Assembly: GCF_009696685.2 (NCBI RefSeq)
Contig: NZ_CP102355.1
Location: 682,001 to 746,000 of the forward strand
Length of the DNA: 64,000 nucleotides
Reading direction: 5' to 3'
DNA from: Paracoccus sp. SMMA_5_TC
GTDB taxonomy: Bacteria > Pseudomonadota > Alphaproteobacteria > Rhodobacterales > Rhodobacteraceae
The translations under genes were made by a program, and so were the position numbers. The notes beneath the pieces were generated by a model that saw only the letters and a list, made by a program, of their open reading frames with translations, had not been told where the DNA came from and searched no databases. This document shows positions 1-64,000 of the stretch, piece by piece; position 1 is the stretch's first letter, and each line of letters begins with the position of its first letter.

Positions 1-606
1 GATCAGTTCGAGGAATTCGATACCAGGATCGCTACCATCCGCTGGCGGATGAAGCAAAATCGGGCCTTTCTGAGCGTTGCCTTTGATCGCCTGAAACCCG
101 AGATTGACGCGGCAAAGAAAGCCGGGGCCAAGTTCGCGGCATGTTCAGGTTGCGGCTATGAGGCCTCAGCCGTCACGGAACTGTCGGACATTTTCTTTGA
201 GAAGCACTGTCGGCTCTGCGGATTGGGTGAGGCTTACCTTGAAATCCCCTGTCCGGCCGACTGCGGCACGACGCTGCATATCAAGGCCGACCACGGTTCG
301 GATAGGACGTGCGAGACCTGCGGGCACAAAGTGACGGCAGGCGAACTTTCTGACGCGCTGGACACCGAGTATTCCGATCCGTCTGACTATGAACCGCAGG
401 TCAACTGCGCGATGTGTTCCAGTATGGGAAGGGTGGTCCAGCACCACGACACGTTCATTTGCACTGAATGCCTGTCCACCGATGAATCGGCCCCCCAGTG
501 CGGATGGTGCAACGAACGGCAGATCGGGGGTGGCGATCTGGAATTCAGCTACCACTCGGGCTGCGAATTCTGCGACGGGCAGGCTGGCTGGACGAAAGAC
601 GACTGA
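1..606 (+). CDS. Cys-rich multi-zinc-ribbon hypothetical protein (5' end outside window)
   Basis: I do not recognise this as a named family. The frame is open from base 1; the first in-window ATG is at 49, but the start probably lies upstream. Counting from that ATG (185 residues), Cys pairs occur at 32/35, 54/57, 68/72, 88/91, 120/123, 138/141, 151/154 and 172/175. That is sixteen cysteines in eight knuckles, enough for about four structural zinc sites. The rest is acidic, with no membrane segment. It is convergent with the 273-residue gene to its right and lies in the integrative element, so it is cargo. A nucleic-acid-binding or regulatory role would be a guess. Confidence 0.6.
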   Translation, partial: DQFEEFDTRIATIRWRMKQNRAFLSVAFDRLKPEIDAAKKAGAKFAACSGCGYEASAVTELSDIFFEKHCRLCGLGEAYLEIPCPADCGTTLHIKADHGSDRTCETCGHKVTAGELSDALDTEYSDPSDYEPQVNCAMCSSMGRVVQHHDTFICTECLSTDESAPQCGWCNERQIGGGDLEFSYHSGCEFCDGQAGWTKDD

Positions 607-640
607 TCGCCCAGCGCGCGGGCATCCCCTTATGTGCAGT

Positions 641-1462
641 TTATGCCCAGTCCTTTGATTGCGGGTATCTGGTTCCCAGCATGTAAAGGCCCGAGTGAAC
701 GTCGATCATGCTCCATCCTTGCCTGCCTTGGAGAAGTTCGGCCATCAGGGCATTGTTCTCGTAGATCGAGCCGGGTTCGAAGGCTTCATCGTCCAGTTCG
801 TTGCCGGACGGCGGAGTCTTGAGAATCTTGGCTTTGTGCAGGATTTTCAGGCCGTTGAAGATCGGGCCACCCGGCGGCAGCATGACTTCCCGATTGGTCA
901 AGGTCGCAGCCAGCGCGGGTTTGGAAAACAGGGCCACCATGAACATCGCGGTCGCGTTCCAACTGCCGATATACTTGGGCCGGTCCATTGAAGGCGACAC
1001 GAGAGGCGAAAGCCACCGTTCCTGCGCACGGCCAATCATCTTCAAGTCATCGGGCAACGTCGCGGGCAGCTTCACCCGCTGAAACATCAGGTATCCGCCC
1101 CGAAGCGAATGTTCGATCGGGGACGGGCCACGCTCCATATGGAACGTCTTTGCAACGCTCAGGGCTGCCGGGTCCAGGTCGGTCAGCACTTCGATAGCGG
1201 CCGCCGTGAAGTTTTCGTCGATCTTCGCAAGATGCCCCCAGCCCAAGCCCACGGCAAAGCAGACGTGCCAAGGGTTTGCTGACGAAAACGTCTTCAAGTG
1301 TTGCGAAATCTCGTCGTAGGCCAACGCATTCAGTTTCTTGCTGCCTTGGTGCAACAATTCCTGCACCTTGGTTCGCGCTGGGCCTCCACCCGCGCCGCCG
1401 CCTTTGTCACAAAGTTCGTTGAATTCGACCTGCACCGGGTTCAATGGGTTTGCGATTTTCAT
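641..1462 (-). CDS. Hypothetical protein downstream of the type ISP enzyme
   Basis: The protein has 273 residues and I do not recognise its family. The start is supported by GGAG eight bases before the ATG. It follows the restriction-modification gene by only 22 bp on the same strand, so it is probably co-transcribed with it. Visible features are a Gly-rich turn near residues 21-27 (KGGGAGGG), an otherwise mixed alpha/beta composition, a single apolar patch near the middle (NATAMFMVALF) and no signal peptide or clear membrane segment. Its position as the last gene of a DUF3800 / type ISP operon suggests an accessory role in the defence module, which is inference from context only. Confidence 0.65.
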   Translation of the reverse strand: MKIANPLNPVQVEFNELCDKGGGAGGGPARTKVQELLHQGSKKLNALAYDEISQHLKTFSSANPWHVCFAVGLGWGHLAKIDENFTAAAIEVLTDLDPAALSVAKTFHMERGPSPIEHSLRGGYLMFQRVKLPATLPDDLKMIGRAQERWLSPLVSPSMDRPKYIGSWNATAMFMVALFSKPALAATLTNREVMLPPGGPIFNGLKILHKAKILKTPPSGNELDDEAFEPGSIYENNALMAELLQGRQGWSMIDVHSGLYMLGTRYPQSKDWA

Positions 1463-1484
1463 TTCGTTCTCCGGCCCCAGTCAT

Positions 1485-4400
1485 TCACGGCTGTTCGTTC
1501 AGCGGCGGAAGGGATGCCACGATGCGCACGGTTTCGAGGCTGACGCGCACAATCCGCTTTACCAGGTCCACGATATAGCGCGGGTCTTCGGACCAGTCGT
1601 TCGGGTCATTCCTGATGCCGCTTTCCTTGTGGATGGTCACGGCATAGCGTTCCATCACCCATTCCAGCGCGGATTTGCCGTTCACCACATAGTCGTAGGC
1701 TTCCAGCGGGATGCCGCGCAGGGTGACGTGGGGGTTGAAGACGATGACCGAGCGGTCCTTTTCACCGCCGCGCTTGCCGAAGACCATCTTGTGAACGCGC
1801 CAGTCGGCGGCTTCCATCACCAGACGGCTGTAATCTTCGGTCAACGGGTAAGGCTCCACCGTCTCATAGCCCAGATGCCACCGGCCCAGTTCGCGGCCCG
1901 CATTGCTGAAGGCACGGAAATCGGCGGCATAGGGGATGCGGGGGACCATCTTTTTCAAGTCGGAGGCGAAGCGATCCTTGTATTCAGGGGAATGCAGGAT
2001 GCCGTAGACATACCAGAAGATGTCTTCCTTGCTGATGGCGTCGTCCGCGTAACGGCGGCGGAACTCGCCCAGCGCCCAATCGGAAATCGCATCGCGGCGG
2101 ATATAGCCTTCGGCGTCGGCGGTCGCACCGTTCGCAAACATCTCACCCTGCCGTCTGCCGCGCGTCTCATCGGGGTAATCATACCAGTACAGCGGGAAGC
2201 CTTGGCCCTTGGACACAAGTTCGTAGTCGGGAACGCTGGCGGTCACAAAGGCAGAGAATGCCTTGTTTGCTCCACTCCCGGCTGCGCAGATCACAAGGTT
2301 CTGATGCCGTGGCGTCGGGAACAGACGGGGCTGTTGGTAGACCATTTCGTTCATTCGACGGTCGAAATAAAGCCATTGGCGCTGAAACGGACGGTAGGCC
2401 CCCTGCACAAGTGCACTATCGTCAAAGGCATAGGCTTTGTTCCGTGTCACGTCGGCCTTCAAGGCGCGTGACCAACTGATGTTGCGCGGGTCGGTGTCGA
2501 CGACCTTTTCCACCGGCGGCCATTCGTCCTTTTGCAGCCCGGCGCAGGTGCGGGCATAGCGGCCCCGTTCGGCCTCATAGGTTTCGATCATGCGGCTCAT
2601 GTTCGCCGCCAGAACCTCGCGGCCCGAATTGTAAGCCCAAGCATCGCGCGAGGTCAGAACGCCCTGCGAATAGGTATCGAAAATCGCGCCGCCTTCGGTG
2701 CCTTCCTTGTCGCCCAGCGGCACAAACGCATCAAAGGCCGGATCGCGTTGGTTGATCCAGTCGCCTTCCGCATTCGGGCGCAGGCGTTGCCAGGGCATCC
2801 GGTCGATGCTGGCGAAGTCGTCAATGATCGTCAGCTTTTCCTCGCGGCTCAGGTAATCCCCGATGTCGTGGTAATGCAGTTGGCAGGGGCCTTCGTGGGC
2901 CGGGTCTTTCACCATCAGTGTGATGGCAACGGGGGTGCGGGACCCGGAACCGAAAATCTTGCCACCTTCGCGCCGCGACTCCTCGCCCGAAGTGCGCTGA
3001 TTGCCCCGCAGGTTGAAGATGTAGAGGTGGCTGAATTCACTGGCCAAAGACAGGCGCAGCCCGTCCATATTGTTCGCCTCCAGGAACGATCCGTTGGTCA
3101 CATAGGCAACGATGCCGCGATCCGCGATGCGGTCGGATGCCCAGCGGATGGCACGGATATAGCTGTCATACAGGTTTTTCAGCAGCTTGGCGTTCGACCG
3201 TTCGGCATAGGTGGCCCGGATGCGCCCATCGAGCGTGGGATAGGCCAGATTCTTGTTATTGTCATTCTCGCTGTCTTGCTGCGCCGAATAGGGCGGGTTG
3301 CCGACGATCACCTGAATGGGATGGGCAAGTTGCCGTTCGGCGCGTTCGTTGTTTTCGGGCAGCACCACGCGGTCCACCAGATCGCCGTCTTCGGTCATCT
3401 GGAAGGTGTCGACCAGGATCATCCCGTCAAACGGGCGATAGCTGCCCGTCGCGCCGTGATAGGCGGTCTCGATGTTCACCGTGGCGATGTAATAGGCCAG
3501 CAGCACCAGTTCGTTGGCATGCAATTCGCCGCCGTATTTGCGTTCCAGCGCCTCGGGGGTGATCAGCCCTGACTGGATCAGCCGCACCAGGAAGGTGCCG
3601 GTGCCTGTGAAGGGATCAAGGATTTGCACCCCGTCGCTGGACAGGCTTTGGCCGAAGTGGCGGCGCAAGGCGACATCGGCGCTGCGCAGGATAAAATCCA
3701 CCACGGGAACGGGCGTGTAGACGATGCCAAGCCGTTCCGCCATGCGGGGGAAGGCATTGTTGAAGAACGTGTCGTAGAGGTTGCGGATGATGTCCTGTTT
3801 GGACTTGTCGCTTTTCGCCAGGCTGATGCGCTCGCGCACGTTGTCGTAGAACCGTTGCAGGCCCTCGGTCTCGCTGTCCACCGATCCGGCATCAAGCTTC
3901 TGAACGATGGCTTCCAACGCGCGGCCCACGGCGTTGTGGGCCGGGAAATCGGTGCCCGCGAACAGGGCCTGAAAGACGGGCATGGTCAGGATGTGCTGTG
4001 CCAGCATTTCCACCGCATCGTCGGATGTGACGGCAGGGTTCAACGTGTCTTGCAGGCCTTTGACGAAGCGGGCGAATTCATCGGCCACCTCGGGGCTGCC
4101 CGAGATCATCGCCTTGATGCGGGCAATCAGGCGTTCGGCCACGGTGCCGATGGACTTGGCCCATTCGCTCCAATATTCGCGGTCGCCCAGTTTCTTCGGG
4201 ATGGCGGCATAGACGGCTTCGCTTATGGCGTCGATTGGCAGCGCCGGGAAATCGAGCGGCAGGGTATCGCTGCCGCCGCCTTCGCCCTCGCCGGTCTCTT
4301 CGCCGCCCGAGACAACCTTGATCTTGCGGCGGAATTCGGCCTCGTCGACCAGGCTGTCGTCATGGGCGCGAAGGGCCTTGATCACCTTCCAGATGCTGCG

Positions 4401-6293
4401 GAACTGCGGATCGCTTTCGATATAGCCGTTGTAGTCGGCCACATTCTTGGACGGCATGCAGACGGGCAGGATGATGTAGCCGTATTTCTTGCCCGCCGCC
4501 TTGCGCATGACGCGGCCGACCGACTGCACGATGTCGACGATGGATTCTCTCGTGTCGAAAAACACCACGGAGTCCAGCGCGGGCACGTCAATGCCTTCGG
4601 ACAGGCAGCGCGCGTTCGAAAGGATGCGGCATTTGCCCGAACCGGGGTTATCTTTCAGCCAGTCCAGCGCCGAAGACCGTTGCAGGGCATTCATCGTGCC
4701 GTCGACGTGTTGCAGGTGGCAATCCACCATGCCGGGAACGTCTTCGGGCTGATAGCTTTCGGCATAGAGTTCGGCCAGCTTGCCGAACACCTCGGTGATC
4801 TGTTGCGATGCCTTGATGGACCGCGAAAAGGCCACCGCGCGGCGCATCGGTTCGGTGTCTTCGGTCAGGGCTTCCTGTTCGCCGTCCTCGTCCACCAGGA
4901 CAAGGCCCTTTTTCGACAGGCCCTTCCAGCTTCCAACGATCTTGGTGGCGAAGTTGATGTCGATAGCTTTCTTGTCGTCCAGCCGATAGGCGCGGTTGTA
5001 GCGGTTGGCCACGTCGCCCATCTTGTCCTGTTCGACGGCGACGATCAGCACCTTGTATTCCGACAGCAGGTCACGTTCGACGGCCTTGCCAAAGCCCAGC
5101 CGGTAGAATTCCGGGCCGAAGGTGTCGGGATCGTCCATCGAGAACAGGACGGCTTCGTTCTGATCGGCCTTGGTCTTTGATGCGTCGGCATAGATGCGGG
5201 GCGTGGCTGTCATGTAGAGGCGCTTTGCCCCCCGCACCACGCCGTTGCTGTGGACTTTCACGAAGTCGGACGGGTCTTCGCCCGGCAGGGTCAGGCCGGT
5301 GGTCCGGTGCGCCTCGTCGCAGATGATCAGATCGAAATCGCCCAGCCCAGCGCGCTGGGCGTCTGCGACAACTTGGATGGATTGGTAGGTCGAGAACACG
5401 ACAACGCGCCGCCCATGGGTCAGTGCCTGTGCCGCCGATGCCAGCTTGCGCGCGTCGGTTGTGGCCGGATATGCAAGGTCATGGGTGCGAAGGTCTTCCT
5501 CGTCGCGGCCCACCTTGCTGTCGGAACACACCACGAAGGCATGGATCGGGTCATGCGCCTGTGCCGTCCATTCCCGCAGCGTCTGCGCCACCAGCGAAAT
5601 GGACGGGGCAAGGAACAGGACACGCCCGCCCTCGGGCACGATGGTTTCGGCAAGCCGCAGGGACGTGAAGGTCTTGCCTGTGCCGCAAGCCATGATCAGC
5701 TTGCCCCGGTCCACCGTTTGCATGCCTTCCAGCACGGCGGCAATGGCTTCATCCTGATGCGGCAGAGGGGTTTTCTTGGGGCGCAGGCGGATCAGGTCAG
5801 GCCGGGTAAGGCTGAATTCCGTCCAGTCAATCGGGCTTTCGGCAAGGTCGGACAGGCTGATCCGCGAAACGGGGATGGTCTGCCCTTCGATGGCGCTTTC
5901 GGCGTTCCGGTTCCATTTGTCGGTGGTCGACACGACGATGCGGCGCGCGAACAGCTTGCTGCCGTCATTGGTGGCGAACTGCTTGCCCGATGCCGACAGG
6001 AAGGAATCTATATCGGGTTTCTGAATCGTGTGATTCGGGTCAAAGAACTTGCACTGGATCGCCCAATAGTCGCCCGTAGCCTTCTCGCGGGCCACAAGGT
6101 CAATGCCAACGTCAGCGCCCCAGCGGTCCTGCCATTCTTCCCAAAGCCAGACATGTTCCAGTAGGTCGGAATACTGCGGGTCCCGGACCAGGTAATTTGC
6201 GATCAGGCGTTCGAACAGCCTGCCCTTGCCGCGCTCGTCGCTGGAAAGGTCCCGAAATTGCGAAAGAATTCGATCAATATGTTCGCGGCTCAT
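1485..6293 (-). CDS. Type ISP single-polypeptide restriction-modification enzyme
   Basis: This is a 1602-residue protein with the domain order of the LlaGI/LlaBIII class (type I single polypeptide). An Mrr-like nuclease lies near residues 30-110, with catalytic Asp65 and a QCK motif ending at Lys82. A superfamily 2 helicase/translocase follows, with Walker A (CGTGKT, Lys207), DEAH (from 326), a TATPR motif and motif VI (QSVGRVMRK). The N6-adenine methyltransferase has motif I DPFTGTGTF (from 893) and motif IV NPPY (Asn999). The C-terminal few hundred residues would be the target-recognition domain. Such enzymes methylate one strand of an asymmetric site and cut when two translocating enzymes collide. 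I prefer the ATG at 6293 because the protein then begins like other family members. An ATG at 6374 would add 27 residues and overlap the upstream gene. All key motifs are intact. Confidence 0.93.
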   Translation of the reverse strand: MSREHIDRILSQFRDLSSDERGKGRLFERLIANYLVRDPQYSDLLEHVWLWEEWQDRWGADVGIDLVAREKATGDYWAIQCKFFDPNHTIQKPDIDSFLSASGKQFATNDGSKLFARRIVVSTTDKWNRNAESAIEGQTIPVSRISLSDLAESPIDWTEFSLTRPDLIRLRPKKTPLPHQDEAIAAVLEGMQTVDRGKLIMACGTGKTFTSLRLAETIVPEGGRVLFLAPSISLVAQTLREWTAQAHDPIHAFVVCSDSKVGRDEEDLRTHDLAYPATTDARKLASAAQALTHGRRVVVFSTYQSIQVVADAQRAGLGDFDLIICDEAHRTTGLTLPGEDPSDFVKVHSNGVVRGAKRLYMTATPRIYADASKTKADQNEAVLFSMDDPDTFGPEFYRLGFGKAVERDLLSEYKVLIVAVEQDKMGDVANRYNRAYRLDDKKAIDINFATKIVGSWKGLSKKGLVLVDEDGEQEALTEDTEPMRRAVAFSRSIKASQQITEVFGKLAELYAESYQPEDVPGMVDCHLQHVDGTMNALQRSSALDWLKDNPGSGKCRILSNARCLSEGIDVPALDSVVFFDTRESIVDIVQSVGRVMRKAAGKKYGYIILPVCMPSKNVADYNGYIESDPQFRSIWKVIKALRAHDDSLVDEAEFRRKIKVVSGGEETGEGEGGGSDTLPLDFPALPIDAISEAVYAAIPKKLGDREYWSEWAKSIGTVAERLIARIKAMISGSPEVADEFARFVKGLQDTLNPAVTSDDAVEMLAQHILTMPVFQALFAGTDFPAHNAVGRALEAIVQKLDAGSVDSETEGLQRFYDNVRERISLAKSDKSKQDIIRNLYDTFFNNAFPRMAERLGIVYTPVPVVDFILRSADVALRRHFGQSLSSDGVQILDPFTGTGTFLVRLIQSGLITPEALERKYGGELHANELVLLAYYIATVNIETAYHGATGSYRPFDGMILVDTFQMTEDGDLVDRVVLPENNERAERQLAHPIQVIVGNPPYSAQQDSENDNNKNLAYPTLDGRIRATYAERSNAKLLKNLYDSYIRAIRWASDRIADRGIVAYVTNGSFLEANNMDGLRLSLASEFSHLYIFNLRGNQRTSGEESRREGGKIFGSGSRTPVAITLMVKDPAHEGPCQLHYHDIGDYLSREEKLTIIDDFASIDRMPWQRLRPNAEGDWINQRDPAFDAFVPLGDKEGTEGGAIFDTYSQGVLTSRDAWAYNSGREVLAANMSRMIETYEAERGRYARTCAGLQKDEWPPVEKVVDTDPRNISWSRALKADVTRNKAYAFDDSALVQGAYRPFQRQWLYFDRRMNEMVYQQPRLFPTPRHQNLVICAAGSGANKAFSAFVTASVPDYELVSKGQGFPLYWYDYPDETRGRRQGEMFANGATADAEGYIRRDAISDWALGEFRRRYADDAISKEDIFWYVYGILHSPEYKDRFASDLKKMVPRIPYAADFRAFSNAGRELGRWHLGYETVEPYPLTEDYSRLVMEAADWRVHKMVFGKRGGEKDRSVIVFNPHVTLRGIPLEAYDYVVNGKSALEWVMERYAVTIHKESGIRNDPNDWSEDPRYIVDLVKRIVRVSLETVRIVASLPPLNEQP

Positions 6294-6363
6294 GCCTGCT
6301 TCTGCCGTAACTTTTTCAACCGTTAGACCACTTCCCCCTATCGACTTGCAAGCTGAAACTCTT

Positions 6364-7308
6364 TCACGCCTCATGCGACCACATGCGCTGGGCTTGGGTG
6401 AAGGCCTGCTTGTTTTTCTGAGCCTTGCGGGATTTCAGCCAGCCCATGTCATAGCCGAAACGTTCAAAGAATACGGTCTGAGCAGGCGTCAGCAGATGCA
6501 CCGCCTGCAAGGGGGGAAAGAACGTCACCCCCTCGCCATCCCGCCGTGTCTGGCGTCCACTCGTCGTCCTGCGCTCGGCCATGAGCGGGCGCAGGTGCAG
6601 CGCCACCTTGTCGGCATGGTGGGGCGAAGCTTGCTCGATCGACTGGAAGAACGCGCTGACCAGCACATCGGCCAGTTGCAACCCGGCAAGGCCTGACGCC
6701 GGGGCGCGCTCGATCAGGCTGTAGCGCAGCACGGCCTGATCGATGTCGCGCGTATCGAGATAAGTGGTGCCCGCCGTGGCCTGATTGATCTTTTGCTGGA
6801 TATAAGCCTTGAACCGCCCGAAATGATGCCCCCTGCGGCTGGCCATGACGATGCGCAGGGCGGGGCTTTCGATCCCGTGGCGCTGGGCGTGATGGGCGAC
6901 GCAATGGGTCACTCGTTCCAGCAGAAGCCGCACAACCCAGTTGTAAAGATAGTCGCGCGGATTGCCCGATGCCGCCGCCGCGCGGGGGTTGTGGTGGTTC
7001 AACATGGTCTGCTTGAGCGAACAGACGACAAAGCCCCGCGCGGGATTGCCCTTGCTGGCCAGCGTCTGCGTAGCCAGCGCTTGGCTTGCGGGTTTGAGGT
7101 TGCGGAAATGCAGCACGCCGCCCGGCTTCTGCCAGATGGCGCGCAGGATTTCATCCCTGCGCCGGTCCAGATCGGATTCAGCCTCGGCCCGGACGAGATA
7201 GCCGCCCAGGCACAGCCATTCCGAGTTTCCATCCGGGGTTCCGGGTTTCAGGCGTTCAACCTTGTCGTCGCCCGCCTCGTCAATGAACAGGGTGTAATGG
7301 TAATTCAA
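6364..7308 (-). CDS. DUF3800 family protein
   Basis: The 314-residue protein begins with the family signature FIDEAGD (residues 8-14) and has the later conserved LQLADVLVSAFF segment, which together mark DUF3800, a group predicted to have an RNase H-like fold with acidic catalytic residues. The start is TTG at 7306-7308, preceded by AAGGA at suitable spacing; no ATG fits better. It lies directly upstream of the type ISP gene and would overlap it by 11 bp if that gene started at 6374. DUF3800 genes are often found in defence islands, so a role linked to the restriction system is likely, but no function is shown by the sequence. Confidence 0.8.
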   Translation of the reverse strand: MNYHYTLFIDEAGDDKVERLKPGTPDGNSEWLCLGGYLVRAEAESDLDRRRDEILRAIWQKPGGVLHFRNLKPASQALATQTLASKGNPARGFVVCSLKQTMLNHHNPRAAAASGNPRDYLYNWVVRLLLERVTHCVAHHAQRHGIESPALRIVMASRRGHHFGRFKAYIQQKINQATAGTTYLDTRDIDQAVLRYSLIERAPASGLAGLQLADVLVSAFFQSIEQASPHHADKVALHLRPLMAERRTTSGRQTRRDGEGVTFFPPLQAVHLLTPAQTVFFERFGYDMGWLKSRKAQKNKQAFTQAQRMWSHEA

Positions 7309-7364
7309 ACCGGGTCCTTAAGTGGGTATGGCCGATCATCTGGAGGTTGTGCCAGATCGTCAAG

Positions 7365-7583
7365 TTACACCAGGGGTTCATCATCCCGCGCGGCTTGGTA
7401 GCAGCCCCAGACAAAGCGCGCGGCAATCATGGCGTCTCGGTCGCCTTTCCGTTTCAGATAGGCGCGCAGATCAACCCAGGCGCGAATGTCGAGCATGTTG
7501 CGGTCGCCCAGCGCGTCCTTCACGAAAGATGCGAATTCGGGTTCCCAGGACTGGGGCATGCGCAGGTATTCGATGAAGGTCAT
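7365..7583 (-). CDS. Small protein, possibly YozE-like (SAM-like fold)
   Basis: A 72-residue soluble protein with a good GGAG ribosome-binding site nine bases before the ATG. Its spacing of conserved aromatic and hydrophobic positions (FIEYL near the start, FASFVKDAL, then WVDLRAYL and VWGCYQA) resembles the small YozE/sterile-alpha-motif-like domain, with FxxYL, FA...D, YL and W..Y landmarks. The resemblance is by eye and unproven. It sits 56 bp upstream of the DUF3800 gene on the same strand and may be the first gene of that operon. Confidence 0.55.
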   Translation of the reverse strand: MTFIEYLRMPQSWEPEFASFVKDALGDRNMLDIRAWVDLRAYLKRKGDRDAMIAARFVWGCYQAARDDEPLV

Positions 7584-7927
7584 GGTGCGTTACTCCGCTG
7601 TGCGGGTGGCGTGATTGCGCCCGATGGTGAACCCAGTGAACCTGTTGAACCCCCGTTTTATATATTGCCGCCCGGGACGCACAGCCCACCCCTCCGGCCC
7701 CACCGCTGCCGTTCCATCACCAAGGGTTTTGGTAGAGCCATATGGGTTCACTGGGTTCGCTCCCGGCGCAAGGCACTGGAAAAAAGCATGAAAATGCTGA
7801 ACCCAAGCGCCATTCGCTGCGTTCACGCCGGGTTCACTCGGTTCACCTTTACAAAGGGCAAACGCGCTGCAACCGATGACCCGGCAAAAGCGATGATCGG
7901 TTGCAGGCGATGGTGGAACCTGCCGCA
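7584..7927. other. Noncoding segment with iteron-like repeats
   Basis: About 345 bp between the primase/helicase gene and the 72-residue gene. It contains nine GTGAACC-like units, one GGGACGCA copy at 7674 and no convincing gene. It probably also holds the promoter of the leftward cargo operon. Confidence 0.6.
7627..7846. repeat. GTGAACC iteron-like repeats, candidate replication origin
   Basis: Exact GTGAACC (or its complement GGTTCAC) occurs at 7627, 7636, 7745, 7831 and 7840. One-mismatch copies occur at 7645, 7754, 7797 and 7820. Within each cluster the spacing is exactly 9 bp (7627/7636/7645, 7745/7754, 7831/7840). The units encode different amino acids in different frames, so they are conserved as DNA. 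They abut the 3' end of the primase/helicase gene. From memory, the type I iterons bound by the P4 alpha protein contain a similar GGTGAAC core. Confidence 0.65.
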
Positions 7928-10066
7928 TCACGGCCGCACCCAACGGTTGCCGCGACCGGTATGCTTGGATTTCCAGCCCAGCATTCTCAAGGTGCCCGCA
8001 ACCTGCTTTGCATTTGTGCCGTTCTGCTTTTCAGTCGGGATGCGCAGAAGCGTCAGCACCTCGGCAACCGTCACGCTGTCCTTCGGCTGCCGGTCAAAGC
8101 CGTCGCCTTCGGTCAAGTCGTCCAGGATACGCCGTATAGGCTCATCCCAAGGGTGTTCTTCGCGGACGGCTTCCTGTTCAATCTTGGCCAACTGTTCCAG
8201 TTCGGGCGGCAGGTGCCAGGCTTCTCCGGCCCGGAAGGCTGCGGCTGCCTCAGCGAAAAGCTGTTCCCGATCTGCCGCAAGTCCTTCGGTGTCAATCCGC
8301 GCCCCACAAGTCACGGGCCAGTAGCGCCGCCCGCCGCTGGCATCCCGCAGAAAGGCGGTTTCATTCGTGGTCCCAACGAAAACGCACTGGCGAGGAACAA
8401 TGTCTGCCCGGCGCGCATATGGGGCGCGGATTTCATCTGCGGCGCGTGTCAGGAAGGCCTTCAAATCTTCCTGTTCCGCCTTACGCGACGGGGCGAGTTC
8501 GGCCAGTTCCACCACCCAATGCCCGCGAAGGTATAGCCCGGCTTCCCGCGCCCCATCGCGGATCGAGGGCATGTTGTCACCTGACCAGTCACCGCCCAGA
8601 ATGCGGCAGGCGGTTGACTTGCCGATGCCCTGCGCCCCGCCCAGCACCAGAACATGATCGTGCTTGCAGCCCGGCCGCATGACGCGCGCCACCATTGCGA
8701 CCAGGAAGGCGCGCCCCACGGCAAGGGAATAGGTGGATGCGTCGACGCCAAGGTAGCGGGTCAGCCAAGTATCGAGGCGCGGCTTGCCGTCATGGTGCAG
8801 CGACTCCAGCCAATCCCGGACCGGGTGATAGCGGTTCAACTCGGCAACGGCCCGAGCCGCGCCCGCGGTCAGGTCTGCCCCTACGTTGTGCATTCCGGCC
8901 TGTTCAATCGCCACGCGGATCAATCCCAAATCGGCGTCATTGATCGGCCCGGCGCGCCATTCGTCTTGCCCGGTCATCTCGTTCTTGCGGATCGAATAGC
9001 CTTGGTCTCGGTTCACCTTGCGCAAAATCAGAATGGCATTGTGCAGCGTCGGTTTCATTTCGCCGTTCTTGCCTGTGATTATTCCGATCCTCGCTTGTTT
9101 CGCTTCCGCAGGAAGTGCAGGAAGATCGTCAAAATCATCATCCGAAACGTAGACCTGCCAGTGGCGCTCATATCCTTCAATTCCAATTTCACGGAACATC
9201 TGACGCAAACCCTTGGCGTTCTGCTTGTCAGCCTTGAACGATTTCCAAACGTCCCGCGAGTCCCTTTCGTCGTGTTTGGATGATGCCTTTGCCCAATCGT
9301 TCCAAATCGAATATCCCTCTTTCGATCCTGCGAATTGGTGATGCAGGGCCATGCCCACATCCTTCCAATCGTCGCGGTCATCCACGTTCAGGGCTTCAAA
9401 GAGTCGCGCCAAGTGTTCCTGATTCACCGCGTCAAGAGGCGCGACTGGTTCCCCGCTGCCGTCATGTTGCTGCCACGCGCCGAACCGTGCCAGTGACTCC
9501 GGGGCAATCTGCATGGCAAGGGGGAAGCCCAATTCCAAGGGGCGTTCCCAGCGGTAGGGCTGCCCTGTTACAGGGTGAAGCGACGGCGGCAGAACGGCTT
9601 GTGAGCCGGTGCCCAGAAGGTCAATTTCCCAATCGAATTTCTTCACATCGCGGCCTTTGGCAGGGTCAAAGACCATCGTGAATCCGTCCGAACGGGCCAG
9701 CTTTCGTTTGCGCATCGCCACAGGTGACAGGAAGTAAAGGTGCCGCGACTCCCCGCCGCTGCCACTCACCACAGAAGGGAAGCCCCTGGCGGCAGGCCAC
9801 AGGGCCAGAAGCGCCGTCCATGCTTCCCTGGCCTTCCTGGCGTCCCGAATGTCAAGGTCGACCAAGTGCAGGAAGTCCCCGCCGATCTGTGACGGCTGCC
9901 CAAGGCGAATGCCGATATTCTGCCCTCGCCGGTAGCTGCGGCGCAGGTCTGATTCGCTGCGGTTCGGCAGTTCGGACCAGCGCGCGTCGACCGGGTTCTT
10001 CGCCTTGATGTGAAGCCAATGCAGCGATGCGCCCGCGCCAATCAGGTCGCAGTTGATTTGATCCAT
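7928..10066 (-). CDS. Primase-polymerase / VapE-type helicase (element replication protein)
   Basis: With the ATG at 10066 the protein has 712 residues. The N-terminal part (about 10-200) matches a bifunctional primase-polymerase domain, including LHLVDLDIRD, which would hold the metal-binding acidic residues. A PriCT-like segment follows (EALNVDDRDDWKDVGMALHH). The C-terminal half is a VapE-family P-loop helicase with Walker A GGAQGIGKST (Lys483) and a Walker B/sensor region (VVELAEL, FVGTTNE). Such proteins replicate satellites and integrative elements. The frame stays open to a TTG at 10187-10189 with an AAGGA site, which would add 41 residues. I prefer the ATG because GGGACGCA repeats run right up to it, as they do upstream of int, but the longer form is possible. 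Confidence 0.85.
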   Translation of the reverse strand: MDQINCDLIGAGASLHWLHIKAKNPVDARWSELPNRSESDLRRSYRRGQNIGIRLGQPSQIGGDFLHLVDLDIRDARKAREAWTALLALWPAARGFPSVVSGSGGESRHLYFLSPVAMRKRKLARSDGFTMVFDPAKGRDVKKFDWEIDLLGTGSQAVLPPSLHPVTGQPYRWERPLELGFPLAMQIAPESLARFGAWQQHDGSGEPVAPLDAVNQEHLARLFEALNVDDRDDWKDVGMALHHQFAGSKEGYSIWNDWAKASSKHDERDSRDVWKSFKADKQNAKGLRQMFREIGIEGYERHWQVYVSDDDFDDLPALPAEAKQARIGIITGKNGEMKPTLHNAILILRKVNRDQGYSIRKNEMTGQDEWRAGPINDADLGLIRVAIEQAGMHNVGADLTAGAARAVAELNRYHPVRDWLESLHHDGKPRLDTWLTRYLGVDASTYSLAVGRAFLVAMVARVMRPGCKHDHVLVLGGAQGIGKSTACRILGGDWSGDNMPSIRDGAREAGLYLRGHWVVELAELAPSRKAEQEDLKAFLTRAADEIRAPYARRADIVPRQCVFVGTTNETAFLRDASGGRRYWPVTCGARIDTEGLAADREQLFAEAAAAFRAGEAWHLPPELEQLAKIEQEAVREEHPWDEPIRRILDDLTEGDGFDRQPKDSVTVAEVLTLLRIPTEKQNGTNAKQVAGTLRMLGWKSKHTGRGNRWVRP

Positions 10067-10214
10067 TGGGACGCATGGGGACGTATTCGGCCCCTCTGGG
10101 ACGCAAAGCAAATCCGAAAGATCGGTATCTATAAAAACGGTAGGGGGTTGAAATTCGGCCGCGCCGATGGTAATCTCAGGGTGCTTCAAAGCTTCGCTTC
10201 CTTTTCTATTGAAG

Positions 10215-10240
10215 GCCCGCGGTGTCCAGTCGCGGGCTTT
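10215..10240. other. GC-rich hairpin between int and the primase/helicase
   Basis: A perfect 7-bp stem (GCCCGCG/CGCGGGC) with a 9-base loop, followed by TTT on the plus strand. It lies in the leader upstream of the leftward primase/helicase gene. It could be a weak terminator or an RNA structure in the leader; I cannot tell which. Confidence 0.35.
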
Positions 10241-10297
10241 CGCATTTCATTCTCCGAGTTGGATATTACCACGGGGCGTTTTATTGAGTCGACTGTG

Positions 10298-10335
10298 ATA
10301 AAATAGAAAGGGCCGCACTTTTTACTGTGCGGCCC
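10298..10335 (-). terminator. Rho-independent terminator of int
   Basis: A perfect 9-bp stem (GGGCCGCAC/GTGCGGCCC) with an 8-base loop at 10310-10335. On the minus strand it is followed by the T-rich run TTTCTATTTTATC. It begins 25 bp after the int stop codon, so it should end the integrase transcript. Confidence 0.85.
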
Positions 10336-10360
10336 CTTGAATGAATTCGCTGACGCGCCC

Positions 10361-11572
10361 TTAGCCGCCAAGCAAATCCGTTAAATCGGTTTCTGATTTA
10401 TTCACCGATTGACTTTCCTTCTTGTCCAGAAGGTCAGAATACCAGCACATCATGCGCCGCCGTTCCTCAAGGTAGAGTGCCGCGTTATAGGCGCTGCGAA
10501 CCTCATTCGCGGGGACGTGCGCAAGCTGCCGCTCGATCGCATCGGCCCGCCACAGGCCCGATTCGTTCAGGATGGTTGACGCGGTGCTGCGAAATCCGTG
10601 AACCGATGCGCGGGAGTGGTAGCCCAGCCGGTAAAGCCCATAGATCAGCGTATTTTCGGAAACCGGCTTGTGCCCGGACTGGCCTGGCAAGACCCATTGC
10701 GAACCGCCTGCCAAGTCCTTGAGTTCCACGAACATGGCCTGCACTTGCGGGGACAGGGGCACGATGTGTTCCTTGCGCATCTTCATCTTTTCAGCGGCGA
10801 TGCGCCATGTGTCCCCGTCCAGTTCATCCCATGTTGCCAGCCGCAGTTCTGCGGTGCGAACAAAGGTGTGCGCAATGATCTTCAAGCCCAGCGCGGTTGC
10901 CCGGTCCCCGCTGTAGGTTTGCAGCGCCTTGAGGAAGTCGGGCAGTTGATCTTCCTTCAAGGCTGCCCGGTGCTGTTGCCGGGGTGCAGACTTCATCGCA
11001 CCTGCAAGGGGCGCGGCAGGGTCAGAGGAAGCCCAGCCGTTCGCCACGGAAAAGCGAAAGATCGCGCTCATGGTCTGGCGCAGCCGTTTTGCCATTTCGA
11101 GGGCGTTGCGGTTTTCGACGTCGCGCAACAGGGCCAAGACTTCGGCAGGGGTGATCGCTGCCACGTCCTTGGTGCCGATCTTGGGGAACACGTCCGCGTC
11201 AAGGCGCGACCAGATGCGCGCTGCATAGCCGCTGACCCATTGGGCTTCCCGCGCGTTGAACCATTCCCGCGCGGCGTCCTTGAAGGGCTTCATGGGCGCA
11301 GTGCCTGTCGCCGTGCCTTTCTTCGCGGCCGGGTCTATCCCCGCTGCCAGCTTGTCCTTGAGTTCGGCGGCTTTCAGGCGGGCAGTCGCAAGGGAAACAT
11401 CGGGATACGATCCGAAGGCAGCGGTGCGCTGTTTCGCCTGCCAGCGATAGTTCATGCGCCACAGTTTTGAGCCGCTTGGCGTCACTTGCAGGAAGAGTCC
11501 GCGCCCGTCCGACAGCTTCTGAACCTTCGCGGCAGGCTTGACGGCGCGGCATTGGGCATCGGTCAAGGGCAT
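10361..11572 (-). CDS. int: P4-type tyrosine integrase
   Basis: A 403-residue site-specific recombinase. The N-terminal arm-binding domain (DUF4102-like, MPLTDAQCRAVKPA...) is followed by the core-binding and catalytic domains. Visible catalytic residues are the Arg in RTAELRLATWDE, the Lys in MKMRKEH, HGFR (His and Arg) and His in AHVPANEV. The Tyr is in the segment SAYNAALYLEERRRMM, the usual P4-family C-terminal signature. I chose the ATG at 11572 because GGAG lies 8 bases upstream and the family normally begins MPLTD; an in-frame ATG at 11608 lies within repeats. The gene lies next to the 3' end of the tRNA, as expected for integrases using a tRNA attachment site. It appears intact. Confidence 0.95.
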   Translation of the reverse strand: MPLTDAQCRAVKPAAKVQKLSDGRGLFLQVTPSGSKLWRMNYRWQAKQRTAAFGSYPDVSLATARLKAAELKDKLAAGIDPAAKKGTATGTAPMKPFKDAAREWFNAREAQWVSGYAARIWSRLDADVFPKIGTKDVAAITPAEVLALLRDVENRNALEMAKRLRQTMSAIFRFSVANGWASSDPAAPLAGAMKSAPRQQHRAALKEDQLPDFLKALQTYSGDRATALGLKIIAHTFVRTAELRLATWDELDGDTWRIAAEKMKMRKEHIVPLSPQVQAMFVELKDLAGGSQWVLPGQSGHKPVSENTLIYGLYRLGYHSRASVHGFRSTASTILNESGLWRADAIERQLAHVPANEVRSAYNAALYLEERRRMMCWYSDLLDKKESQSVNKSETDLTDLLGG

Positions 11573-11586
11573 GGCTGCGACTCCGT

Positions 11587-11629
11587 TTGTTGGTATCGCG
11601 GGCATCATACCAACAATTCATACCAACAA
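11587..11629. repeat. Three ATACCAACAA elements upstream of int
   Basis: ATACCAACAA occurs at 11607-11616 and 11620-11629, 13 bp apart, with an inverted copy TTGTTGGTAT at 11587-11596. The elements lie from 15 to 57 bp upstream of the preferred int start, the place expected for an operator or integrase/excisionase binding sites. They would control int expression or recombination. Confidence 0.65.
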
Positions 11630-11677
11630 AAGACGGGACGCATGGGGACGCATCGGGCGGCATGGGGACGCAGAATG

Positions 11678-11708
11678 AGGTAAGCCACTGTTTTTAAGTG
11701 GATTACCT
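11678..11708. repeat. Hairpin/palindrome between int and the tRNA
   Basis: AGGTAA-G-CCACT, a 7-base loop, then AGTGG-A-TTACCT forms an 11-bp stem with one central mismatch. No T-run follows on either strand, so a DNA-binding site near the attachment site is as likely as an RNA hairpin. It is flanked by GGGACGCA copies at 11665 and 11716. Confidence 0.6.
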
Positions 11709-11737
11709 TCAATCCGGGACGCATAGGGACGAATTTT

Positions 11738-11813
11738 TGGTAGGCCCGGAGGGATTCGAACCCCCAACCAAGGCGTTATGAGCGCCCTGCTCTGACCGTT
11801 GAGCTACAGGCCC
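11738..11813 (-). tRNA. tRNA with CAT anticodon, probably tRNA-Ile2
   Basis: A full cloverleaf folds on the minus strand. The 7-bp acceptor stem is GGGCCTG/CGGGCCT with two G-U pairs, the discriminator is A, and the CCA is encoded at 11738-11740. The D arm contains TAGCTCAACGGTCAGAGCA, the anticodon loop is CTCATAA, and the T loop is TTCGAAT. The anticodon arm and variable region (CTCATAA...CGCCTTGGTT) resemble the minor isoleucine tRNA whose C34 is changed to lysidine by TilS, rather than elongator or initiator tRNA-Met. That identity call is by resemblance. The 3' end borders the integrative element. Confidence 0.9.
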
Positions 11814-11969
11814 CGACCGCTTCCAGATTTGGCCCGACCCGACGGCCGCGTCAAGGCGCAGACTGAACGCGGCTTCGTGTTGACGCAGCAAGCCGCGTGG
11901 GTGAGCATATGACGGAACCGCGCACGCAGATCGGCGTTGAGCGGCGTTCCCTGTAAAAAGGCTCCTGTC

Positions 11970-12575
11970 ATGTCGGATTTGCTTGTAATTGCCTTCAACG
12001 ACGAGGCCAGCGGCTTCGAACTGCGCACCGAACTGGTCAAGATGCAGAAGGAATATCTGATCGAGCTTGAGGATGCGGTCGTCGTCACCCGCCCCAGCGC
12101 CGACGATATCCAGCTGCACCAGGCGGTGAACCTGACGGCGGCGGGCGCGCTGGGTGGCGGTTTCTGGGGCACTCTGGTGGGGCTGCTGTTCCTGAACCCG
12201 CTGCTGGGGGCGGCGGTGGGCGCGGCCTCGGGCGCCATTGCCGGCCGGCTGAGCGACGTGGGCATCAACGACGATTTCATGCGCGAACTGGGCAATTCGA
12301 TTCCGCCCGGTGGCTCGGCCGTGTTCATCCTGGTGCGCAAGATGACCGCCGACAAGGTGCTGGCGCGACTGGAAAACTATCACATGAAGGGTCGAGTGCT
12401 GCAATCCTCGCTGCCCGAGGCCGAGGAACAGCGCCTGCGCGACGCCTTTGCCGGCGGCAAGCTGGGCTCGGCCCTTGGCATGCCGCAGGCAGATGCGGCC
12501 GTTGCGCCCAGCGTCGTGCCGCCAACCGGCAGCGCCGCACCGGCCAGCGGCAGCAGCGGAACGTCGGGGGCGTAA
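11970..12575 (+). CDS. DUF1269 family membrane protein
   Basis: A 201-residue protein starting MSDLLVIAFNDE with an AAAAAGG site just upstream. The conserved N-terminal alpha/beta part contains LVIAFNDEASGFELRTEL. A Gly/Ala-rich hydrophobic hairpin at about residues 55-90 (GGGFWGTLVGLLFLNPLLGAA) is typical of DUF1269 membrane-associated proteins, followed by a conserved SAVFILVRK strand. The C-terminal tail (about 165-201) is Ala/Pro/Ser-rich and low in complexity. The function of the family is unknown. It stands alone between the tRNA gene and mtgA, 76 bp upstream of the latter. Confidence 0.85.
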   Translation: MSDLLVIAFNDEASGFELRTELVKMQKEYLIELEDAVVVTRPSADDIQLHQAVNLTAAGALGGGFWGTLVGLLFLNPLLGAAVGAASGAIAGRLSDVGINDDFMRELGNSIPPGGSAVFILVRKMTADKVLARLENYHMKGRVLQSSLPEAEEQRLRDAFAGGKLGSALGMPQADAAVAPSVVPPTGSAAPASGSSGTSGA

Positions 12576-12651
12576 TCGCCTTAGCAGACCCGGATTTCCG
12601 TGGGTCATCTGGCGCTTGACGCGGCAGGGCGGGACGTGACAGGACGCATCC

Positions 12652-13383
12652 ATGCCGTCCAGCACCGACCTGCCCGACCCCTCCAGCCGCCCCGCCCGCC
12701 GCGGGATTGCCGCGCGGGTGGTCCGGCGGGCTGTCGAGTGGTTGCGCTGGCTGGCCGTCAGGCTGCTGGCGCTGATGTTCGTGATCGTGTTCCTGCTGTC
12801 CTTCATCAACCCGCCGACGACCTGGACGATCCTGGAGGGGCAGTGGCAATACCCTGACCGGCCGGCGCGCAAATGGGTCGATCTTGACGAGATGTCGCCC
12901 CATCTTGTGCGCGCCGTCGTCGCCGCCGAGGATGCCAATTTCTGCCGGCACTGGGGGTTCGACATGACCGAGATCCGCAAGGTCATCGCGTCAGGCTCGT
13001 CCCGGGGCGCCTCGACCATCACCCAGCAGACGGCCAAGAACGTGTTCCTGTGGCAGGGCCGAAGTTGGCCGCGCAAGCTGATGGAAACACTTTATACCCC
13101 GATGCTCGAGGCGTTGTGGTCCAAACGCCGCATCGCCGAGGTCTATCTGAACGTCGCGGAATTCGGGCGCGGCGTCTTTGGCGTCCATGCCGCCGCCGCC
13201 CATTATTACAACACCACCCCCGACCGGCTCAGTCTGCGTCAGGCCGCGGCGCTGGCCTCGATCCTGCCGGCACCCAAAAGCCGCAATCCGCAGACCGGCT
13301 CGGCCCGCACCCGGGCCATCGTCAGCGGTGCCCAGACGATCCAGGCCGACGGTCGCGATGCCTGCCTGCGGCTTGGGCGTTGA
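12652..13383 (+). CDS. mtgA: Monofunctional peptidoglycan glycosyltransferase
   Basis: A 243-residue GT51 enzyme that polymerises lipid II glycan strands in the periplasm without a transpeptidase domain. After a cytoplasmic basic N-terminus there is one membrane anchor at about residues 35-58 (LLALMFVIVFLLSF). The GT51 motifs follow: AAEDANFCRHWGFD with the catalytic Glu, then GASTITQQTAKN, then RKLMETLYTPMLEALWSKRRIAEVYLN. The length fits MtgA rather than a bifunctional class A penicillin-binding protein. It is not clearly in an operon; the GST gene starts 86 bp later. Confidence 0.95.
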   Translation: MPSSTDLPDPSSRPARRGIAARVVRRAVEWLRWLAVRLLALMFVIVFLLSFINPPTTWTILEGQWQYPDRPARKWVDLDEMSPHLVRAVVAAEDANFCRHWGFDMTEIRKVIASGSSRGASTITQQTAKNVFLWQGRSWPRKLMETLYTPMLEALWSKRRIAEVYLNVAEFGRGVFGVHAAAAHYYNTTPDRLSLRQAAALASILPAPKSRNPQTGSARTRAIVSGAQTIQADGRDACLRLGR

Positions 13384-13469
13384 TCCGCCGGCATCCCCAT
13401 CGCGGTTGAAACCGCATGCCTGCGGGCGTATCAACGCCAAGGCCCGCGTTTGACCCGGTTATTTCCCAG

Positions 13470-14156
13470 ATGAACACTTCGTCCAATTCCACGATCCGCC
13501 TTTATCATATCGCCCTGTCCCCGTTCTGCCGCAAGGTGCGCCTGGTGCTGGCCGAAAAGCGCATCGAGGTCGAACTGGTCGAGGACCGCTTCTGGGAGCC
13601 GGGGTCCGAAATCCTGCGCCGCAACCCCGCCGGCAAGCTGCCGGTGCTGCGCATGGACGGGCGGTTGCTGGCCGAAAGTCAGGCGATCTGCGAATATCTG
13701 GACGAAATCCAGCCGCAGCCGCCGCTGATGCCGCGCCTGGCCATCGAACGCTACGAGACCCGCCGGCTTTGCGCCTGGTTCGACGACAAGTTCAACGCCG
13801 AGGTGACGCGGCCGGTAATGACCGAACGGGTGTGGAAAAAGGTCATGCGGCTGGGTTACCCCGATTCGCGCACCGTCAAGGCCGGGTTGTCGGCGGTGCG
13901 CTATCATCTGGATTACATGCGCGGCCTGCTGGAACAGCGCCGCTGGCTGGCGGGCGACAGCATGACGCTGGCCGATTTCACCGCCGCCGCGCACCTGTCC
14001 TGCCTGGACTATATCTCGGACGTGGACTGGACCCATTCGGCCGAGGTTCAGGAATGGTATGCCAAGATCAAGTCGCGGCCGGCCTTCCGCAGCCTGCTGG
14101 CCGATCATGTGCCGGGCATCCACCCGGCGCCGCATTATGCCTTGCTGGATTTCTGA
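13470..14156 (+). CDS. Glutathione S-transferase family protein
   Basis: A 228-residue protein with an N-terminal thioredoxin-like domain ([20 protein letters not shown], with the SPFC segment at the usual glutathione-binding spot; NPAGKLPVL and ESQAICEYL are the conserved cis-Pro and glutathione-contact motifs). An all-helical C-terminal domain follows, with the GDSMTLADF motif. It would conjugate or reduce substrates with glutathione in the cytoplasm; the substrate cannot be told. The ATG at 13470 places the domain at the normal distance from the N-terminus. Its stop overlaps the start of queG by 20 bp, suggesting coupled expression. Confidence 0.9.
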
Positions 14157-15180
14157 TCCCGACCAGATCCGCGCCCGGCTGCAGGATCAGGCCCGGGCGG
14201 AAGGCTTTGCCGCCATGGGTATCTGCGCGCCCGATGCCCTGCCCGAACTGCCGGCACGTCTGGCGCAGTTCCTGGCGCGCGGCTACCATGGCCAGATGAA
14301 CTGGCTGGCCGAGCGGACGGGCTGGCGCGCCGATCCCGCCAGCCTGTGGCCCGAGGCGCGTTCGGTCATCATGCTGGCCGAGCTTTACACCCCCGACCAT
14401 GACCCGCGCGCGGTCCTTTCCTGCCCTGATCGCGGTGCCGTCAGCGTCTATGCCCATGGCAAGGATTACCACGACCTGGTCAAGAAACGGCTGAAACGCC
14501 TGGGCGGCTGGCTGGTCGGCCTGACCGGGGCGCAGATCAAGGTCTTTGTCGATACCGCCCCGGTGATGGAAAAGCCGCTGGCGCAGGCCGCGGGCCTTGG
14601 CTGGCAGGGCAAGCATACCAACCTGCTGTCGCGCGACCTGGGCAGCTGGTTCTTTCTGGGGGCGATCTTCACCACGCTGGACCTGCCGCGCGACGCGCCA
14701 GAACGGTCGCATTGCGGTTCCTGCCGCGCCTGTCTGGACGCCTGCCCGACCGATGCCTTTCCCGCGCCCTATCAACTGGATGCGCGGCGCTGCATTTCCT
14801 ATCTGACCATCGAACACCGTGGCCCGGTCGATCCGGCGCTGCGCCCGGCCCTGGGTAACCGCATCTATGGCTGCGACGACTGCCTGGCCGCCTGTCCCTG
14901 GAACAAGTTCGCCCGCAGCGCCAGCGAGTTGCGCTATCACGGCCCGCATGGAGCACCGGCCCTGGCCGAACTGGTGCAGCTGGACGATGCCGGCTTTCGC
15001 GCGCGTTTCGCCGGCAGCCCGATCAAGCGCATCGGCCGCGACCGCATGGTGCGCAACGTGCTTTACGCGATCGGCAATTCCGGGCTGGCGCCGCTGCGGC
15101 CGCTGGCGCAGGCGCTGTGCGCGGACGCCGACCCGGCGGTGGCCGATGCCGCCGCCTGGGCCTGCGCGCGCCTGTCATGA
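14137..15180 (+). CDS. queG: Epoxyqueuosine reductase
   Basis: A 347-residue enzyme that reduces epoxyqueuosine to queuosine in tRNA, the last step of queuosine synthesis, using cobalamin and two 4Fe-4S clusters. The cobalamin-binding N-terminal region includes YARGKDYH-like YAHGKDYHD and VDTAPVMEK with the likely catalytic Asp. The clusters are given by [16 protein letters not shown] and [13 protein letters not shown]. The start at 14137 ([12 protein letters not shown]) is chosen because it is the last ATG before the conserved region and overlaps the GST gene by 20 bp; no clear Shine-Dalgarno is seen. The stop overlaps the transporter ATG (ATGA). Confidence 0.93.
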
Positions 15181-16145
15181 GCGGGCCGTCCCCAGCCCCG
15201 GCCCCGCCCGGGGCCGAGTCTGCCCCGCTTCGTGGCATCGTGCTGAAATGCCTCAGCGTGCTGGTGTTCACGCTGATGGCGGCGCTGATCAAGGCCACTT
15301 CTGATGGCGGATCGGGGGTGCCGGCGGGCCAGCAGGTGTTCTTTCGGTCCTTCTTCGCGATCCCGGTCATTCTGGTCTGGCTGCTGTGGCGGCGCGAACT
15401 GGCGGTCGGGCTGCGCACCCGCCAGCCGATGGGGCATTTCTATCGCGGCATCGTCGGCACTGCGGCAATGGCGCTGGGTTTCTGGGGGCTGGCGTTGCTG
15501 CCCCTGCCCGAGGTCACGGCCATCGGCTATGCCGCGCCGCTGCTGACGGTGATCTTTGCGGCCATGTTCCTGGGCGAGGACGTGCGGCTGTTCCGCCTGG
15601 GCATGGTGGCGTTGGGGCTGGCGGGGGTGATGATCGTGCTGTCGCCGCGCCTGTCCGCCGGGGCGCAGATGGGCTATCGCGAAACCCTGGGCGCGGTGGT
15701 GACGCTGGCCGGCGCGGCCTGCGCGGCGCTGGCGCAGATCTTCGTGCGCAAGCTGGTGCAGCAGGAACGCACCTCGGCCATCGTGTTCTGGTTTTCGATC
15801 ACCTCGACCTTGCTGGGCCTGCTGACACTGCCCTTTGGCTGGGTGATGCCGGATGCGCGAACCGCGGCGCTGCTGGTCAGCGTCGGGCTGCTGGGCGGGC
15901 TGGGCCAGATCCTGCTGACCTCGGCCTATCGTCATGCCGATGCCTCGCTGGTGGCGCCGTTCGAGTATGTCTCGATGCTGCTGTCGCTGGCGCTGGGCTG
16001 GTTCGTCTTTGCCGAGGCACCGACGCTGGTGATGCTGGCGGGGGCGGCGCTGATCATCACCGCCGGCATGCTGATCATCTGGCGCGAACGCCAGCTGGGG
16101 CTGGAACGCAGCCGCCAGCGCGGCGCCATGACCCCGCAGGGTTAG
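15177..16145 (+). CDS. EamA/DMT-family transporter
   Basis: A 322-residue inner-membrane protein with about ten hydrophobic helices arranged as two EamA repeats. The first ends near [20 protein letters not shown] and the second near [22 protein letters not shown], both being the characteristic end-of-repeat motifs. Members export or import small metabolites, and the substrate cannot be read from the sequence. The start is the ATG overlapping the queG stop, and a GST-queG-transporter operon is likely. Its 3' end overlaps the convergent sulfotransferase gene by 4 bp. Confidence 0.88.
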
Positions 16146-17548
16146 CGGCCGCCCTGCGGGCTGGGCGCGAAGCCGAAGGCGATGTAGTCGCGCAGATAGG
16201 CCCGGCGCGCCGCCGCCCGCAGGCCGGGATCATCCAGAAATTCCGGCACCGAACGCGGTTCGGGCAGCACGCCGGGAGTGTCCAGACCGGCACTGGCGGC
16301 CAGCCAGCCCAGATCGCGCACCAGATCGCCTTCGCGCAGCACCATGTCCGGCACGCCGAAACGGGCAAAGCCCGCCAGGATTTCCGACTGGCTGGCCCAG
16401 GCGGGCTGGCAGGGAATCGAGGTCTGGCCGTTCAGATTGCGGCGCAGGAAATCCAGGAATGCCGCGAACAGCGGCATCTGATCGACCGGCTGCATTGCCG
16501 GCAATTCGGCATCGGGCGGCAGCGGCACCCGGTGGATGTCGCGCAGCAGCTGGCGCAGCGGGGCATTCGGCCCGTTCACCACCCCCTGAAACGCCGACCA
16601 CGCCCTTAGCAGCGGATGGCGCAGCACGGTAAAGCTGCGGTGGCCGGGGTGGTCGCGTTTCCACTGCCGCAGCAGGTTCTGCTGAAAATCGCCCTGCACC
16701 GGCCCCAGCCCCCGCAGCCAGTCGGATATCCGCGACGTCGGGGCGCCACGAACCGGCATGAACACCAGGCCCCGGCCCGCCTCACAGGCCAGATAACCCG
16801 GCACCGCCGGGCCGCGGCGCGGCTCGAAATTCGGGATGCGGCGCAGGCCAAAGGGATCCATGCGCGCCAGTTCCGCCTGCATCTCGTCGAAGTTCTCGAC
16901 CTTTTCCGCCAGTTCGCCGGGGTTTTGCGGCACCTGGTCGCTGGCTGGCTGCACCAGTTCCAGATCGGTGCGTCCCAGCCAGTGCAGCAGCCCGGTCATC
17001 ACCGCAGGATCGCGCAGATCCTCGTATCCCAGCCAGAAGGCGGTTTGACCGCTGCTTTGCAGGCGATGCTGCACCCGCAGCCGGAATTCCTCGACCGCGT
17101 GCAGGTTCTGGCGAAACTCTTCGGCATCAAAACGCACGGTTGCGGCCAGCGGAACCTCGGTCTCGTTCAGCTTCCATTGGTTGGTGCTGCGCGCCAGCTG
17201 GGTGGACACATGGCTGTCCACCGGATTTCGGGTCAGCACGATCTTGGCGCAGCTGCGATCATCCAGAATCGCATCCAGCACCCGGGGGTCGTGGTCGTGA
17301 AAGTAGCGAAAACCCGCCAGATGATCGGGCCGGTCGAACAGCGCCCGCAACAGCCGCATCGGATCGGCCTCGCGTTCGGCCATGGTGATGCCGCGCAGCT
17401 CGGTCTTGTCGGGCCAGCCCAGCATCACCGGGTTGAACGCCTCGCCAAAGCAGGTGACGCGGCGGATGCGGTTCAACGTCGCCTCGAGCAGATTCGAGCC
17501 GGTGCGCATTTCGGCAAAGATGACAAAGCTGCGAAAGCCCTGGGTCAT
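16142..17548 (-). CDS. Sulfotransferase family protein (NodH-like)
   Basis: A 468-residue protein whose N-terminus FVIFAEMRTGSNLLEATLN is a 5'-phosphosulfate loop for PAPS. The 3'-phosphate-binding region is likely IVLTRNPVDSHVSTQLA (residues about 115-131), as in NodH/Stf0-type sulfotransferases. The C-terminal half contains a second motif (SFTVLRHPLLRAWSAF) that looks like another sulfotransferase P-loop/PSB segment, so the protein may be a tandem fusion of two related domains. It is the last gene of the galU operon (ATG overlaps the upstream stop by 4 bp) and would add sulfate to the polymer made by the glycosyltransferases. Confidence 0.85.
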   Translation of the reverse strand: MTQGFRSFVIFAEMRTGSNLLEATLNRIRRVTCFGEAFNPVMLGWPDKTELRGITMAEREADPMRLLRALFDRPDHLAGFRYFHDHDPRVLDAILDDRSCAKIVLTRNPVDSHVSTQLARSTNQWKLNETEVPLAATVRFDAEEFRQNLHAVEEFRLRVQHRLQSSGQTAFWLGYEDLRDPAVMTGLLHWLGRTDLELVQPASDQVPQNPGELAEKVENFDEMQAELARMDPFGLRRIPNFEPRRGPAVPGYLACEAGRGLVFMPVRGAPTSRISDWLRGLGPVQGDFQQNLLRQWKRDHPGHRSFTVLRHPLLRAWSAFQGVVNGPNAPLRQLLRDIHRVPLPPDAELPAMQPVDQMPLFAAFLDFLRRNLNGQTSIPCQPAWASQSEILAGFARFGVPDMVLREGDLVRDLGWLAASAGLDTPGVLPEPRSVPEFLDDPGLRAAARRAYLRDYIAFGFAPSPQGGR

Positions 17549-19233
17549 GGTGCGCTCCGTTCCCTTGCTGCTGCGCCGCCCGCCCCGGTGATCGGAAAAT
17601 CGCCCATCAGCTGCGGGCGCAGGCCGGCGTTGCGCAGTCTTTGCAGAAAGTCGCCCATCCCCGCAACCGGGCGCATCGCCGGCAGATCCGTGGCCGCATC
17701 CGTACCCGCGCCCAGTTCGCGCAACACCGATTGCAGCACGCCAAGCGGACGGGCGCAGAAATCGGCCAGATCCCAGACCTGGACCTGCGCCTTGCACCAG
17801 ACCGACCGGACGGCCTCGATCTGGGCCAGTTCGGCGCGCTGCAACCGCGCCGCCATGCGGCGGATGTCGTCAAACGGCATGCCCGAATGCATCAGCGGCA
17901 CCGCCCAGGCCCCGGTGATGAGAAACATCCGCGCATGCGGATCGGTGGCCATGAACCAGGCCAGCGCCTGGTTGTCGCGGGGGCTATGCTGCCAGACCTG
18001 CATTCGCGGCGTCAGTCGCACCAGACTGGCCAGAAAGCCGCGCGGGTCCAGATCGCGCATGGCGGGATTGTCCGGGAAGGCCCCGGGCCCCAGCGCCGCG
18101 CCGCCGGCAAAGCCGATGCCGTCAGACGCGAACAGATGCCCATGCACATCCGCATCCAGCCGAGCCCCCAGCCAGTTCGGGAAATCCGCGAACAGGTCCG
18201 AAAATCCCTGCAACACCGCATAGGGTGCCGCGGTCTTGACGATTTCGCGGTCCTTGACCGGAAAGCGGCTCTGCATGTAAAGCCCCGGCCGGCCCTGGCA
18301 CCGGCGCTGGACAGCCTGATCGATCATCCGCTCCAGCCTCTGCGGACGCGGCTCGGCATCGGGGGTGGTCGCAGGCCGGGGAAAATGCTCATGCAGCCGC
18401 TGCGCCCCGCGCCAGACCTTGCGGACCAGAAAACAGCGCGACTGCTCCAGCAAGGTCAGGTGATCGTCATAGAACAGGAACGGCCGACCCTGAGCGTCAA
18501 AGCGACTGAAGGTCAGCGATCGGCTTTCGATCTGGCGCGCATGGCGGCGGATCAGGCTTTGGAAATAGCTTTCGTCCGGGATCCAGACCCGGCGGAAATA
18601 GCGGTCGAACTCGGCCCGGCGCGGATCGTTCAGGATCGCCTGCAGGCTGGCGCAGGTCAGGCACCACCACTGCGAGCCCAGATGCGGCACCAGTCCCTGC
18701 GGGATGCGCCGGCGAAACCGCAGCCGGCGCTGCAATTCGACATGGCGGTCGAACAGCCAGCGCTGCCGGCGATAGGAAAACGGAAACCGCAGGGTAAAGC
18801 GTTCCTCGCTGAGCCCGCCCACGGTCCAGCCGGCATCCCCGACGGTGACGCTTTCGATGAAGTCGCAGCCCGGCCGCGCCGCCAGATAGGCGCAGATTTC
18901 GCCCACCGGCCGCAGCGGCAGGCAGGCGCCCGACACCAGCAGCACATGGCTGATGTCCGGGTCCAGCGCCAGCAGCCGTTCGGCGGCGATCTGCGTGGCG
19001 CGCACCAGGCTGAACCGGCCCCATTCGCAGGCGACCCGCGGCGCCAGATGCACCTGTCCCGCCAGGTCCGCCAGATCGGCGCGCAGGGCATCGACCGGCG
19101 CGGCCGGCGCGCGGGCATCAACATGCACCATCACCTGCGCCCCGCCCCGGGCCCAGAGCCGCGCCATCCGGGCGGCCAGGGCCAGCTCCTCGTGGCACAG
19201 CATGACCACCCCCAGGCGCACCGGCGCCGTCAT
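17545..19233 (-). CDS. GT14-like beta-1,6-N-acetylglucosaminyltransferase with C-terminal DUF5928-like domain
   Basis: A 562-residue protein. The first 300 residues fit the core-2/I-branching (GT14) fold: LGVVMLCHEELALAARMARLW, then VMVHVDARAP, then a SHVLLVSGACLPLRP segment and the YFQSLIRRH region with WIPDESYF. The C-terminal 250 residues (from about 310) begin QSRFPVKDREIVKTAAPY and resemble a domain found attached to such transferases in Rhodobacterales. It would attach GlcNAc-like branches to a surface glycan. ATG overlaps the stop of the upstream glycosyltransferase by 4 bp, so the two are translationally coupled. Confidence 0.82.
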   Translation of the reverse strand: MTAPVRLGVVMLCHEELALAARMARLWARGGAQVMVHVDARAPAAPVDALRADLADLAGQVHLAPRVACEWGRFSLVRATQIAAERLLALDPDISHVLLVSGACLPLRPVGEICAYLAARPGCDFIESVTVGDAGWTVGGLSEERFTLRFPFSYRRQRWLFDRHVELQRRLRFRRRIPQGLVPHLGSQWWCLTCASLQAILNDPRRAEFDRYFRRVWIPDESYFQSLIRRHARQIESRSLTFSRFDAQGRPFLFYDDHLTLLEQSRCFLVRKVWRGAQRLHEHFPRPATTPDAEPRPQRLERMIDQAVQRRCQGRPGLYMQSRFPVKDREIVKTAAPYAVLQGFSDLFADFPNWLGARLDADVHGHLFASDGIGFAGGAALGPGAFPDNPAMRDLDPRGFLASLVRLTPRMQVWQHSPRDNQALAWFMATDPHARMFLITGAWAVPLMHSGMPFDDIRRMAARLQRAELAQIEAVRSVWCKAQVQVWDLADFCARPLGVLQSVLRELGAGTDAATDLPAMRPVAGMGDFLQRLRNAGLRPQLMGDFPITGAGGAAARERSAP

Positions 19234-20255
19234 GCCCAGTTCCCCCTCGAGATCAGCCCCAGATCCTCGAGCTGGCGCCAGTCGTCATATTCGCAGGACT
19301 GCGGGCACCAGAAATCCGGCCCATGCGCCAGCCCGGCGTGATAGGCGGCATATTCGCGCCCGCCGGCATAGTGCTGGCGCCGGGTCAGTTCCTCGGCCGC
19401 CTTCTGGGCAAAGCTGGGCAGGAACTTGGCATGCAGCAGGCAGCCCGAGGCACGCTCGCCGCCGTTTTCGTCATAGACCCGGTTCAGCGCCCGCGGCAGC
19501 AACATATGCGTGGAACTGGCATAGACATAGCCGCGCCGCCAGCGCACCAGCGGGATCTTGTTCAGCGCCGGCGCCGATTGCGGCGCATCGGCAAAGAACA
19601 GCCTTGCCCGAGGCCCGCCCTGGATCCACAGGTTGCCGTATTCGCGGTTCTTGCGGATGACATAATTGCCCGGATCGAACCAGCGCAGGGTCCGGAACGG
19701 GTCGTCCCCCGGGCGATAGGCTGCGGTCGCCTGTGCCTCGCGCGGATACATGTCCAGAAGCATCGCCGAAAACGCGCGCATGTTGCCGGCGTCCAGCCAA
19801 TCGGTCAGCGCCCGCAAGGGCCGGCTGTCATGATGGGGATAGATCAGGAATTCGTCGGGATCGACCGTCAGGCACCAATGGCCGCTGCCATGACGGAACA
19901 GCAACCAGTTCATCCAGTCCATGCCGAAGCGCGCGCCCTTGTAGCTGGCGGCTGTCCGCCACAGCGAGACATCCGATTGATCGGCCAGGAATTCGCGCCC
20001 GCCATCCTCGGACTCATTGTCGACCACCAGGAAATGCCCGACCCCCAGGCGCCGGTAATAATCCAGGAAATAAGGCAGGCGCGGGGCTTCGTTGCGCATG
20101 GCCATGAACAGCAGGATGTCGCCCGGCGCAATCGCGCGGGTGCGGTCCACCACCGGCCGCAATCGGCGGTGGCGGCGAATGGCGCGGGCCAGCAGCCATT
20201 GCCGGCGCACCCGCAGACGGAAACGGCGACGATATTCGGACCACAGGCGCGGCAT
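19230..20255 (-). CDS. Glycosyltransferase family 2-like protein
   Basis: A 341-residue cytoplasmic protein. After a basic N-terminus it shows DILLFMAMRNEAPRLPYFLDYYRRLGVGHFLVVDNESEDG, the start of a GT2/GT92-type nucleotide-sugar fold, and the metal-binding motif VDPDEF (DxD-like). The C-terminal His and Cys residues (STHMLLPRALN, GCLLHAKFLPSF) follow the pattern of Glyco_tranf_2_4 proteins. I chose the ATG at 20255 because it lies 7 bp after the upstream stop and gives the usual N-terminus. Third of four transfer or modification enzymes in the galU operon. Confidence 0.85.
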   Translation of the reverse strand: MPRLWSEYRRRFRLRVRRQWLLARAIRRHRRLRPVVDRTRAIAPGDILLFMAMRNEAPRLPYFLDYYRRLGVGHFLVVDNESEDGGREFLADQSDVSLWRTAASYKGARFGMDWMNWLLFRHGSGHWCLTVDPDEFLIYPHHDSRPLRALTDWLDAGNMRAFSAMLLDMYPREAQATAAYRPGDDPFRTLRWFDPGNYVIRKNREYGNLWIQGGPRARLFFADAPQSAPALNKIPLVRWRRGYVYASSTHMLLPRALNRVYDENGGERASGCLLHAKFLPSFAQKAAEELTRRQHYAGGREYAAYHAGLAHGPDFWCPQSCEYDDWRQLEDLGLISRGNWA

Positions 20256-20262
20256 CGGCGGC

Positions 20263-21501
20263 CTAACCCGTTGCTCGTGGCCGTGCCACCAGTCCGGCAA
20301 GGGCGGCGGCAACGGCTGCAAAATGCGCCTCCCAGCCGGGAACCCGGGCAGGCGACAGCCGCTGTCGTGGCACCGCCGCCAGCCGGGCGATTTCCGACGC
20401 CCAGTCCGACGGCGCATCGGCGGGCAGATAGATGGGGTAGTCGCCCAGGATCTCGCGCGCCACAGGCAAGGGGCTGCACAGGATCGGAACCCCACGCGCG
20501 GCAGCCTCGGTCAGCGGCAGGCCGAAACCCTCGGCCCGGCTGGGCATCAGCAGCGCGTGGCAATGCTGCATAAGCGCCGCCACCTCGGCGTCGTCCAGAT
20601 CGCCGCATTCGCGCACCGCAGCCCCCGGCGCCAGCGCGTCCAGCCGCGCAAACACCTCGCGGTTTTCCCAGCCCCGGCGACCGGCGATCACCAGCATCGG
20701 CCCGGCGGGCAGCTGCGCCCAGGCATCCAGCAGCAGGGCGTGATTCTTGCGCGGCTCGATCGTGCCCAGGGTCAGGAACAAGGGCCGGTCATCGGGCAGG
20801 CCGGCGGGCAGCGGCGGCGTCGGCGCCGGCGCGGTCAGGCGGGTGCCGATGGGCGCAATCACCACCGGCGCATGCGGGTCCACCGCCAGTTTCCGGGACC
20901 ACTCCAGAACCGCGTCCCGCGTCACCGCCGATATCGCCAGCACCAGATCGGCCTGTTGCATCGCCGCCCGGAAACGGTCCTGAAACCGCTGCGATTGCCC
21001 GGCGCGGGTGAATTCGGGATGATCCAGCGGAATCGTGTCGTGCAGCAGCACCGCCCGGATCAGGGGGCGCAGGTTCTGCCACAGCCGCGGCGCGATATTG
21101 CTGTGGCCCACGTTCAGATAGGCTGCGCCCGCGCCCAGATGCGCCAGGACAAAGGCCCCCAGCCCCTGCCCGTCGCGGCCCGCACGCCGCAATGCCCAGG
21201 GCGCCAGGGCATGCAGCGCCCCGGTTGCCGGCCCGCGCCCCAGCCGCAGCCGCAACCGCGCCAGCAGCCCCGGCGCCGGCGGCAGGTTGCCCCTGTTGGC
21301 CAACCAGCCCAGCAGCAAGGCCCCCGCCGCTGGGTCCAGCACCCATTGCGCGCGCCCGGCCCGGCACAGCAACAGATGTCGCCGGCCTTGCAGATGGGCC
21401 AGCCACTCTGCCTCGACCCGGTCGATGCCGGTCAGCGGCCCGCGCCCCAGCCGCGACACCAGTCGCGAGACATCCAGCAGGATCCCGCGATCAGCCGTCA
21501 T
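20263..21501 (-). CDS. Glycosyltransferase family 4 protein
   Basis: A 412-residue GT-B retaining glycosyltransferase. The C-terminal nucleotide-sugar domain contains FLTLGTIEPRKNHALLLDAW, VIAGRRGWEN and the hallmark EX7E-type region PSRAEGFGLPLTEAAARGVPILCS. The N-terminal acceptor domain includes LLHDTIPLDHPEF. Such proteins often transfer mannose or similar sugars during polysaccharide assembly. The ATG at 21501 overlaps the galE stop by 11 bp. Substrate unknown. Confidence 0.88.
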   Translation of the reverse strand: MTADRGILLDVSRLVSRLGRGPLTGIDRVEAEWLAHLQGRRHLLLCRAGRAQWVLDPAAGALLLGWLANRGNLPPAPGLLARLRLRLGRGPATGALHALAPWALRRAGRDGQGLGAFVLAHLGAGAAYLNVGHSNIAPRLWQNLRPLIRAVLLHDTIPLDHPEFTRAGQSQRFQDRFRAAMQQADLVLAISAVTRDAVLEWSRKLAVDPHAPVVIAPIGTRLTAPAPTPPLPAGLPDDRPLFLTLGTIEPRKNHALLLDAWAQLPAGPMLVIAGRRGWENREVFARLDALAPGAAVRECGDLDDAEVAALMQHCHALLMPSRAEGFGLPLTEAAARGVPILCSPLPVAREILGDYPIYLPADAPSDWASEIARLAAVPRQRLSPARVPGWEAHFAAVAAALAGLVARPRATG

Positions 21502-22489
21502 ATCCGCCGGTCTGGTGCCAGCGCCAGGCGTCGGCGACCATCTGCTGCATGGTCGAGCGCCCGGGCGTCCAGCCCAGCACCCGCCGCGCCTTTTCGCTGC
21601 CCGACACCAGCTTGACGGCATCGCCGGGCCGGCGCGGACCATCGACCATCGGCACCGGGCGGTTGGTGACATGCCGCGCCTGATCGACGACCTCGCGGAC
21701 CGAAAAGCCGTTGCCCGTGCCCAGACAGAACACCTCGTGCCCGCCATCGGCCAGCTTGCCGTCCAGAAGAAAGCGCAGGCCCAGCACATGGGCATCGACC
21801 AGGTCCATCACATGGACGTAATCGCGGATGCAGGTGCCATCGGCGGTCGGATAGTCGGTGCCATGGACGGTCAGCGCCGGACGCCGGCCGTCGATCGCAT
21901 CAAGGATCAGCGGAATCAGATGGGTCTCGGGGCGGTGGAATTCGCCCACCTCGCCCTCGGGGTCGGCGCCGGCGACGTTGAAATAGCGAAAGATCACCGC
22001 GCGCAACCCGTCCGAGGCGCCGAAATCCTTCAGCATGTCCTCGATCGCGCGCTTGCTGGCGCCATAGGCGTTCAGCGGCGCCTGCGACGTCGATTCGTCC
22101 AGCACCACCCCGTCATGGTCGCCATAGGTGGCGCAGGTCGAACTGAACACCAGATCGCGCACCCCCGCCGCCAATGCCGCCTCGACCAGGTTCAGCGAGG
22201 CGCAGACATTGCCGCGCCAGTAGCGGCCCGGTTCGCGCATCGCCTCGCCCACCTGGCTCAGCGCCGCGAAATGCATCACCGCCACCGGACGATGCATCGC
22301 CAGCACCTGATCCAGTCGCGCCCGGTCCAGCAGATCGCCCTGCTCGAATGGGCCGAACTTCACCGCCTGGCGCCAGCCGGTCACCAGATTGTCATAGGTG
22401 ACCGGAACGAACCCCGCCCGCTGCAACGCCTTGCATGCGTGCGAGCCGATATAGCCCGCCCCGCCGGTGACCAGGACCGTCGGCCCCAT
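21491..22489 (-). CDS. galE: UDP-glucose 4-epimerase
   Basis: A 332-residue short-chain dehydrogenase-type epimerase that interconverts UDP-glucose and UDP-galactose using bound NAD. Motifs: NAD-binding GGAGYIGSH at residues 9-17, catalytic SSTCATYG and YGASK (Tyr and Lys), and the conserved RYFNVAGADPEG loop. It follows galU after 2 bp and uses the product of GalU, so the two genes supply nucleotide sugars to the glycosyltransferases downstream. Confidence 0.94.
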   Translation of the reverse strand: MGPTVLVTGGAGYIGSHACKALQRAGFVPVTYDNLVTGWRQAVKFGPFEQGDLLDRARLDQVLAMHRPVAVMHFAALSQVGEAMREPGRYWRGNVCASLNLVEAALAAGVRDLVFSSTCATYGDHDGVVLDESTSQAPLNAYGASKRAIEDMLKDFGASDGLRAVIFRYFNVAGADPEGEVGEFHRPETHLIPLILDAIDGRRPALTVHGTDYPTADGTCIRDYVHVMDLVDAHVLGLRFLLDGKLADGGHEVFCLGTGNGFSVREVVDQARHVTNRPVPMVDGPRRPGDAVKLVSGSEKARRVLGWTPGRSTMQQMVADAWRWHQTGGYDG

Positions 22490-22491
22490 GC

Positions 22492-23382
22492 CTATTCCGC
22501 CGCCCGCAGCATCGCCGCGATATCGGACAGATATTCGGCAAATTCATGCTTGAGATCCTCGCGCGCGAGGCCAAAGGCCACGGTCGCCTGCAGAAATCCC
22601 GCCTTCGAGCCGCAATCGAAACGCTGGCCGCGAAAGCGCAGGCCAAAGACATCGCGGCCTTCCTCGATCTCGTCGGCGATGGCGTCGGTCAGCTGGATCT
22701 CGCCGCCCGAACCCTGCTTGAGCTTGTTGAGGTTGTTCATCACCGTCGGCGCCAGGATGTAGCGGCCGATCACCGCCAGGTTCGACGGCGGGTTTTCCTT
22801 GGGCTTTTCGACCATGCCGCGGGCGCGGACGATCGCCCCCATGTCCTCGGCCACGTCCAGAACGCCGTAGGCCTTGGTCTTTTCGATGGGCACCTCCATG
22901 GTGGCCACCATGCTGCCGCCGGTTTCGCGATAGGCCTCGATCATCTGTTGCAGGCAGGGCGGCTCGCCCATGATCACGTCATCGGTCAGGATCACGGCAA
23001 AGGGCTCGTCTCCGACCAGGCGGCGCGCGCACCAGACCGCATGCCCCAGGCCCAAGGCCTTGTGCTGGCGAATATAGGCAATCGCGCCCGAATCCATGTT
23101 GGTCGAACGCAGGATATCCAGCAATTCCGTCTTGCCGGTTTTCTTCAGGTTCGATTCCAGCTCATGCGCGTGGTCGAAATAATCCTCGAGCGCGCCCTTG
23201 CCGCGCGAGGTGACAAAGATGAATTCCTCGATTCCGGCGGCGCGCGCTTCGTCGATCGCATACTGGATCAGCGGCCTATCAACCAAGGTCATGATTTCCT
23301 TGGGAATACTTTTTGTGGCCGGTAGAAAACGGGTGCCAAGGCCGGCGACGGGGAAAATGGCCTTGCTGACTTTGCGGTGCAT
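22492..23382 (-). CDS. galU: UTP-glucose-1-phosphate uridylyltransferase
   Basis: A 296-residue enzyme making UDP-glucose from UTP and glucose-1-phosphate. It shows the nucleotidyltransferase signature FPVAGLGTRFLPATKSIPKE at residues 11-30, the VDRPLIQYAIDEA segment, and LTDDVIMGEPP with metal-binding Asp. The ATG has a GGAG site upstream. It is the first gene of the minus-strand operon running to the sulfotransferase; the 114 bp upstream (23383-23496) should hold the promoter. Confidence 0.95.
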   Translation of the reverse strand: MHRKVSKAIFPVAGLGTRFLPATKSIPKEIMTLVDRPLIQYAIDEARAAGIEEFIFVTSRGKGALEDYFDHAHELESNLKKTGKTELLDILRSTNMDSGAIAYIRQHKALGLGHAVWCARRLVGDEPFAVILTDDVIMGEPPCLQQMIEAYRETGGSMVATMEVPIEKTKAYGVLDVAEDMGAIVRARGMVEKPKENPPSNLAVIGRYILAPTVMNNLNKLKQGSGGEIQLTDAIADEIEEGRDVFGLRFRGQRFDCGSKAGFLQATVAFGLAREDLKHEFAEYLSDIAAMLRAAE

Positions 23383-23496
23383 GAATGCGCTCTCCTGATC
23401 TCTGCGCCGACGGCAGGAATGCTTATCCTCTTTTGCCGGCGACTGCGCAACAAGTGTCGTGGACCCGTTGCCGTTCCATGCCGTGGCAAAAGCGAT

Positions 23497-24750
23497 TCAA
23501 TTTTCTGCTTCTTGCAGCCATTTTCCGCTTGGCGGGGGCGCATATTCCGGCAGGTATTCGCGCTCGCGGCGAATGCGGTCGGCACGCGGCATGAACAGCA
23601 TCGCCCGGTCCCCGGGCTGCGCGCGACCCCACAGACCCCCGCGCTGCTCCCACCAGCCCTGCGCGGTCAGAACCAGCCGGTGAGGCAGAAAGCCCGGTGT
23701 CAGCAGCAGCAGCGTCGCCAAGCGCCCCTGGGCCACGGCCTGCGCGGCCTGACGGCGCAGGCCCCGCGCCTGCCAGTGCCAGCCGGCCAGGAACAAGGGA
23801 TCGGCCGCGCGCATGGGCAAGGGCTGGAAGGGCGGCGGCCGGTCGGCCGCCGGAAACGGTGTCGGGACCGGCGGCGGCGGCAAGGCCGCGCCCGCGGCCA
23901 GCCCCTTGCGCAGCGTGGCCAGCACCGGCCCGACCGCGCCGGGGTCCAGCCGTCCCGCGACCATCAGCCGCAGCAGCCGCCGACGCTGCGCCGCCTCGAC
24001 CCAGCCGGTGCTGCCGCCATGGCGTGCGGCAAAGATGGCGGCCGAGCGGCCCACCGCGGTCAGGTCGTCGGGCACCCCGGCCGGGCCCCGCCCCGCGCCC
24101 GGCGCGATGCCATGCACCACCACCGCCTGCGGCACCACCGCAGTCAATCCCTGCGGCCAGCGCGCCGCCATGCGCATGTTCACATCGCTTTCATCAAGGT
24201 GATAGGCAAAGGCCGGGTCGAAACCGCCAAGTTCGCGCAGGGCCGCGGCGCGAAATCCGCAATTGGTGCCCAGGGTGCTGATCGCGCCGTCAGCGGGCGG
24301 CGCCAGCAGCGCGGCGTCGCGCAGCGCCAGTGCCCGGCTGCGTCCGGAACGGTCGATGACCTCGGCCCGGGCCTGCCAGGACAGGCCGTCGGGACCGCGG
24401 GTAAAGCCGGTCGCCGCCAGCACCCCGGGGTCGGCAAAGGCCGCGGCCAGCGCCGCCGCCCACTGCGGCGCGGCCACCGCGTCATCGTCGATGAACAGCA
24501 CCACCTCGGCCGCCGCCAGCGCCAGGCCGCGATTGCGCGCGGCCGAGATATTGGCCTGGTCGAAGCATGCGCGCTTGATCGGCAGGTCCGGGCGCAGGCC
24601 GATACTTCCCGGATCGGCCACCAGGATCAGTTCGCATTCGGGATGGCTCTGCCGGGCCAGCGCGGCCAGACACTGCGCCAACGGCCCAGGGCGGTGGCGC
24701 GAGACCACGACGATGCTGACGGCCGGCAGGCGCCCGGCCTGCCCCGGCAT
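23497..24750 (-). CDS. Glycosyltransferase family 2 protein
   Basis: A 417-residue protein. The N-terminal 200 residues form a GT2 domain: VSIVVVSRHRPGPLAQCLAAL, then AAARN-like ISAARNRGLALA, the metal-binding FIDDDAVAAP (DDD) and the acceptor/base region YHLDESDVNMRMAARWP (ED-type). The C-terminal 180 residues are Pro/Ala-rich and not assignable. The start at 24750 overlaps the kdsB stop by one base (TGATG), so it is coupled to kdsB. It probably builds LPS or capsule. Confidence 0.85.
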   Translation of the reverse strand: MPGQAGRLPAVSIVVVSRHRPGPLAQCLAALARQSHPECELILVADPGSIGLRPDLPIKRACFDQANISAARNRGLALAAAEVVLFIDDDAVAAPQWAAALAAAFADPGVLAATGFTRGPDGLSWQARAEVIDRSGRSRALALRDAALLAPPADGAISTLGTNCGFRAAALRELGGFDPAFAYHLDESDVNMRMAARWPQGLTAVVPQAVVVHGIAPGAGRGPAGVPDDLTAVGRSAAIFAARHGGSTGWVEAAQRRRLLRLMVAGRLDPGAVGPVLATLRKGLAAGAALPPPPVPTPFPAADRPPPFQPLPMRAADPLFLAGWHWQARGLRRQAAQAVAQGRLATLLLLTPGFLPHRLVLTAQGWWEQRGGLWGRAQPGDRAMLFMPRADRIRREREYLPEYAPPPSGKWLQEAEN

Positions 24751-25550
24751 CAGGCAATGCCCATGCGCTGCATCATCGCCTCGAGCTTGGGCACATCCGA
24801 GGGGTTGTTCAGCTCCCAGAATTCGCGGCCGCGGGCCTCGACCTCGACGCACAGGATGCGGCGGCCGCGTTCCAGGAAGCGCAATTGTTCGAGCCCCTCG
24901 AGCGCCTCGAGCCGGCCTTCGTCCCAGGTCGGATATTCCGCCAGCGCCGCCGGCCGATAGGCATAGACCCCGACGTGATGAAACACCGGGGTGGGATCGC
25001 CGGGGGCGAAATCGGCCCCGACATAGGGGATCACTTCCTTCGAGAAATACAGCGCCCTGCGGTCGTGGCCGAAAACCGCAGTGGTGCCGCCCACACGCCC
25101 CGCCACGCGGTCGGCGATCAGTTCCGAACGCATCGCCCCCGAACAGCGCAGCACCGGCGTCGCCACATCGGCCCCCGGATCGGCGCGCAGTCCGGCGATC
25201 AGTTCCTCGACGAACCAGGCGGGGGTCAAGGGGGCATCCCCTTGCAGGTTGACGACGATTTCAGGGGACAGCCCCAGATTGGCCACCGCCTCGGCGCAGC
25301 GTTCGGTGCCGTTGCGCGCGGTGGTGGCGGTCATGGCGACCTCGGCCCCGAAGTCGCGCGCGTGATCGGCGATGCGGCGATCATCGGTGGCCACGATCAC
25401 CCGATCGACGCCACCCACCGCCCGCGCGGCCTGCCAGCTGCGCCGGATCAGCGACAACCCCTGGCCCGAGGCGCCGCGCAGCTCCACCAGCGGCTTGCCA
25501 GGATAACGGGTCGAGGCATGGCGGGCGGGAATGACGATGACAACGGACAT
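24750..25550 (-). CDS. kdsB: 3-deoxy-manno-octulosonate cytidylyltransferase
   Basis: A 266-residue enzyme that activates Kdo as CMP-Kdo for lipopolysaccharide core or for Kdo-linked capsule. Motifs are VIVIPARHASTRYPGKPLVEL at the N-terminus (nucleotide binding), VATDDRRI, the NGTERCAEA segment, VNLQGDAPL (metal-binding Asp) and LEQLRFLERG near the end. It is 4 bp downstream of cysQ and overlaps the following glycosyltransferase by 1 bp. Confidence 0.93.
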   Translation of the reverse strand: MSVVIVIPARHASTRYPGKPLVELRGASGQGLSLIRRSWQAARAVGGVDRVIVATDDRRIADHARDFGAEVAMTATTARNGTERCAEAVANLGLSPEIVVNLQGDAPLTPAWFVEELIAGLRADPGADVATPVLRCSGAMRSELIADRVAGRVGGTTAVFGHDRRALYFSKEVIPYVGADFAPGDPTPVFHHVGVYAYRPAALAEYPTWDEGRLEALEGLEQLRFLERGRRILCVEVEARGREFWELNNPSDVPKLEAMMQRMGIA

Positions 25551-25554
25551 GAAG

Positions 25555-26352
25555 CTATTCCCTGACCAGCAGCACGCCCGGGGCATAGGCGATGAAGAAC
25601 GGGTTCTCGAAACCGGGCTTGCCATAGAGCAGCGGACTGTGGTCGTCGAAACGCACCACTTCGCCCCCGGCCGCGCGCAGCACCGCATCGCCCGCGGCGG
25701 TGTCCCATTCCATGGTCCGGCCCAGACGCGGGTAAAGATCCGCCTCGCCGGTGGCGACCAGGCAGAATTTCAGCGACGAGCCGGCCGAGGTCAGGTCGCG
25801 CACCGCATAGCGGTTGATGTATGCGTCCGTCGCCGCATCGCGGTGCGATTTCGAGGCCACCACCATCAGCCCGCGATTGTCCGGCATCGAATTGACGCCG
25901 ATGGGGGTCAGGGCGCCCGGCTGCGCGCCAAAGGGGCCCTGCTCCTCGACCGCGCCCCCCTGGCCGGTGGTATAGAACAGTCGCCCCCGCGCCGGGGCAT
26001 AGACCACCCCCAGCCGCGGCACCCCGTCCTGGACAAAGGCGATGTTGACGGTGAAATCGCCGCGGCGCTGCACGAATTCCTTGGTGCCATCCAACGGATC
26101 GACGATGAAGAAGGTGTCAGGGCTTTGCGCGTGGGTCTCGGCCTGTTCCTCGGTCACCAGGGCGATATCGGGAAAGGCGGCCCTGAGTCCTTTCGAGATC
26201 AACGCATCTGCGGCCTCGTCGGCCTGGGTGACGGGCGATGCATCTGATTTGGCCCTGACCTGCAGATCCTCGTCGCGATAGATCGCCATGATTTCATCGC
26301 CGGCTTGCAGCGCCAGGCGCCGCATTTCGGAAATCATTTGATCGAATTGCAT
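25555..26352 (-). CDS. cysQ: 3'(2'),5'-bisphosphate nucleotidase
   Basis: A 265-residue inositol monophosphatase-superfamily enzyme that removes the 3' phosphate of PAP, the by-product of sulfotransferases and PAPS reductase. Metal-binding motifs are VTEEQ, the DPLDGTKEF motif (residues about 86-94) and EWDTAAGDAVL near the C-terminus. The ATG at 26352 has AAAGGA upstream. It leads the cysQ-kdsB-GT2 operon and lies in the same block as a sulfotransferase, fitting PAP removal during sulfation. Confidence 0.93.
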   Translation of the reverse strand: MQFDQMISEMRRLALQAGDEIMAIYRDEDLQVRAKSDASPVTQADEAADALISKGLRAAFPDIALVTEEQAETHAQSPDTFFIVDPLDGTKEFVQRRGDFTVNIAFVQDGVPRLGVVYAPARGRLFYTTGQGGAVEEQGPFGAQPGALTPIGVNSMPDNRGLMVVASKSHRDAATDAYINRYAVRDLTSAGSSLKFCLVATGEADLYPRLGRTMEWDTAAGDAVLRAAGGEVVRFDDHSPLLYGKPGFENPFFIAYAPGVLLVRE

Positions 26353-26490
26353 TGCATTTCCTTTCCGGCCGGCGGATCCAGGCGCCGTCCAGCCGATTGA
26401 ATACGGCATTCGCCTTTCTTATGATCGCGTGAACCCATCAGGGCAAGCGCCCGTATCCGCAGACCGATCCCGCAACCCCGCCGGTGCCCG

Positions 26491-27312
26491 ATGTTCGTCC
26501 AACGCCGCAATCGCAATCTGGCCCAGGCCGCGTTCACGACGCTGGCGCTGATCTATCATGTCACCGTCAACAACCTGCGCAAGGGCCACCGCAACGCGCT
26601 GGTGGGGCTGATCATGACCGTGGTTCAGGCGGTGGCGATGATCATGGGCTTTTATCTGATCTTTGCCTTGATGGGGGTGCGGCATGCCCCGATCCGCGGC
26701 GACTATCTGGTCTATATCATGACCGGGATCTTCATGTTCATGGCCCATTCCCAGGCCATCGGCGCGGTGGCCGGATCGGCCAGTCCGAACAATCAGATGA
26801 TCAAGCACGGGCCGATGAACACGGCGGTGCTGATCGCGGCCGCGGGGCTGGCGTCGCTTTACCGGCAGACATTTTCCTGTTTCGTGGTGCTGGCGGCCTA
26901 TCACTACCTGGTCCAGCCCATTCGCATAGAATCGCCTGCCGCCTGTTATGCGATGCTGCTGCTGGCCTGGTTTTCGGGCTGCTGCATCGGGTTGATCTTT
27001 CTGGCGCTGCGGGCGTGGTGGCCGCAACCGGCCCAGGTGCTGACCCAGGTCTATCAGCGATTGAACATGCTGTTTTCGGGCAAGATGTTCGTGGCCAATA
27101 CGCTGCCCGGCTTCATGCTGGGGATGTTTGCCTGGAATCCGCTGTTCCACATCATCGACCAGACCCGCGGATTTGCCTTCATCAACTATTCCCCGCGCAA
27201 TTCGTCGCTGGAATATCCGATCTATGCGACGCTGGCGCTGCTGATGGTGGGGCTGATGGCCGAATTCGTCACCCGGCGATCGGTGTCGCTGAGCTGGTCT
27301 GCCGGGCGCTGA
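26491..27312 (+). CDS. ABC-2 type permease, capsule-export (KpsM-like)
   Basis: A 273-residue inner-membrane protein with about six hydrophobic helices (for example residues 38-62, 70-90, 110-135, 150-172). Its N-terminus (LIYHVTVNNLRKGHRNALVGLIMTVVQAV) and the FAWNPLFHIIDQTRGFAF segment near the C-terminus are typical of polysaccharide ABC-2 permeases of the KpsM/Wzm type. Such permeases need a partner ATPase, but none lies beside it: dnaK follows. It diverges from cysQ across 138 bp, so the two may share a control region. Confidence 0.85.
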   Translation: MFVQRRNRNLAQAAFTTLALIYHVTVNNLRKGHRNALVGLIMTVVQAVAMIMGFYLIFALMGVRHAPIRGDYLVYIMTGIFMFMAHSQAIGAVAGSASPNNQMIKHGPMNTAVLIAAAGLASLYRQTFSCFVVLAAYHYLVQPIRIESPAACYAMLLLAWFSGCCIGLIFLALRAWWPQPAQVLTQVYQRLNMLFSGKMFVANTLPGFMLGMFAWNPLFHIIDQTRGFAFINYSPRNSSLEYPIYATLALLMVGLMAEFVTRRSVSLSWSAGR

Positions 27313-27352
27313 GATGGAACCATTGCGGCACCATTTTCGCCCGGCGCGGCCG

Positions 27353-27381
27353 CTTGCAGCCCGTCAGACCCCTACCTATAT
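27353..27381 (+). promoter_or_regulatory. Heat-shock (RpoH-type) promoter of dnaK
   Basis: CTTGCA at 27353-27358 and CCTATAT at 27375-27381 are separated by 16 bp, which fits sigma-32-type promoters of alphaproteobacteria (CTTG... and CNTATNT-like boxes). It lies 118 bp upstream of the dnaK ATG. The match is by eye. Confidence 0.55.
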
Positions 27382-27498
27382 AGCCCCCAGAACGTCGGAC
27401 AGGGCAGTTCGGCCCGGGTCCGGATCAATCAGGGATCGGGCTTCGGGGGCCTGTTGAGGACCCAAGGCCCAGCACATCGCCGCAAGAAAGGTTATTGC

Positions 27499-29415
<1,917 letters not shown>

Positions 29416-29432
29416 GCGCATGCAAACCCACC

Positions 29433-29465
29433 GGCCGGCCCGTCGCGGACCCGCACGGGCCGGCC
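29433..29465 (+). other. Hairpin between dnaK and dnaJ
   Basis: A perfect 11-bp stem (GGCCGGCCCGT/ACGGGCCGGCC) with an 11-base loop, and no following T-run. It is more likely an RNA processing or stability structure than a terminator, which would let dnaK be more abundant than dnaJ. Confidence 0.5.
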
Positions 29466-29495
29466 ATGTCTTGAAAGACCCCGGACGCGAACGAC

Positions 29496-30659
29496 ATGGC
29501 GAAACGTGATTACTACGAGGTGCTGGGCGTTGCACGGGGCGCCTCGGCCGAAGAAATCAAGAAGGCCTACCGCGCCAAGGCAAAGCAGTTGCACCCTGAC
29601 CGCAACAAGGACTGCAAGATGTCCGAGGCCGCGTTCAAGGAGGTGAACGAGGCCTATGACTGTCTGAAGGACGACCAGAAGAAGGCTGCCTATGATCGTT
29701 TCGGTCATGCGGCCTTTGACGGCGGCGGCGGTTTCAACGGGTTCGGTCGCGGCAATGGCCATACCGATTTCGGTTCGGCTTTCGCGGATGTGTTCGAGGA
29801 TCTTTTCGGCGACATGATGGGCCGGCGGCCCGGCGCTGGTGGCGGCCGCTCGCGCGCCAGCCGGGGTCAGGATCTGCGCTACAACCTGCGCGTCTCGCTG
29901 GAGGAGGCCTTTACCGGCGCGCAAAAGACGATCAACGTGCCGGGTTCTGTCGCCTGCGGCGCCTGCAACGGCACCGGCGCCGAAGGTGCGGTCGAGCCTG
30001 TCACCTGCCCCACCTGTTCGGGCATGGGCAAGGTCCGCGCCACCCAGGGTTTCTTTACCGTCGAGCGCAGCTGCCCGACCTGCAACGGCCACGGCCAGAT
30101 CGTCAAGAATCCGTGCAAGGAATGTCACGGCGCCGGCCGGGTGCAGCGCGACCGGTCGCTGTCGGTCAATATCCCTGCCGGGGTCGAGACCGGCACCCGC
30201 ATCCGTCTTGCCGGAGAGGGCGAGGCGGGAATGCGCGGCGGCCCGGCCGGCGATCTTTATATCTTCATCGAGGTCAAGGAGCACCCGATCTTCGTGCGCG
30301 ACGGTCGGATGCTGGCCTGCCAGGTGCCGGTCAGCATGGCCACGGCGGCCCTGGGCGGCGAAATCGAGGTGCCGACCATCGACGGCGGTCGCTCGCGCGT
30401 GCGGATTCCGGCCGGCACGCAATCTGGCCGGCAGTTGCGCCTGCGCGGCAAGGGGATGCCGCCGCTGCGCCACGGTCCCGGCATGAATGGCGAATCGGGT
30501 GACATGCTGATTGAACTGGTCGTGGAGACACCGGTGAACCTGACCCAGCGCCAAAAGGATCTGCTGCGCGAGTTCGAGGCGATCCAGGCCGACAATAACC
30601 CGCAAACCCAAGGGTTCTTTCACAAGATCAAAGGTTTCTGGGATGAGATGAAGGGGTGA
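29496..30659 (+). CDS. dnaJ: Co-chaperone DnaJ (Hsp40)
   Basis: A 387-residue protein with all class I DnaJ parts. The J domain contains the HPD motif (QLHPDRNKD, residues about 33-35). A Gly/Phe-rich linker ([18 protein letters not shown]) follows. Four zinc-binding repeats are [24 protein letters not shown] and CKECHGAG. The C-terminal substrate-binding domains end at residue 387. It stimulates DnaK ATPase and delivers unfolded clients. Confidence 0.98.
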
Positions 30660-30705
30660 GCGCGCGTTAACCCTGCGTTCACCATTTTCATGTCAGCCTT
30701 GGGGC

Positions 30706-31497
30706 ATGACGACGAATCATGCCTTTCACGAAGCGCCCCTGCCCCTGTTCGGTGGCCCGGATCCGGTGGAAACACCCCTGGATGATGAGGCCGCACCGAC
30801 CGCGCTGGATCGTTCGGGCCGGCTGCCCAGTTATATCGCCGATCACCGGGCCCGGCTGCGGGAACGCTTCATGCAGGGTGGCGCCGAGGCGATGCCCGAT
30901 TACGAATTGCTGGAACTGGTGCTGTTCAGGGCCATCCCGCGTCAGGACGTAAAGCCGCTGGCCCGCAGGCTGCTCGAACGGTTCGGCGATTTCAACCGCG
31001 TCCTTTCGGCCCCCGCCGCCCGCCTGACCGAGATCAGAGGGGTCGGTCCTTCGGTGGTCCAGGAGCTCAAGATCGTCGAGGCAGCCGCGCAGCGACTGGC
31101 ACGGTCGCGCATCATTCACCGCCCGGTGCTGACCAGCTGGGATGCGCTGCTGGATTATTGCCACACCGCCATGGGGCATCGCGACATCGAACAGTTCCGG
31201 GTGCTGTATCTGGACCGCAAGAACGTCCTGATCGCCGACGAAGAGCAAGCCCGCGGCACGGTCGATCACGTGCCGGTCTATCCGCGCGAGATCATGCGCC
31301 GGGCGCTGGAACTGTCGGCCAGCGCGCTGATCCTGGTGCACAACCATCCTTCCGGAGACCCGACCCCCTCGCAAGCCGACATCGCGATGACCAACCGCAT
31401 CCTCGCCGCGGCCGAAGTGATGGGCATTGCGCTGCATGACCACCTCATCATCGGACGCGCCCGCGAATTGAGCTTTCGCAGCGAGGGGCTGATCTAG
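30706..31497 (+). CDS. radC: RadC family (JAB domain) protein
   Basis: A 263-residue protein: a helix-hairpin-helix-like N-terminal part (ADYELLELVLF-like DYELLELVLFRAIP, then LTEIRGVGPSVVQELK) and a C-terminal JAB1/MPN-type metalloprotease-like domain with HNHPSGDPTPSQAD, the family's metal-binding HxHx(7)SxxD-type motif. The name refers to an old repair assignment and the real role is uncertain. It follows dnaJ by 46 bp but is probably separate functionally. Confidence 0.92.
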   Translation: MTTNHAFHEAPLPLFGGPDPVETPLDDEAAPTALDRSGRLPSYIADHRARLRERFMQGGAEAMPDYELLELVLFRAIPRQDVKPLARRLLERFGDFNRVLSAPAARLTEIRGVGPSVVQELKIVEAAAQRLARSRIIHRPVLTSWDALLDYCHTAMGHRDIEQFRVLYLDRKNVLIADEEQARGTVDHVPVYPREIMRRALELSASALILVHNHPSGDPTPSQADIAMTNRILAAAEVMGIALHDHLIIGRARELSFRSEGLI

Positions 31498-31694
31498 CCG
31501 CAGGGGTGGCGGCACGACCACCGGCCCGCTGCCCCTCCGCGCCGGCACCAGCGATCGCACAGCGCAGCGAAAATCCCACACCTGCGGCCGCTTGCGCGAC
31601 CCGCAGGTGGCGCCGCCGCTGGACTGACGCGAAATTGAACGCTAGAACCGGCCGGGCGAGGGCTGTGTCCAGACACGGCCCGTCCCGTCATATC

Positions 31695-31710
31695 GCCCCG
31701 ATTTCGGGGC
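31695..31710 (+). promoter_or_regulatory. Small hairpin in the petA leader
   Basis: GCCCCG-ATTT-CGGGGC forms a 6-bp stem ending 6 bases before the GGAG Shine-Dalgarno (31717-31720) of the Rieske gene. It could affect translation initiation of the petABC transcript, or be the end of the radC message; no T-run follows. Confidence 0.4.
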
Positions 31711-31729
31711 ATTAATGGAGATCTGACCC

Positions 31730-33632
<1,903 letters not shown>

Positions 33633-33644
33633 GGAGAGGCACCA

Positions 33645-34958
33645 ATGACCTTGAGAACCGCTACGCTCACGGCTGTTGCTGCCCTGACCGTCGCCCTGGC
33701 AGGAGGCGCGCTGGCCCAGCAATCGGCAAGCGAGGCCCCGGCCGCAACGACAATGCCACCGGTCGAGGCCGCCGGCAGCCAGCCGGCTGAAACCCCTGCC
33801 GCCGAAGCCCCGGCTTCAGAGGCCGGTTCGCCGACGCCGCCCGCGGCAGAGCCTGCTGCCGAGGCAAACGACAGCGCAGCCGCCCCTGCAGCCGCTGAGC
33901 CGGCAGCGACCGAGCCGGCTGCTGCTGAACCGGCCGCCTCGGCCCCGGCAGAGCCTGCCGCTGGCGAAGCCGCTGTTGACGCGGTCTCCGCAGATCAGTC
34001 CGAGACCACGGATGTGATCGAAGGCACGCCGCAGCCCGAGCCCACCGACACTGCCGAGCAGGTCACCCCGGCCGAGGAAAATGCTCCGGCCGGAACGGTT
34101 GCCGAAACCGCGGTCGAGGAGGAATCCGCCGCCGAGCCGACCGCAACCGAAGAACCGCTGGCCGATGCGGCCGCTGCCCAGCCCGAGGAGGGTCATGGTG
34201 CCGCCGCGGGCGACGATGCCGCAGCAAGCCATGCGGCGCCGCATATCGAGGACGTATCCTTCAGCTTCGAGGGCCCGTTCGGCAAATACGACCAGTTCCA
34301 GCTTCAGCGTGGCCTGCAGGTCTATACCGAGGTCTGTTCGGCCTGCCACGGTCTGCGCTATGTGCCGATCCGCACCCTGGCCGATCCCGGTGGCCCGGCC
34401 CTGCCCGAGGATCAGGTGCGTGCCTATGCCGCGCAGTTCGACATCGCCGATGCCGAAACCGGCGAGGATCGTCCGCGCGTGCCGACCGACCATTTCCCCA
34501 CCGTTCTGGGCGAGGGGATGGGGCCGGACCTGTCGCTGATGGCCAAGGCGCGCGCCGCCTTCCACGGGCCTTACGGCACCGGCATCTCGCAACTGTTCAA
34601 TGGTATCGGCGGGCCGGAATACATCCACGCGATCCTGGTCGGCTACGACGGCGAAACCAAGGAAGAGGCCGGCAGCACCTTCTATCACAACGCCGCCTTC
34701 CCTGGCGGCTGGATCAAGATGCCGCAGCCGCTGACCGATGGTCAGGTCACCTATGAGGACGGGACCGAAGCCACCGTCGACCAGATGGCCAAGGATGTCG
34801 CCGCCTTCCTGATGTGGACGGCCGAGCCCAAGATGATGGACCGCAAGCAGGTCGGTTTCGTCTCGGTGCTGTTCCTGATCGTGCTGGCGGCGCTGCTGTA
34901 TCTGACCAACAAACGGCTGTGGTGGCCGATCAAGCACGGCGCGCGCAAGCCCGAGTGA
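33645..34958 (+). CDS. petC: Cytochrome c1 with long acidic Ala/Pro-rich extension
   Basis: A 437-residue protein (fbcC). A signal peptide (about 1-25, ending GGALAQQ) is followed by a roughly 170-residue stretch made mostly of Ala, Pro, Glu and Thr with repeated PAAEPAA-type units. The heme domain then begins near [26 protein letters not shown], with CSACH as the heme-c site; [13 protein letters not shown] [11 protein letters not shown] carries the likely axial Met. One C-terminal membrane anchor ([18 protein letters not shown]) ends the protein. The extension is known in Paracoccus and absent in most relatives; it helps dock cytochrome c552. Last gene of petABC. Confidence 0.97.
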
Positions 34959-34985
34959 TCCGGGACCACACGCGAACCCGACCCG

Positions 34986-35011
34986 ACGCGCCCCCTTGCG
35001 GGGCGCGTTTT
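34986..35011 (+). terminator. Rho-independent terminator of petABC
   Basis: A perfect 9-bp stem (ACGCGCCCC/GGGGCGCGT) with a 5-base loop, followed by TTTT, 27 bp after the petC stop. It separates the operon from the kinase gene. Confidence 0.88.
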
Positions 35012-35079
35012 CCATTCGCACCACCCGTATGGACAAGACGCCTCTGCCAGTTTCTGATACGCGAAACGGGGGCGCGGTC

Positions 35080-35943
35080 ATGACCATCTATAATCTGGGT
35101 TCGATCAACATCGATCATGTCTATCGGCTGGCGCAATTGCCCCGCGCCGGCGAGACCTTGCATTCGCAGGGCTACACGCAGGGTTTGGGCGGCAAGGGCG
35201 CCAACCAGTCGGTGGCCGCCGCCCGGGCCGGGGCGCGCGTCGTGCATCTGGGCGCGATGGGGACGGGCGACGACTGGGTGCCGGCGCGGCTGGAGGCTGC
35301 CGGCGTTGACACGACCGCCATTCGCCGCCTGAGCGACCATGCGACCGGCCACGCCATCATCATGGTGGACGATCAGGGGGAAAACAGCATCATCCTGCAT
35401 GGCGGCGCCAATATGGCGCTGCCGGCAGACCTGCTGAAGGCACCGATCGCTGCGGGTGACATCCTGCTGATGCAGAATGAAACCAGCCTGCAGGCGGCTG
35501 CGGCGCGTCTGGCCCGGTCGAAAGGTGCGACCGTGATCTATTCGGCGGCGCCCTTCGGGCTTGATGCGCTGCAGGAGGTGCTGCCGCATGTCTCGATCCT
35601 GGCCATGAACGCGGGCGAGGCCGAACAGACCTTTGCCGCATTTGGCCAGGATCTGCCGGTCGGCGGAATGTTGATCACGCGCGGCGCCGAGGGGGCGGAA
35701 TACCGCGACCTGCGCAGCGGTCAGGTCTGGCGACAACCGGCCTTTGCCGTGCGACCGGTCGATACCACCGGCGCGGGCGACTGCTTTGCCGGCTGGTTCG
35801 CCGCCGGCCTGTCGCGGGGCGAGGACATGTCCAGCATCCTGCGCCATGCCGCTGCGGCCGCGGCCCTGCAGGTGACGCGACCCGGCGCCGGCGATGCCAT
35901 GCCCGACCGGGCCGAGGTCGCGGATTTCCTGAAGGCGCGTTGA
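35080..35943 (+). CDS. PfkB-family sugar kinase (ribokinase-like)
   Basis: A 287-residue kinase. It has the N-terminal ribokinase signature (NLGSINIDHVYRLAQLPRAGETL, then GLGGKGANQSVAAARAGARV) and the C-terminal DTTGAGDCFAGWFAAGL with the catalytic Asp and anion hole. The best guess is ribokinase, but related kinases act on other sugars or nucleosides. The ATG at 35080 is the one nearest to the conserved fold; the region upstream to 35012 is leader. The S49 peptidase starts 43 bp later. Confidence 0.88.
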   Translation: MTIYNLGSINIDHVYRLAQLPRAGETLHSQGYTQGLGGKGANQSVAAARAGARVVHLGAMGTGDDWVPARLEAAGVDTTAIRRLSDHATGHAIIMVDDQGENSIILHGGANMALPADLLKAPIAAGDILLMQNETSLQAAAARLARSKGATVIYSAAPFGLDALQEVLPHVSILAMNAGEAEQTFAAFGQDLPVGGMLITRGAEGAEYRDLRSGQVWRQPAFAVRPVDTTGAGDCFAGWFAAGLSRGEDMSSILRHAAAAAALQVTRPGAGDAMPDRAEVADFLKAR

Positions 35944-35986
35944 TGGGGGATTGCCGCGCCCGTTTCCGTTGCCTATCTGCTGGATC

Positions 35987-36787
35987 ATGGCATTTTCGTT
36001 TCTGAACCGTCCGGCGCATGTCGCCGTCCTGCGCCTGCAAGGCGCCATCGGTGCGGCCGGACGCGGCGGCGCCGGCCTGTCGGATGCCGCGCTGGCGCCG
36101 GTGCTGGAGCGCGCCTTCAAGCGGCGCAAGCCGGCCGCGGTGGCGCTGGCGATCAACTCGCCCGGCGGCTCGCCCGTGCAATCCAGCCTGATCGCCGCCC
36201 GCATTCGCCGCCTGGCCCAGGACCACGACGTGCCGGTGCATGGCTTTGTCGAGGATGTGGCAGCCTCGGGCGGTTATTGGCTGGCGTGCAGCGCCGATTA
36301 CATCTGGGTCGATGACAGCTCGGTCCTGGGCTCAATCGGGGTGATCGCGGCGGGCTTCGGCTTTCCGGAACTGATCCAGCGCTGGGGGATCGAACGGCGC
36401 GTGCATACCGCCGGCCGGTCCAAGTCGATGCTGGACCCGTTCCGCCCGGAAACGCCCGAGGATGTGGCGCGGCTGGAACGGCTGCTGACCCCGATCCACG
36501 ATGCCTTCAAGGCGCAGGTGCGGGCCCGCCGCGGCGCCAGGCTGGCGCAGGACCGCGACCTTTTCACTGGCGAAATCTGGGCCGGCGCCGATGCGGTCGC
36601 CCTGGGCCTGGCCGATGGCATCGCCCATCTGGTGCCGAAGATGCGCGAACTTTACGGGCCGCGGACGCGGTTTCTGACCTATGGCCAGCGGGTGCCGCTG
36701 CTGCGCCGCTTTGGCCTGTCGGCCGAGGATGTGCTGGGCACGCTGGACGAACGCGCGGCATTCGCCCGCTTCGGGGCACAGGGATGA
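35987..36787 (+). CDS. sppA: S49 family signal peptide peptidase
   Basis: A 266-residue serine-lysine protease of the short SppA/SohB-like kind. The nucleophile region is EDVAASGGYWLAC (Ser in SGGYW) and the base is likely the Lys in HTAGRSKSMLDPF. The oligomer-forming substrate-binding part NSPGGSPVQSSLIA and DDSSVLGSIGVIA are typical. It would cleave leftover signal peptides in the membrane. No clear N-terminal membrane anchor is present, which is unusual, though the apolar start (MAFSFLNRPAHVAVLRL) might associate with the membrane. The stop overlaps the next small gene (ATGA). Confidence 0.9.
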   Translation: MAFSFLNRPAHVAVLRLQGAIGAAGRGGAGLSDAALAPVLERAFKRRKPAAVALAINSPGGSPVQSSLIAARIRRLAQDHDVPVHGFVEDVAASGGYWLACSADYIWVDDSSVLGSIGVIAAGFGFPELIQRWGIERRVHTAGRSKSMLDPFRPETPEDVARLERLLTPIHDAFKAQVRARRGARLAQDRDLFTGEIWAGADAVALGLADGIAHLVPKMRELYGPRTRFLTYGQRVPLLRRFGLSAEDVLGTLDERAAFARFGAQG

Positions 36788-36894
36788 TCAAGACTGCCAT
36801 CCTGTGCCTGCTGATCCTGCTGGCGCTGGCGCTGCTGTCGGGGCCGGGCATGCGGCGGCTGCTGGCGAAGCTGCTGGGGATCGGGCGCAGATGA
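36784..36894 (+). CDS. 36-residue single-pass membrane peptide, coupled on both sides
   Basis: The ATG at 36784 overlaps the peptidase stop (ATGA) and its own TGA overlaps the ATG of the SDR gene (ATGA). The peptide is a Leu-rich hydrophobic helix at about residues 4-19 (TAILCLLILLALALLS) with a basic tail containing MRRLLAKLLGIGRR. Overlap coupling on both ends, a helical membrane span and a positive tail all argue for a real gene rather than a spacer. No family is recognised. It could adjust the peptidase or simply act as a coupler for translation of the SDR gene. Confidence 0.6.
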   Translation: MIKTAILCLLILLALALLSGPGMRRLLAKLLGIGRR

Positions 36895-37661
36895 CCGCAT
36901 TGGTGACCGGCGGCGGCCGGCGGCTGGGACGGGCGATGGTGTTGTATCTGGCCGGGCGCGGCCATGACGTGGCGATCCACTGCCACGGCTCGGTCGCCGA
37001 GGCAGAGGCGACCGCGGCCGAGGCGCGCGCCCTGGGGGTGCGGGCCGCGGTGCTGCAAGCCGATCTGCTGGACGCCGAGCAGACCGATGCGCTGCTGCCG
37101 CGCGCGCAGCAGGCCCTGGGACCGCTGGACGTGCTGGTCAACAATGCCTCGATCTTTGAATACGACAATATCCAGACCGCCAGCCGCGACAGCTGGGACC
37201 GGCATTTCGAATCGAACCTGCGCGCGCCCTTCGTGCTGACCCAGGCCTTTGCGCGCCAGGCTCCGCCTGCCGACCGCAGCGACCCCGAGCCACGGGCCCG
37301 GGCGTTGGTGGTGAACATGGTCGATCAGCGGGTGCTGAAGCCGACGCCGGAATTCATGACCTATTCGATTGCCAAGGCGGGGCTGTGGTGGCTGACACGC
37401 ACCTCGGCCCAGGCGCTGGCGCCCGACATTCGCGTGAATGCCATCGGCCCCGGCCCGACGCTGCGGGGCGCCCGGCAGTCCGAAGCCCATTTCGCCCGTC
37501 AGCGCGCCGCCACCATCCTGCAGCGAGGCGCTGCCGAGCAGGATATCTGCGCCGCACTGGGCTATCTGCTGGACGCGCCGTCGGTCACCGGACAACTGAT
37601 CTGCGTCGACGGCGGCCAGCACCTGGCCTGGCGCACGCCCGACGTGCTGGGCGTCGAATAG
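36891..37661 (+). CDS. Short-chain dehydrogenase, pteridine reductase-like
   Basis: A 256-residue SDR. The cofactor motif is VTGGGRRLGRA (TGxxxRxG, residues about 4-14), a pattern used by pteridine reductase/FolM-type, NADPH-dependent members. NNAS, then the catalytic YSIAK (Tyr, Lys) and the C-terminal Rossmann tail VTGQLICVDGGQHLAW complete it. It may reduce dihydromonapterin or dihydrofolate, but this needs activity data. Start overlaps the 36-residue gene. Confidence 0.85.
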   Translation: MTALVTGGGRRLGRAMVLYLAGRGHDVAIHCHGSVAEAEATAAEARALGVRAAVLQADLLDAEQTDALLPRAQQALGPLDVLVNNASIFEYDNIQTASRDSWDRHFESNLRAPFVLTQAFARQAPPADRSDPEPRARALVVNMVDQRVLKPTPEFMTYSIAKAGLWWLTRTSAQALAPDIRVNAIGPGPTLRGARQSEAHFARQRAATILQRGAAEQDICAALGYLLDAPSVTGQLICVDGGQHLAWRTPDVLGVE

Positions 37662-37962
37662 GTCCGGAACGGACCTTGCTGCGTCAAGTTGTCCACTTGC
37701 GGCGCAGCCATCACCAAAGCGTCACGATTCTGGCAAGAAATTCAGTCCATTGCGATGGCGAAGAAAAATTTCTTTTGTTTTCCGCTAGTTGTTTTACTGC
37801 CTAAATTTTGTGCAGATTGAGGAATCCCCAATAATTGCTTGCAGATCGCAGCTTGCTCCCAAGCTGATTCACAGACTTATCCACAGATTCCGTGGACAGG
37901 ATTCAGCTTGAACTTTCAGCGGCGAACTTGCAGCCCGGCCCCAGAATCACTTCATTGGCACC
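37662..37962. other. AT-rich noncoding segment upstream of uvrC
   Basis: A 301-bp gap, far more A+T-rich than its surroundings (for example around 37765-37815). It holds two tandem DnaA-box-like sites, an arm of inverted repeats around them, and no gene. It should also contain the uvrC promoter. Confidence 0.6.
37865..37885 (+). promoter_or_regulatory. Tandem DnaA boxes flanked by inverted repeats
   Basis: TTATCCACA at 37877-37885 is a perfect consensus box. TGATTCACA at 37865-37873 differs at one position from TTATTCACA and lies in the same orientation 12 bp away. The pair is flanked by CAAGCTGATTC (37860-37870) and GATTCAGCTTG (37900-37910), which are inverted with one mismatch. Confidence 0.6.
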
Positions 37963-39843
37963 ATGACCGATTCCCTTGCCCAACCCACTCTTCCCGGCCC
38001 GCCCGCCAGGACCGGCCAGGCGCTGATCCAGGATTATCTGCGCGGGCTGGACGGTTCGCCCGGCGTCTACCGGATGCTGGATGCCCAGGGGGCGGTGCTT
38101 TATGTCGGCAAGGCGCGCAACCTGCGGGCGCGGGTGGCGAACTATGCCCGCGGCAGCGGCCATTCCGCCCGCATCGCGCGGATGATCCGCGAAACCGCCA
38201 GCATGATGTTCCTGACCACGCGGACCGAGACCGAGGCGCTGCTGCTGGAACAGAACCTGATCAAGCAGCTGAAACCCCGCTACAACGTGCTGCTGCGCGA
38301 CGACAAGTCGTTTCCGAACATCCTGGTGGCCAAGTCGCACCCCTTTGCCCAGATCAAGAAGCATCGCGGCGCCAAATCGGAAAAGGGCGATTATTACGGC
38401 CCCTTTGCCAGCGCCGGGGCGGTCAACCGCACCCTGAACCAGTTGCAGCGGGTGTTCCTGCTGCGCAGCTGCACCGATGCGACATTCGCCAGCCGCAGCC
38501 GGCCCTGTCTGCTGTATCAGATCAAGCGCTGCAGCGCCCCCTGCGTCGGCCGCATCAGTGAGGCGGAATATCGCGCCCTTGTGGCCGATGCCGAACTGTT
38601 CCTGCAAGGCCGGACCACGCGCATCCAGGCCGATCTGGCGCGCGAGATGGCCGAGGCCGCCGAGGCGATGGAATACGAACGCGCCGCCGCCCTGCGCGAC
38701 CGCATCAAGGCACTGACCGCGGTGCAGTCGGTCCAGGCCATCAATCCCCGCGGCGTGGCCGAGGCCGATGTCATCGCCCTGCACATGGATCACGGCCAGG
38801 CCTGCGTTCAGGTCTTTTTCATCCGCGGCAACCAGAGCTGGGGCAACCGCGATTTCTACCCCCGGCTCAATGGCGTCGAATCCGCCGACGAGGTGATGCA
38901 GGCCTTTCTGGCGCAGTTCTACGACGGCAAGGTGCCGCCGCGCATGGTGCTGCTGTCGCATGGAATCGAGGATCCCGACCTGATGGCGGAAATCCTCAGC
39001 GCCAAGGCCGGGCGCAAGGTGGTGCTGGGGGTGCCGCAGCGGGGCGAAAAGGCCGAACTGGTCGAAAACGCGCTGCGCAATGCCCGTGAAAGCCTGGCGC
39101 GGCGCATGTCGGAAAGCGCGGCGCAGCTGCGGCTGCTCGAAGGGCTGGCCGAGGCCTTCGATCTGCCCGCGCCGCCGCAGCGCATCGAGATCTATGACAA
39201 CAGCCACATCCAGGGCAGCAATGCCGTGGGCGGCATGGTCGTCGCCGGCCCCGAAGGCTGGATCAAGAGCCAGTATCGCAAGTTCAACATCAAGGGCACC
39301 GAAATCACCCCGGGCGACGATTTCGGCATGATGAAAGAGGTGCTGACGCGGCGCTTTTCACGTCTGCTGAAGGAAGATCCCGACCGCAGCAGCGATGCCT
39401 GGCCGGACCTGCTGCTGATCGACGGCGGCGCCGGGCAGGTCAGCGCCGTCCAGCAGATCCTGGCCGAACTGGGGCTCGAGGACATCCCGCTGATCGGCGT
39501 GGCCAAGGGCCAGGACCGCGACCACGGCAAGGAAGAGTTTCACCGCCCCGGCCAGCGCCCCTTTGCGCTGCCGATGAACGATCCGGTGCTGTATTTCATC
39601 CAGCGCCTGCGCGACGAGGCGCATCGCTGGGCGATCGGCAGCCACCGCGCCCGCCGGGCCAAGGCGACCATGGCCAATCCGCTGGACGAGATCCCCGGCG
39701 TCGGCGCGGCACGCAAGCGCGCGCTTCTGGCGCATTTCGGCTCGGCCAAGGCGGTCAGCCGCGCCGGTCTTGCCGATCTGACCGCGGTCGAAGGCATCAG
39801 CGCCGCGCTGGCGCAGAAGATCGTCGATCATTTTCAGGGCTGA
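37963..39843 (+). CDS. uvrC: Excinuclease ABC subunit C
   Basis: A 626-residue endonuclease of nucleotide excision repair that makes both incisions with UvrB. The N-terminal GIY-YIG domain includes [28 protein letters not shown]. The UvrB-binding UVR motif is near [24 protein letters not shown], the RNase H-like nuclease domain includes [21 protein letters not shown] and [11 protein letters not shown], and a helix-hairpin-helix pair ends the protein ([22 protein letters not shown]). Length normal. It is followed, convergently, by zinT. Confidence 0.97.
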
Positions 39844-39864
39844 CCCGCCGCGCCGCCGCCGGCG

Positions 39865-40569
39865 TCAATGCGCCAGCATTTCCTGCACGATCTGCGCCGG
39901 GCTGAGCGTCGCCGGATAATAGGTCGGCCAGTTCGTCAGTTCCCGCAGAATCGCTGCGCGGTCATTGCCCCAATACAGGTGATAGTGATCGGCAGCCTGC
40001 GGCGCGATCTTGTGGTCGCTGAACTGGATGAAATCCGGGGCGGCCGCATCGCCTTCGGTCTTGCGAAAGACATAGCGCACGCCGCGATTGCCTTTTGGAT
40101 AGGTCAGGATCTCGAAACCGTCGCTGACATATCTTGCGCTTGCGCTGCCCTTGGCGCTGCGAAACGTCACCCTGTCGCCATCAATGGCGATACGGTCGAC
40201 ATCGGTGCGATAGCCGGTTTCGTAATAGCGGCGGTATTCCGCAGCGGTCTTGTCACCTTTCTCCGCCTTGCTGGACATGACCTGATCCAGCTGTCCCGCC
40301 ATCAGCAGCGGATAGACCGATTGCCATTCGCCTGCCCAGTCCGACAGCGGCCGGGCCTGCACCTGGGCATCGTCGAAATGGCCTTGATGGATGCGACGAG
40401 CCTGCTCATCGACCTGTTCATGGCTGTGCCCATGGTTGTGGCCGTGGCTGTGCCCCTGGTCCTGACCCGACCCGGCGTGGACAGGCAGCGCAAGCACGGC
40501 AACGATAGCCCCTGCCAGCATGGCTTGGACAAGATGCCGGTCTTGGCGACGACTGGGAAAAGTTTGCAT
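39865..40569 (-). CDS. zinT: ZinT family periplasmic zinc-binding protein
   Basis: A 234-residue exported protein. The signal peptide is about residues 1-32 (LAGAIVAVLALPVHA). A His-rich stretch (GHSHGHNHGHSHE) follows, and the lipocalin-like ZinT domain begins near PLSDWAGEWQSVYPLL and ends HKIAPQAADHYHLYWGNDRAAILRELTNWPTYYPATLSP, whose His residues bind zinc. It passes zinc to a periplasmic uptake system under shortage. The Shine-Dalgarno GGAG fits, and a Zur-like box lies just upstream. Confidence 0.93.
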   Translation of the reverse strand: MQTFPSRRQDRHLVQAMLAGAIVAVLALPVHAGSGQDQGHSHGHNHGHSHEQVDEQARRIHQGHFDDAQVQARPLSDWAGEWQSVYPLLMAGQLDQVMSSKAEKGDKTAAEYRRYYETGYRTDVDRIAIDGDRVTFRSAKGSASARYVSDGFEILTYPKGNRGVRYVFRKTEGDAAAPDFIQFSDHKIAPQAADHYHLYWGNDRAAILRELTNWPTYYPATLSPAQIVQEMLAH

Positions 40570-40585
40570 TTCGATTCTCCATTTT

Positions 40586-40600
40586 TGTTATGTTATTACA
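40586..40600 (-). promoter_or_regulatory. Zur-box-like palindrome upstream of zinT
   Basis: TGTTAT-GTT-ATTACA, whose outer six-base arms pair at five of six positions, lies 17 bp upstream of the zinT ATG. Zur operators in alphaproteobacteria commonly read TGTTATnnnATAACA, and zinT is a classic Zur target, so repression in high zinc is likely. Confidence 0.65.
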
Positions 40601-40673
40601 TCTCTTATTTACTTGTGCAAGCGGGTTTCACAACCCCTTCCCCCCGGCCCCGCAACCGCCTAGATTGCAGGCC

Positions 40674-41294
40674 ATGCGCTGGACACTGCCCAATTTCCTG
40701 ACCGTTCTGCGATTGGTGGCGGCGCCGCTGGTGCCGCTGATGTTCCTCTTCCTCAGCCGGCCATTTGCCGATTTCGCGGCGTTGGTGCTGTTCCTGCTGG
40801 CCGCAGTCACCGATTGGTTCGACGGTTATCTGGCCCGGGCCTGGCAGCAGGAAAGCCGCTTTGGCGCCGCCATGGACCCGATCGCCGACAAGGCAATGGT
40901 CATCATCGCCGTGGTGGTCATCACCGGCTATTCGGGCATGAACCCCTGGCTGATCCTGCCCGCCACCGTCATCCTGTTTCGCGAGGTTTTCGTGTCCGGC
41001 CTGCGAGAGTTTCTGGGCCATGACGCCCGGTTACTGAAGGTGACGCGGCTGGCGAAATGGAAAACCACCGCGCAGATGGTGGCCATCGCGGTGCTGTTTC
41101 TGGGCACCGGTTTGCAGTATTATGAGGTCGGCCACCCGCCCCTGGTCGGCGAGGCCCGCCTGCCCTGGTCCGACAGCTGGTCCGACCTGGCCACGCAGAT
41201 CGGGCTGGCGCTGTTCTGGATCGCGGCGGTGCTGACCGCGATCACCGGCTGGGACTATTTCGACAAGGCCCGCCCCTATCTGAGGGATCACTGA
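40674..41294 (+). CDS. pgsA: CDP-diacylglycerol-glycerol-3-phosphate 3-phosphatidyltransferase
   Basis: A 206-residue membrane enzyme making phosphatidylglycerophosphate. The CDP-alcohol phosphotransferase motif D-G-x2-A-R-x8-G-x3-D-x3-D is complete (WFDGYLARAWQQESRFGAAMDPIADK, residues about 42-67). Hydrophobic helices lie at about 7-37, 78-98, 103-120 and 180-195. I chose the ATG at 40674 since the family starts MxWTLPNxLT. The stop overlaps the moaD start by 1 bp (TGATG). Confidence 0.95.
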   Translation: MRWTLPNFLTVLRLVAAPLVPLMFLFLSRPFADFAALVLFLLAAVTDWFDGYLARAWQQESRFGAAMDPIADKAMVIIAVVVITGYSGMNPWLILPATVILFREVFVSGLREFLGHDARLLKVTRLAKWKTTAQMVAIAVLFLGTGLQYYEVGHPPLVGEARLPWSDSWSDLATQIGLALFWIAAVLTAITGWDYFDKARPYLRDH

Positions 41295-41545
41295 TGGCGC
41301 TGGATGTGCTGTATTTCGCCTGGCTGCGCGAACGCATCGGCCAGCCCCGCGAACGCATCGAAACCCGGGCCGCCACCGTGCGCGAGCTGGTGGACGAACT
41401 GGCCGCGCTGGATGAATGGCACGCGGCGGCGCTGGCGGACCTGTCGGCGGTGCGCGTCGCCGTCGATCAGGAACTGGCCGATCTGGACGCGCCGCTGGCC
41501 GGCGCGCGCGAGGTCGCCTTTTTCCCGCCGATGACCGGGGGCTAG
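41294..41545 (+). CDS. moaD: Molybdopterin synthase sulfur-carrier subunit
   Basis: An 83-residue ubiquitin-like protein. It carries the thiocarboxylate used to make the molybdopterin dithiolene and ends in the required Gly-Gly (PPMTGG). MALDVLYFAWLRERIG is the usual first strand and helix. It is coupled by overlap to pgsA and followed by moaE, its partner. Confidence 0.95.
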   Translation: MALDVLYFAWLRERIGQPRERIETRAATVRELVDELAALDEWHAAALADLSAVRVAVDQELADLDAPLAGAREVAFFPPMTGG

Positions 41546-41553
41546 CGCAGACC

Positions 41554-41988
41554 ATGCAGGTGCGTGTCGAGACCCGGCCCTTTGACCTGGCGGCGGAACT
41601 GGACGGCTTCGGCCGCGGCGCCGGCGCCGTCGTCACCTTCACCGGCCTGGTTCGCGACGAAGGCGGCCGGCTGCTGGCGCTGGAAATCGAACATTACCCC
41701 GGCATGACCGAAAAGGCTCTGCTGGCCTATGGCCAGGCCGCCGCCGCCCGCTTCGATCTGGACGACTGGCGCATCATCCACCGCCATGGCCGGCTGCAGG
41801 CGGGCGAGGCGATCATGATGGTCGCCACCGCCGCCCGCCACCGCAAGGCCGCCTTCGAGGCCGCCGAATATCTGATGGACTGGCTGAAATCGCGTGCCCC
41901 GTTCTGGAAGCGCGAGATCGGCCCCGACGGCCCCGGCGCCTGGGTCGATGCCCGCGACGAGGATGAGGACGCGCTGCGCCGCTGGTAA
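41554..41988 (+). CDS. moaE: Molybdopterin synthase catalytic subunit
   Basis: A 144-residue enzyme that converts precursor Z (cyclic pyranopterin monophosphate) to molybdopterin using MoaD thiocarboxylate. The conserved GAVVTFTGLVR, IEHYPGMTEK, and IIHRHGRLQAGEAIMMV segments are present, as is the catalytic Lys region (RHRKAAFEAAEYLMDWLKSRAPFWKRE). The start at 41554 is the ATG with the family's first strand (MQVRVETRPF). 8 bp after moaD. Confidence 0.95.
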   Translation: MQVRVETRPFDLAAELDGFGRGAGAVVTFTGLVRDEGGRLLALEIEHYPGMTEKALLAYGQAAAARFDLDDWRIIHRHGRLQAGEAIMMVATAARHRKAAFEAAEYLMDWLKSRAPFWKREIGPDGPGAWVDARDEDEDALRRW

Positions 41989-42063
41989 GGCAAAAGTTGC
42001 AATCCCGCCGCACGGCGATCATATAGACGCCGAAACCGGACCGATGACACAGCGGAGCCCTGC

Positions 42064-43020
42064 ATGACCTACCTCGAGTTCGAGAAACCCCTTGCCGACC
42101 TGGAAGGCAAGGCCGAAGAACTGCGCGCCCTGGCGCGGCAGGGCGAAGGGGTCGATCTGGAAAAAGAGGCGGCGGCCCTGGACAAGAAGGCCGAGGACAT
42201 GCTGCGCGATCTTTACAAGCAGCTCGATCCCTGGCGCAAGACGCAGGTGGCGCGCCACCCGGAACGGCCGCATTGCCGCGATTACATCGACCAGTTGTTC
42301 ACCGAATACACGCCCCTGGCCGGCGACCGCGCCTTTGGCGAGGATCACGCCGTCATGGGCGGGCTGGCGCGGTTCCGCGATCAGCCCTGCGTGGTCATCG
42401 GCCATGAAAAGGGCAATGACACCAAGTCGCGCATCTTTCACAATTTCGGCATGGCCCGGCCCGAAGGCTATCGCAAGGCGATCCGGCTGATGGACCTGGC
42501 ACATCGCTTTCGCTTGCCGGTCATCACCCTGGTCGACACCCCCGGCGCATACCCCGGCAAGGGCGCCGAAGAACGCGGCCAGTCCGAGGCCATCGCCCGC
42601 TCGACCGAGAAATGCCTGCAGATCGGGGTGCCGCTGGTGTCGGTCATCATCGGCGAGGGCGGCTCGGGCGGCGCGGTCGCCTTTGCCACCGCCAACCGCA
42701 TCGCCATGCTGGAACATTCGATCTATTCGGTGATCTCGCCCGAAGGCTGCGCCTCGATCCTGTGGAAGGATGCCGAAAAGATGCGCGAGGCCGCGCATGC
42801 GCTGAAACTGACCGCGCAGGATCTGAAGAAGCTGGGCGTGATCGACGAAATCATCCTGGAACCGGTGGGCGGGGCCCAGCGCGCGCCCGGCGAGGCGATC
42901 GCCGCAGTGGGCGAGGCCATCGCCGTCATGCTGGCCGAACTCAAGGATCGCAAGCCCGCGGAACTGATCCGCGAACGGCGGCAGAAATTCCTGGACATGG
43001 GCGCCAAGGCGCTGGCCTGA
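42064..43020 (+). CDS. accA: Acetyl-CoA carboxylase carboxyltransferase subunit alpha
   Basis: A 318-residue subunit that, with AccD, transfers carboxylate from biotin to acetyl-CoA in fatty acid synthesis. It begins with the usual coiled-coil-like helix ([21 protein letters not shown]) and has the crotonase-type fold with [25 protein letters not shown] and [18 protein letters not shown] (oxyanion-hole Gly pairs). Length is typical. It is convergent with gabT across a hairpin. Confidence 0.97.
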
Positions 43021-43032
43021 AGCGGCATCAAC

Positions 43033-43054
43033 GGGCGCCGGCCGACCGGCGCCC
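43033..43054. terminator. Hairpin between convergent accA and gabT
   Basis: A perfect 9-bp stem (GGGCGCCGG/CCGGCGCCC) with loop CCGA lies in the 42 bp between the two stop codons. No T-run follows on either strand, so it is a likely but weak bidirectional terminator. Confidence 0.5.
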
Positions 43055-43062
43055 GGTTGGAT

Positions 43063-44328
43063 CTAGCGCGCGGCGCGGATCGAGTCCTCGAGCTTGTCCA
43101 GCGCCTCGTCAAACACCGCGTCGGGGATGGTCAGCGGCGCCAGAAAGCGGATGACATTGCCGTAAACGCCGCAGGTCAGCAGGATCAGGTTGCGTTTCAG
43201 CGCCTCTTCGCGGACCCGGTTGGTCATCTCGGGGTTCGGCTTGTCGCTGCCCGCCTGGTTGAACTCGACCGCATTCATGAAGCCGGGGCCGCGAATATCG
43301 GCGATTTCGGGCACCTCGTCGCGCAGGCTGGCCAGGCGCTGTTTCAGCCGCTGGCCCAGGCGGGTGGCGCGGTCGCAAAGCTGTTCATCGGCAATCACGT
43401 CCAGGACCGCATGCGCGGCCGCCACCGCCAGCGGATTGCCGGCATAGGTGCCGCCAAGGCCCCCCGGGGCGGGGCTGTCCATCACTTCGGCGCGGCCGGT
43501 CACGGCACTGATCGGCAGCCCGCCGCCCAGCCCCTTGGCCATGGTGGTCAGATCGGCGGCAACGCCGTGATGCTCCATGGCGAAGAGCTTGCCGGTGCGG
43601 GCAAATCCGGTCTGCACCTCGTCGGCGATCAAAAGGATCGAATACTGGTCGCATATCTGGCGCAGGCGTTGCAGGAAGCCGGCCGGCGCCTCGTAAAAGC
43701 CGCCTTCGCCCTGGACCGGCTCGACGATGATGGCGGCGACGCGGGCGGGGTCGACATCGGCCTTGAACAGCCGGTCCAGCGCCGCCAGCGCGTCCTCCTG
43801 GCTGATGCCGTGCAGTTCGACCGGGAAGGGCAGGTGCCAGACATCGTTCATCATCGGGCCGAAACCCGCCTTGTAGGGCTGAACCTTGCCGGTCAGCGAC
43901 ATGCCCAGGAAGGTGCGGCCGTGAAAGCCGCCGGAAAAGGCCACCACCCCGGCGCGGCCGGTATAATGGCGGGCGATCTTGATGGCGTTTTCCACCGCCT
44001 CGGCGCCGGTGGTGTAAAAGGCGGTCTTTTTCGGCCAGTCGCCCGGCACGCTGTCGTTCAGCCGCTCGGCCAGGGCGACATAGTTTTCATAGGGCACGAC
44101 CTGGTGGCAGGTATGGGTAAAGCGGTCCAGCTGCGCCTTGACCGCCGCGATCACCCGCGGATGGCGATGGCCGGTGTTCACCACCGCGATGCCGGCGGCG
44201 AAATCGATGTAACGGTTGCCCTCGCCATCCCATATTTCGGCGTTCTCGGCGCGTTCGGCATAGATCTGCGTGGTCATGCCGACGCCGCGGGAAATGGCGG
44301 CATTCTTGCGGTCGGTCAGGCTGGTCAT
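43063..44328 (-). CDS. gabT: 4-aminobutyrate-2-oxoglutarate transaminase
   Basis: A 421-residue class III PLP aminotransferase that moves the amino group of GABA to 2-oxoglutarate. The PLP Lys is in TTMAKGLGGGLPIS, the phosphate-binding GAEAVENAIKIAR and the metal-free Asp pair LLIADEVQTGFARTG are present, and the Gly-rich substrate loop AGNPLAVAAAHAVLDV follows. Other class III enzymes (for example beta-alanine or putrescine aminotransferases) share these motifs, so the substrate is inferred from overall similarity. It starts 116 bp upstream of the divergent rhomboid gene. Confidence 0.88.
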   Translation of the reverse strand: MTSLTDRKNAAISRGVGMTTQIYAERAENAEIWDGEGNRYIDFAAGIAVVNTGHRHPRVIAAVKAQLDRFTHTCHQVVPYENYVALAERLNDSVPGDWPKKTAFYTTGAEAVENAIKIARHYTGRAGVVAFSGGFHGRTFLGMSLTGKVQPYKAGFGPMMNDVWHLPFPVELHGISQEDALAALDRLFKADVDPARVAAIIVEPVQGEGGFYEAPAGFLQRLRQICDQYSILLIADEVQTGFARTGKLFAMEHHGVAADLTTMAKGLGGGLPISAVTGRAEVMDSPAPGGLGGTYAGNPLAVAAAHAVLDVIADEQLCDRATRLGQRLKQRLASLRDEVPEIADIRGPGFMNAVEFNQAGSDKPNPEMTNRVREEALKRNLILLTCGVYGNVIRFLAPLTIPDAVFDEALDKLEDSIRAAR

Positions 44329-44444
44329 GGCCCCTCCTCGAGACGATTCGCCGCCGATGCTATACGGCGGCTGCCGTGTCGAACAGGCCGCTTGCGCGCA
44401 GCCGGCACATGCTTCACGCTGGCCCGACAGCCCCGAGGCCAGAG

Positions 44445-45164
44445 ATGTTCCCGATCCGTGACCACAATCCGTCCGAGCGCACGCCGCATGTGCGCAATGC
44501 CCTGATCCTGCTGAACCTGGCGATGTTCCTGCTGACCATGCCCTGGGCCGGGGGGCAGGTCCAGCTGTGGGACCGGCTGGCGCTGTATCCGGTGGCGATC
44601 AGCCACGGCCAATGGCTGTGGGGGCTGGTCACGCATATGTTCCTGCACGCCGGCATCCTGCATATCGCCGGCAACATGCTGTTCCTGTGGGTGTTTGGCG
44701 ACAATCTGGAAGACCAGATGGGCCATGCGGGATTTCTGGTATTCTATCTGGCCTGCGGTCTGGCGGCGGCCGCCGGGCAGATCGCCATGGACCCCGCCAG
44801 CGGCATCCCGATGGTCGGGGCCTCGGGCGCGATCGCCGGGGTGATGGGCGGCTATCTGCTGCTGTTTCCGCGTGCCCGCGTCGATGTCATCGCCATCATC
44901 ATCGTCATCATCAAGCGCTTTACCATACCGGCCTGGGTGCTGCTGATGGTCTGGTTCGGGCTGCAGATATTCTCGGGGCTCAGCGGGGTCGACGACGGCG
45001 TGGCCTATGTCGCCCATGCGGCGGGGTTCGTGGCCGGGGTGGTGCTGGCGCTGCCGCTGTTCCTGCGCCGCGGCGGCCCCGCCTTCTGGAGTCGCACCCA
45101 CGGCCAGCCCCCGCACAAGCCCATCGACTACGCGCCTTCGCGGATTCCGCCGGTCAGGCGCTGA
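44445..45164 (+). CDS. Rhomboid family intramembrane serine protease
   Basis: A 239-residue membrane protease. The catalytic Ser lies in GASGAIAGVMG (about residue 128) and the His in AYVAHAAGFVAG (about 189). The GxxxH-like GWVTHMFLHAGILHIAGNMLFLWVFG (loop with HxxxN) is also typical. About six hydrophobic segments are seen. The start at 44445 is the first ATG in good position. It has a 37-bp antisense overlap with the convergent mnmD gene. Confidence 0.9.
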   Translation: MFPIRDHNPSERTPHVRNALILLNLAMFLLTMPWAGGQVQLWDRLALYPVAISHGQWLWGLVTHMFLHAGILHIAGNMLFLWVFGDNLEDQMGHAGFLVFYLACGLAAAAGQIAMDPASGIPMVGASGAIAGVMGGYLLLFPRARVDVIAIIIVIIKRFTIPAWVLLMVWFGLQIFSGLSGVDDGVAYVAHAAGFVAGVVLALPLFLRRGGPAFWSRTHGQPPHKPIDYAPSRIPPVRR

Positions 45165-45811
45165 CCGCGGCTCATGTGGCGCTTGCCGGCAAAGCCGGGG
45201 GCGCGGCTCACCGCAAATCCCGCCTCGGCCAGCGCGCGGCGCACATGGCCGGCGGCGGTATAGGTGGCAAAGCTGCCGCCCGGGCGGGTGTGGCGCCCGA
45301 CCTCGGCCATCAGCTCGGGCCCCCACATCTCGGGGTTGCGGGCGGGCGAGAAGCCGTCGAGAAACCAGGCATCGGCGCTGTCCTGCCACAGCGGCAGCGC
45401 CTGGCGGGCGTCGGCGCGGATCACCCGCGCCTCGACCAGACCGACGCGAAAGCGTTCTGCGGGCCAGCCGGCGCGCAGTTCGGCCGCCAGATCGGCCAGC
45501 TCGGGAAAGGCGGCATGGGCGCGTGCCAGTTCCTCGCCGCTCATCGGAAAGGCCTCGAAACTGGTGAAGCGGACCGGCACCCGCGCCACCTGGGCCAGCG
45601 CCAGCAGGTTCAACCCGGTGCCAAAGCCCAGTTCGGCGACGTGAAATCCGGCGACCAGCCGCGCCGGCAGGTCGTTTCCGGCCAGAAACACATGCCGGGT
45701 TTCCGCAAGGCCGCCGTTCAGGCTGAAATAGGGATCGTCAAAGCGGCGCGACACCGGAATGGCGCCATCGCGCCAATCGAGGTCCGCCGCGCTCTGGTCT
45801 GGCTGGCCCAT
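45128..45811 (-). CDS. mnmD: tRNA (5-methylaminomethyl-2-thiouridine) methyltransferase domain protein
   Basis: A 227-residue SAM-dependent enzyme matching the methyltransferase half of MnmC. Motif I is VAELGFGTGLNLLAL (residues about 59-73), and the MnmC signature is DAWFLDGFSPARNPEMW. It would complete the mnm5s2U34 wobble base in tRNA. It stands alone, while a divergent FAD oxidoreductase 49 bp away is the natural partner for the other MnmC step. Confidence 0.9.
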   Translation of the reverse strand: MGQPDQSAADLDWRDGAIPVSRRFDDPYFSLNGGLAETRHVFLAGNDLPARLVAGFHVAELGFGTGLNLLALAQVARVPVRFTSFEAFPMSGEELARAHAAFPELADLAAELRAGWPAERFRVGLVEARVIRADARQALPLWQDSADAWFLDGFSPARNPEMWGPELMAEVGRHTRPGGSFATYTAAGHVRRALAEAGFAVSRAPGFAGKRHMSRGQRLTGGIREGA

Positions 45812-45860
45812 CCGCGCTAACTCCTGTCCGTCGACGGGCAGATGCGGCAGGGACAAGGCA

Positions 45861-46874
45861 ATGGCAAGCGCGAATCCGGGGGAAATCACCGTGGCGGGCG
45901 CCGGCATCTTCGGCCTTGCCTGCGCCTGGGAACTGACCCGCCGCGGCCGGCGGGTGCGGGTGGTGGAACGGGCGCGGATCGCGGCCGGCGCCTCGGGCGG
46001 GCATGTGGGGGCGCTGGCGCCGCATGCGCCGGAAAACTGGAACGACAAGAAACAGGTGCAGTTGCAGGCGCTGATTACCGCCGCGGACTGGTGGGCCGAG
46101 GTGGCGCTGACCGGTGGTATCGATCCGGGCTATGCCCGCACCGGTCGCATCCAGCCGCTGCCGCAAGGCGCCCGGGATCGCATCCAGGACCGCATCGCGG
46201 CGGCGCGCGCGCATTGGCCCGACTGGGCGCGGATGGAACTGACCGACGCGCCGGACACGCCCTTGCCGCCCGAATCGCCCTCGGGCCTGTGGCTGGTCGA
46301 TCGGCTGACGGCGCGCATCAACCCGCGGCAGGCCTGCGCGGCGCTGGCGGCGGCGATCCGCGCCGGCGGCGGCCGGATCGAGGAAGGCGCGACCACCGAA
46401 GGCCCGGCGATCTGGGCCACCGGGGTCGCTGGCCTGGCGGCCTTTGGCGGCGGCGGGGTCAAGGGCCAGTCGGCGCTGCTGGCCCATGACGCCGCCACGG
46501 CCCCGCAGGTCTTTGCCGAGGGGCTGCACATCGTGCCCCATGCCGATGGCACCGTCGCCATCGGCTCGACCTCGGAGCCGGGGGTGCAGGACACCGCCAC
46601 CGACGCCCAGATCGAGGCGTTGATCGAGCGGGCGCGACGGCTGTGCCCGGCGCTGGCCACGGCGACGGTGATCGACCGCTGGGCCGGCATCCGCCCCCGC
46701 GCCCGGTCAAGGGCGCCGCTTGTGGGGCCCTGGCCGGGTCGGCCGGGCGACTATGTGGCCAATGGCGGCTTCAAGATCGGGCTGGCGATGGCGCCCGCCT
46801 GCGCCGGGATGCTGGCCGACCTGATCCTGGACGGCCGCGACCGCATCCCCGCGGGCTTCAGGGTGCCGGGCTGA
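45861..46874 (+). CDS. FAD-dependent oxidoreductase (MnmC oxidase-like)
   Basis: A 337-residue DAO-superfamily enzyme. FAD-binding ADP site VAGAGIFGLACAWELTRRGRRVRVVE lies at residues about 10-35, and the GSTSEPGVQDT and RPRARSRAPLVG segments are typical of the MnmC/glycine-oxidase group. Its position divergent from the mnmD gene suggests it removes the carboxymethyl group of cmnm5U to give nm5U before methylation. It could instead be a D-amino acid or glycine oxidase. Convergent with the NnrU-like gene by a 17-bp overlap. Confidence 0.83.
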   Translation: MASANPGEITVAGAGIFGLACAWELTRRGRRVRVVERARIAAGASGGHVGALAPHAPENWNDKKQVQLQALITAADWWAEVALTGGIDPGYARTGRIQPLPQGARDRIQDRIAAARAHWPDWARMELTDAPDTPLPPESPSGLWLVDRLTARINPRQACAALAAAIRAGGGRIEEGATTEGPAIWATGVAGLAAFGGGGVKGQSALLAHDAATAPQVFAEGLHIVPHADGTVAIGSTSEPGVQDTATDAQIEALIERARRLCPALATATVIDRWAGIRPRARSRAPLVGPWPGRPGDYVANGGFKIGLAMAPACAGMLADLILDGRDRIPAGFRVPG

Positions 46875-47364
46875 CGCCGGCGAACCACGGGTGCAGATGG
46901 TAAAGCGCGGCCCAGATCGCCAGCGCCGCCAGCCCCGACCGCCAACCCGGCCGCAGCCGCAATGGCCGCTGCAGCCGCGCAAGGCCCAGACCGGCATAGC
47001 CGCCCAGGCCCCCGAACAGGATCGCATGCGCCAGATCGCCATTGGCCAGCAGATGTGCCCCCGCCCAGGCCAGAAACGCCAGCAGCAGGCCCGCCATGCC
47101 GCCCCACAGTGCCACCAGCACCGCCAGCGGCATCACCAGGTTGACCAGCCAGCGCATCCATGGCTCTTGCGGCCACAAGGGGATATGGGGCGCGCGCCCC
47201 GCCGCCACGATCAGCCACAACAGCAGCGCAAACGACAGCAGGCTGAACCCGGCGATATAGCCGCGCCGGCCCAGTCGCGCCACCAGCGGCGCGCGGGCGC
47301 GCGCGGGGATCACATGCGCGGCGACAAACACCGCCAGCGCCAGCAGAAATTCCACCCAGGCCAT
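46858..47364 (-). CDS. NnrU family membrane protein
   Basis: A 168-residue polytopic protein with about five hydrophobic segments (2-21, 37-53, 72-90, 92-106, 137-153). The N-terminus VEFLLALAVFVAAHVIPARARAPLV and the central HIPLWPQEPWMRWLVNLVMPLAVL are typical of NnrU domain proteins, named after a gene involved in nitric oxide metabolism in Rhodobacter, though most members have no known function. No nitrogen-oxide genes lie nearby. Confidence 0.85.
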   Translation of the reverse strand: MAWVEFLLALAVFVAAHVIPARARAPLVARLGRRGYIAGFSLLSFALLLWLIVAAGRAPHIPLWPQEPWMRWLVNLVMPLAVLVALWGGMAGLLLAFLAWAGAHLLANGDLAHAILFGGLGGYAGLGLARLQRPLRLRPGWRSGLAALAIWAALYHLHPWFAGVSPAP

Positions 47365-47456
47365 GCATCCAGGCTAACCCCGCAGCCTGGCGGCGGCAAT
47401 CGCATTGACCCCGGCCCGGCCTGCGGCATGATGGCGCAAAGCACAAGGACCAGCCC

Positions 47457-48020
47457 ATGACCCGCCTTCAAACCGCCTTCGACGCCATCGACCGCGCCAA
47501 CAGCGCCGACCCGCATCTGGACCCCCAGGGCCGCCCCGAGGCGCTGCTATACGGCCAGCGCATGAGCGCCGAACAGCAGGCGCTGTATCCCGATGCCTCG
47601 GAGGTGCTGCGCATCGCCTGCCGTGGCCAGCATATCGAACGCTGGCTGCTGCCGCGCGATGCCTATCCGATGGACCGCGCCGGCTATCTGGCCTGGCGCA
47701 GCGAACAGGGCCGCCGCCACGCCGCCCGCATCGCCGGCATCATGCGCGACGCCGGCTATGATGATGACCAGATCGCGCAGGCCGGCAAGATGCTGACGAA
47801 ACAGGGGATCAAGCGCGACCCCGAGGTGCAGGCGCTCGAGGACGTGATCTGTTTCACCTTCATCCGCTGGTATATGGGCCCCTTTGCCGCCGGCCGCGAC
47901 CCGCAGGAAATGCAGCGCATCGTCGAAAAGACCGCGCGCAAGATGTCGGCCCGGGCACGCGCGCTGGCCTTGCAGGAATTCGAGATTCCCGAACCCTATG
48001 CCGCAGCCTTCCGTGACTAG
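47457..48020 (+). CDS. DUF4202 domain protein
   Basis: A 187-residue soluble protein. The fold is an HD-like all-helical layout with conserved MTRLQTAFDAIDRANSADP and LRIACRGQHIERWLLPRDAYPMDRAGYLAWR, and a later DVICFTFIRWYMGPF. Function unknown. The 3' end overlaps the next gene by 23 bp, so the two are probably linked functionally (tetrapyrrole or sulfur metabolism by association). Confidence 0.82.
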   Translation: MTRLQTAFDAIDRANSADPHLDPQGRPEALLYGQRMSAEQQALYPDASEVLRIACRGQHIERWLLPRDAYPMDRAGYLAWRSEQGRRHAARIAGIMRDAGYDDDQIAQAGKMLTKQGIKRDPEVQALEDVICFTFIRWYMGPFAAGRDPQEMQRIVEKTARKMSARARALALQEFEIPEPYAAAFRD

Positions 48021-48702
48021 GGCGCTGATCGTCGGCCATGGCCAGCCCGGCGATCCCGGCCCGCAGCAACGGGCGATCGAGGATCTGGCCCGGCGCGTCG
48101 CTGCCGAATTGCCCGGGATGAGCGTGCGCGGCGCGACGCTGGCCATGCCGGGGGCGCTGGACATCGCCGATGACGCCACGCTGATCTATCCGATGTTCAT
48201 GGCCACCGGCTGGTTCACCCGCAGCGAATTGCCGCGCCGTCTGGCACTGGCCGGGGCGGGCGGGGCGCGCATCCTGCCGCCCTTTGGCAGCGATGCCGGC
48301 CTGCCGGACCTGTGTCTTGAGCTGCTGCGGGCGGCGGCCTTGGCGCAGGGCTGGCGGCTGGCCGACTGTCATCTGATGATCGCCGCGCATGGCTCGGGGC
48401 GGTCGCGCGCTCCGGCACAGGCCGCGCAGGACATGGCCCGAGCCCTGGCGCCGCATCTGGCCGAAGTGCGCTGCGGCTTTGTCGAAGAGGCGCCCTTTCT
48501 GGCCGAGGCCGCCCGCGGCCTGCCCGTCCAAAGCCTGTGCCTGCCGCTGTTTGCCAGCCGGGCCGAACATGTGACCGACGACCTGCCGCAGGCCCTGGCC
48601 CAGGCCGGCTATGCCGGCATCACCCTGCCGCCGGTGGGGCTTGCCCCCCAGGTGCCGCGGATGATCGCCGCAGCGCTGGCCCGGGCAATCAGGGCTTCAT
48701 GA
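47998..48702 (+). CDS. CbiX/SirB-type sirohydrochlorin chelatase-like protein
   Basis: A 234-residue class II chelatase-fold protein. The two halves each carry the family's His-containing strand: ALIVGHGQPGDPGPQQRAIEDLA near the start and CHLMIAAHGSGRSRAPAQAAQDMA in the middle, so it is of the duplicated length. It would insert iron or cobalt into sirohydrochlorin. The start at 47998 overlaps DUF4202. No sirohem genes nearby are seen. Confidence 0.85.
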   Translation: MPQPSVTRALIVGHGQPGDPGPQQRAIEDLARRVAAELPGMSVRGATLAMPGALDIADDATLIYPMFMATGWFTRSELPRRLALAGAGGARILPPFGSDAGLPDLCLELLRAAALAQGWRLADCHLMIAAHGSGRSRAPAQAAQDMARALAPHLAEVRCGFVEEAPFLAEAARGLPVQSLCLPLFASRAEHVTDDLPQALAQAGYAGITLPPVGLAPQVPRMIAAALARAIRAS

Positions 48703-49030
48703 ACCGGCGGCGCGCCTCGATGGCGATGGCACGCCGCATTTCCAGATCGGCGATCCGGGCCAGGGCGGCATCGCGTGCCGCCCCCTCGGGCAGGCTGGCC
48801 AGTTCGGCGCGGGCGGCATCGATGCGTTTCTTCAGCACGATTTCCTCGGGCAGGACGCCGGCACGCGCCATGATTCGATAGCCCACAGCCTCGGCGCTGT
48901 CTGGCTCGTGGCGCTGGGGCAAAGGTTTGCCCTCGCCCTCCAGTCCGGACAACTTGCCCTCGGCCCGGGCCTTCAGCATCATGCGTTCCGCGATCCGTTC
49001 CAGCCAGCGCATCAGCCCTGTCCCTGCCAT
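48689..49030 (-). CDS. DUF1992 (DnaJ-associated domain) protein
   Basis: A 113-residue soluble protein. It has the family signature: ERIAERMMLKARAEGKLSGLEGEGKPL near the N-terminus, then RIMARAGVLPEEIVLKKRI, followed by a coiled-coil-like charged helix. The domain is shared with eukaryotic DNAJC28; role unknown. It follows valS by 46 bp on the same strand, so is probably co-transcribed with it. Confidence 0.85.
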   Translation of the reverse strand: MAGTGLMRWLERIAERMMLKARAEGKLSGLEGEGKPLPQRHEPDSAEAVGYRIMARAGVLPEEIVLKKRIDAARAELASLPEGAARDAALARIADLEMRRAIAIEARRRFMKP

Positions 49031-49076
49031 GGCAAGGCGAGATGGTCACCCGCCCCGCCTGCCGCATCGCCCCGGT

Positions 49077-52169
<3,093 letters not shown>

Positions 52170-52288
52170 GTCTGTCACCCCTTGAATTGCCACTGGGGAT
52201 AGACAAAACGCCGTCAAAGGCCAAGAGGCGCTGAAGCCGGTTCCCCCGCCCGTGACCGGGCGACGGTCGGCGGGGGCCGGCCAGCAGG

Positions 52289-53077
52289 TCAGGCGCTGTG
52301 TTCGGCCGGACCGACCAGGGCGAAATGCGCGCCCTGCGGGTCGCGCACGGCGATGATGACCGCACCGCCCGGCACCTCGGCCGGGCCATAAAGCACCTGC
52401 CCGCCGCTCTCGGTGATGCGGGCCATGGCGGCATTGACGCCATTGACCCCGAAATAGGGCAGCCAGCACGGCTGCGGCGCATTACCCAGCCCCATCATGC
52501 CGCCGATCTCGGCCCCCTGCCAGCGAAACAGCTGGTAGGTGCCGGCCGCACCCATGTCCAGACTGTCGCCCCGGTCCCAGCCCATGATCGCGGCATAGAA
52601 ATCAAGGCCTGCCGTCGGGTCGGTGGTCATCAGCTCGATCCAGTTGCCATGGCTTTCGCGGTTCTGGTTCCAGGCGCCGGCATCGGCCGGCGGCTGCGGG
52701 TCCATCGGCGAAGGCTGCAACAGGCCAAAGACCGCGCCCTGCGGATCGGCGGCGACGGCAAAACGGCCCGTTCCCGGGATGTCCGCGGGCGATCGCAGCA
52801 CCTTGCCGCCCAGTTCGGCGACCCGCCGGACGGTGGCGTCGACATCGTCCACGTCCAGATAGATCATCCAGTTCGGCGGCGCCTCGGCGCAGACGGGCGA
52901 GGTTTCCATCAACCCCGCCACCGGATGTTCGTCATGGCTGGCCAGATGATAGGTGAACCCTTCCATGCCGGAATCGGCGATGTCCCAGCCCAGCACGCGG
53001 TTGTAGAAGGCGCCGGCCGCAGCCAGCTGCCCGGGGGCGGTGGTCAGTTCGAACCAGCAGGGCTTGCCGTGATACAT
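52289..53077 (-). CDS. VOC (glyoxalase-like) family protein, two-domain
   Basis: A 262-residue protein composed of two vicinal-oxygen-chelate repeats: first [25 protein letters not shown]...[22 protein letters not shown], then [23 protein letters not shown]...[15 protein letters not shown]. Each has the usual beta-alpha-beta-beta-beta metal-chelating fold. The substrate is unknown. It lies 9 bp downstream of the DUF1428 gene. Confidence 0.88.
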
Positions 53078-53086
53078 CCCCGGCCC

Positions 53087-53440
53087 TCACGATACATCGA
53101 CGATGGGCTCGAAACCGCCCCACATCATCCGCATCCCGTCAAAGGGCATCTCGGGCGGTCTGGGCGTGTCGGGATCGGCCATCATGCGTTCAAAGGCGGC
53201 ATCGGCGGTGGCCCGGTCGGGCCATTCGATCCAGGAAAAGACGATGGTTTCGTCCTCCTTGGCCTGGGTGGACATGTAGAAATCCGTGACCTTGCCATGC
53301 GGCACGTCCACCCCCCAGGCCTCGACCATCCGCAGCGCACCGTATTGCTTGAACATGGGCCAGTGATCGCGCGCCAGTTCGATGTATTTCTGCTTGTTGG
53401 CGGTCGGCACCGCCAGCAGGAAGCCGGAATAGTAGCTCAT
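53087..53440 (-). CDS. DUF1428 (YbaA-like) protein
   Basis: A 117-residue dimeric-barrel-type protein with MSYYSGFLLAVPTANKQKYIELA at the start, MVEAWGVDVPHGKVTDFYMS in the middle and RMMWGGFEPIVDV at the end, a clear DUF1428 pattern. It starts at 53440, 85 bp from the divergent HxlR gene, and is followed by a VOC gene. HxlR probably controls this pair. Confidence 0.88.
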   Translation of the reverse strand: MSYYSGFLLAVPTANKQKYIELARDHWPMFKQYGALRMVEAWGVDVPHGKVTDFYMSTQAKEDETIVFSWIEWPDRATADAAFERMMADPDTPRPPEMPFDGMRMMWGGFEPIVDVS

Positions 53441-53525
53441 CGCTTGCTCCTTATGGGCGCGAAAGGCGCCGGCGACTCGCAGCCTGTCGCTTGCAGTAGC
53501 AAAAAGCAACCAATATTCTGCCGCC

Positions 53526-54278
53526 ATGAAACACATCGGCCAGAACCCGCGCCTGCGCTATGACGAAGGCTGCCTTGGCGCCCATGCGCTGAACCTGGTG
53601 GGTGATCGCTGGGCGCTGCTGGTGGCGCGCGAACTGATGTTCCAGCCCAAACGCTTCCAGATGCTGCGCGCCGGGCTGCCGGGGGTGACGGCCAGCGTGC
53701 TGAGCCAGCGGCTGGCACAAATGATCGCGGCCGGTGTGGTGCAGCACGCGCCCGAGCCGGGGCTATACGCGCTGACACCGGCCGGGCGGGCGCTGCACCC
53801 GGTGCTGCGCGAGCTGTGCCGATGGGCGCTGCTGATGCCGGGGCACGATCCGCAACGGTTCATCAGTATTTCGGCGCTGATGATCTCGATTTCGGCCACG
53901 GTCGATGCCGGACGCGCGGCCGGATCGCCGCTGCGCGGCGGTTTCGTCAGCGGGCCGGAAGGGTTCGTGGTCACGCTGGACGCCGCCGGCGCGCCACTGG
54001 TGCGCGCCGATCCGGCGCCGCGGGCCGATTTCGTGCTGACCGGCAGCGGCAATGCCCTGGCCGCCGCGATCTATGGCCCCGGTCCGGCGGTGCTGGCGCA
54101 ATCCGGACGCATCGCTCTGCACGGCGACAGTGCCGCCGCGCAGGATTTCGCCGCGCTGTTCAGCCTGCGGCCTCAGAGCCGCGACAGAAGCGCATCGCCG
54201 GACGAGACCGAGCAGCTGCCGGGCGATTCCTCGACCTCCAGCTCGGTCACCACGCCATCCTCGGCCAGCAGCGCATAG
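53526..54278 (+). CDS. HxlR-family transcriptional regulator with SCP2-like C-terminus
   Basis: A 250-residue protein. The winged helix includes CLGAHALNLVGDRWALLVARELMFQPKRFQMLRAGLPGVTASVLSQRLAQM and the wing around HAPEPGLYALTPAGRALHPVL. The C-terminal part (about 100-215) resembles an SCP2-type ligand domain (RADFVLTGSGNALAAAIYG). The protein should end near residue 215; the last roughly 35 residues (Ser/Thr-rich) are read from the antisense of the peroxiredoxin gene, a 106-bp overlap. Probably controls the divergent DUF1428/VOC genes. Confidence 0.85.
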   Translation: MKHIGQNPRLRYDEGCLGAHALNLVGDRWALLVARELMFQPKRFQMLRAGLPGVTASVLSQRLAQMIAAGVVQHAPEPGLYALTPAGRALHPVLRELCRWALLMPGHDPQRFISISALMISISATVDAGRAAGSPLRGGFVSGPEGFVVTLDAAGAPLVRADPAPRADFVLTGSGNALAAAIYGPGPAVLAQSGRIALHGDSAAAQDFAALFSLRPQSRDRSASPDETEQLPGDSSTSSSVTTPSSASSA

Positions 54279-54655
54279 CGTTTCGAGCGGCCGTTGACCC
54301 AGCCATCGGCCTGGATGTCCATGCCCAGCGCCTTGGTATAGCTGCCATCGGCATCGGCCAGCACCTCGATGCCGGCGGCATCGGCGCCGGTATCCTTGGC
54401 CCATTGCCCGGCCACGAAGGGGTCGTTGACGGCGATGCAGACCACGCGCGCCACGCCCTTGCCGCGGATCTGGTCGGCATTTCGCACAAAGCTGGGCATA
54501 TGGGCATTGTTGCAGGTGGGCGTATAGGCACCCGGCACGGCAAAGATCACCACCTTGCCCTGCGACAGGCCGGCGGCATCGACCGGCTCGGGGCCGCTGG
54601 CGCCCAGTTTCGTCAGCGTGCCTGCGGGCAGCTTGTCTCCCTTTGCGATGGACAT
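54173..54655 (-). CDS. Peroxiredoxin (Prx5/AhpE-like)
   Basis: A 160-residue thiol peroxidase. The peroxidatic Cys is in PGAYTPTCNNAHMPSF (residues about 45-60), with the PxxxTPxC pattern of Prx5-type enzymes. A second Cys near the C-terminus (SPGSCSVSSGDALL) may resolve it. It reduces peroxides. The start at 54655 is at the normal N-terminus (MSIAKGDKLP) 78 bp from the divergent reductase gene. Confidence 0.92.
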   Translation of the reverse strand: MSIAKGDKLPAGTLTKLGASGPEPVDAAGLSQGKVVIFAVPGAYTPTCNNAHMPSFVRNADQIRGKGVARVVCIAVNDPFVAGQWAKDTGADAAGIEVLADADGSYTKALGMDIQADGWVNGRSKRYALLAEDGVVTELEVEESPGSCSVSSGDALLSRL

Positions 54656-54733
54656 GCACGATCCTCCGTCAATTGCATCGTTCCGGTGCCGACTATAGGC
54701 TGCGCGCCGCAGGCAAACCAGCGAGGGTGTTAG

Positions 54734-55915
54734 ATGAACATCGTGATCCTTGGCGCAGGACAGGCGGCGGCGTCGCTGGCGGCGCGGTTGCGGGCGCTGG
54801 GACATGCGGGCGCCATCACCATCATCGGCGACGAACCCGCCCCGCCTTATCAGCGCCCGCCGCTGTCCAAGGCCTATCTGCTGGGCGAGATGGACCTGGA
54901 GCGGCTGACGCTGCGCGCCCCCGACTGGTGGCAGGATCAGCACATCACCCTGCACCTCAGCGAGACCGCGACCGCCATCGACCGCCCGCAGCGCCGCGTG
55001 CTGACCGACCGCGGCGCCTATGATTACGACGCGCTGGTGCTGACGCTGGGCGCGCGGCCGCGCCGTCTGCCCGCGGCCATGGGCGGCGCGCTGCCCGGGG
55101 TGCATGTGCTGCGCAACCTGGCCGATATCGACGGGCTGCGTCCGGCGCTGCGCGCGGGGCGGCGGCTGGTGGTGATCGGCGGCGGCTATATCGGGCTCGA
55201 GGCGGCGGCGGTCGCGCGCAAGCTGGGCCTTGATGTCACCCTGATCGAGGCGGCGCCGCGCATCCTTGGGCGCGTGGCCGCTGCCGAGACCGCGGACATG
55301 ATCCGCGACCTGCACCGCGGCCATGGCGTCACCATTCTGGAAGGCACCGCCATCGCCCGCATCACCGGCGAGGCGGCGGCTGACGGCGTGCTGCTGGCCG
55401 ATGGCCGCCACCTGCCCGCCGACATGGTGATCTGCGGCATCGGCATCCAGCCGGAAACCGCGCTGGCCGAGGCGGCGGGACTGGCCATCGACAATGGCAT
55501 CGCCGTCGATGCCCGTGGCCGCAGCAGCGATCCCGCGATCTGGGCGGCGGGCGATTGCGCCAGCTTTCCCACGGCGCAGGGGCGGCTGCGTCTGGAAAGC
55601 GTGGGCAATGCCATCGACATGGCCGAGACGGTCGCCGCCAATATCCTGGGCGCCGAACAGGATTATCAGCCCAAGCCCTGGTTCTGGTCGGACCAGTTCG
55701 ACGCCAAGCTGCAGATCGCCGGCCTGAACCTGGGCCATGACAGCATCGTCACCCGGCCCGGTTCGGTCTGGTATTACCGTGGCGGACAGCTGGTCGCGGT
55801 CGATGCGCTGAACGATCCGCGCGCCTACATGATCGGCAAGCGCCTGATCGAGGCCGGCCGCAGCCCCGACCCCGCCGCCCTGGCCGCGGCCCCGGACCTG
55901 AAGGCGCTGCTGTGA
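54734..55915 (+). CDS. FAD-dependent ferredoxin reductase-like protein
   Basis: A 393-residue putidaredoxin/ferredoxin reductase-type enzyme. FAD ADP site: IVILGAGQAAASLAARLRALG; the second Rossmann fold: RLVVIGGGYIGLEAAAVARKLGLDVTLIEAAPRILGR (NADH); the FAD-contact strand IWAAGDCASFP near the middle. The C-terminal reductase domain is present. It passes electrons from NADH to a 2Fe-2S partner, such as one serving a monooxygenase. The stop overlaps the GTG start of rsmD. Confidence 0.9.
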   Translation: MNIVILGAGQAAASLAARLRALGHAGAITIIGDEPAPPYQRPPLSKAYLLGEMDLERLTLRAPDWWQDQHITLHLSETATAIDRPQRRVLTDRGAYDYDALVLTLGARPRRLPAAMGGALPGVHVLRNLADIDGLRPALRAGRRLVVIGGGYIGLEAAAVARKLGLDVTLIEAAPRILGRVAAAETADMIRDLHRGHGVTILEGTAIARITGEAAADGVLLADGRHLPADMVICGIGIQPETALAEAAGLAIDNGIAVDARGRSSDPAIWAAGDCASFPTAQGRLRLESVGNAIDMAETVAANILGAEQDYQPKPWFWSDQFDAKLQIAGLNLGHDSIVTRPGSVWYYRGGQLVAVDALNDPRAYMIGKRLIEAGRSPDPAALAAAPDLKALL

Positions 55916-56478
55916 GGATCGTCGGCGGCAGCCTGCGCGGGCTGAAGCTGGCCGATGTCGGTGCCGGCGATCCGGCCGCGCATCTGCGCCCTACCACCGA
56001 CCGCGTGCGCGAGGCGATCTTCAACCTGCTGGTCAACGGCAACCACGGCAATCCCCTGCCCGGGGCGCGGGTGCTTGACCTGTTTGCCGGCACCGGGGCG
56101 CTGGGGCTCGAGGCGCTGTCGCGCGGCGCGGCGCGGGTGGCCTTTGTCGATGACGGGGTGGCGGCGCGGGGGCTGCTGCGGGCCAATATCGAAAAGGCCC
56201 GCGCCATGGGCGTCACCGATGTCTGGCGCCGCGATGCCACGCGGCTGGGCGACAATCGCGGCGCCCCCTATGATCTGGTATTCCTGGACCCGCCCTATGG
56301 TCTTGGCCTGGGCGAACGCGCGGTCGAATCGGCGCTGGCCGGCGGCTGGCTGGCCGAAGGCGCGATTCTTGTCTGGGAGGAGTCGCGCCCGCCACCCGCC
56401 ATCGCCGGGCTGGCGCGCCTGGATCAGCGCAGATACGGCGACACCATTGTCACAATGTTGCGCCGCGAACACGACTAG
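55912..56478 (+). CDS. rsmD: 16S rRNA (guanine966-N2)-methyltransferase
   Basis: A 188-residue SAM-dependent enzyme. The start is GTG, overlapping the reductase stop (GTGA). Motifs: RIVGGSLRGLKL, RPTTDRVREAIFNLL, VLDLFAGTGALGLEALSRGAARV (motif I) and LVFLDPPYGLG (motif IV). It methylates G966 in the 30S head. Convergent with the Lrp gene by 4 bp. Confidence 0.95.
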   Translation: MRIVGGSLRGLKLADVGAGDPAAHLRPTTDRVREAIFNLLVNGNHGNPLPGARVLDLFAGTGALGLEALSRGAARVAFVDDGVAARGLLRANIEKARAMGVTDVWRRDATRLGDNRGAPYDLVFLDPPYGLGLGERAVESALAGGWLAEGAILVWEESRPPPAIAGLARLDQRRYGDTIVTMLRREHD

Positions 56479-56921
56479 CTGCCGCGGTCCAGCTTGGTGG
56501 ACAGGTGAATCAGACTTTCGCTTGAGCGCACACCGGTCAGACCGCCGATCTGATCCAGCACATCGTCCAGCTGACTGGTCGAACTGGCGGCCAGTTGCAG
56601 CAAAAGATCGACGCGGCCGCTGGTGGTGTGGATGCGCTCGACCTCGGGCAGGCTGCGCAACCGGGTCAGGATCGCCGCCTGCGCCCGTGGCTCGATCGTC
56701 AGCAGGCAGGTGGCGCGGATGCGATGCTCGCGCGCCGCATCGCCCAGCCGCAGGGTGTATCCGGCAATCGCCCCCGAGGTTTCCAGCCGTTCCAGCCGCG
56801 CCTGCACCGTCGAACGCGCCACTTTCAGCCGCCGTGCCAGCACCGCCACCGACATGCGCGCATCCTGCGCCAGATGGGTCAGAATCCCCCGGTCAAGCTC
56901 GTCCACGGCCACCTCTGTCAT
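56475..56921 (-). CDS. Lrp/AsnC-family transcriptional regulator
   Basis: A 148-residue regulator. The helix-turn-helix (DELDRGILTHLAQDARMSVAVLARRLKVARSTVQARLERLETSGAI) is followed by a RAM ligand domain (EHRIRATCLLTIEPRAQAAILTRLRSLPEVERIHTTSGRVDLLLQLAASS). The ATG at 56921 lies only 3 bp from a strong palindrome and has no clear Shine-Dalgarno; the in-frame GTG six residues in, with AGAGG upstream, is a possible true start. Divergent from the decarboxylase it probably controls. Confidence 0.92.
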   Translation of the reverse strand: MTEVAVDELDRGILTHLAQDARMSVAVLARRLKVARSTVQARLERLETSGAIAGYTLRLGDAAREHRIRATCLLTIEPRAQAAILTRLRSLPEVERIHTTSGRVDLLLQLAASSTSQLDDVLDQIGGLTGVRSSESLIHLSTKLDRGS

Positions 56922-56923
56922 TT

Positions 56924-56940
56924 TGACGAAATACTCGTCA
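56924..56940. promoter_or_regulatory. Perfect palindrome between lrp and the decarboxylase gene
   Basis: TGACGA-AATAC-TCGTCA at 56924-56940. It lies just upstream of the lrp ATG and between the divergent genes, where an Lrp autoregulator would bind. A partial second half-site, TTAACGACG, follows at 56943. Confidence 0.65.
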
Positions 56941-57039
56941 TATTAACGACGCCGAGGCATATTTCCACCCTTTTCATTGCAGCAATCGGAACCCATAGGG
57001 CGCAGACTTGTTTCACCCCCTCACGCGCACAGGAAGGAC

Positions 57040-58203
57040 ATGCCGATGGGACTGACCGAGGGCCGCGGCCCCAAGACCGTCTGGAGCAATCCCGCCGAGA
57101 TCATCCGCACGCTGGCCCCCGAGAACCCGGTGATGGCCTTTGCCCCCGCCGTGCTGCAGGCGACCGCGCGGCGCTTTCTCAAGGGCTTTCCCGGACTGGT
57201 CACCTATGCGGTGAAATCGAACCCCGACGAGGCGGTGATCCGCACCCTGACCGCGGCGGGCGTCACCGGCTTTGACGTGGCCTCGCCCTATGAAATCGAC
57301 CTGATCGGCCGCCTGGCGCCGCAGGCGGCGCGCCACTATCACAACCCGGTGCGCTCGCAGGCGGAAATTGCCCATGCGGTGCAGGCGGGGATCAAGGCGT
57401 GGTCGGTGGACAGCCGGTCGGAACTGGACAAGCTGCTGGCCCGTGTCCCGGCCGAGGGCTGCGAAATCTCGCCCCGCTTCAAGCTGCCGGTGCTGGGCGC
57501 GGCCTATGACTTCGGCTCGAAATTCGGGGCCAGCCCGGAACTGGCGGCGGAACTGCTGCGCGTCGTGGCCGATCGCGGCTATATCCCGTCGCTGACCTTC
57601 CATCCCGGCACACAATGCGTCGATCCTCATGCCTGGGAAAGCTATATCCGCACCGCCCGCGACATCTGCGACATGGCCGGGGTGCGGGCGCGGCGTCTGA
57701 ACGTGGGCGGCGGCTTTCCATCGCATCGCGTGAACGGCATCGAGCCCGATCTCGAGGCGATCTTCGAGCTGATCGGCCGGGTGACCGCCGAAGCCTTCGG
57801 CGCCGAGGCGCCGGAACTGGTCTGCGAACCCGGCCGTGGCCTTTGCGCCGATGCCTTTGCGCTGATCGCCCGGGTCAAGGCCGTCCGCGACGGTCAGGGC
57901 GTGTTCCTGAACGACGGCGTCTATGGCGGGCTGTTCGAACTGCCCATCATCGGCAACCTCGATCGAATCGAGGTGCTGACACCGCAGGGGCAACCGCGTC
58001 AGGGCGAGGGTCAGCCGCGGGTGCTGTTCGGCCCCACCTGCGATTCGGTCGACCGGTTGCCGGGCGAACTGTCGCTGCCTGCCGAGATTGCCGAAGGGGA
58101 TTATGTCGTCTTTCATGGCGCAGGTGCCTATTCCACCGTCACCAACACCCGCTTCAACGGGTTCGGTCAGATGGCACACATGACCGTGAACGCGCTTGAA
58201 TAG
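57040..58203 (+). CDS. PLP-dependent ornithine/lysine decarboxylase (fold III)
   Basis: A 387-residue alanine-racemase-fold decarboxylase. The PLP Lys is in YAVKSNPDEAVI (residue about 57). The GPTCDSVDRL segment, with the active-site Cys/Asp, and the EPGRGLCADAFAL phosphate-binding loop are present. Such enzymes make putrescine from ornithine or cadaverine from lysine; which substrate is used is not readable here. AGGAAGG precedes the ATG at 57040, but the ATG at 57046 is an alternative. Divergent from an Lrp regulator. Confidence 0.9.
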   Translation: MPMGLTEGRGPKTVWSNPAEIIRTLAPENPVMAFAPAVLQATARRFLKGFPGLVTYAVKSNPDEAVIRTLTAAGVTGFDVASPYEIDLIGRLAPQAARHYHNPVRSQAEIAHAVQAGIKAWSVDSRSELDKLLARVPAEGCEISPRFKLPVLGAAYDFGSKFGASPELAAELLRVVADRGYIPSLTFHPGTQCVDPHAWESYIRTARDICDMAGVRARRLNVGGGFPSHRVNGIEPDLEAIFELIGRVTAEAFGAEAPELVCEPGRGLCADAFALIARVKAVRDGQGVFLNDGVYGGLFELPIIGNLDRIEVLTPQGQPRQGEGQPRVLFGPTCDSVDRLPGELSLPAEIAEGDYVVFHGAGAYSTVTNTRFNGFGQMAHMTVNALE

Positions 58204-58244
58204 GCATTAATCGACGCTTCGCAATTCCGTGCTAGCGTCGGGCC

Positions 58245-59393
58245 ATGGAATCGACGCCACCACCCGTTTGCCAGGTCGTGCTGATGGACGGCACCTTTGC
58301 CTCGCTGGCCGAGGGGCAGAGGTCGTCCATCGCCCGTATTCATGGCCTGCTGTCCGGCCGGCGCGGCCCGCTGCCGGCGCCGGTCAGGCTGCATTACGCA
58401 CCCGGTCAGCAATGGGACGCCTGGCGCACCTTGCCACGGCTGGCGATGGGATCGGCGCTGGAACATCAGATCTGCCAGGCCTATGCCTGGCTTGCACGGG
58501 AATGGCGTCCCGGCAATCCTCTGTTCTTTTTCGGCTATTCTCGCGGGGCATTCGCCGTGCGCTCGCTTGCGGGGATGATCGGGCGCGTCGGCCTTCTGAC
58601 ACCGGCCCATGCCAGCGCAGCAAATGTTGCCCGCGCCTGGGATCTGTATCGCAATGGCGCCAGCCTGACAGTCGAGCGTCTGGACCCCGCGATCTGCCAC
58701 CCGCTGGTCCCGATCCGCATGATCGGGGTCTTTGACACGGTGATGGCATTGGGCTTGCGGCTGCCATTGCTGTGGATGTTGACCGAGCCGCGGTTTCGCT
58801 TTCACGACGAGCATCTCGGCCCCGAGGTCGAACATGGCCTGCAGGCGCTGGCCCTGGACGAGACCCGCGCCGCCTTCCGTCCCATCATCTGGGACAGTCG
58901 CGATGCCGCCGGCCGGGTCGAGCAGATGTGGTTTCGCGGCTGCCATCCCGACATCGGCGGCCAGCTTTCGGGCATGGAATATGCCCGGCCGCTGGCGAAC
59001 ATCCCGCTGGTCTGGATGCTGTCGCGGGCCGAAAGCCATGGCCTGCCCCTGCCATCGGGTTGGCACAAACATTTTCCCTGCGATGCGACGGCGCCCTCCG
59101 TGGGCTCGTGGCGCGCCTGGGGCAAGGCATTTCTGGCCCGGGCGCCGCGGCTGGCAGGCGCCGACCCGTCCGAGGCGCTGCACCCCTCGGTTCCCCGACC
59201 CTATACCGGTCCCGCGCTGCTGACGGGCGCGCTGGCGCAGTTCGGCCCACCCCGCCCGCACCGGCGGCTGCGCCCCTTTGGCAAATCCGCCGTCGCAGGC
59301 ACGGCCGCGCCGCCGTCCCCCGAACCTGCACGCCCGCAGGACCAGGGCCGCGACGATGCCCAGGTCAACGACGCCGAACAGTTCCAGAAATAA
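58245..59393 (+). CDS. DUF2235 alpha/beta-hydrolase-like protein
   Basis: A 382-residue protein. DUF2235 landmarks are QVVLMDGTFASL near the start, the nucleophile elbow FFGYSRGAFAVRSLAGMIGR (GYSRG, Ser about residue 98), IGVFDTVMALG (catalytic-type Asp) and WFRGCHPDIGGQ (catalytic-type His). Some relatives are lipases or secretion-system effectors, but this one has no signal peptide or fused domain. The C-terminal 45 residues are Pro/Ala-rich. Start 41 bp after the decarboxylase stop, so possibly co-transcribed. Function unknown. Confidence 0.85.
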   Translation: MESTPPPVCQVVLMDGTFASLAEGQRSSIARIHGLLSGRRGPLPAPVRLHYAPGQQWDAWRTLPRLAMGSALEHQICQAYAWLAREWRPGNPLFFFGYSRGAFAVRSLAGMIGRVGLLTPAHASAANVARAWDLYRNGASLTVERLDPAICHPLVPIRMIGVFDTVMALGLRLPLLWMLTEPRFRFHDEHLGPEVEHGLQALALDETRAAFRPIIWDSRDAAGRVEQMWFRGCHPDIGGQLSGMEYARPLANIPLVWMLSRAESHGLPLPSGWHKHFPCDATAPSVGSWRAWGKAFLARAPRLAGADPSEALHPSVPRPYTGPALLTGALAQFGPPRPHRRLRPFGKSAVAGTAAPPSPEPARPQDQGRDDAQVNDAEQFQK

Positions 59394-59403
59394 GCGGCGC
59401 GGC

Positions 59404-60267
59404 TCAGGCGACGCGCGGGAACTCGGCCCGGGGCTCGATGCCCAGGGCGGCGCAGACCTGGCCGACCAGTTCGGGTTTGTTCAACGTATAGAAATGCAGC
59501 CGGTCAACGCCGCCCTGGATCAGCTGCTGGCACAGCCGCACGCAGATATCCAGCGCCAGCTGCCCCTCGCCCTCCTTGCCGGCGGCCTCGAAGGCATCGC
59601 AGGCCCATTGCGGCACCGAAGTGCCGCAGCGCTCGGCAAATCGGCGGGTGCCGCTCCAGCTTTGGATCGGCAGGATGCCGGGAATGATCGGCGCCGATAT
59701 CCCCGCGGCAACGCAGGCGTCCCGAAAACGGAAGAAGGTTTCGGCATCGAAAAAGAACTGGGTCATCGCCGAACTGGCGCCGGCATCGACCTTGCGCTTG
59801 AGCCAGGCGACATCGGCGGCGGTATCGGGGCTTTCAGGATGCGGTTCGGGATAGGCACCGCAGCGGATGGTCATGTCGCCGCGCGCCGCGATCGCCTCGA
59901 TCAGTTCGACCGAATTGGCAAAGCCCTCGGGGTGCGGCACGAAACGGTCCTGCCCCTGCGGCGCATCGCCCCGCAGCGCCACGATTTCATGCACGCCCGC
60001 GGCGGCATAATCGGAAACGATCTGCAGGGTTTCCTCGCGCGTGGCATCGACACAGGTCAGATGCGCGGCGACATTCAGCCCGTAATGGCTGGCCAGGGCG
60101 GTCACGGCCTCATGCGTCAGCTGCCGGGTGGTGCCGCCGGCGCCATAGGTGACCGAGACGAAATCCGGCCCCAGCGGCGCCAGAGCGCGCGCGGTTTCCC
60201 ACAGCCGGAACGACTGGTCCAGGTTGCGGGGCGGAAAGAATTCAAAGCTGATCGCCGGTGTCGTCAT
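59404..60267 (-). CDS. metF: Methylenetetrahydrofolate reductase
   Basis: A 287-residue flavoenzyme that reduces 5,10-methylene-THF to 5-methyl-THF for methionine synthesis. It starts ISFEFFPPRNLDQSF, continues FVSVTYGAGGTTRQLTHEA and ends in AGASSAMTQFFFDAETFFRFRDACVAAGI, all MTHFR family landmarks with the Glu/Asp/Gln around FAD. I chose the ATG at 60267 as the family normally begins just before ISFEFFPP. Divergent from metR. Confidence 0.95.
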   Translation of the reverse strand: MTTPAISFEFFPPRNLDQSFRLWETARALAPLGPDFVSVTYGAGGTTRQLTHEAVTALASHYGLNVAAHLTCVDATREETLQIVSDYAAAGVHEIVALRGDAPQGQDRFVPHPEGFANSVELIEAIAARGDMTIRCGAYPEPHPESPDTAADVAWLKRKVDAGASSAMTQFFFDAETFFRFRDACVAAGISAPIIPGILPIQSWSGTRRFAERCGTSVPQWACDAFEAAGKEGEGQLALDICVRLCQQLIQGGVDRLHFYTLNKPELVGQVCAALGIEPRAEFPRVA

Positions 60268-60311
60268 GGCACTATCCTTTTGTCGCAAGCCTTTTGACAC
60301 GCCCCGCGATG

Positions 60312-60324
60312 TGAGACAAATTCA
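60312..60324. promoter_or_regulatory. MetR-box-like site between metF and metR
   Basis: TGAG-ACAAA-TTCA matches the MetR consensus TGAA-N5-TTCA at seven of eight positions. It lies in the 90-bp gap between the divergent metF and metR, where MetR would activate metF and repress itself. Confidence 0.6.
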
Positions 60325-60357
60325 TAATCCTCAAGATCGTCATGAGCAGAAATCAAC

Positions 60358-61275
60358 ATGCACCTGGAGCTTCGCCACCTGCGCAGCCTGCGCGCGATCC
60401 ATGAACAAGGGGGGTTGGCGCGCGCCGCCGAGGTGCTGCATCTGACGCAATCGGCGCTGTCGCATCAGATCAAGGCGCTGGAAGAACAGGCCGGGGTCGA
60501 GCTGTTCCTGCGCAAGACCAAGCCGCTGCGGCTGTCGGCGGCGGGGATGCGACTGCTGCGCACCGCCCAGCAGGTGCTGCCGCTGATCGACGCCGCCGAG
60601 GCCGAGTTCCGCGCGGTCGAACTGGGCCGGGCCGGGCGGCTGCATGTGGCGATGGAATGCCACCATTGTTTTGACTGGCTGCTGCCGGTGCTGGACCAGT
60701 TTCGCCGCGCCTGGCCCGAGGTCGATCTGGACATCCGCTCGAGCCTGGCGCTGAAGGCGCTGCCCGCCCTGGAACGCGGCCAGGTGGACCTGGTGATTTC
60801 CTCGGACCCGGAAACCCTGCCCGGCATCAGCTTTCAGCCGCTGTTCGACTATGCGCCGACGCTGGTGGTCCCGGCGGGGCATCCGCTGGTCGCCAAGGGC
60901 CACGCCGAACCCGCCGATCTGGCCGGCGAGACCCTGATCACCTATCCGATGGAGCGGGCACGGCTGGATGTGTTTTCGCAGTTCCTTGATCCGGCGGGGG
61001 TCGAGCCCGCCCATCATCGGCAGGTGGAACAGACGGCGGTGGCGCTGATGCTGATCGCCTCGGGTCGGGGGGTGGCGGTGATGCCCGACTGGGTGCTGCG
61101 GGCGCAGGCAGCGAACCCGGAACTGGCGCTGCTGGCTTTGGGGCCGCGTGGAATGCTGCGCAGGCTTTACGCCGGGGTGCGCAGCGACGATCTGGGGCAG
61201 CCCTACATGGCGCATGTGCTGCGGCTGGCGCGGACCGAACCCCTGCGCATGCTGCGCGCGGGACCGTCGATCTGA
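60358..61275 (+). CDS. metR: LysR-family regulator MetR
   Basis: A 305-residue LysR-type activator that uses homocysteine as co-inducer. The N-terminal helix-turn-helix is LRHLRSLRAIHEQGGLARAAEVLHLTQSALSHQIKALEEQAGVELFLR, and the effector domain holds MECHHCFDWLLPVLDQFRRAWP, a segment typical of MetR. Length is typical. It is divergent from metF. Confidence 0.93.
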   Translation: MHLELRHLRSLRAIHEQGGLARAAEVLHLTQSALSHQIKALEEQAGVELFLRKTKPLRLSAAGMRLLRTAQQVLPLIDAAEAEFRAVELGRAGRLHVAMECHHCFDWLLPVLDQFRRAWPEVDLDIRSSLALKALPALERGQVDLVISSDPETLPGISFQPLFDYAPTLVVPAGHPLVAKGHAEPADLAGETLITYPMERARLDVFSQFLDPAGVEPAHHRQVEQTAVALMLIASGRGVAVMPDWVLRAQAANPELALLALGPRGMLRRLYAGVRSDDLGQPYMAHVLRLARTEPLRMLRAGPSI

Positions 61276-61673
61276 CCGCCTGAAACTGCGCCTTGCATGA
61301 TCAACAGGGCCGGGCCGGCCAGGCCATCATGAACCCGACACCCTGAAACCATGGCTTGCGCGGCCGGCCCGCCCCCGCCACGGACACCCCCCCGTTCCGG
61401 GTGTGGCGATCCCCGGGACGTTACCATTCACCACCCTGCAGGAACGTGTGCCGGGCACCGTCTTCGGCCCCCAGCCCTGCACAGGGAAATTGGTCTTGAT
61501 CTTCACGCCGCTCATAAATCACCGGCCAAGCGGCCGTCAACGCCTGAACATGTAGAATAAATGGCAAAATCGCGCAAAATCCTTGCCCGAGCCATCCGGG
61601 CAGCGCGAGATGTTTGACATTCTGCCGCAATCGCCGGATGAAATTGCAGAGCAGCCTGCAAACGGGATCAGAA
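61276..61673. other. Noncoding gap upstream of mlaE, with GC-rich hairpins
   Basis: A 398-bp gap. GGGCCGGCC at 61312-61320 pairs with GGCCGGCCC at 61362-61370. A shorter stem, ACACCC/GGGTGT, lies at 61384-61404. Neither has a T-run. Further right is an A-rich segment around 61555-61580 likely to contain the mlaE promoter. No gene seen. Confidence 0.5.
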
Positions 61674-62768
61674 ATGACCGCGCCGCCGCTGGATCAACGG
61701 CTGAATGTCGCCCTCTCGGACGGGGTCTTGCGGCTCTCTGGGGCGCTGACCGTCTGGACCTTGGCGGATCTGCCCGACGGGGCCAGCCGCGCCGCGCAAA
61801 TCGACCTGGGCGGCATCACCCATATGGATACGGCCGCCGCCTGGTATCTGGACAGCCGCGCGCGCGCCGGGGCCGAACTGATCGACCTGCCCGCACCCCA
61901 GGCGCGGCTGCTCGAGGCGGTGCGCGCCCGCGCCCCCGTCCCGGAGCCAGCCCCTTTGCCCGAACGCGGCTGGCGGGCCGGGCTGGAACGGGTCGGCCGC
62001 CGGGTGGTGTCGGGGCTGAACTATGGCCGCGAACTGGCCGAATATCTGGGCCGCTTCCTGGCGGCCATCGCGCGCAGTATCCGCCATCCGCGCGATTTCC
62101 GCCTGACCTCCCTTGTCTGGCACTGTCATGAAACCGGGCTGCGGGCGGTGCCGATCGTGGCGCTGATGTCCTTCCTGATCGGGGTGGTGCTGGCGTTTCA
62201 GGGCGCCGCACAGCTGCGCCAGTTCGGGGCCGAGGTGTTTGTCGTCGACCTGATCGCCATTTCGATCCTGCGGGAACTGGGGATTTTGCTGACGGCGATC
62301 ATCGTTGCCGGGCGCACCGCCTCGGCGCTGACCGCCTCGATCGGGTCGATGAAGATGAACGAGGAAATCGACGCCATGCGCACCCTGGGGCTGGATCCCG
62401 ACATGGTGCTGGTGCTGCCGCGGGTGCTTGCCCTGGTCATCACCCTGCCGATCCTTGGGTTGATCGCCAATATTGCGGGTCTGGTCGGCGGAGCGCTGAT
62501 GTCCTGGATCGAGCTGGGGATCTCGCCGTCGATGTTCCGCTATCGGTTGCTCAGCGAAACCAGTGTCGACCATGTCATCGTCGGCCTGTCCAAGGCGCCG
62601 GTCTTTGCGCTGATCATCGGCATCATCGGCTGCCACGCCGGGATGAAGGTGGGCAAGGACGCCGAATCGCTGGGCGCCCAGACCTCGCGCGCGGTGGTGA
62701 ATGCGATCTTTGCGGTCATCGTCGCCGATGCGCTGTTCTCGATCTTCTTCGCCGAGGTGGGGCTATGA
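61674..62768 (+). CDS. mlaE: ABC transporter permease MlaE with N-terminal STAS-like domain
   Basis: A 364-residue inner-membrane protein of the Mla phospholipid transport complex. The first about 100 residues look like a STAS-type domain (LSDGVLRLSGALTVWTLADLP...IDLGGITHMDTAAAWYLDSRA), which in other bacteria is the separate protein MlaB. The rest is the MlaE/YrbE permease with about five helices (FLIGVVLAFQGAAQL; RVLALVITLPILGLIANIAGL; the IGSMKMNEEIDAMRTLGLDP coupling loop). I chose the ATG at 61674; earlier ATGs at 61614 and 61638 are in-frame. First gene of a cluster. Confidence 0.88.
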   Translation: MTAPPLDQRLNVALSDGVLRLSGALTVWTLADLPDGASRAAQIDLGGITHMDTAAAWYLDSRARAGAELIDLPAPQARLLEAVRARAPVPEPAPLPERGWRAGLERVGRRVVSGLNYGRELAEYLGRFLAAIARSIRHPRDFRLTSLVWHCHETGLRAVPIVALMSFLIGVVLAFQGAAQLRQFGAEVFVVDLIAISILRELGILLTAIIVAGRTASALTASIGSMKMNEEIDAMRTLGLDPDMVLVLPRVLALVITLPILGLIANIAGLVGGALMSWIELGISPSMFRYRLLSETSVDHVIVGLSKAPVFALIIGIIGCHAGMKVGKDAESLGAQTSRAVVNAIFAVIVADALFSIFFAEVGL

Positions 62769-63544
62769 CCGCGCCGAATGTCATCGAGGTGCGCGGCCTG
62801 CGCACCCAGTTCGGCAGCCATGTGGTGCATGACGGGCTGGACCTGGACCTGCGCCGCGGCGAAATCCTGGGCGTGGTCGGCGGCTCGGGCACGGGCAAGT
62901 CGGTGCTGCTGCGCACCATCGTCGGGCTGATCACCCCGGCCGCCGGCACGGTGCGGGTGCTGGGCCAGGATGTCGCGCGCCTGGCAGGCCCCGCGCGCGA
63001 GGCGCTGGAACGCCGCTGGGGAGTGATGTTCCAGAACGGAGCGCTGTTTTCGGCGCTGACCGTCTGCGAGAATGTCGAGGTGCCGCTGCGCGCCGTGCCG
63101 GGCCTGTCGCCGCAAAGCCGCCGCGCTCTGGCCGAGCTGAAGGTGTCCATGGCCGGCCTGCCCTGGAACGCCAACGACAAATACCCCTCGGACCTGTCGG
63201 GGGGTATGCGCAAGCGCGCGGGCCTGGCGCGGGCGCTGGCGCTGGACCCCGAAATCCTGTTTCTGGACGAGCCTACCGCGGGGCTGGACCCGATAGGCGC
63301 CGATGCCTTCGACCGGCTGATCGTCGAATTGCGCGATGCGCTGGACCTGTCGGTGTTCCTGGTCACGCATGATCTGGACACGCTGCACGCCTGCTGCGAC
63401 CGCATCGCCGTGCTGGCGGAACGCAAGGTGCTGGTCAGCGGCACCATGACGCAGATGCTGGCGGTCGACCATCCCTGGGTGCGCGAATATTTTCACGGAC
63501 CGCGGGCGCGCGCCGCCATAGCCACCGGCCGCGCCAAGGAGTAA
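62765..63544 (+). CDS. mlaF: ABC transporter ATP-binding protein MlaF
   Basis: A 259-residue ATPase of the Mla system. Walker A GGSGTGKSVLL, the signature LSGGMRKRAGLARALALDPEILFLDEPTAGLDP and the H-loop VTHDLDTL are intact. The stop of mlaE overlaps the ATG (ATGA). Confidence 0.95.
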   Translation: MTAPNVIEVRGLRTQFGSHVVHDGLDLDLRRGEILGVVGGSGTGKSVLLRTIVGLITPAAGTVRVLGQDVARLAGPAREALERRWGVMFQNGALFSALTVCENVEVPLRAVPGLSPQSRRALAELKVSMAGLPWNANDKYPSDLSGGMRKRAGLARALALDPEILFLDEPTAGLDPIGADAFDRLIVELRDALDLSVFLVTHDLDTLHACCDRIAVLAERKVLVSGTMTQMLAVDHPWVREYFHGPRARAAIATGRAKE

Positions 63545-63548
63545 TCTT

Positions 63549-64000
63549 ATGGAAACCAAGGCAAACTATGTGCTGATCGGGGCCTTTACCATCGCCGGCT
63601 TCCTGGGGTTGCTGCTGTTTCTGATGTGGTTCGCCAAGCTGGAACTGGACCGCCGCTATGCCTATTACGACATCTATTTCCCCGAAGTCTCGGGGCTCGG
63701 GGTGTCCTCGGGGGTGACCTTCGCCGGCCTGTCGGTGGGCAAGGTGGTGGACATGCAGCTGTCGTCGGGACCGAATGGCGCGGTGCGGGTGCGGGTGGAA
63801 CTGGCCGAGGACACGCCGGTGCGCACCGATTCGAGGGCCTCGATCGAAATCCAGGGCGTGACCGGCGTGGCCAATGTCGCCATCACCGCCGGCAGTCCCG
63901 GTGCGCCGCTGCTGCGCCAGGCCCAGGCCGACGGCGTGCCGGTGATCGCGGCCAACCGTTCGGCGCTGCAGACCCTGTCCGACCAGGGCCCCGAGATGAT
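63549..64000 (+). CDS. mlaD: MlaD-like MCE protein (3' end outside window)
   Basis: The first 150 residues of a membrane-anchored periplasmic MCE protein start at the ATG 63549, 4 bp after mlaF. One membrane segment (about residues 7-29: YVLIGAFTIAGFLGLLLFLMWFA) is followed by the MCE domain (VTFAGLSVGKVVDMQL, VELAEDTPVRTDSRASIEIQGVTGVANVAI). In the Mla system this hexamer passes phospholipids across the periplasm. The frame runs on to the window edge. Confidence 0.9.
   Translation, partial: METKANYVLIGAFTIAGFLGLLLFLMWFAKLELDRRYAYYDIYFPEVSGLGVSSGVTFAGLSVGKVVDMQLSSGPNGAVRVRVELAEDTPVRTDSRASIEIQGVTGVANVAITAGSPGAPLLRQAQADGVPVIAANRSALQTLSDQGPEM

What the first reader, a model, noticed from the sequence alone, without database searches (positions are those of the whole stretch)
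7627..7846. Iteron cluster GTGAACC, a likely replication origin of the element
Five exact and four one-mismatch GTGAACC units lie in 220 bp just downstream of the primase/helicase gene, with 9-bp spacing inside each cluster. They fall in three different reading-frame contexts, so DNA is conserved, not protein. A primase-polymerase/VapE enzyme next to iterons is the layout of a satellite replicon; as I recall, the P4 alpha protein binds a related GGTGAAC core. If correct this element replicates after excision.
Basis: partly seen in the sequence, partly recalled or inferred. Interest (0 to 1): 0.72.

Follow-up and report, generated by a model that had tools for sequence, protein, structure and literature searches.

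The report
Iteron origin beside a VapE helicase
A bacterial mobile element carries, just behind the gene for its own DNA-copying enzyme, a set of short repeats laid out almost like the replication origin of the phage satellite P4, and related elements keep the layout while changing the letters of the repeat.

Summary
In detail: five exact and four one-mismatch GTGAACC units lie in 7627-7846, against a mean of 0.06 exact units in shuffles. All four mismatched units are exact in at least one relative.

Best reading: the replication origin of a 12.9-kb element in a tRNA-Met gene, read by the winged-helix C-terminus of its PrimPol-VapE initiator. Arrays of a lineage-specific unit follow the VapE gene in 98 of 170 loci, against 1 of 140 upstream stretches, and in 7 of 11 plasmid records, among them 4.3-kb pGO128, whose only recognised replication gene is VapE. 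The unit changes (GTGAACC, GTGACCC, GTGGACC, TGACGCA and others) while the layout tends to stay. The window's first six units match P4 ori in orientation, and in spacing to 1 bp.

It works like a SaPI/PICI replicon with a P4-like arm; the nearest solved relative is PriRep1 (7pds). It is not filed as a PICI or P4 member. Binding, replication and excision are untested. A sibling element in Paracoccus nototheniae carries terminase, portal and capsid genes where the window has restriction cargo.

The parts
7820..7846 (-). outer array, three forward units (GTGAACC 7840, GTGAACC 7831, GTGAACG 7820)
7797..7803 (+). single reverse unit (CTGAACC), 43 bp start-to-start from the next forward pair
7745..7760 (-). 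inner forward pair (GCGAACC 7754, GTGAACC 7745)
7652..7744 (.). gap between the converging arrays; holds the tract GTTTTATATATTGC at 7655-7668; 39% AT overall, so only the tract is AT-rich
7627..7651 (+). opposed array, three reverse units (GTGAACC 7627, GTGAACC 7636, TTGAACC 7645)
7867..7906 (.). 11-bp perfect inverted repeat between VapE stop and the first array; no T-run; place corresponds to the P4 alpha terminator
7928..10189 (-). PrimPol - PriCT_2 - VapE initiator, 753 aa (TTG start)
7931..8146 (-). predicted winged-helix C-terminal domain (residues 682-753), the proposed reader of the units
10361..11608 (-). tyrosine integrase
11737..11752 (.). 16-bp att repeat at the 3' end of tRNA-Met (11738-11813, -); the other copy lies 1.19 kb left of the window
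7365..7583 (-). 72-aa ORF of unknown function, 92% identical in L035; first gene after the origin
6364..7308 (-). DUF3800 protein
1485..6374 (-). Type ISP restriction-modification enzyme (cargo)

Best explanation
7627-7846 is the replication origin of a 12.9-kb integrative element. Inferred mechanism: the excised circle is bound at the GTGAACC units by the C-terminal winged-helix domain of the element's PrimPol-VapE protein; the two converging arrays set two helicase rings facing each other across the roughly 100-bp gap, which opens at its AT tract; the helicases load without a host loader, the PrimPol domain primes, and host polymerase copies the circle. Shown here: the units, their conservation, the layout, the same kind of layout with other units in relatives and on plasmids, the att repeats, and homology of the initiator to PriRep1. 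Inferred: binding, ring loading, origin firing, priming and excision.
For: Unit count above chance and unit bases kept better than spacers in relatives. Arrays directly behind VapE genes in 98 of 170 loci, upstream 1 of 140; in 62 of 70 array loci of 8 kb or more the most repetitive 400-bp window of the locus lies there. Arrays on 7 of 11 VapE plasmid records, including pGO128 with FFF R FF..RR order. First six units match P4 ori in orientation and spacing to 1 bp. Nearest solved homologue PriRep1 with dsDNA (E 3.7e-26). Predicted winged-helix C-terminus. Pairs with near-identical helicase: unit difference follows the C-terminal domain (rho 0.59), not the helicase (rho -0.07), 27 pairs.
Against: 72 of 170 VapE loci show no array within 400 bp, among them three of three cyanobacterial plasmids. 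One plasmid (L238) also passes the shuffle test upstream of its gene. The window's gap is 39% AT, no more than the whole intergenic stretch, 40%. L001 and L036 share the unit though 42% of C-terminal columns differ; over all 4753 pairs unit difference follows domain and helicase equally (partial 0.15 and 0.18), and with pairs up to 20% helicase difference the helicase correlates as well (0.49 against 0.44). No sequence match of this domain to the P4 alpha C-terminus. No excisionase was seen among the proteins searched. No wet evidence.
Confidence: 0.84

Rival explanations
1. The units are operator sites for a regulator (VapE as autorepressor, or another element protein) that controls the cargo genes starting at 7583; a replication role is secondary or absent.
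For: The last unit lies 43 bp before the start codon of the 72-aa ORF, so binding there could affect its transcription.
Against: No sigma-70-like promoter found in 7560-7960. Arrays recur behind VapE genes where other genes follow (terminase in L034 and L037) and on pGO128. The opposed arrays and fixed steps resemble origins.
Confidence: 0.08
2. An accessory site rather than the firing origin, like P4 crr or an incompatibility or partition site, with the true origin elsewhere in the element.
For: P4 has both crr behind alpha and ori 2.1 kb upstream of the alpha start, and crr holds the same R-43-FF step.
Against: The window array also holds the FFF R FF arm of P4 ori, and the tandem pair occurs nowhere else in the genome.
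Confidence: 0.05
3. Chance or slippage repeats without function.
For: Short 9-bp tandem steps can arise by slippage; 10 of 2000 shuffles reach some 7-mer with five copies.
Against: Units on both strands at kept distances, unit bases kept above spacers, and arrays of other letters at the same place in relatives.
Confidence: 0.02

Closest known systems
SaPI / PICI replicons (pri-rep with ori directly 3' of rep; PriRep1, PDB 7pds)
   Same: Homologous helicase core; origin directly behind the initiator gene, two iteron sets facing across a gap (PMC6092414, passages).
   Different: Fused Prim-Pol/PriCT_2 N-terminus; other unit; P4-like extra arm; element carries restriction cargo, and no repressor, xis or small terminase was seen among the proteins searched.
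Phage P4 ori and crr with alpha protein
   Same: Unit core GTGAAC; FFF R FF order with steps 9,11,23,43,9 against 10,11,22,43,10; repeats also behind the initiator gene as crr.
   Different: Alpha is a Zn-ribbon/Toprim/D5_N/Pox_D5 protein; no sequence match of the C-terminal domains; P4 ori lies away from alpha.
SCCmec Cch2 and its putative origin
   Same: Isolated C-terminal domain binds direct repeats just downstream of the gene (PMC7581432, passages).
   Different: Another helicase family (D5_N/Primase_Cterm), three 5-nt units, separate polymerase-type primase.
cf-PICI (capsid-forming PICI; definition recalled)
   Same: Sibling elements in L034 and L037 share integrase, VapE and origin and carry terminase, portal and capsid.
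   Different: The window element has restriction and candidate defence genes at that place.

Membership tests
SaPI/PICI-type replicon (module level) | Rep-type helicase with C-terminal DNA-binding domain | tested here: met
SaPI/PICI-type replicon (module level) | iterons immediately 3' of the initiator gene | tested here: met
   First unit 81 bp after the stop.
SaPI/PICI-type replicon (module level) | two iteron sets flanking an AT-rich region | tested here: inconclusive
   Two converging sets present; gap 39% AT with one AT tract. Across loci the gap's AT-richest 20-mer exceeds the downstream mean in 62 of 73.
SaPI/PICI-type replicon (module level) | pri-rep-ori drives autonomous replication | not testable with these tools
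   Needs an experiment.
PICI (whole element) | master repressor, xis, often small terminase or capsid-remodelling genes | tested here: inconclusive
   None among family hits of the eight proteins searched; small ORFs were not all searched.
PICI (whole element) | induction and packaging by a helper phage | not testable with these tools
   Needs an experiment.
P4-like satellite | alpha-type initiator (Toprim, D5_N, Pox_D5) | tested here: not met
   Window protein has Prim-Pol, PriCT_2, VapE; P4 alpha has Zn ribbon, Toprim_3, D5_N, Pox_D5.
P4-like satellite | type 1 repeats in P4 ori layout | tested here: met
   Core GTGAAC, same order, spacing to 1 bp over six units.
P4-like satellite | psu, delta and sid genes | not tested
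   Not searched by name; none among the family hits.

The most novel reading that the evidence does not exclude
VapE initiators and P4 alpha share one origin architecture (an FFF R FF arm plus an opposed array, the R-to-FF step near four helical turns) that outlives full change of the unit's letters and, between P4 and VapE, of the sequence of the DNA-binding domain. Unit and C-terminal domain are replaced together as a cassette (natural case: L071/L088), giving a series of origin specificities that sorts satellites, plasmids and phages into compatibility groups.
Probability: 0.37. Interest if true: 0.72.

Novelty: new variant of a known kind. Interest (0 to 1): 0.55.

Why it matters
If right, 'virulence-associated protein E', a common and misleading label, often marks an origin-reading replication initiator whose origin can be found beside its gene, on plasmids as well as islands. 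Change of unit with kept geometry is a natural data set for learning which residues of a winged helix read which bases, and for predicting which satellites and plasmids exclude one another. [quoted passage not shown]

Tried and rejected
A universal TG anchor in the unit: TG occurs in 69 of 98 consensus strings read forward and in 77 of 98 read backward, so none is claimed. The 92 distinct strings in 98 loci are automated 14-column strings and overcount specificities.

A clean correlation of unit with C-terminal domain over all pairs: partial correlations 0.15 (domain) and 0.18 (helicase), 4753 pairs. Only pairs under 10% helicase difference separate them (27 pairs, not independent); up to 20% (65 pairs) they do not.

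Homology of the C-terminal domain to the P4 alpha C-terminus: hhalign probability 0.4%. A profile of the domain found no PDB chain by sequence below E 0.08. P4 alpha is not among the 50 rows shown of either fold comparison, which excludes nothing.

Reverse search: the tandem pair occurs at 34 places in 27 of 390 genomes of the order; the pattern read backwards at 13 (my count). Of 28 loci fetched for hits other than the window (L198-L225), those with five or more exact units in 250 bp are L210 and L220, beside VapE, and L207/L224, one cluster inside a Toprim_3 gene without VapE.

Loci without arrays: 72 of 170; in 15 of the 72 some 400-bp window of the locus holds a 7-mer six or more times, not always near the gene. 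Att repeats were not found within the fetched loci of L034 and L036. Promoter and terminator scan: nothing.

Papers: 'VapE' with 'iteron' 0 papers; pGO128 0 papers; listings showed no title on VapE iterons. The library lacks most subscription papers, so this is no proof of absence; the PriRep1 paper was not held.

Limits: the P4-rule thresholds were set after seeing the data. Forward orientation was assigned by a vote that favours converging arrays, so 75 of 98 is partly built in. Loci were made unique only by identical last 150 residues; 6 of 176 had under 400 bp downstream and were dropped. The automated unit call missed the window's third forward unit, so the window is not among the 22. An earlier count (22 of 70) used too narrow a range and was replaced (62 of 70).

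Full report
OBSERVATION. Shuffles of the 345-bp intergenic stretch give 0.06 exact units on average and at most 2 in 2000. The host genome has the tandem pair nowhere else. Read on the VapE strand the order is F7840 F7831 F7820 R7797 F7754 F7745 R7645 R7636 R7627, with start-to-start steps 9, 11, 23, 43, 9, 100, 9, 9.

SETTING. The units lie between the stop of a 753-aa Prim-Pol/PriCT_2/VapE protein and a 72-aa ORF. The element runs from the 3' end of tRNA-Met (16-bp repeat at 11737) to the same 16 bp 1.19 kb left of the window, 12.93 kb in all, GC 0.57-0.64 in the 1-kb blocks inside, 0.67-0.75 in the flanking blocks, 0.65 in the block with the left end. It carries integrase, VapE, origin, the 72-aa ORF, DUF3800, a Type ISP restriction enzyme, a 273-aa ORF and a HEC-08 (DUF3644) candidate defence protein. 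The host is probably Paracoccus: G168, 'same genus', has a contig of the same length and match place as a Paracoccus nototheniae record.

CONSERVATION. In an alignment with four relatives, unit bases are identical to the window at 63 of 63 (L002), 53 of 63 (L034), 59 of 63 (L036) and 59 of 63 (L113), spacer bases at 244 of 278, then 201 of 278 in each of the other three. Part of the L034 loss is a gap over one unit. Every unit with a mismatch in the window is exact in at least two relatives.

FAMILY-WIDE TEST. From 192 VapE loci, 176 had distinct C-termini and 170 of these had 400 bp downstream. In 98 of 170 the commonest 7-mer count was reached by at most 1 of 200 dinucleotide shuffles; upstream of the gene in 1 of 140. 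By source: 18 of 29 from the order, 2 of 2 plasmids, 44 of 67 genome contigs, 34 of 72 viral contigs. By profile score: 6 of 6 above 1000 bits (window included), 12 of 16 at 600-1000, 12 of 19 at 450-600, 33 of 53 at 400-450, 15 of 34 at 380-400, 20 of 42 below. In 62 of 70 array loci of 8 kb or more the most repetitive 400-bp window of the locus overlaps this region (58 alone, 4 tied). The units differ: GTGAACC, GTGACCC, GTGGACC, CTGACCCC, TGACGCA, TGTCCCAC, GGTGAGA and others.

PLASMIDS. 11 VapE plasmid records were tested, chosen from the 30 listed of 110. 7 show arrays at 1 of 200 or better (five circular, two linear records), 1 is borderline (4 of 200), 3 cyanobacterial ones do not; one of the 7 (L238) also passes upstream of the gene. 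pGO128 (4340 bp, circular) lists five genes, VapE being the only recognisable replication gene (the gene table may be incomplete), and its units read FFF R FF..RR. Another of the 7 (L237) also has an annotated replication initiator. The Rhodobacter phage RcCWillis record passes at 1 of 200.

LAYOUT. Of the 98 array loci 75 have a converging FF-gap-RR core and 37 an R-FF module, commonest step 42 bp. The gap's AT-richest 20-mer exceeds the mean for the rest of the downstream region in 62 of 73 loci; in the window the gap is 39% AT and only the tract at 7655-7668 stands out. P4 ori, read with GGTGAACA as forward, is FFF R FF with steps 10, 11, 22, 43, 10. A rule modelled on it is met by 22 of 98 loci, against mean 2.6 (maximum 9) with orientations shuffled and 7.3 (maximum 17) with gaps jittered, 1000 runs each; the rule was written after seeing the data. 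P4 crr, directly behind the alpha gene, has R-43-FF but does not meet the full rule.

RELATION TO KNOWN SYSTEMS. In PICI work the region 3' of rep is the origin, with two iteron sets around an AT-rich stretch, and pri-rep-ori drives autonomous replication (PMC6092414, passages and the Replication section). SaPI Rep and Cch2 read iterons with the C-terminal domain (PMC7581432, passages). The nearest solved relative of the window protein is 7pds, titled PriRep1 with dsDNA; that PriRep1 is a SaPI protein is recalled, while 7ola (SaPI5) is a weaker match in the same list. So the module works like a SaPI/PICI replicon with a P4-like arm. The element is not filed as a PICI or a P4-like satellite: the alpha-type initiator is not met, and repressor, xis and packaging genes were not seen among the proteins searched.

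SIBLINGS. L035 (Tabrizicola thermarum) shares integrase (50%), VapE (76% best segment), the 72-aa ORF (92%) and DUF3800 (93%), but has Type III restriction genes. It is the same locus as L002, whose origin uses GTGAACC. L034 and L037 carry large terminase, portal and protease-capsid genes behind the origin; L036 has ORFs of like size and place that were not searched. The L037 element is bounded by a 20-bp repeat 12.2 kb apart, at tRNA-Met; short ORFs that look like a small terminase and head-completion proteins were read by eye, not searched, and no long ORF follows the capsid gene before the repeat on its strand. That is the gene set of a cf-PICI (recalled) and suggests that the window element is a satellite-derived replicon whose packaging half was exchanged for defence genes, or the reverse.

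WHAT IS AND IS NOT SHOWN. Shown by computation: units, conservation, place, layout, spread, att repeats, homology. Not shown: binding, replication, excision, helper dependence. After checking, confidence was lowered slightly (0.85 to 0.84) because wider pairs do not separate domain from helicase and one plasmid passes upstream too.

Noticed in passing
L226:6564-6806 (G321, same genus), inside ORF 3929-6856 +: Eleven exact GTGAACC units plus one with a mismatch, nearly mirror-symmetric, lie inside the 3' coding end of a 975-aa Toprim_3/DUF7146 gene (tail reads CEPCEPCEP) with no VapE nearby: the same unit used by another replication-type gene.
   Followed up: partly
L037 5562-17771 (Paracoccus nototheniae, tRNA-Met): 12.2-kb element with integrase, VapE, GTGACCC origin, terminase, portal and capsid and a 20-bp att repeat: cf-PICI-like sibling of the window element.
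   Followed up: partly
L193:17542-18606 (window -458 to 606): HEC-08 / DUF3644 candidate defence protein at the far end of the element, beside the Type ISP enzyme.
   Followed up: no
7867-7906: 11-bp perfect inverted repeat between the VapE stop and the first unit; a similar stretch is seen in four relatives (arms not perfect in all) and P4 has its alpha terminator at the same place.
   Followed up: no
L071 and L088: Two Methylobacterium VapE proteins with 96% identical helicase columns but half of the C-terminal columns different, and different units: a natural specificity change.
   Followed up: partly
L040-L042 (Mesorhizobium) and L050: Arrays here begin later, about 130-145 bp after the stop, and use quite different units (GGTGAGA, GGAACGA).
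   Followed up: no
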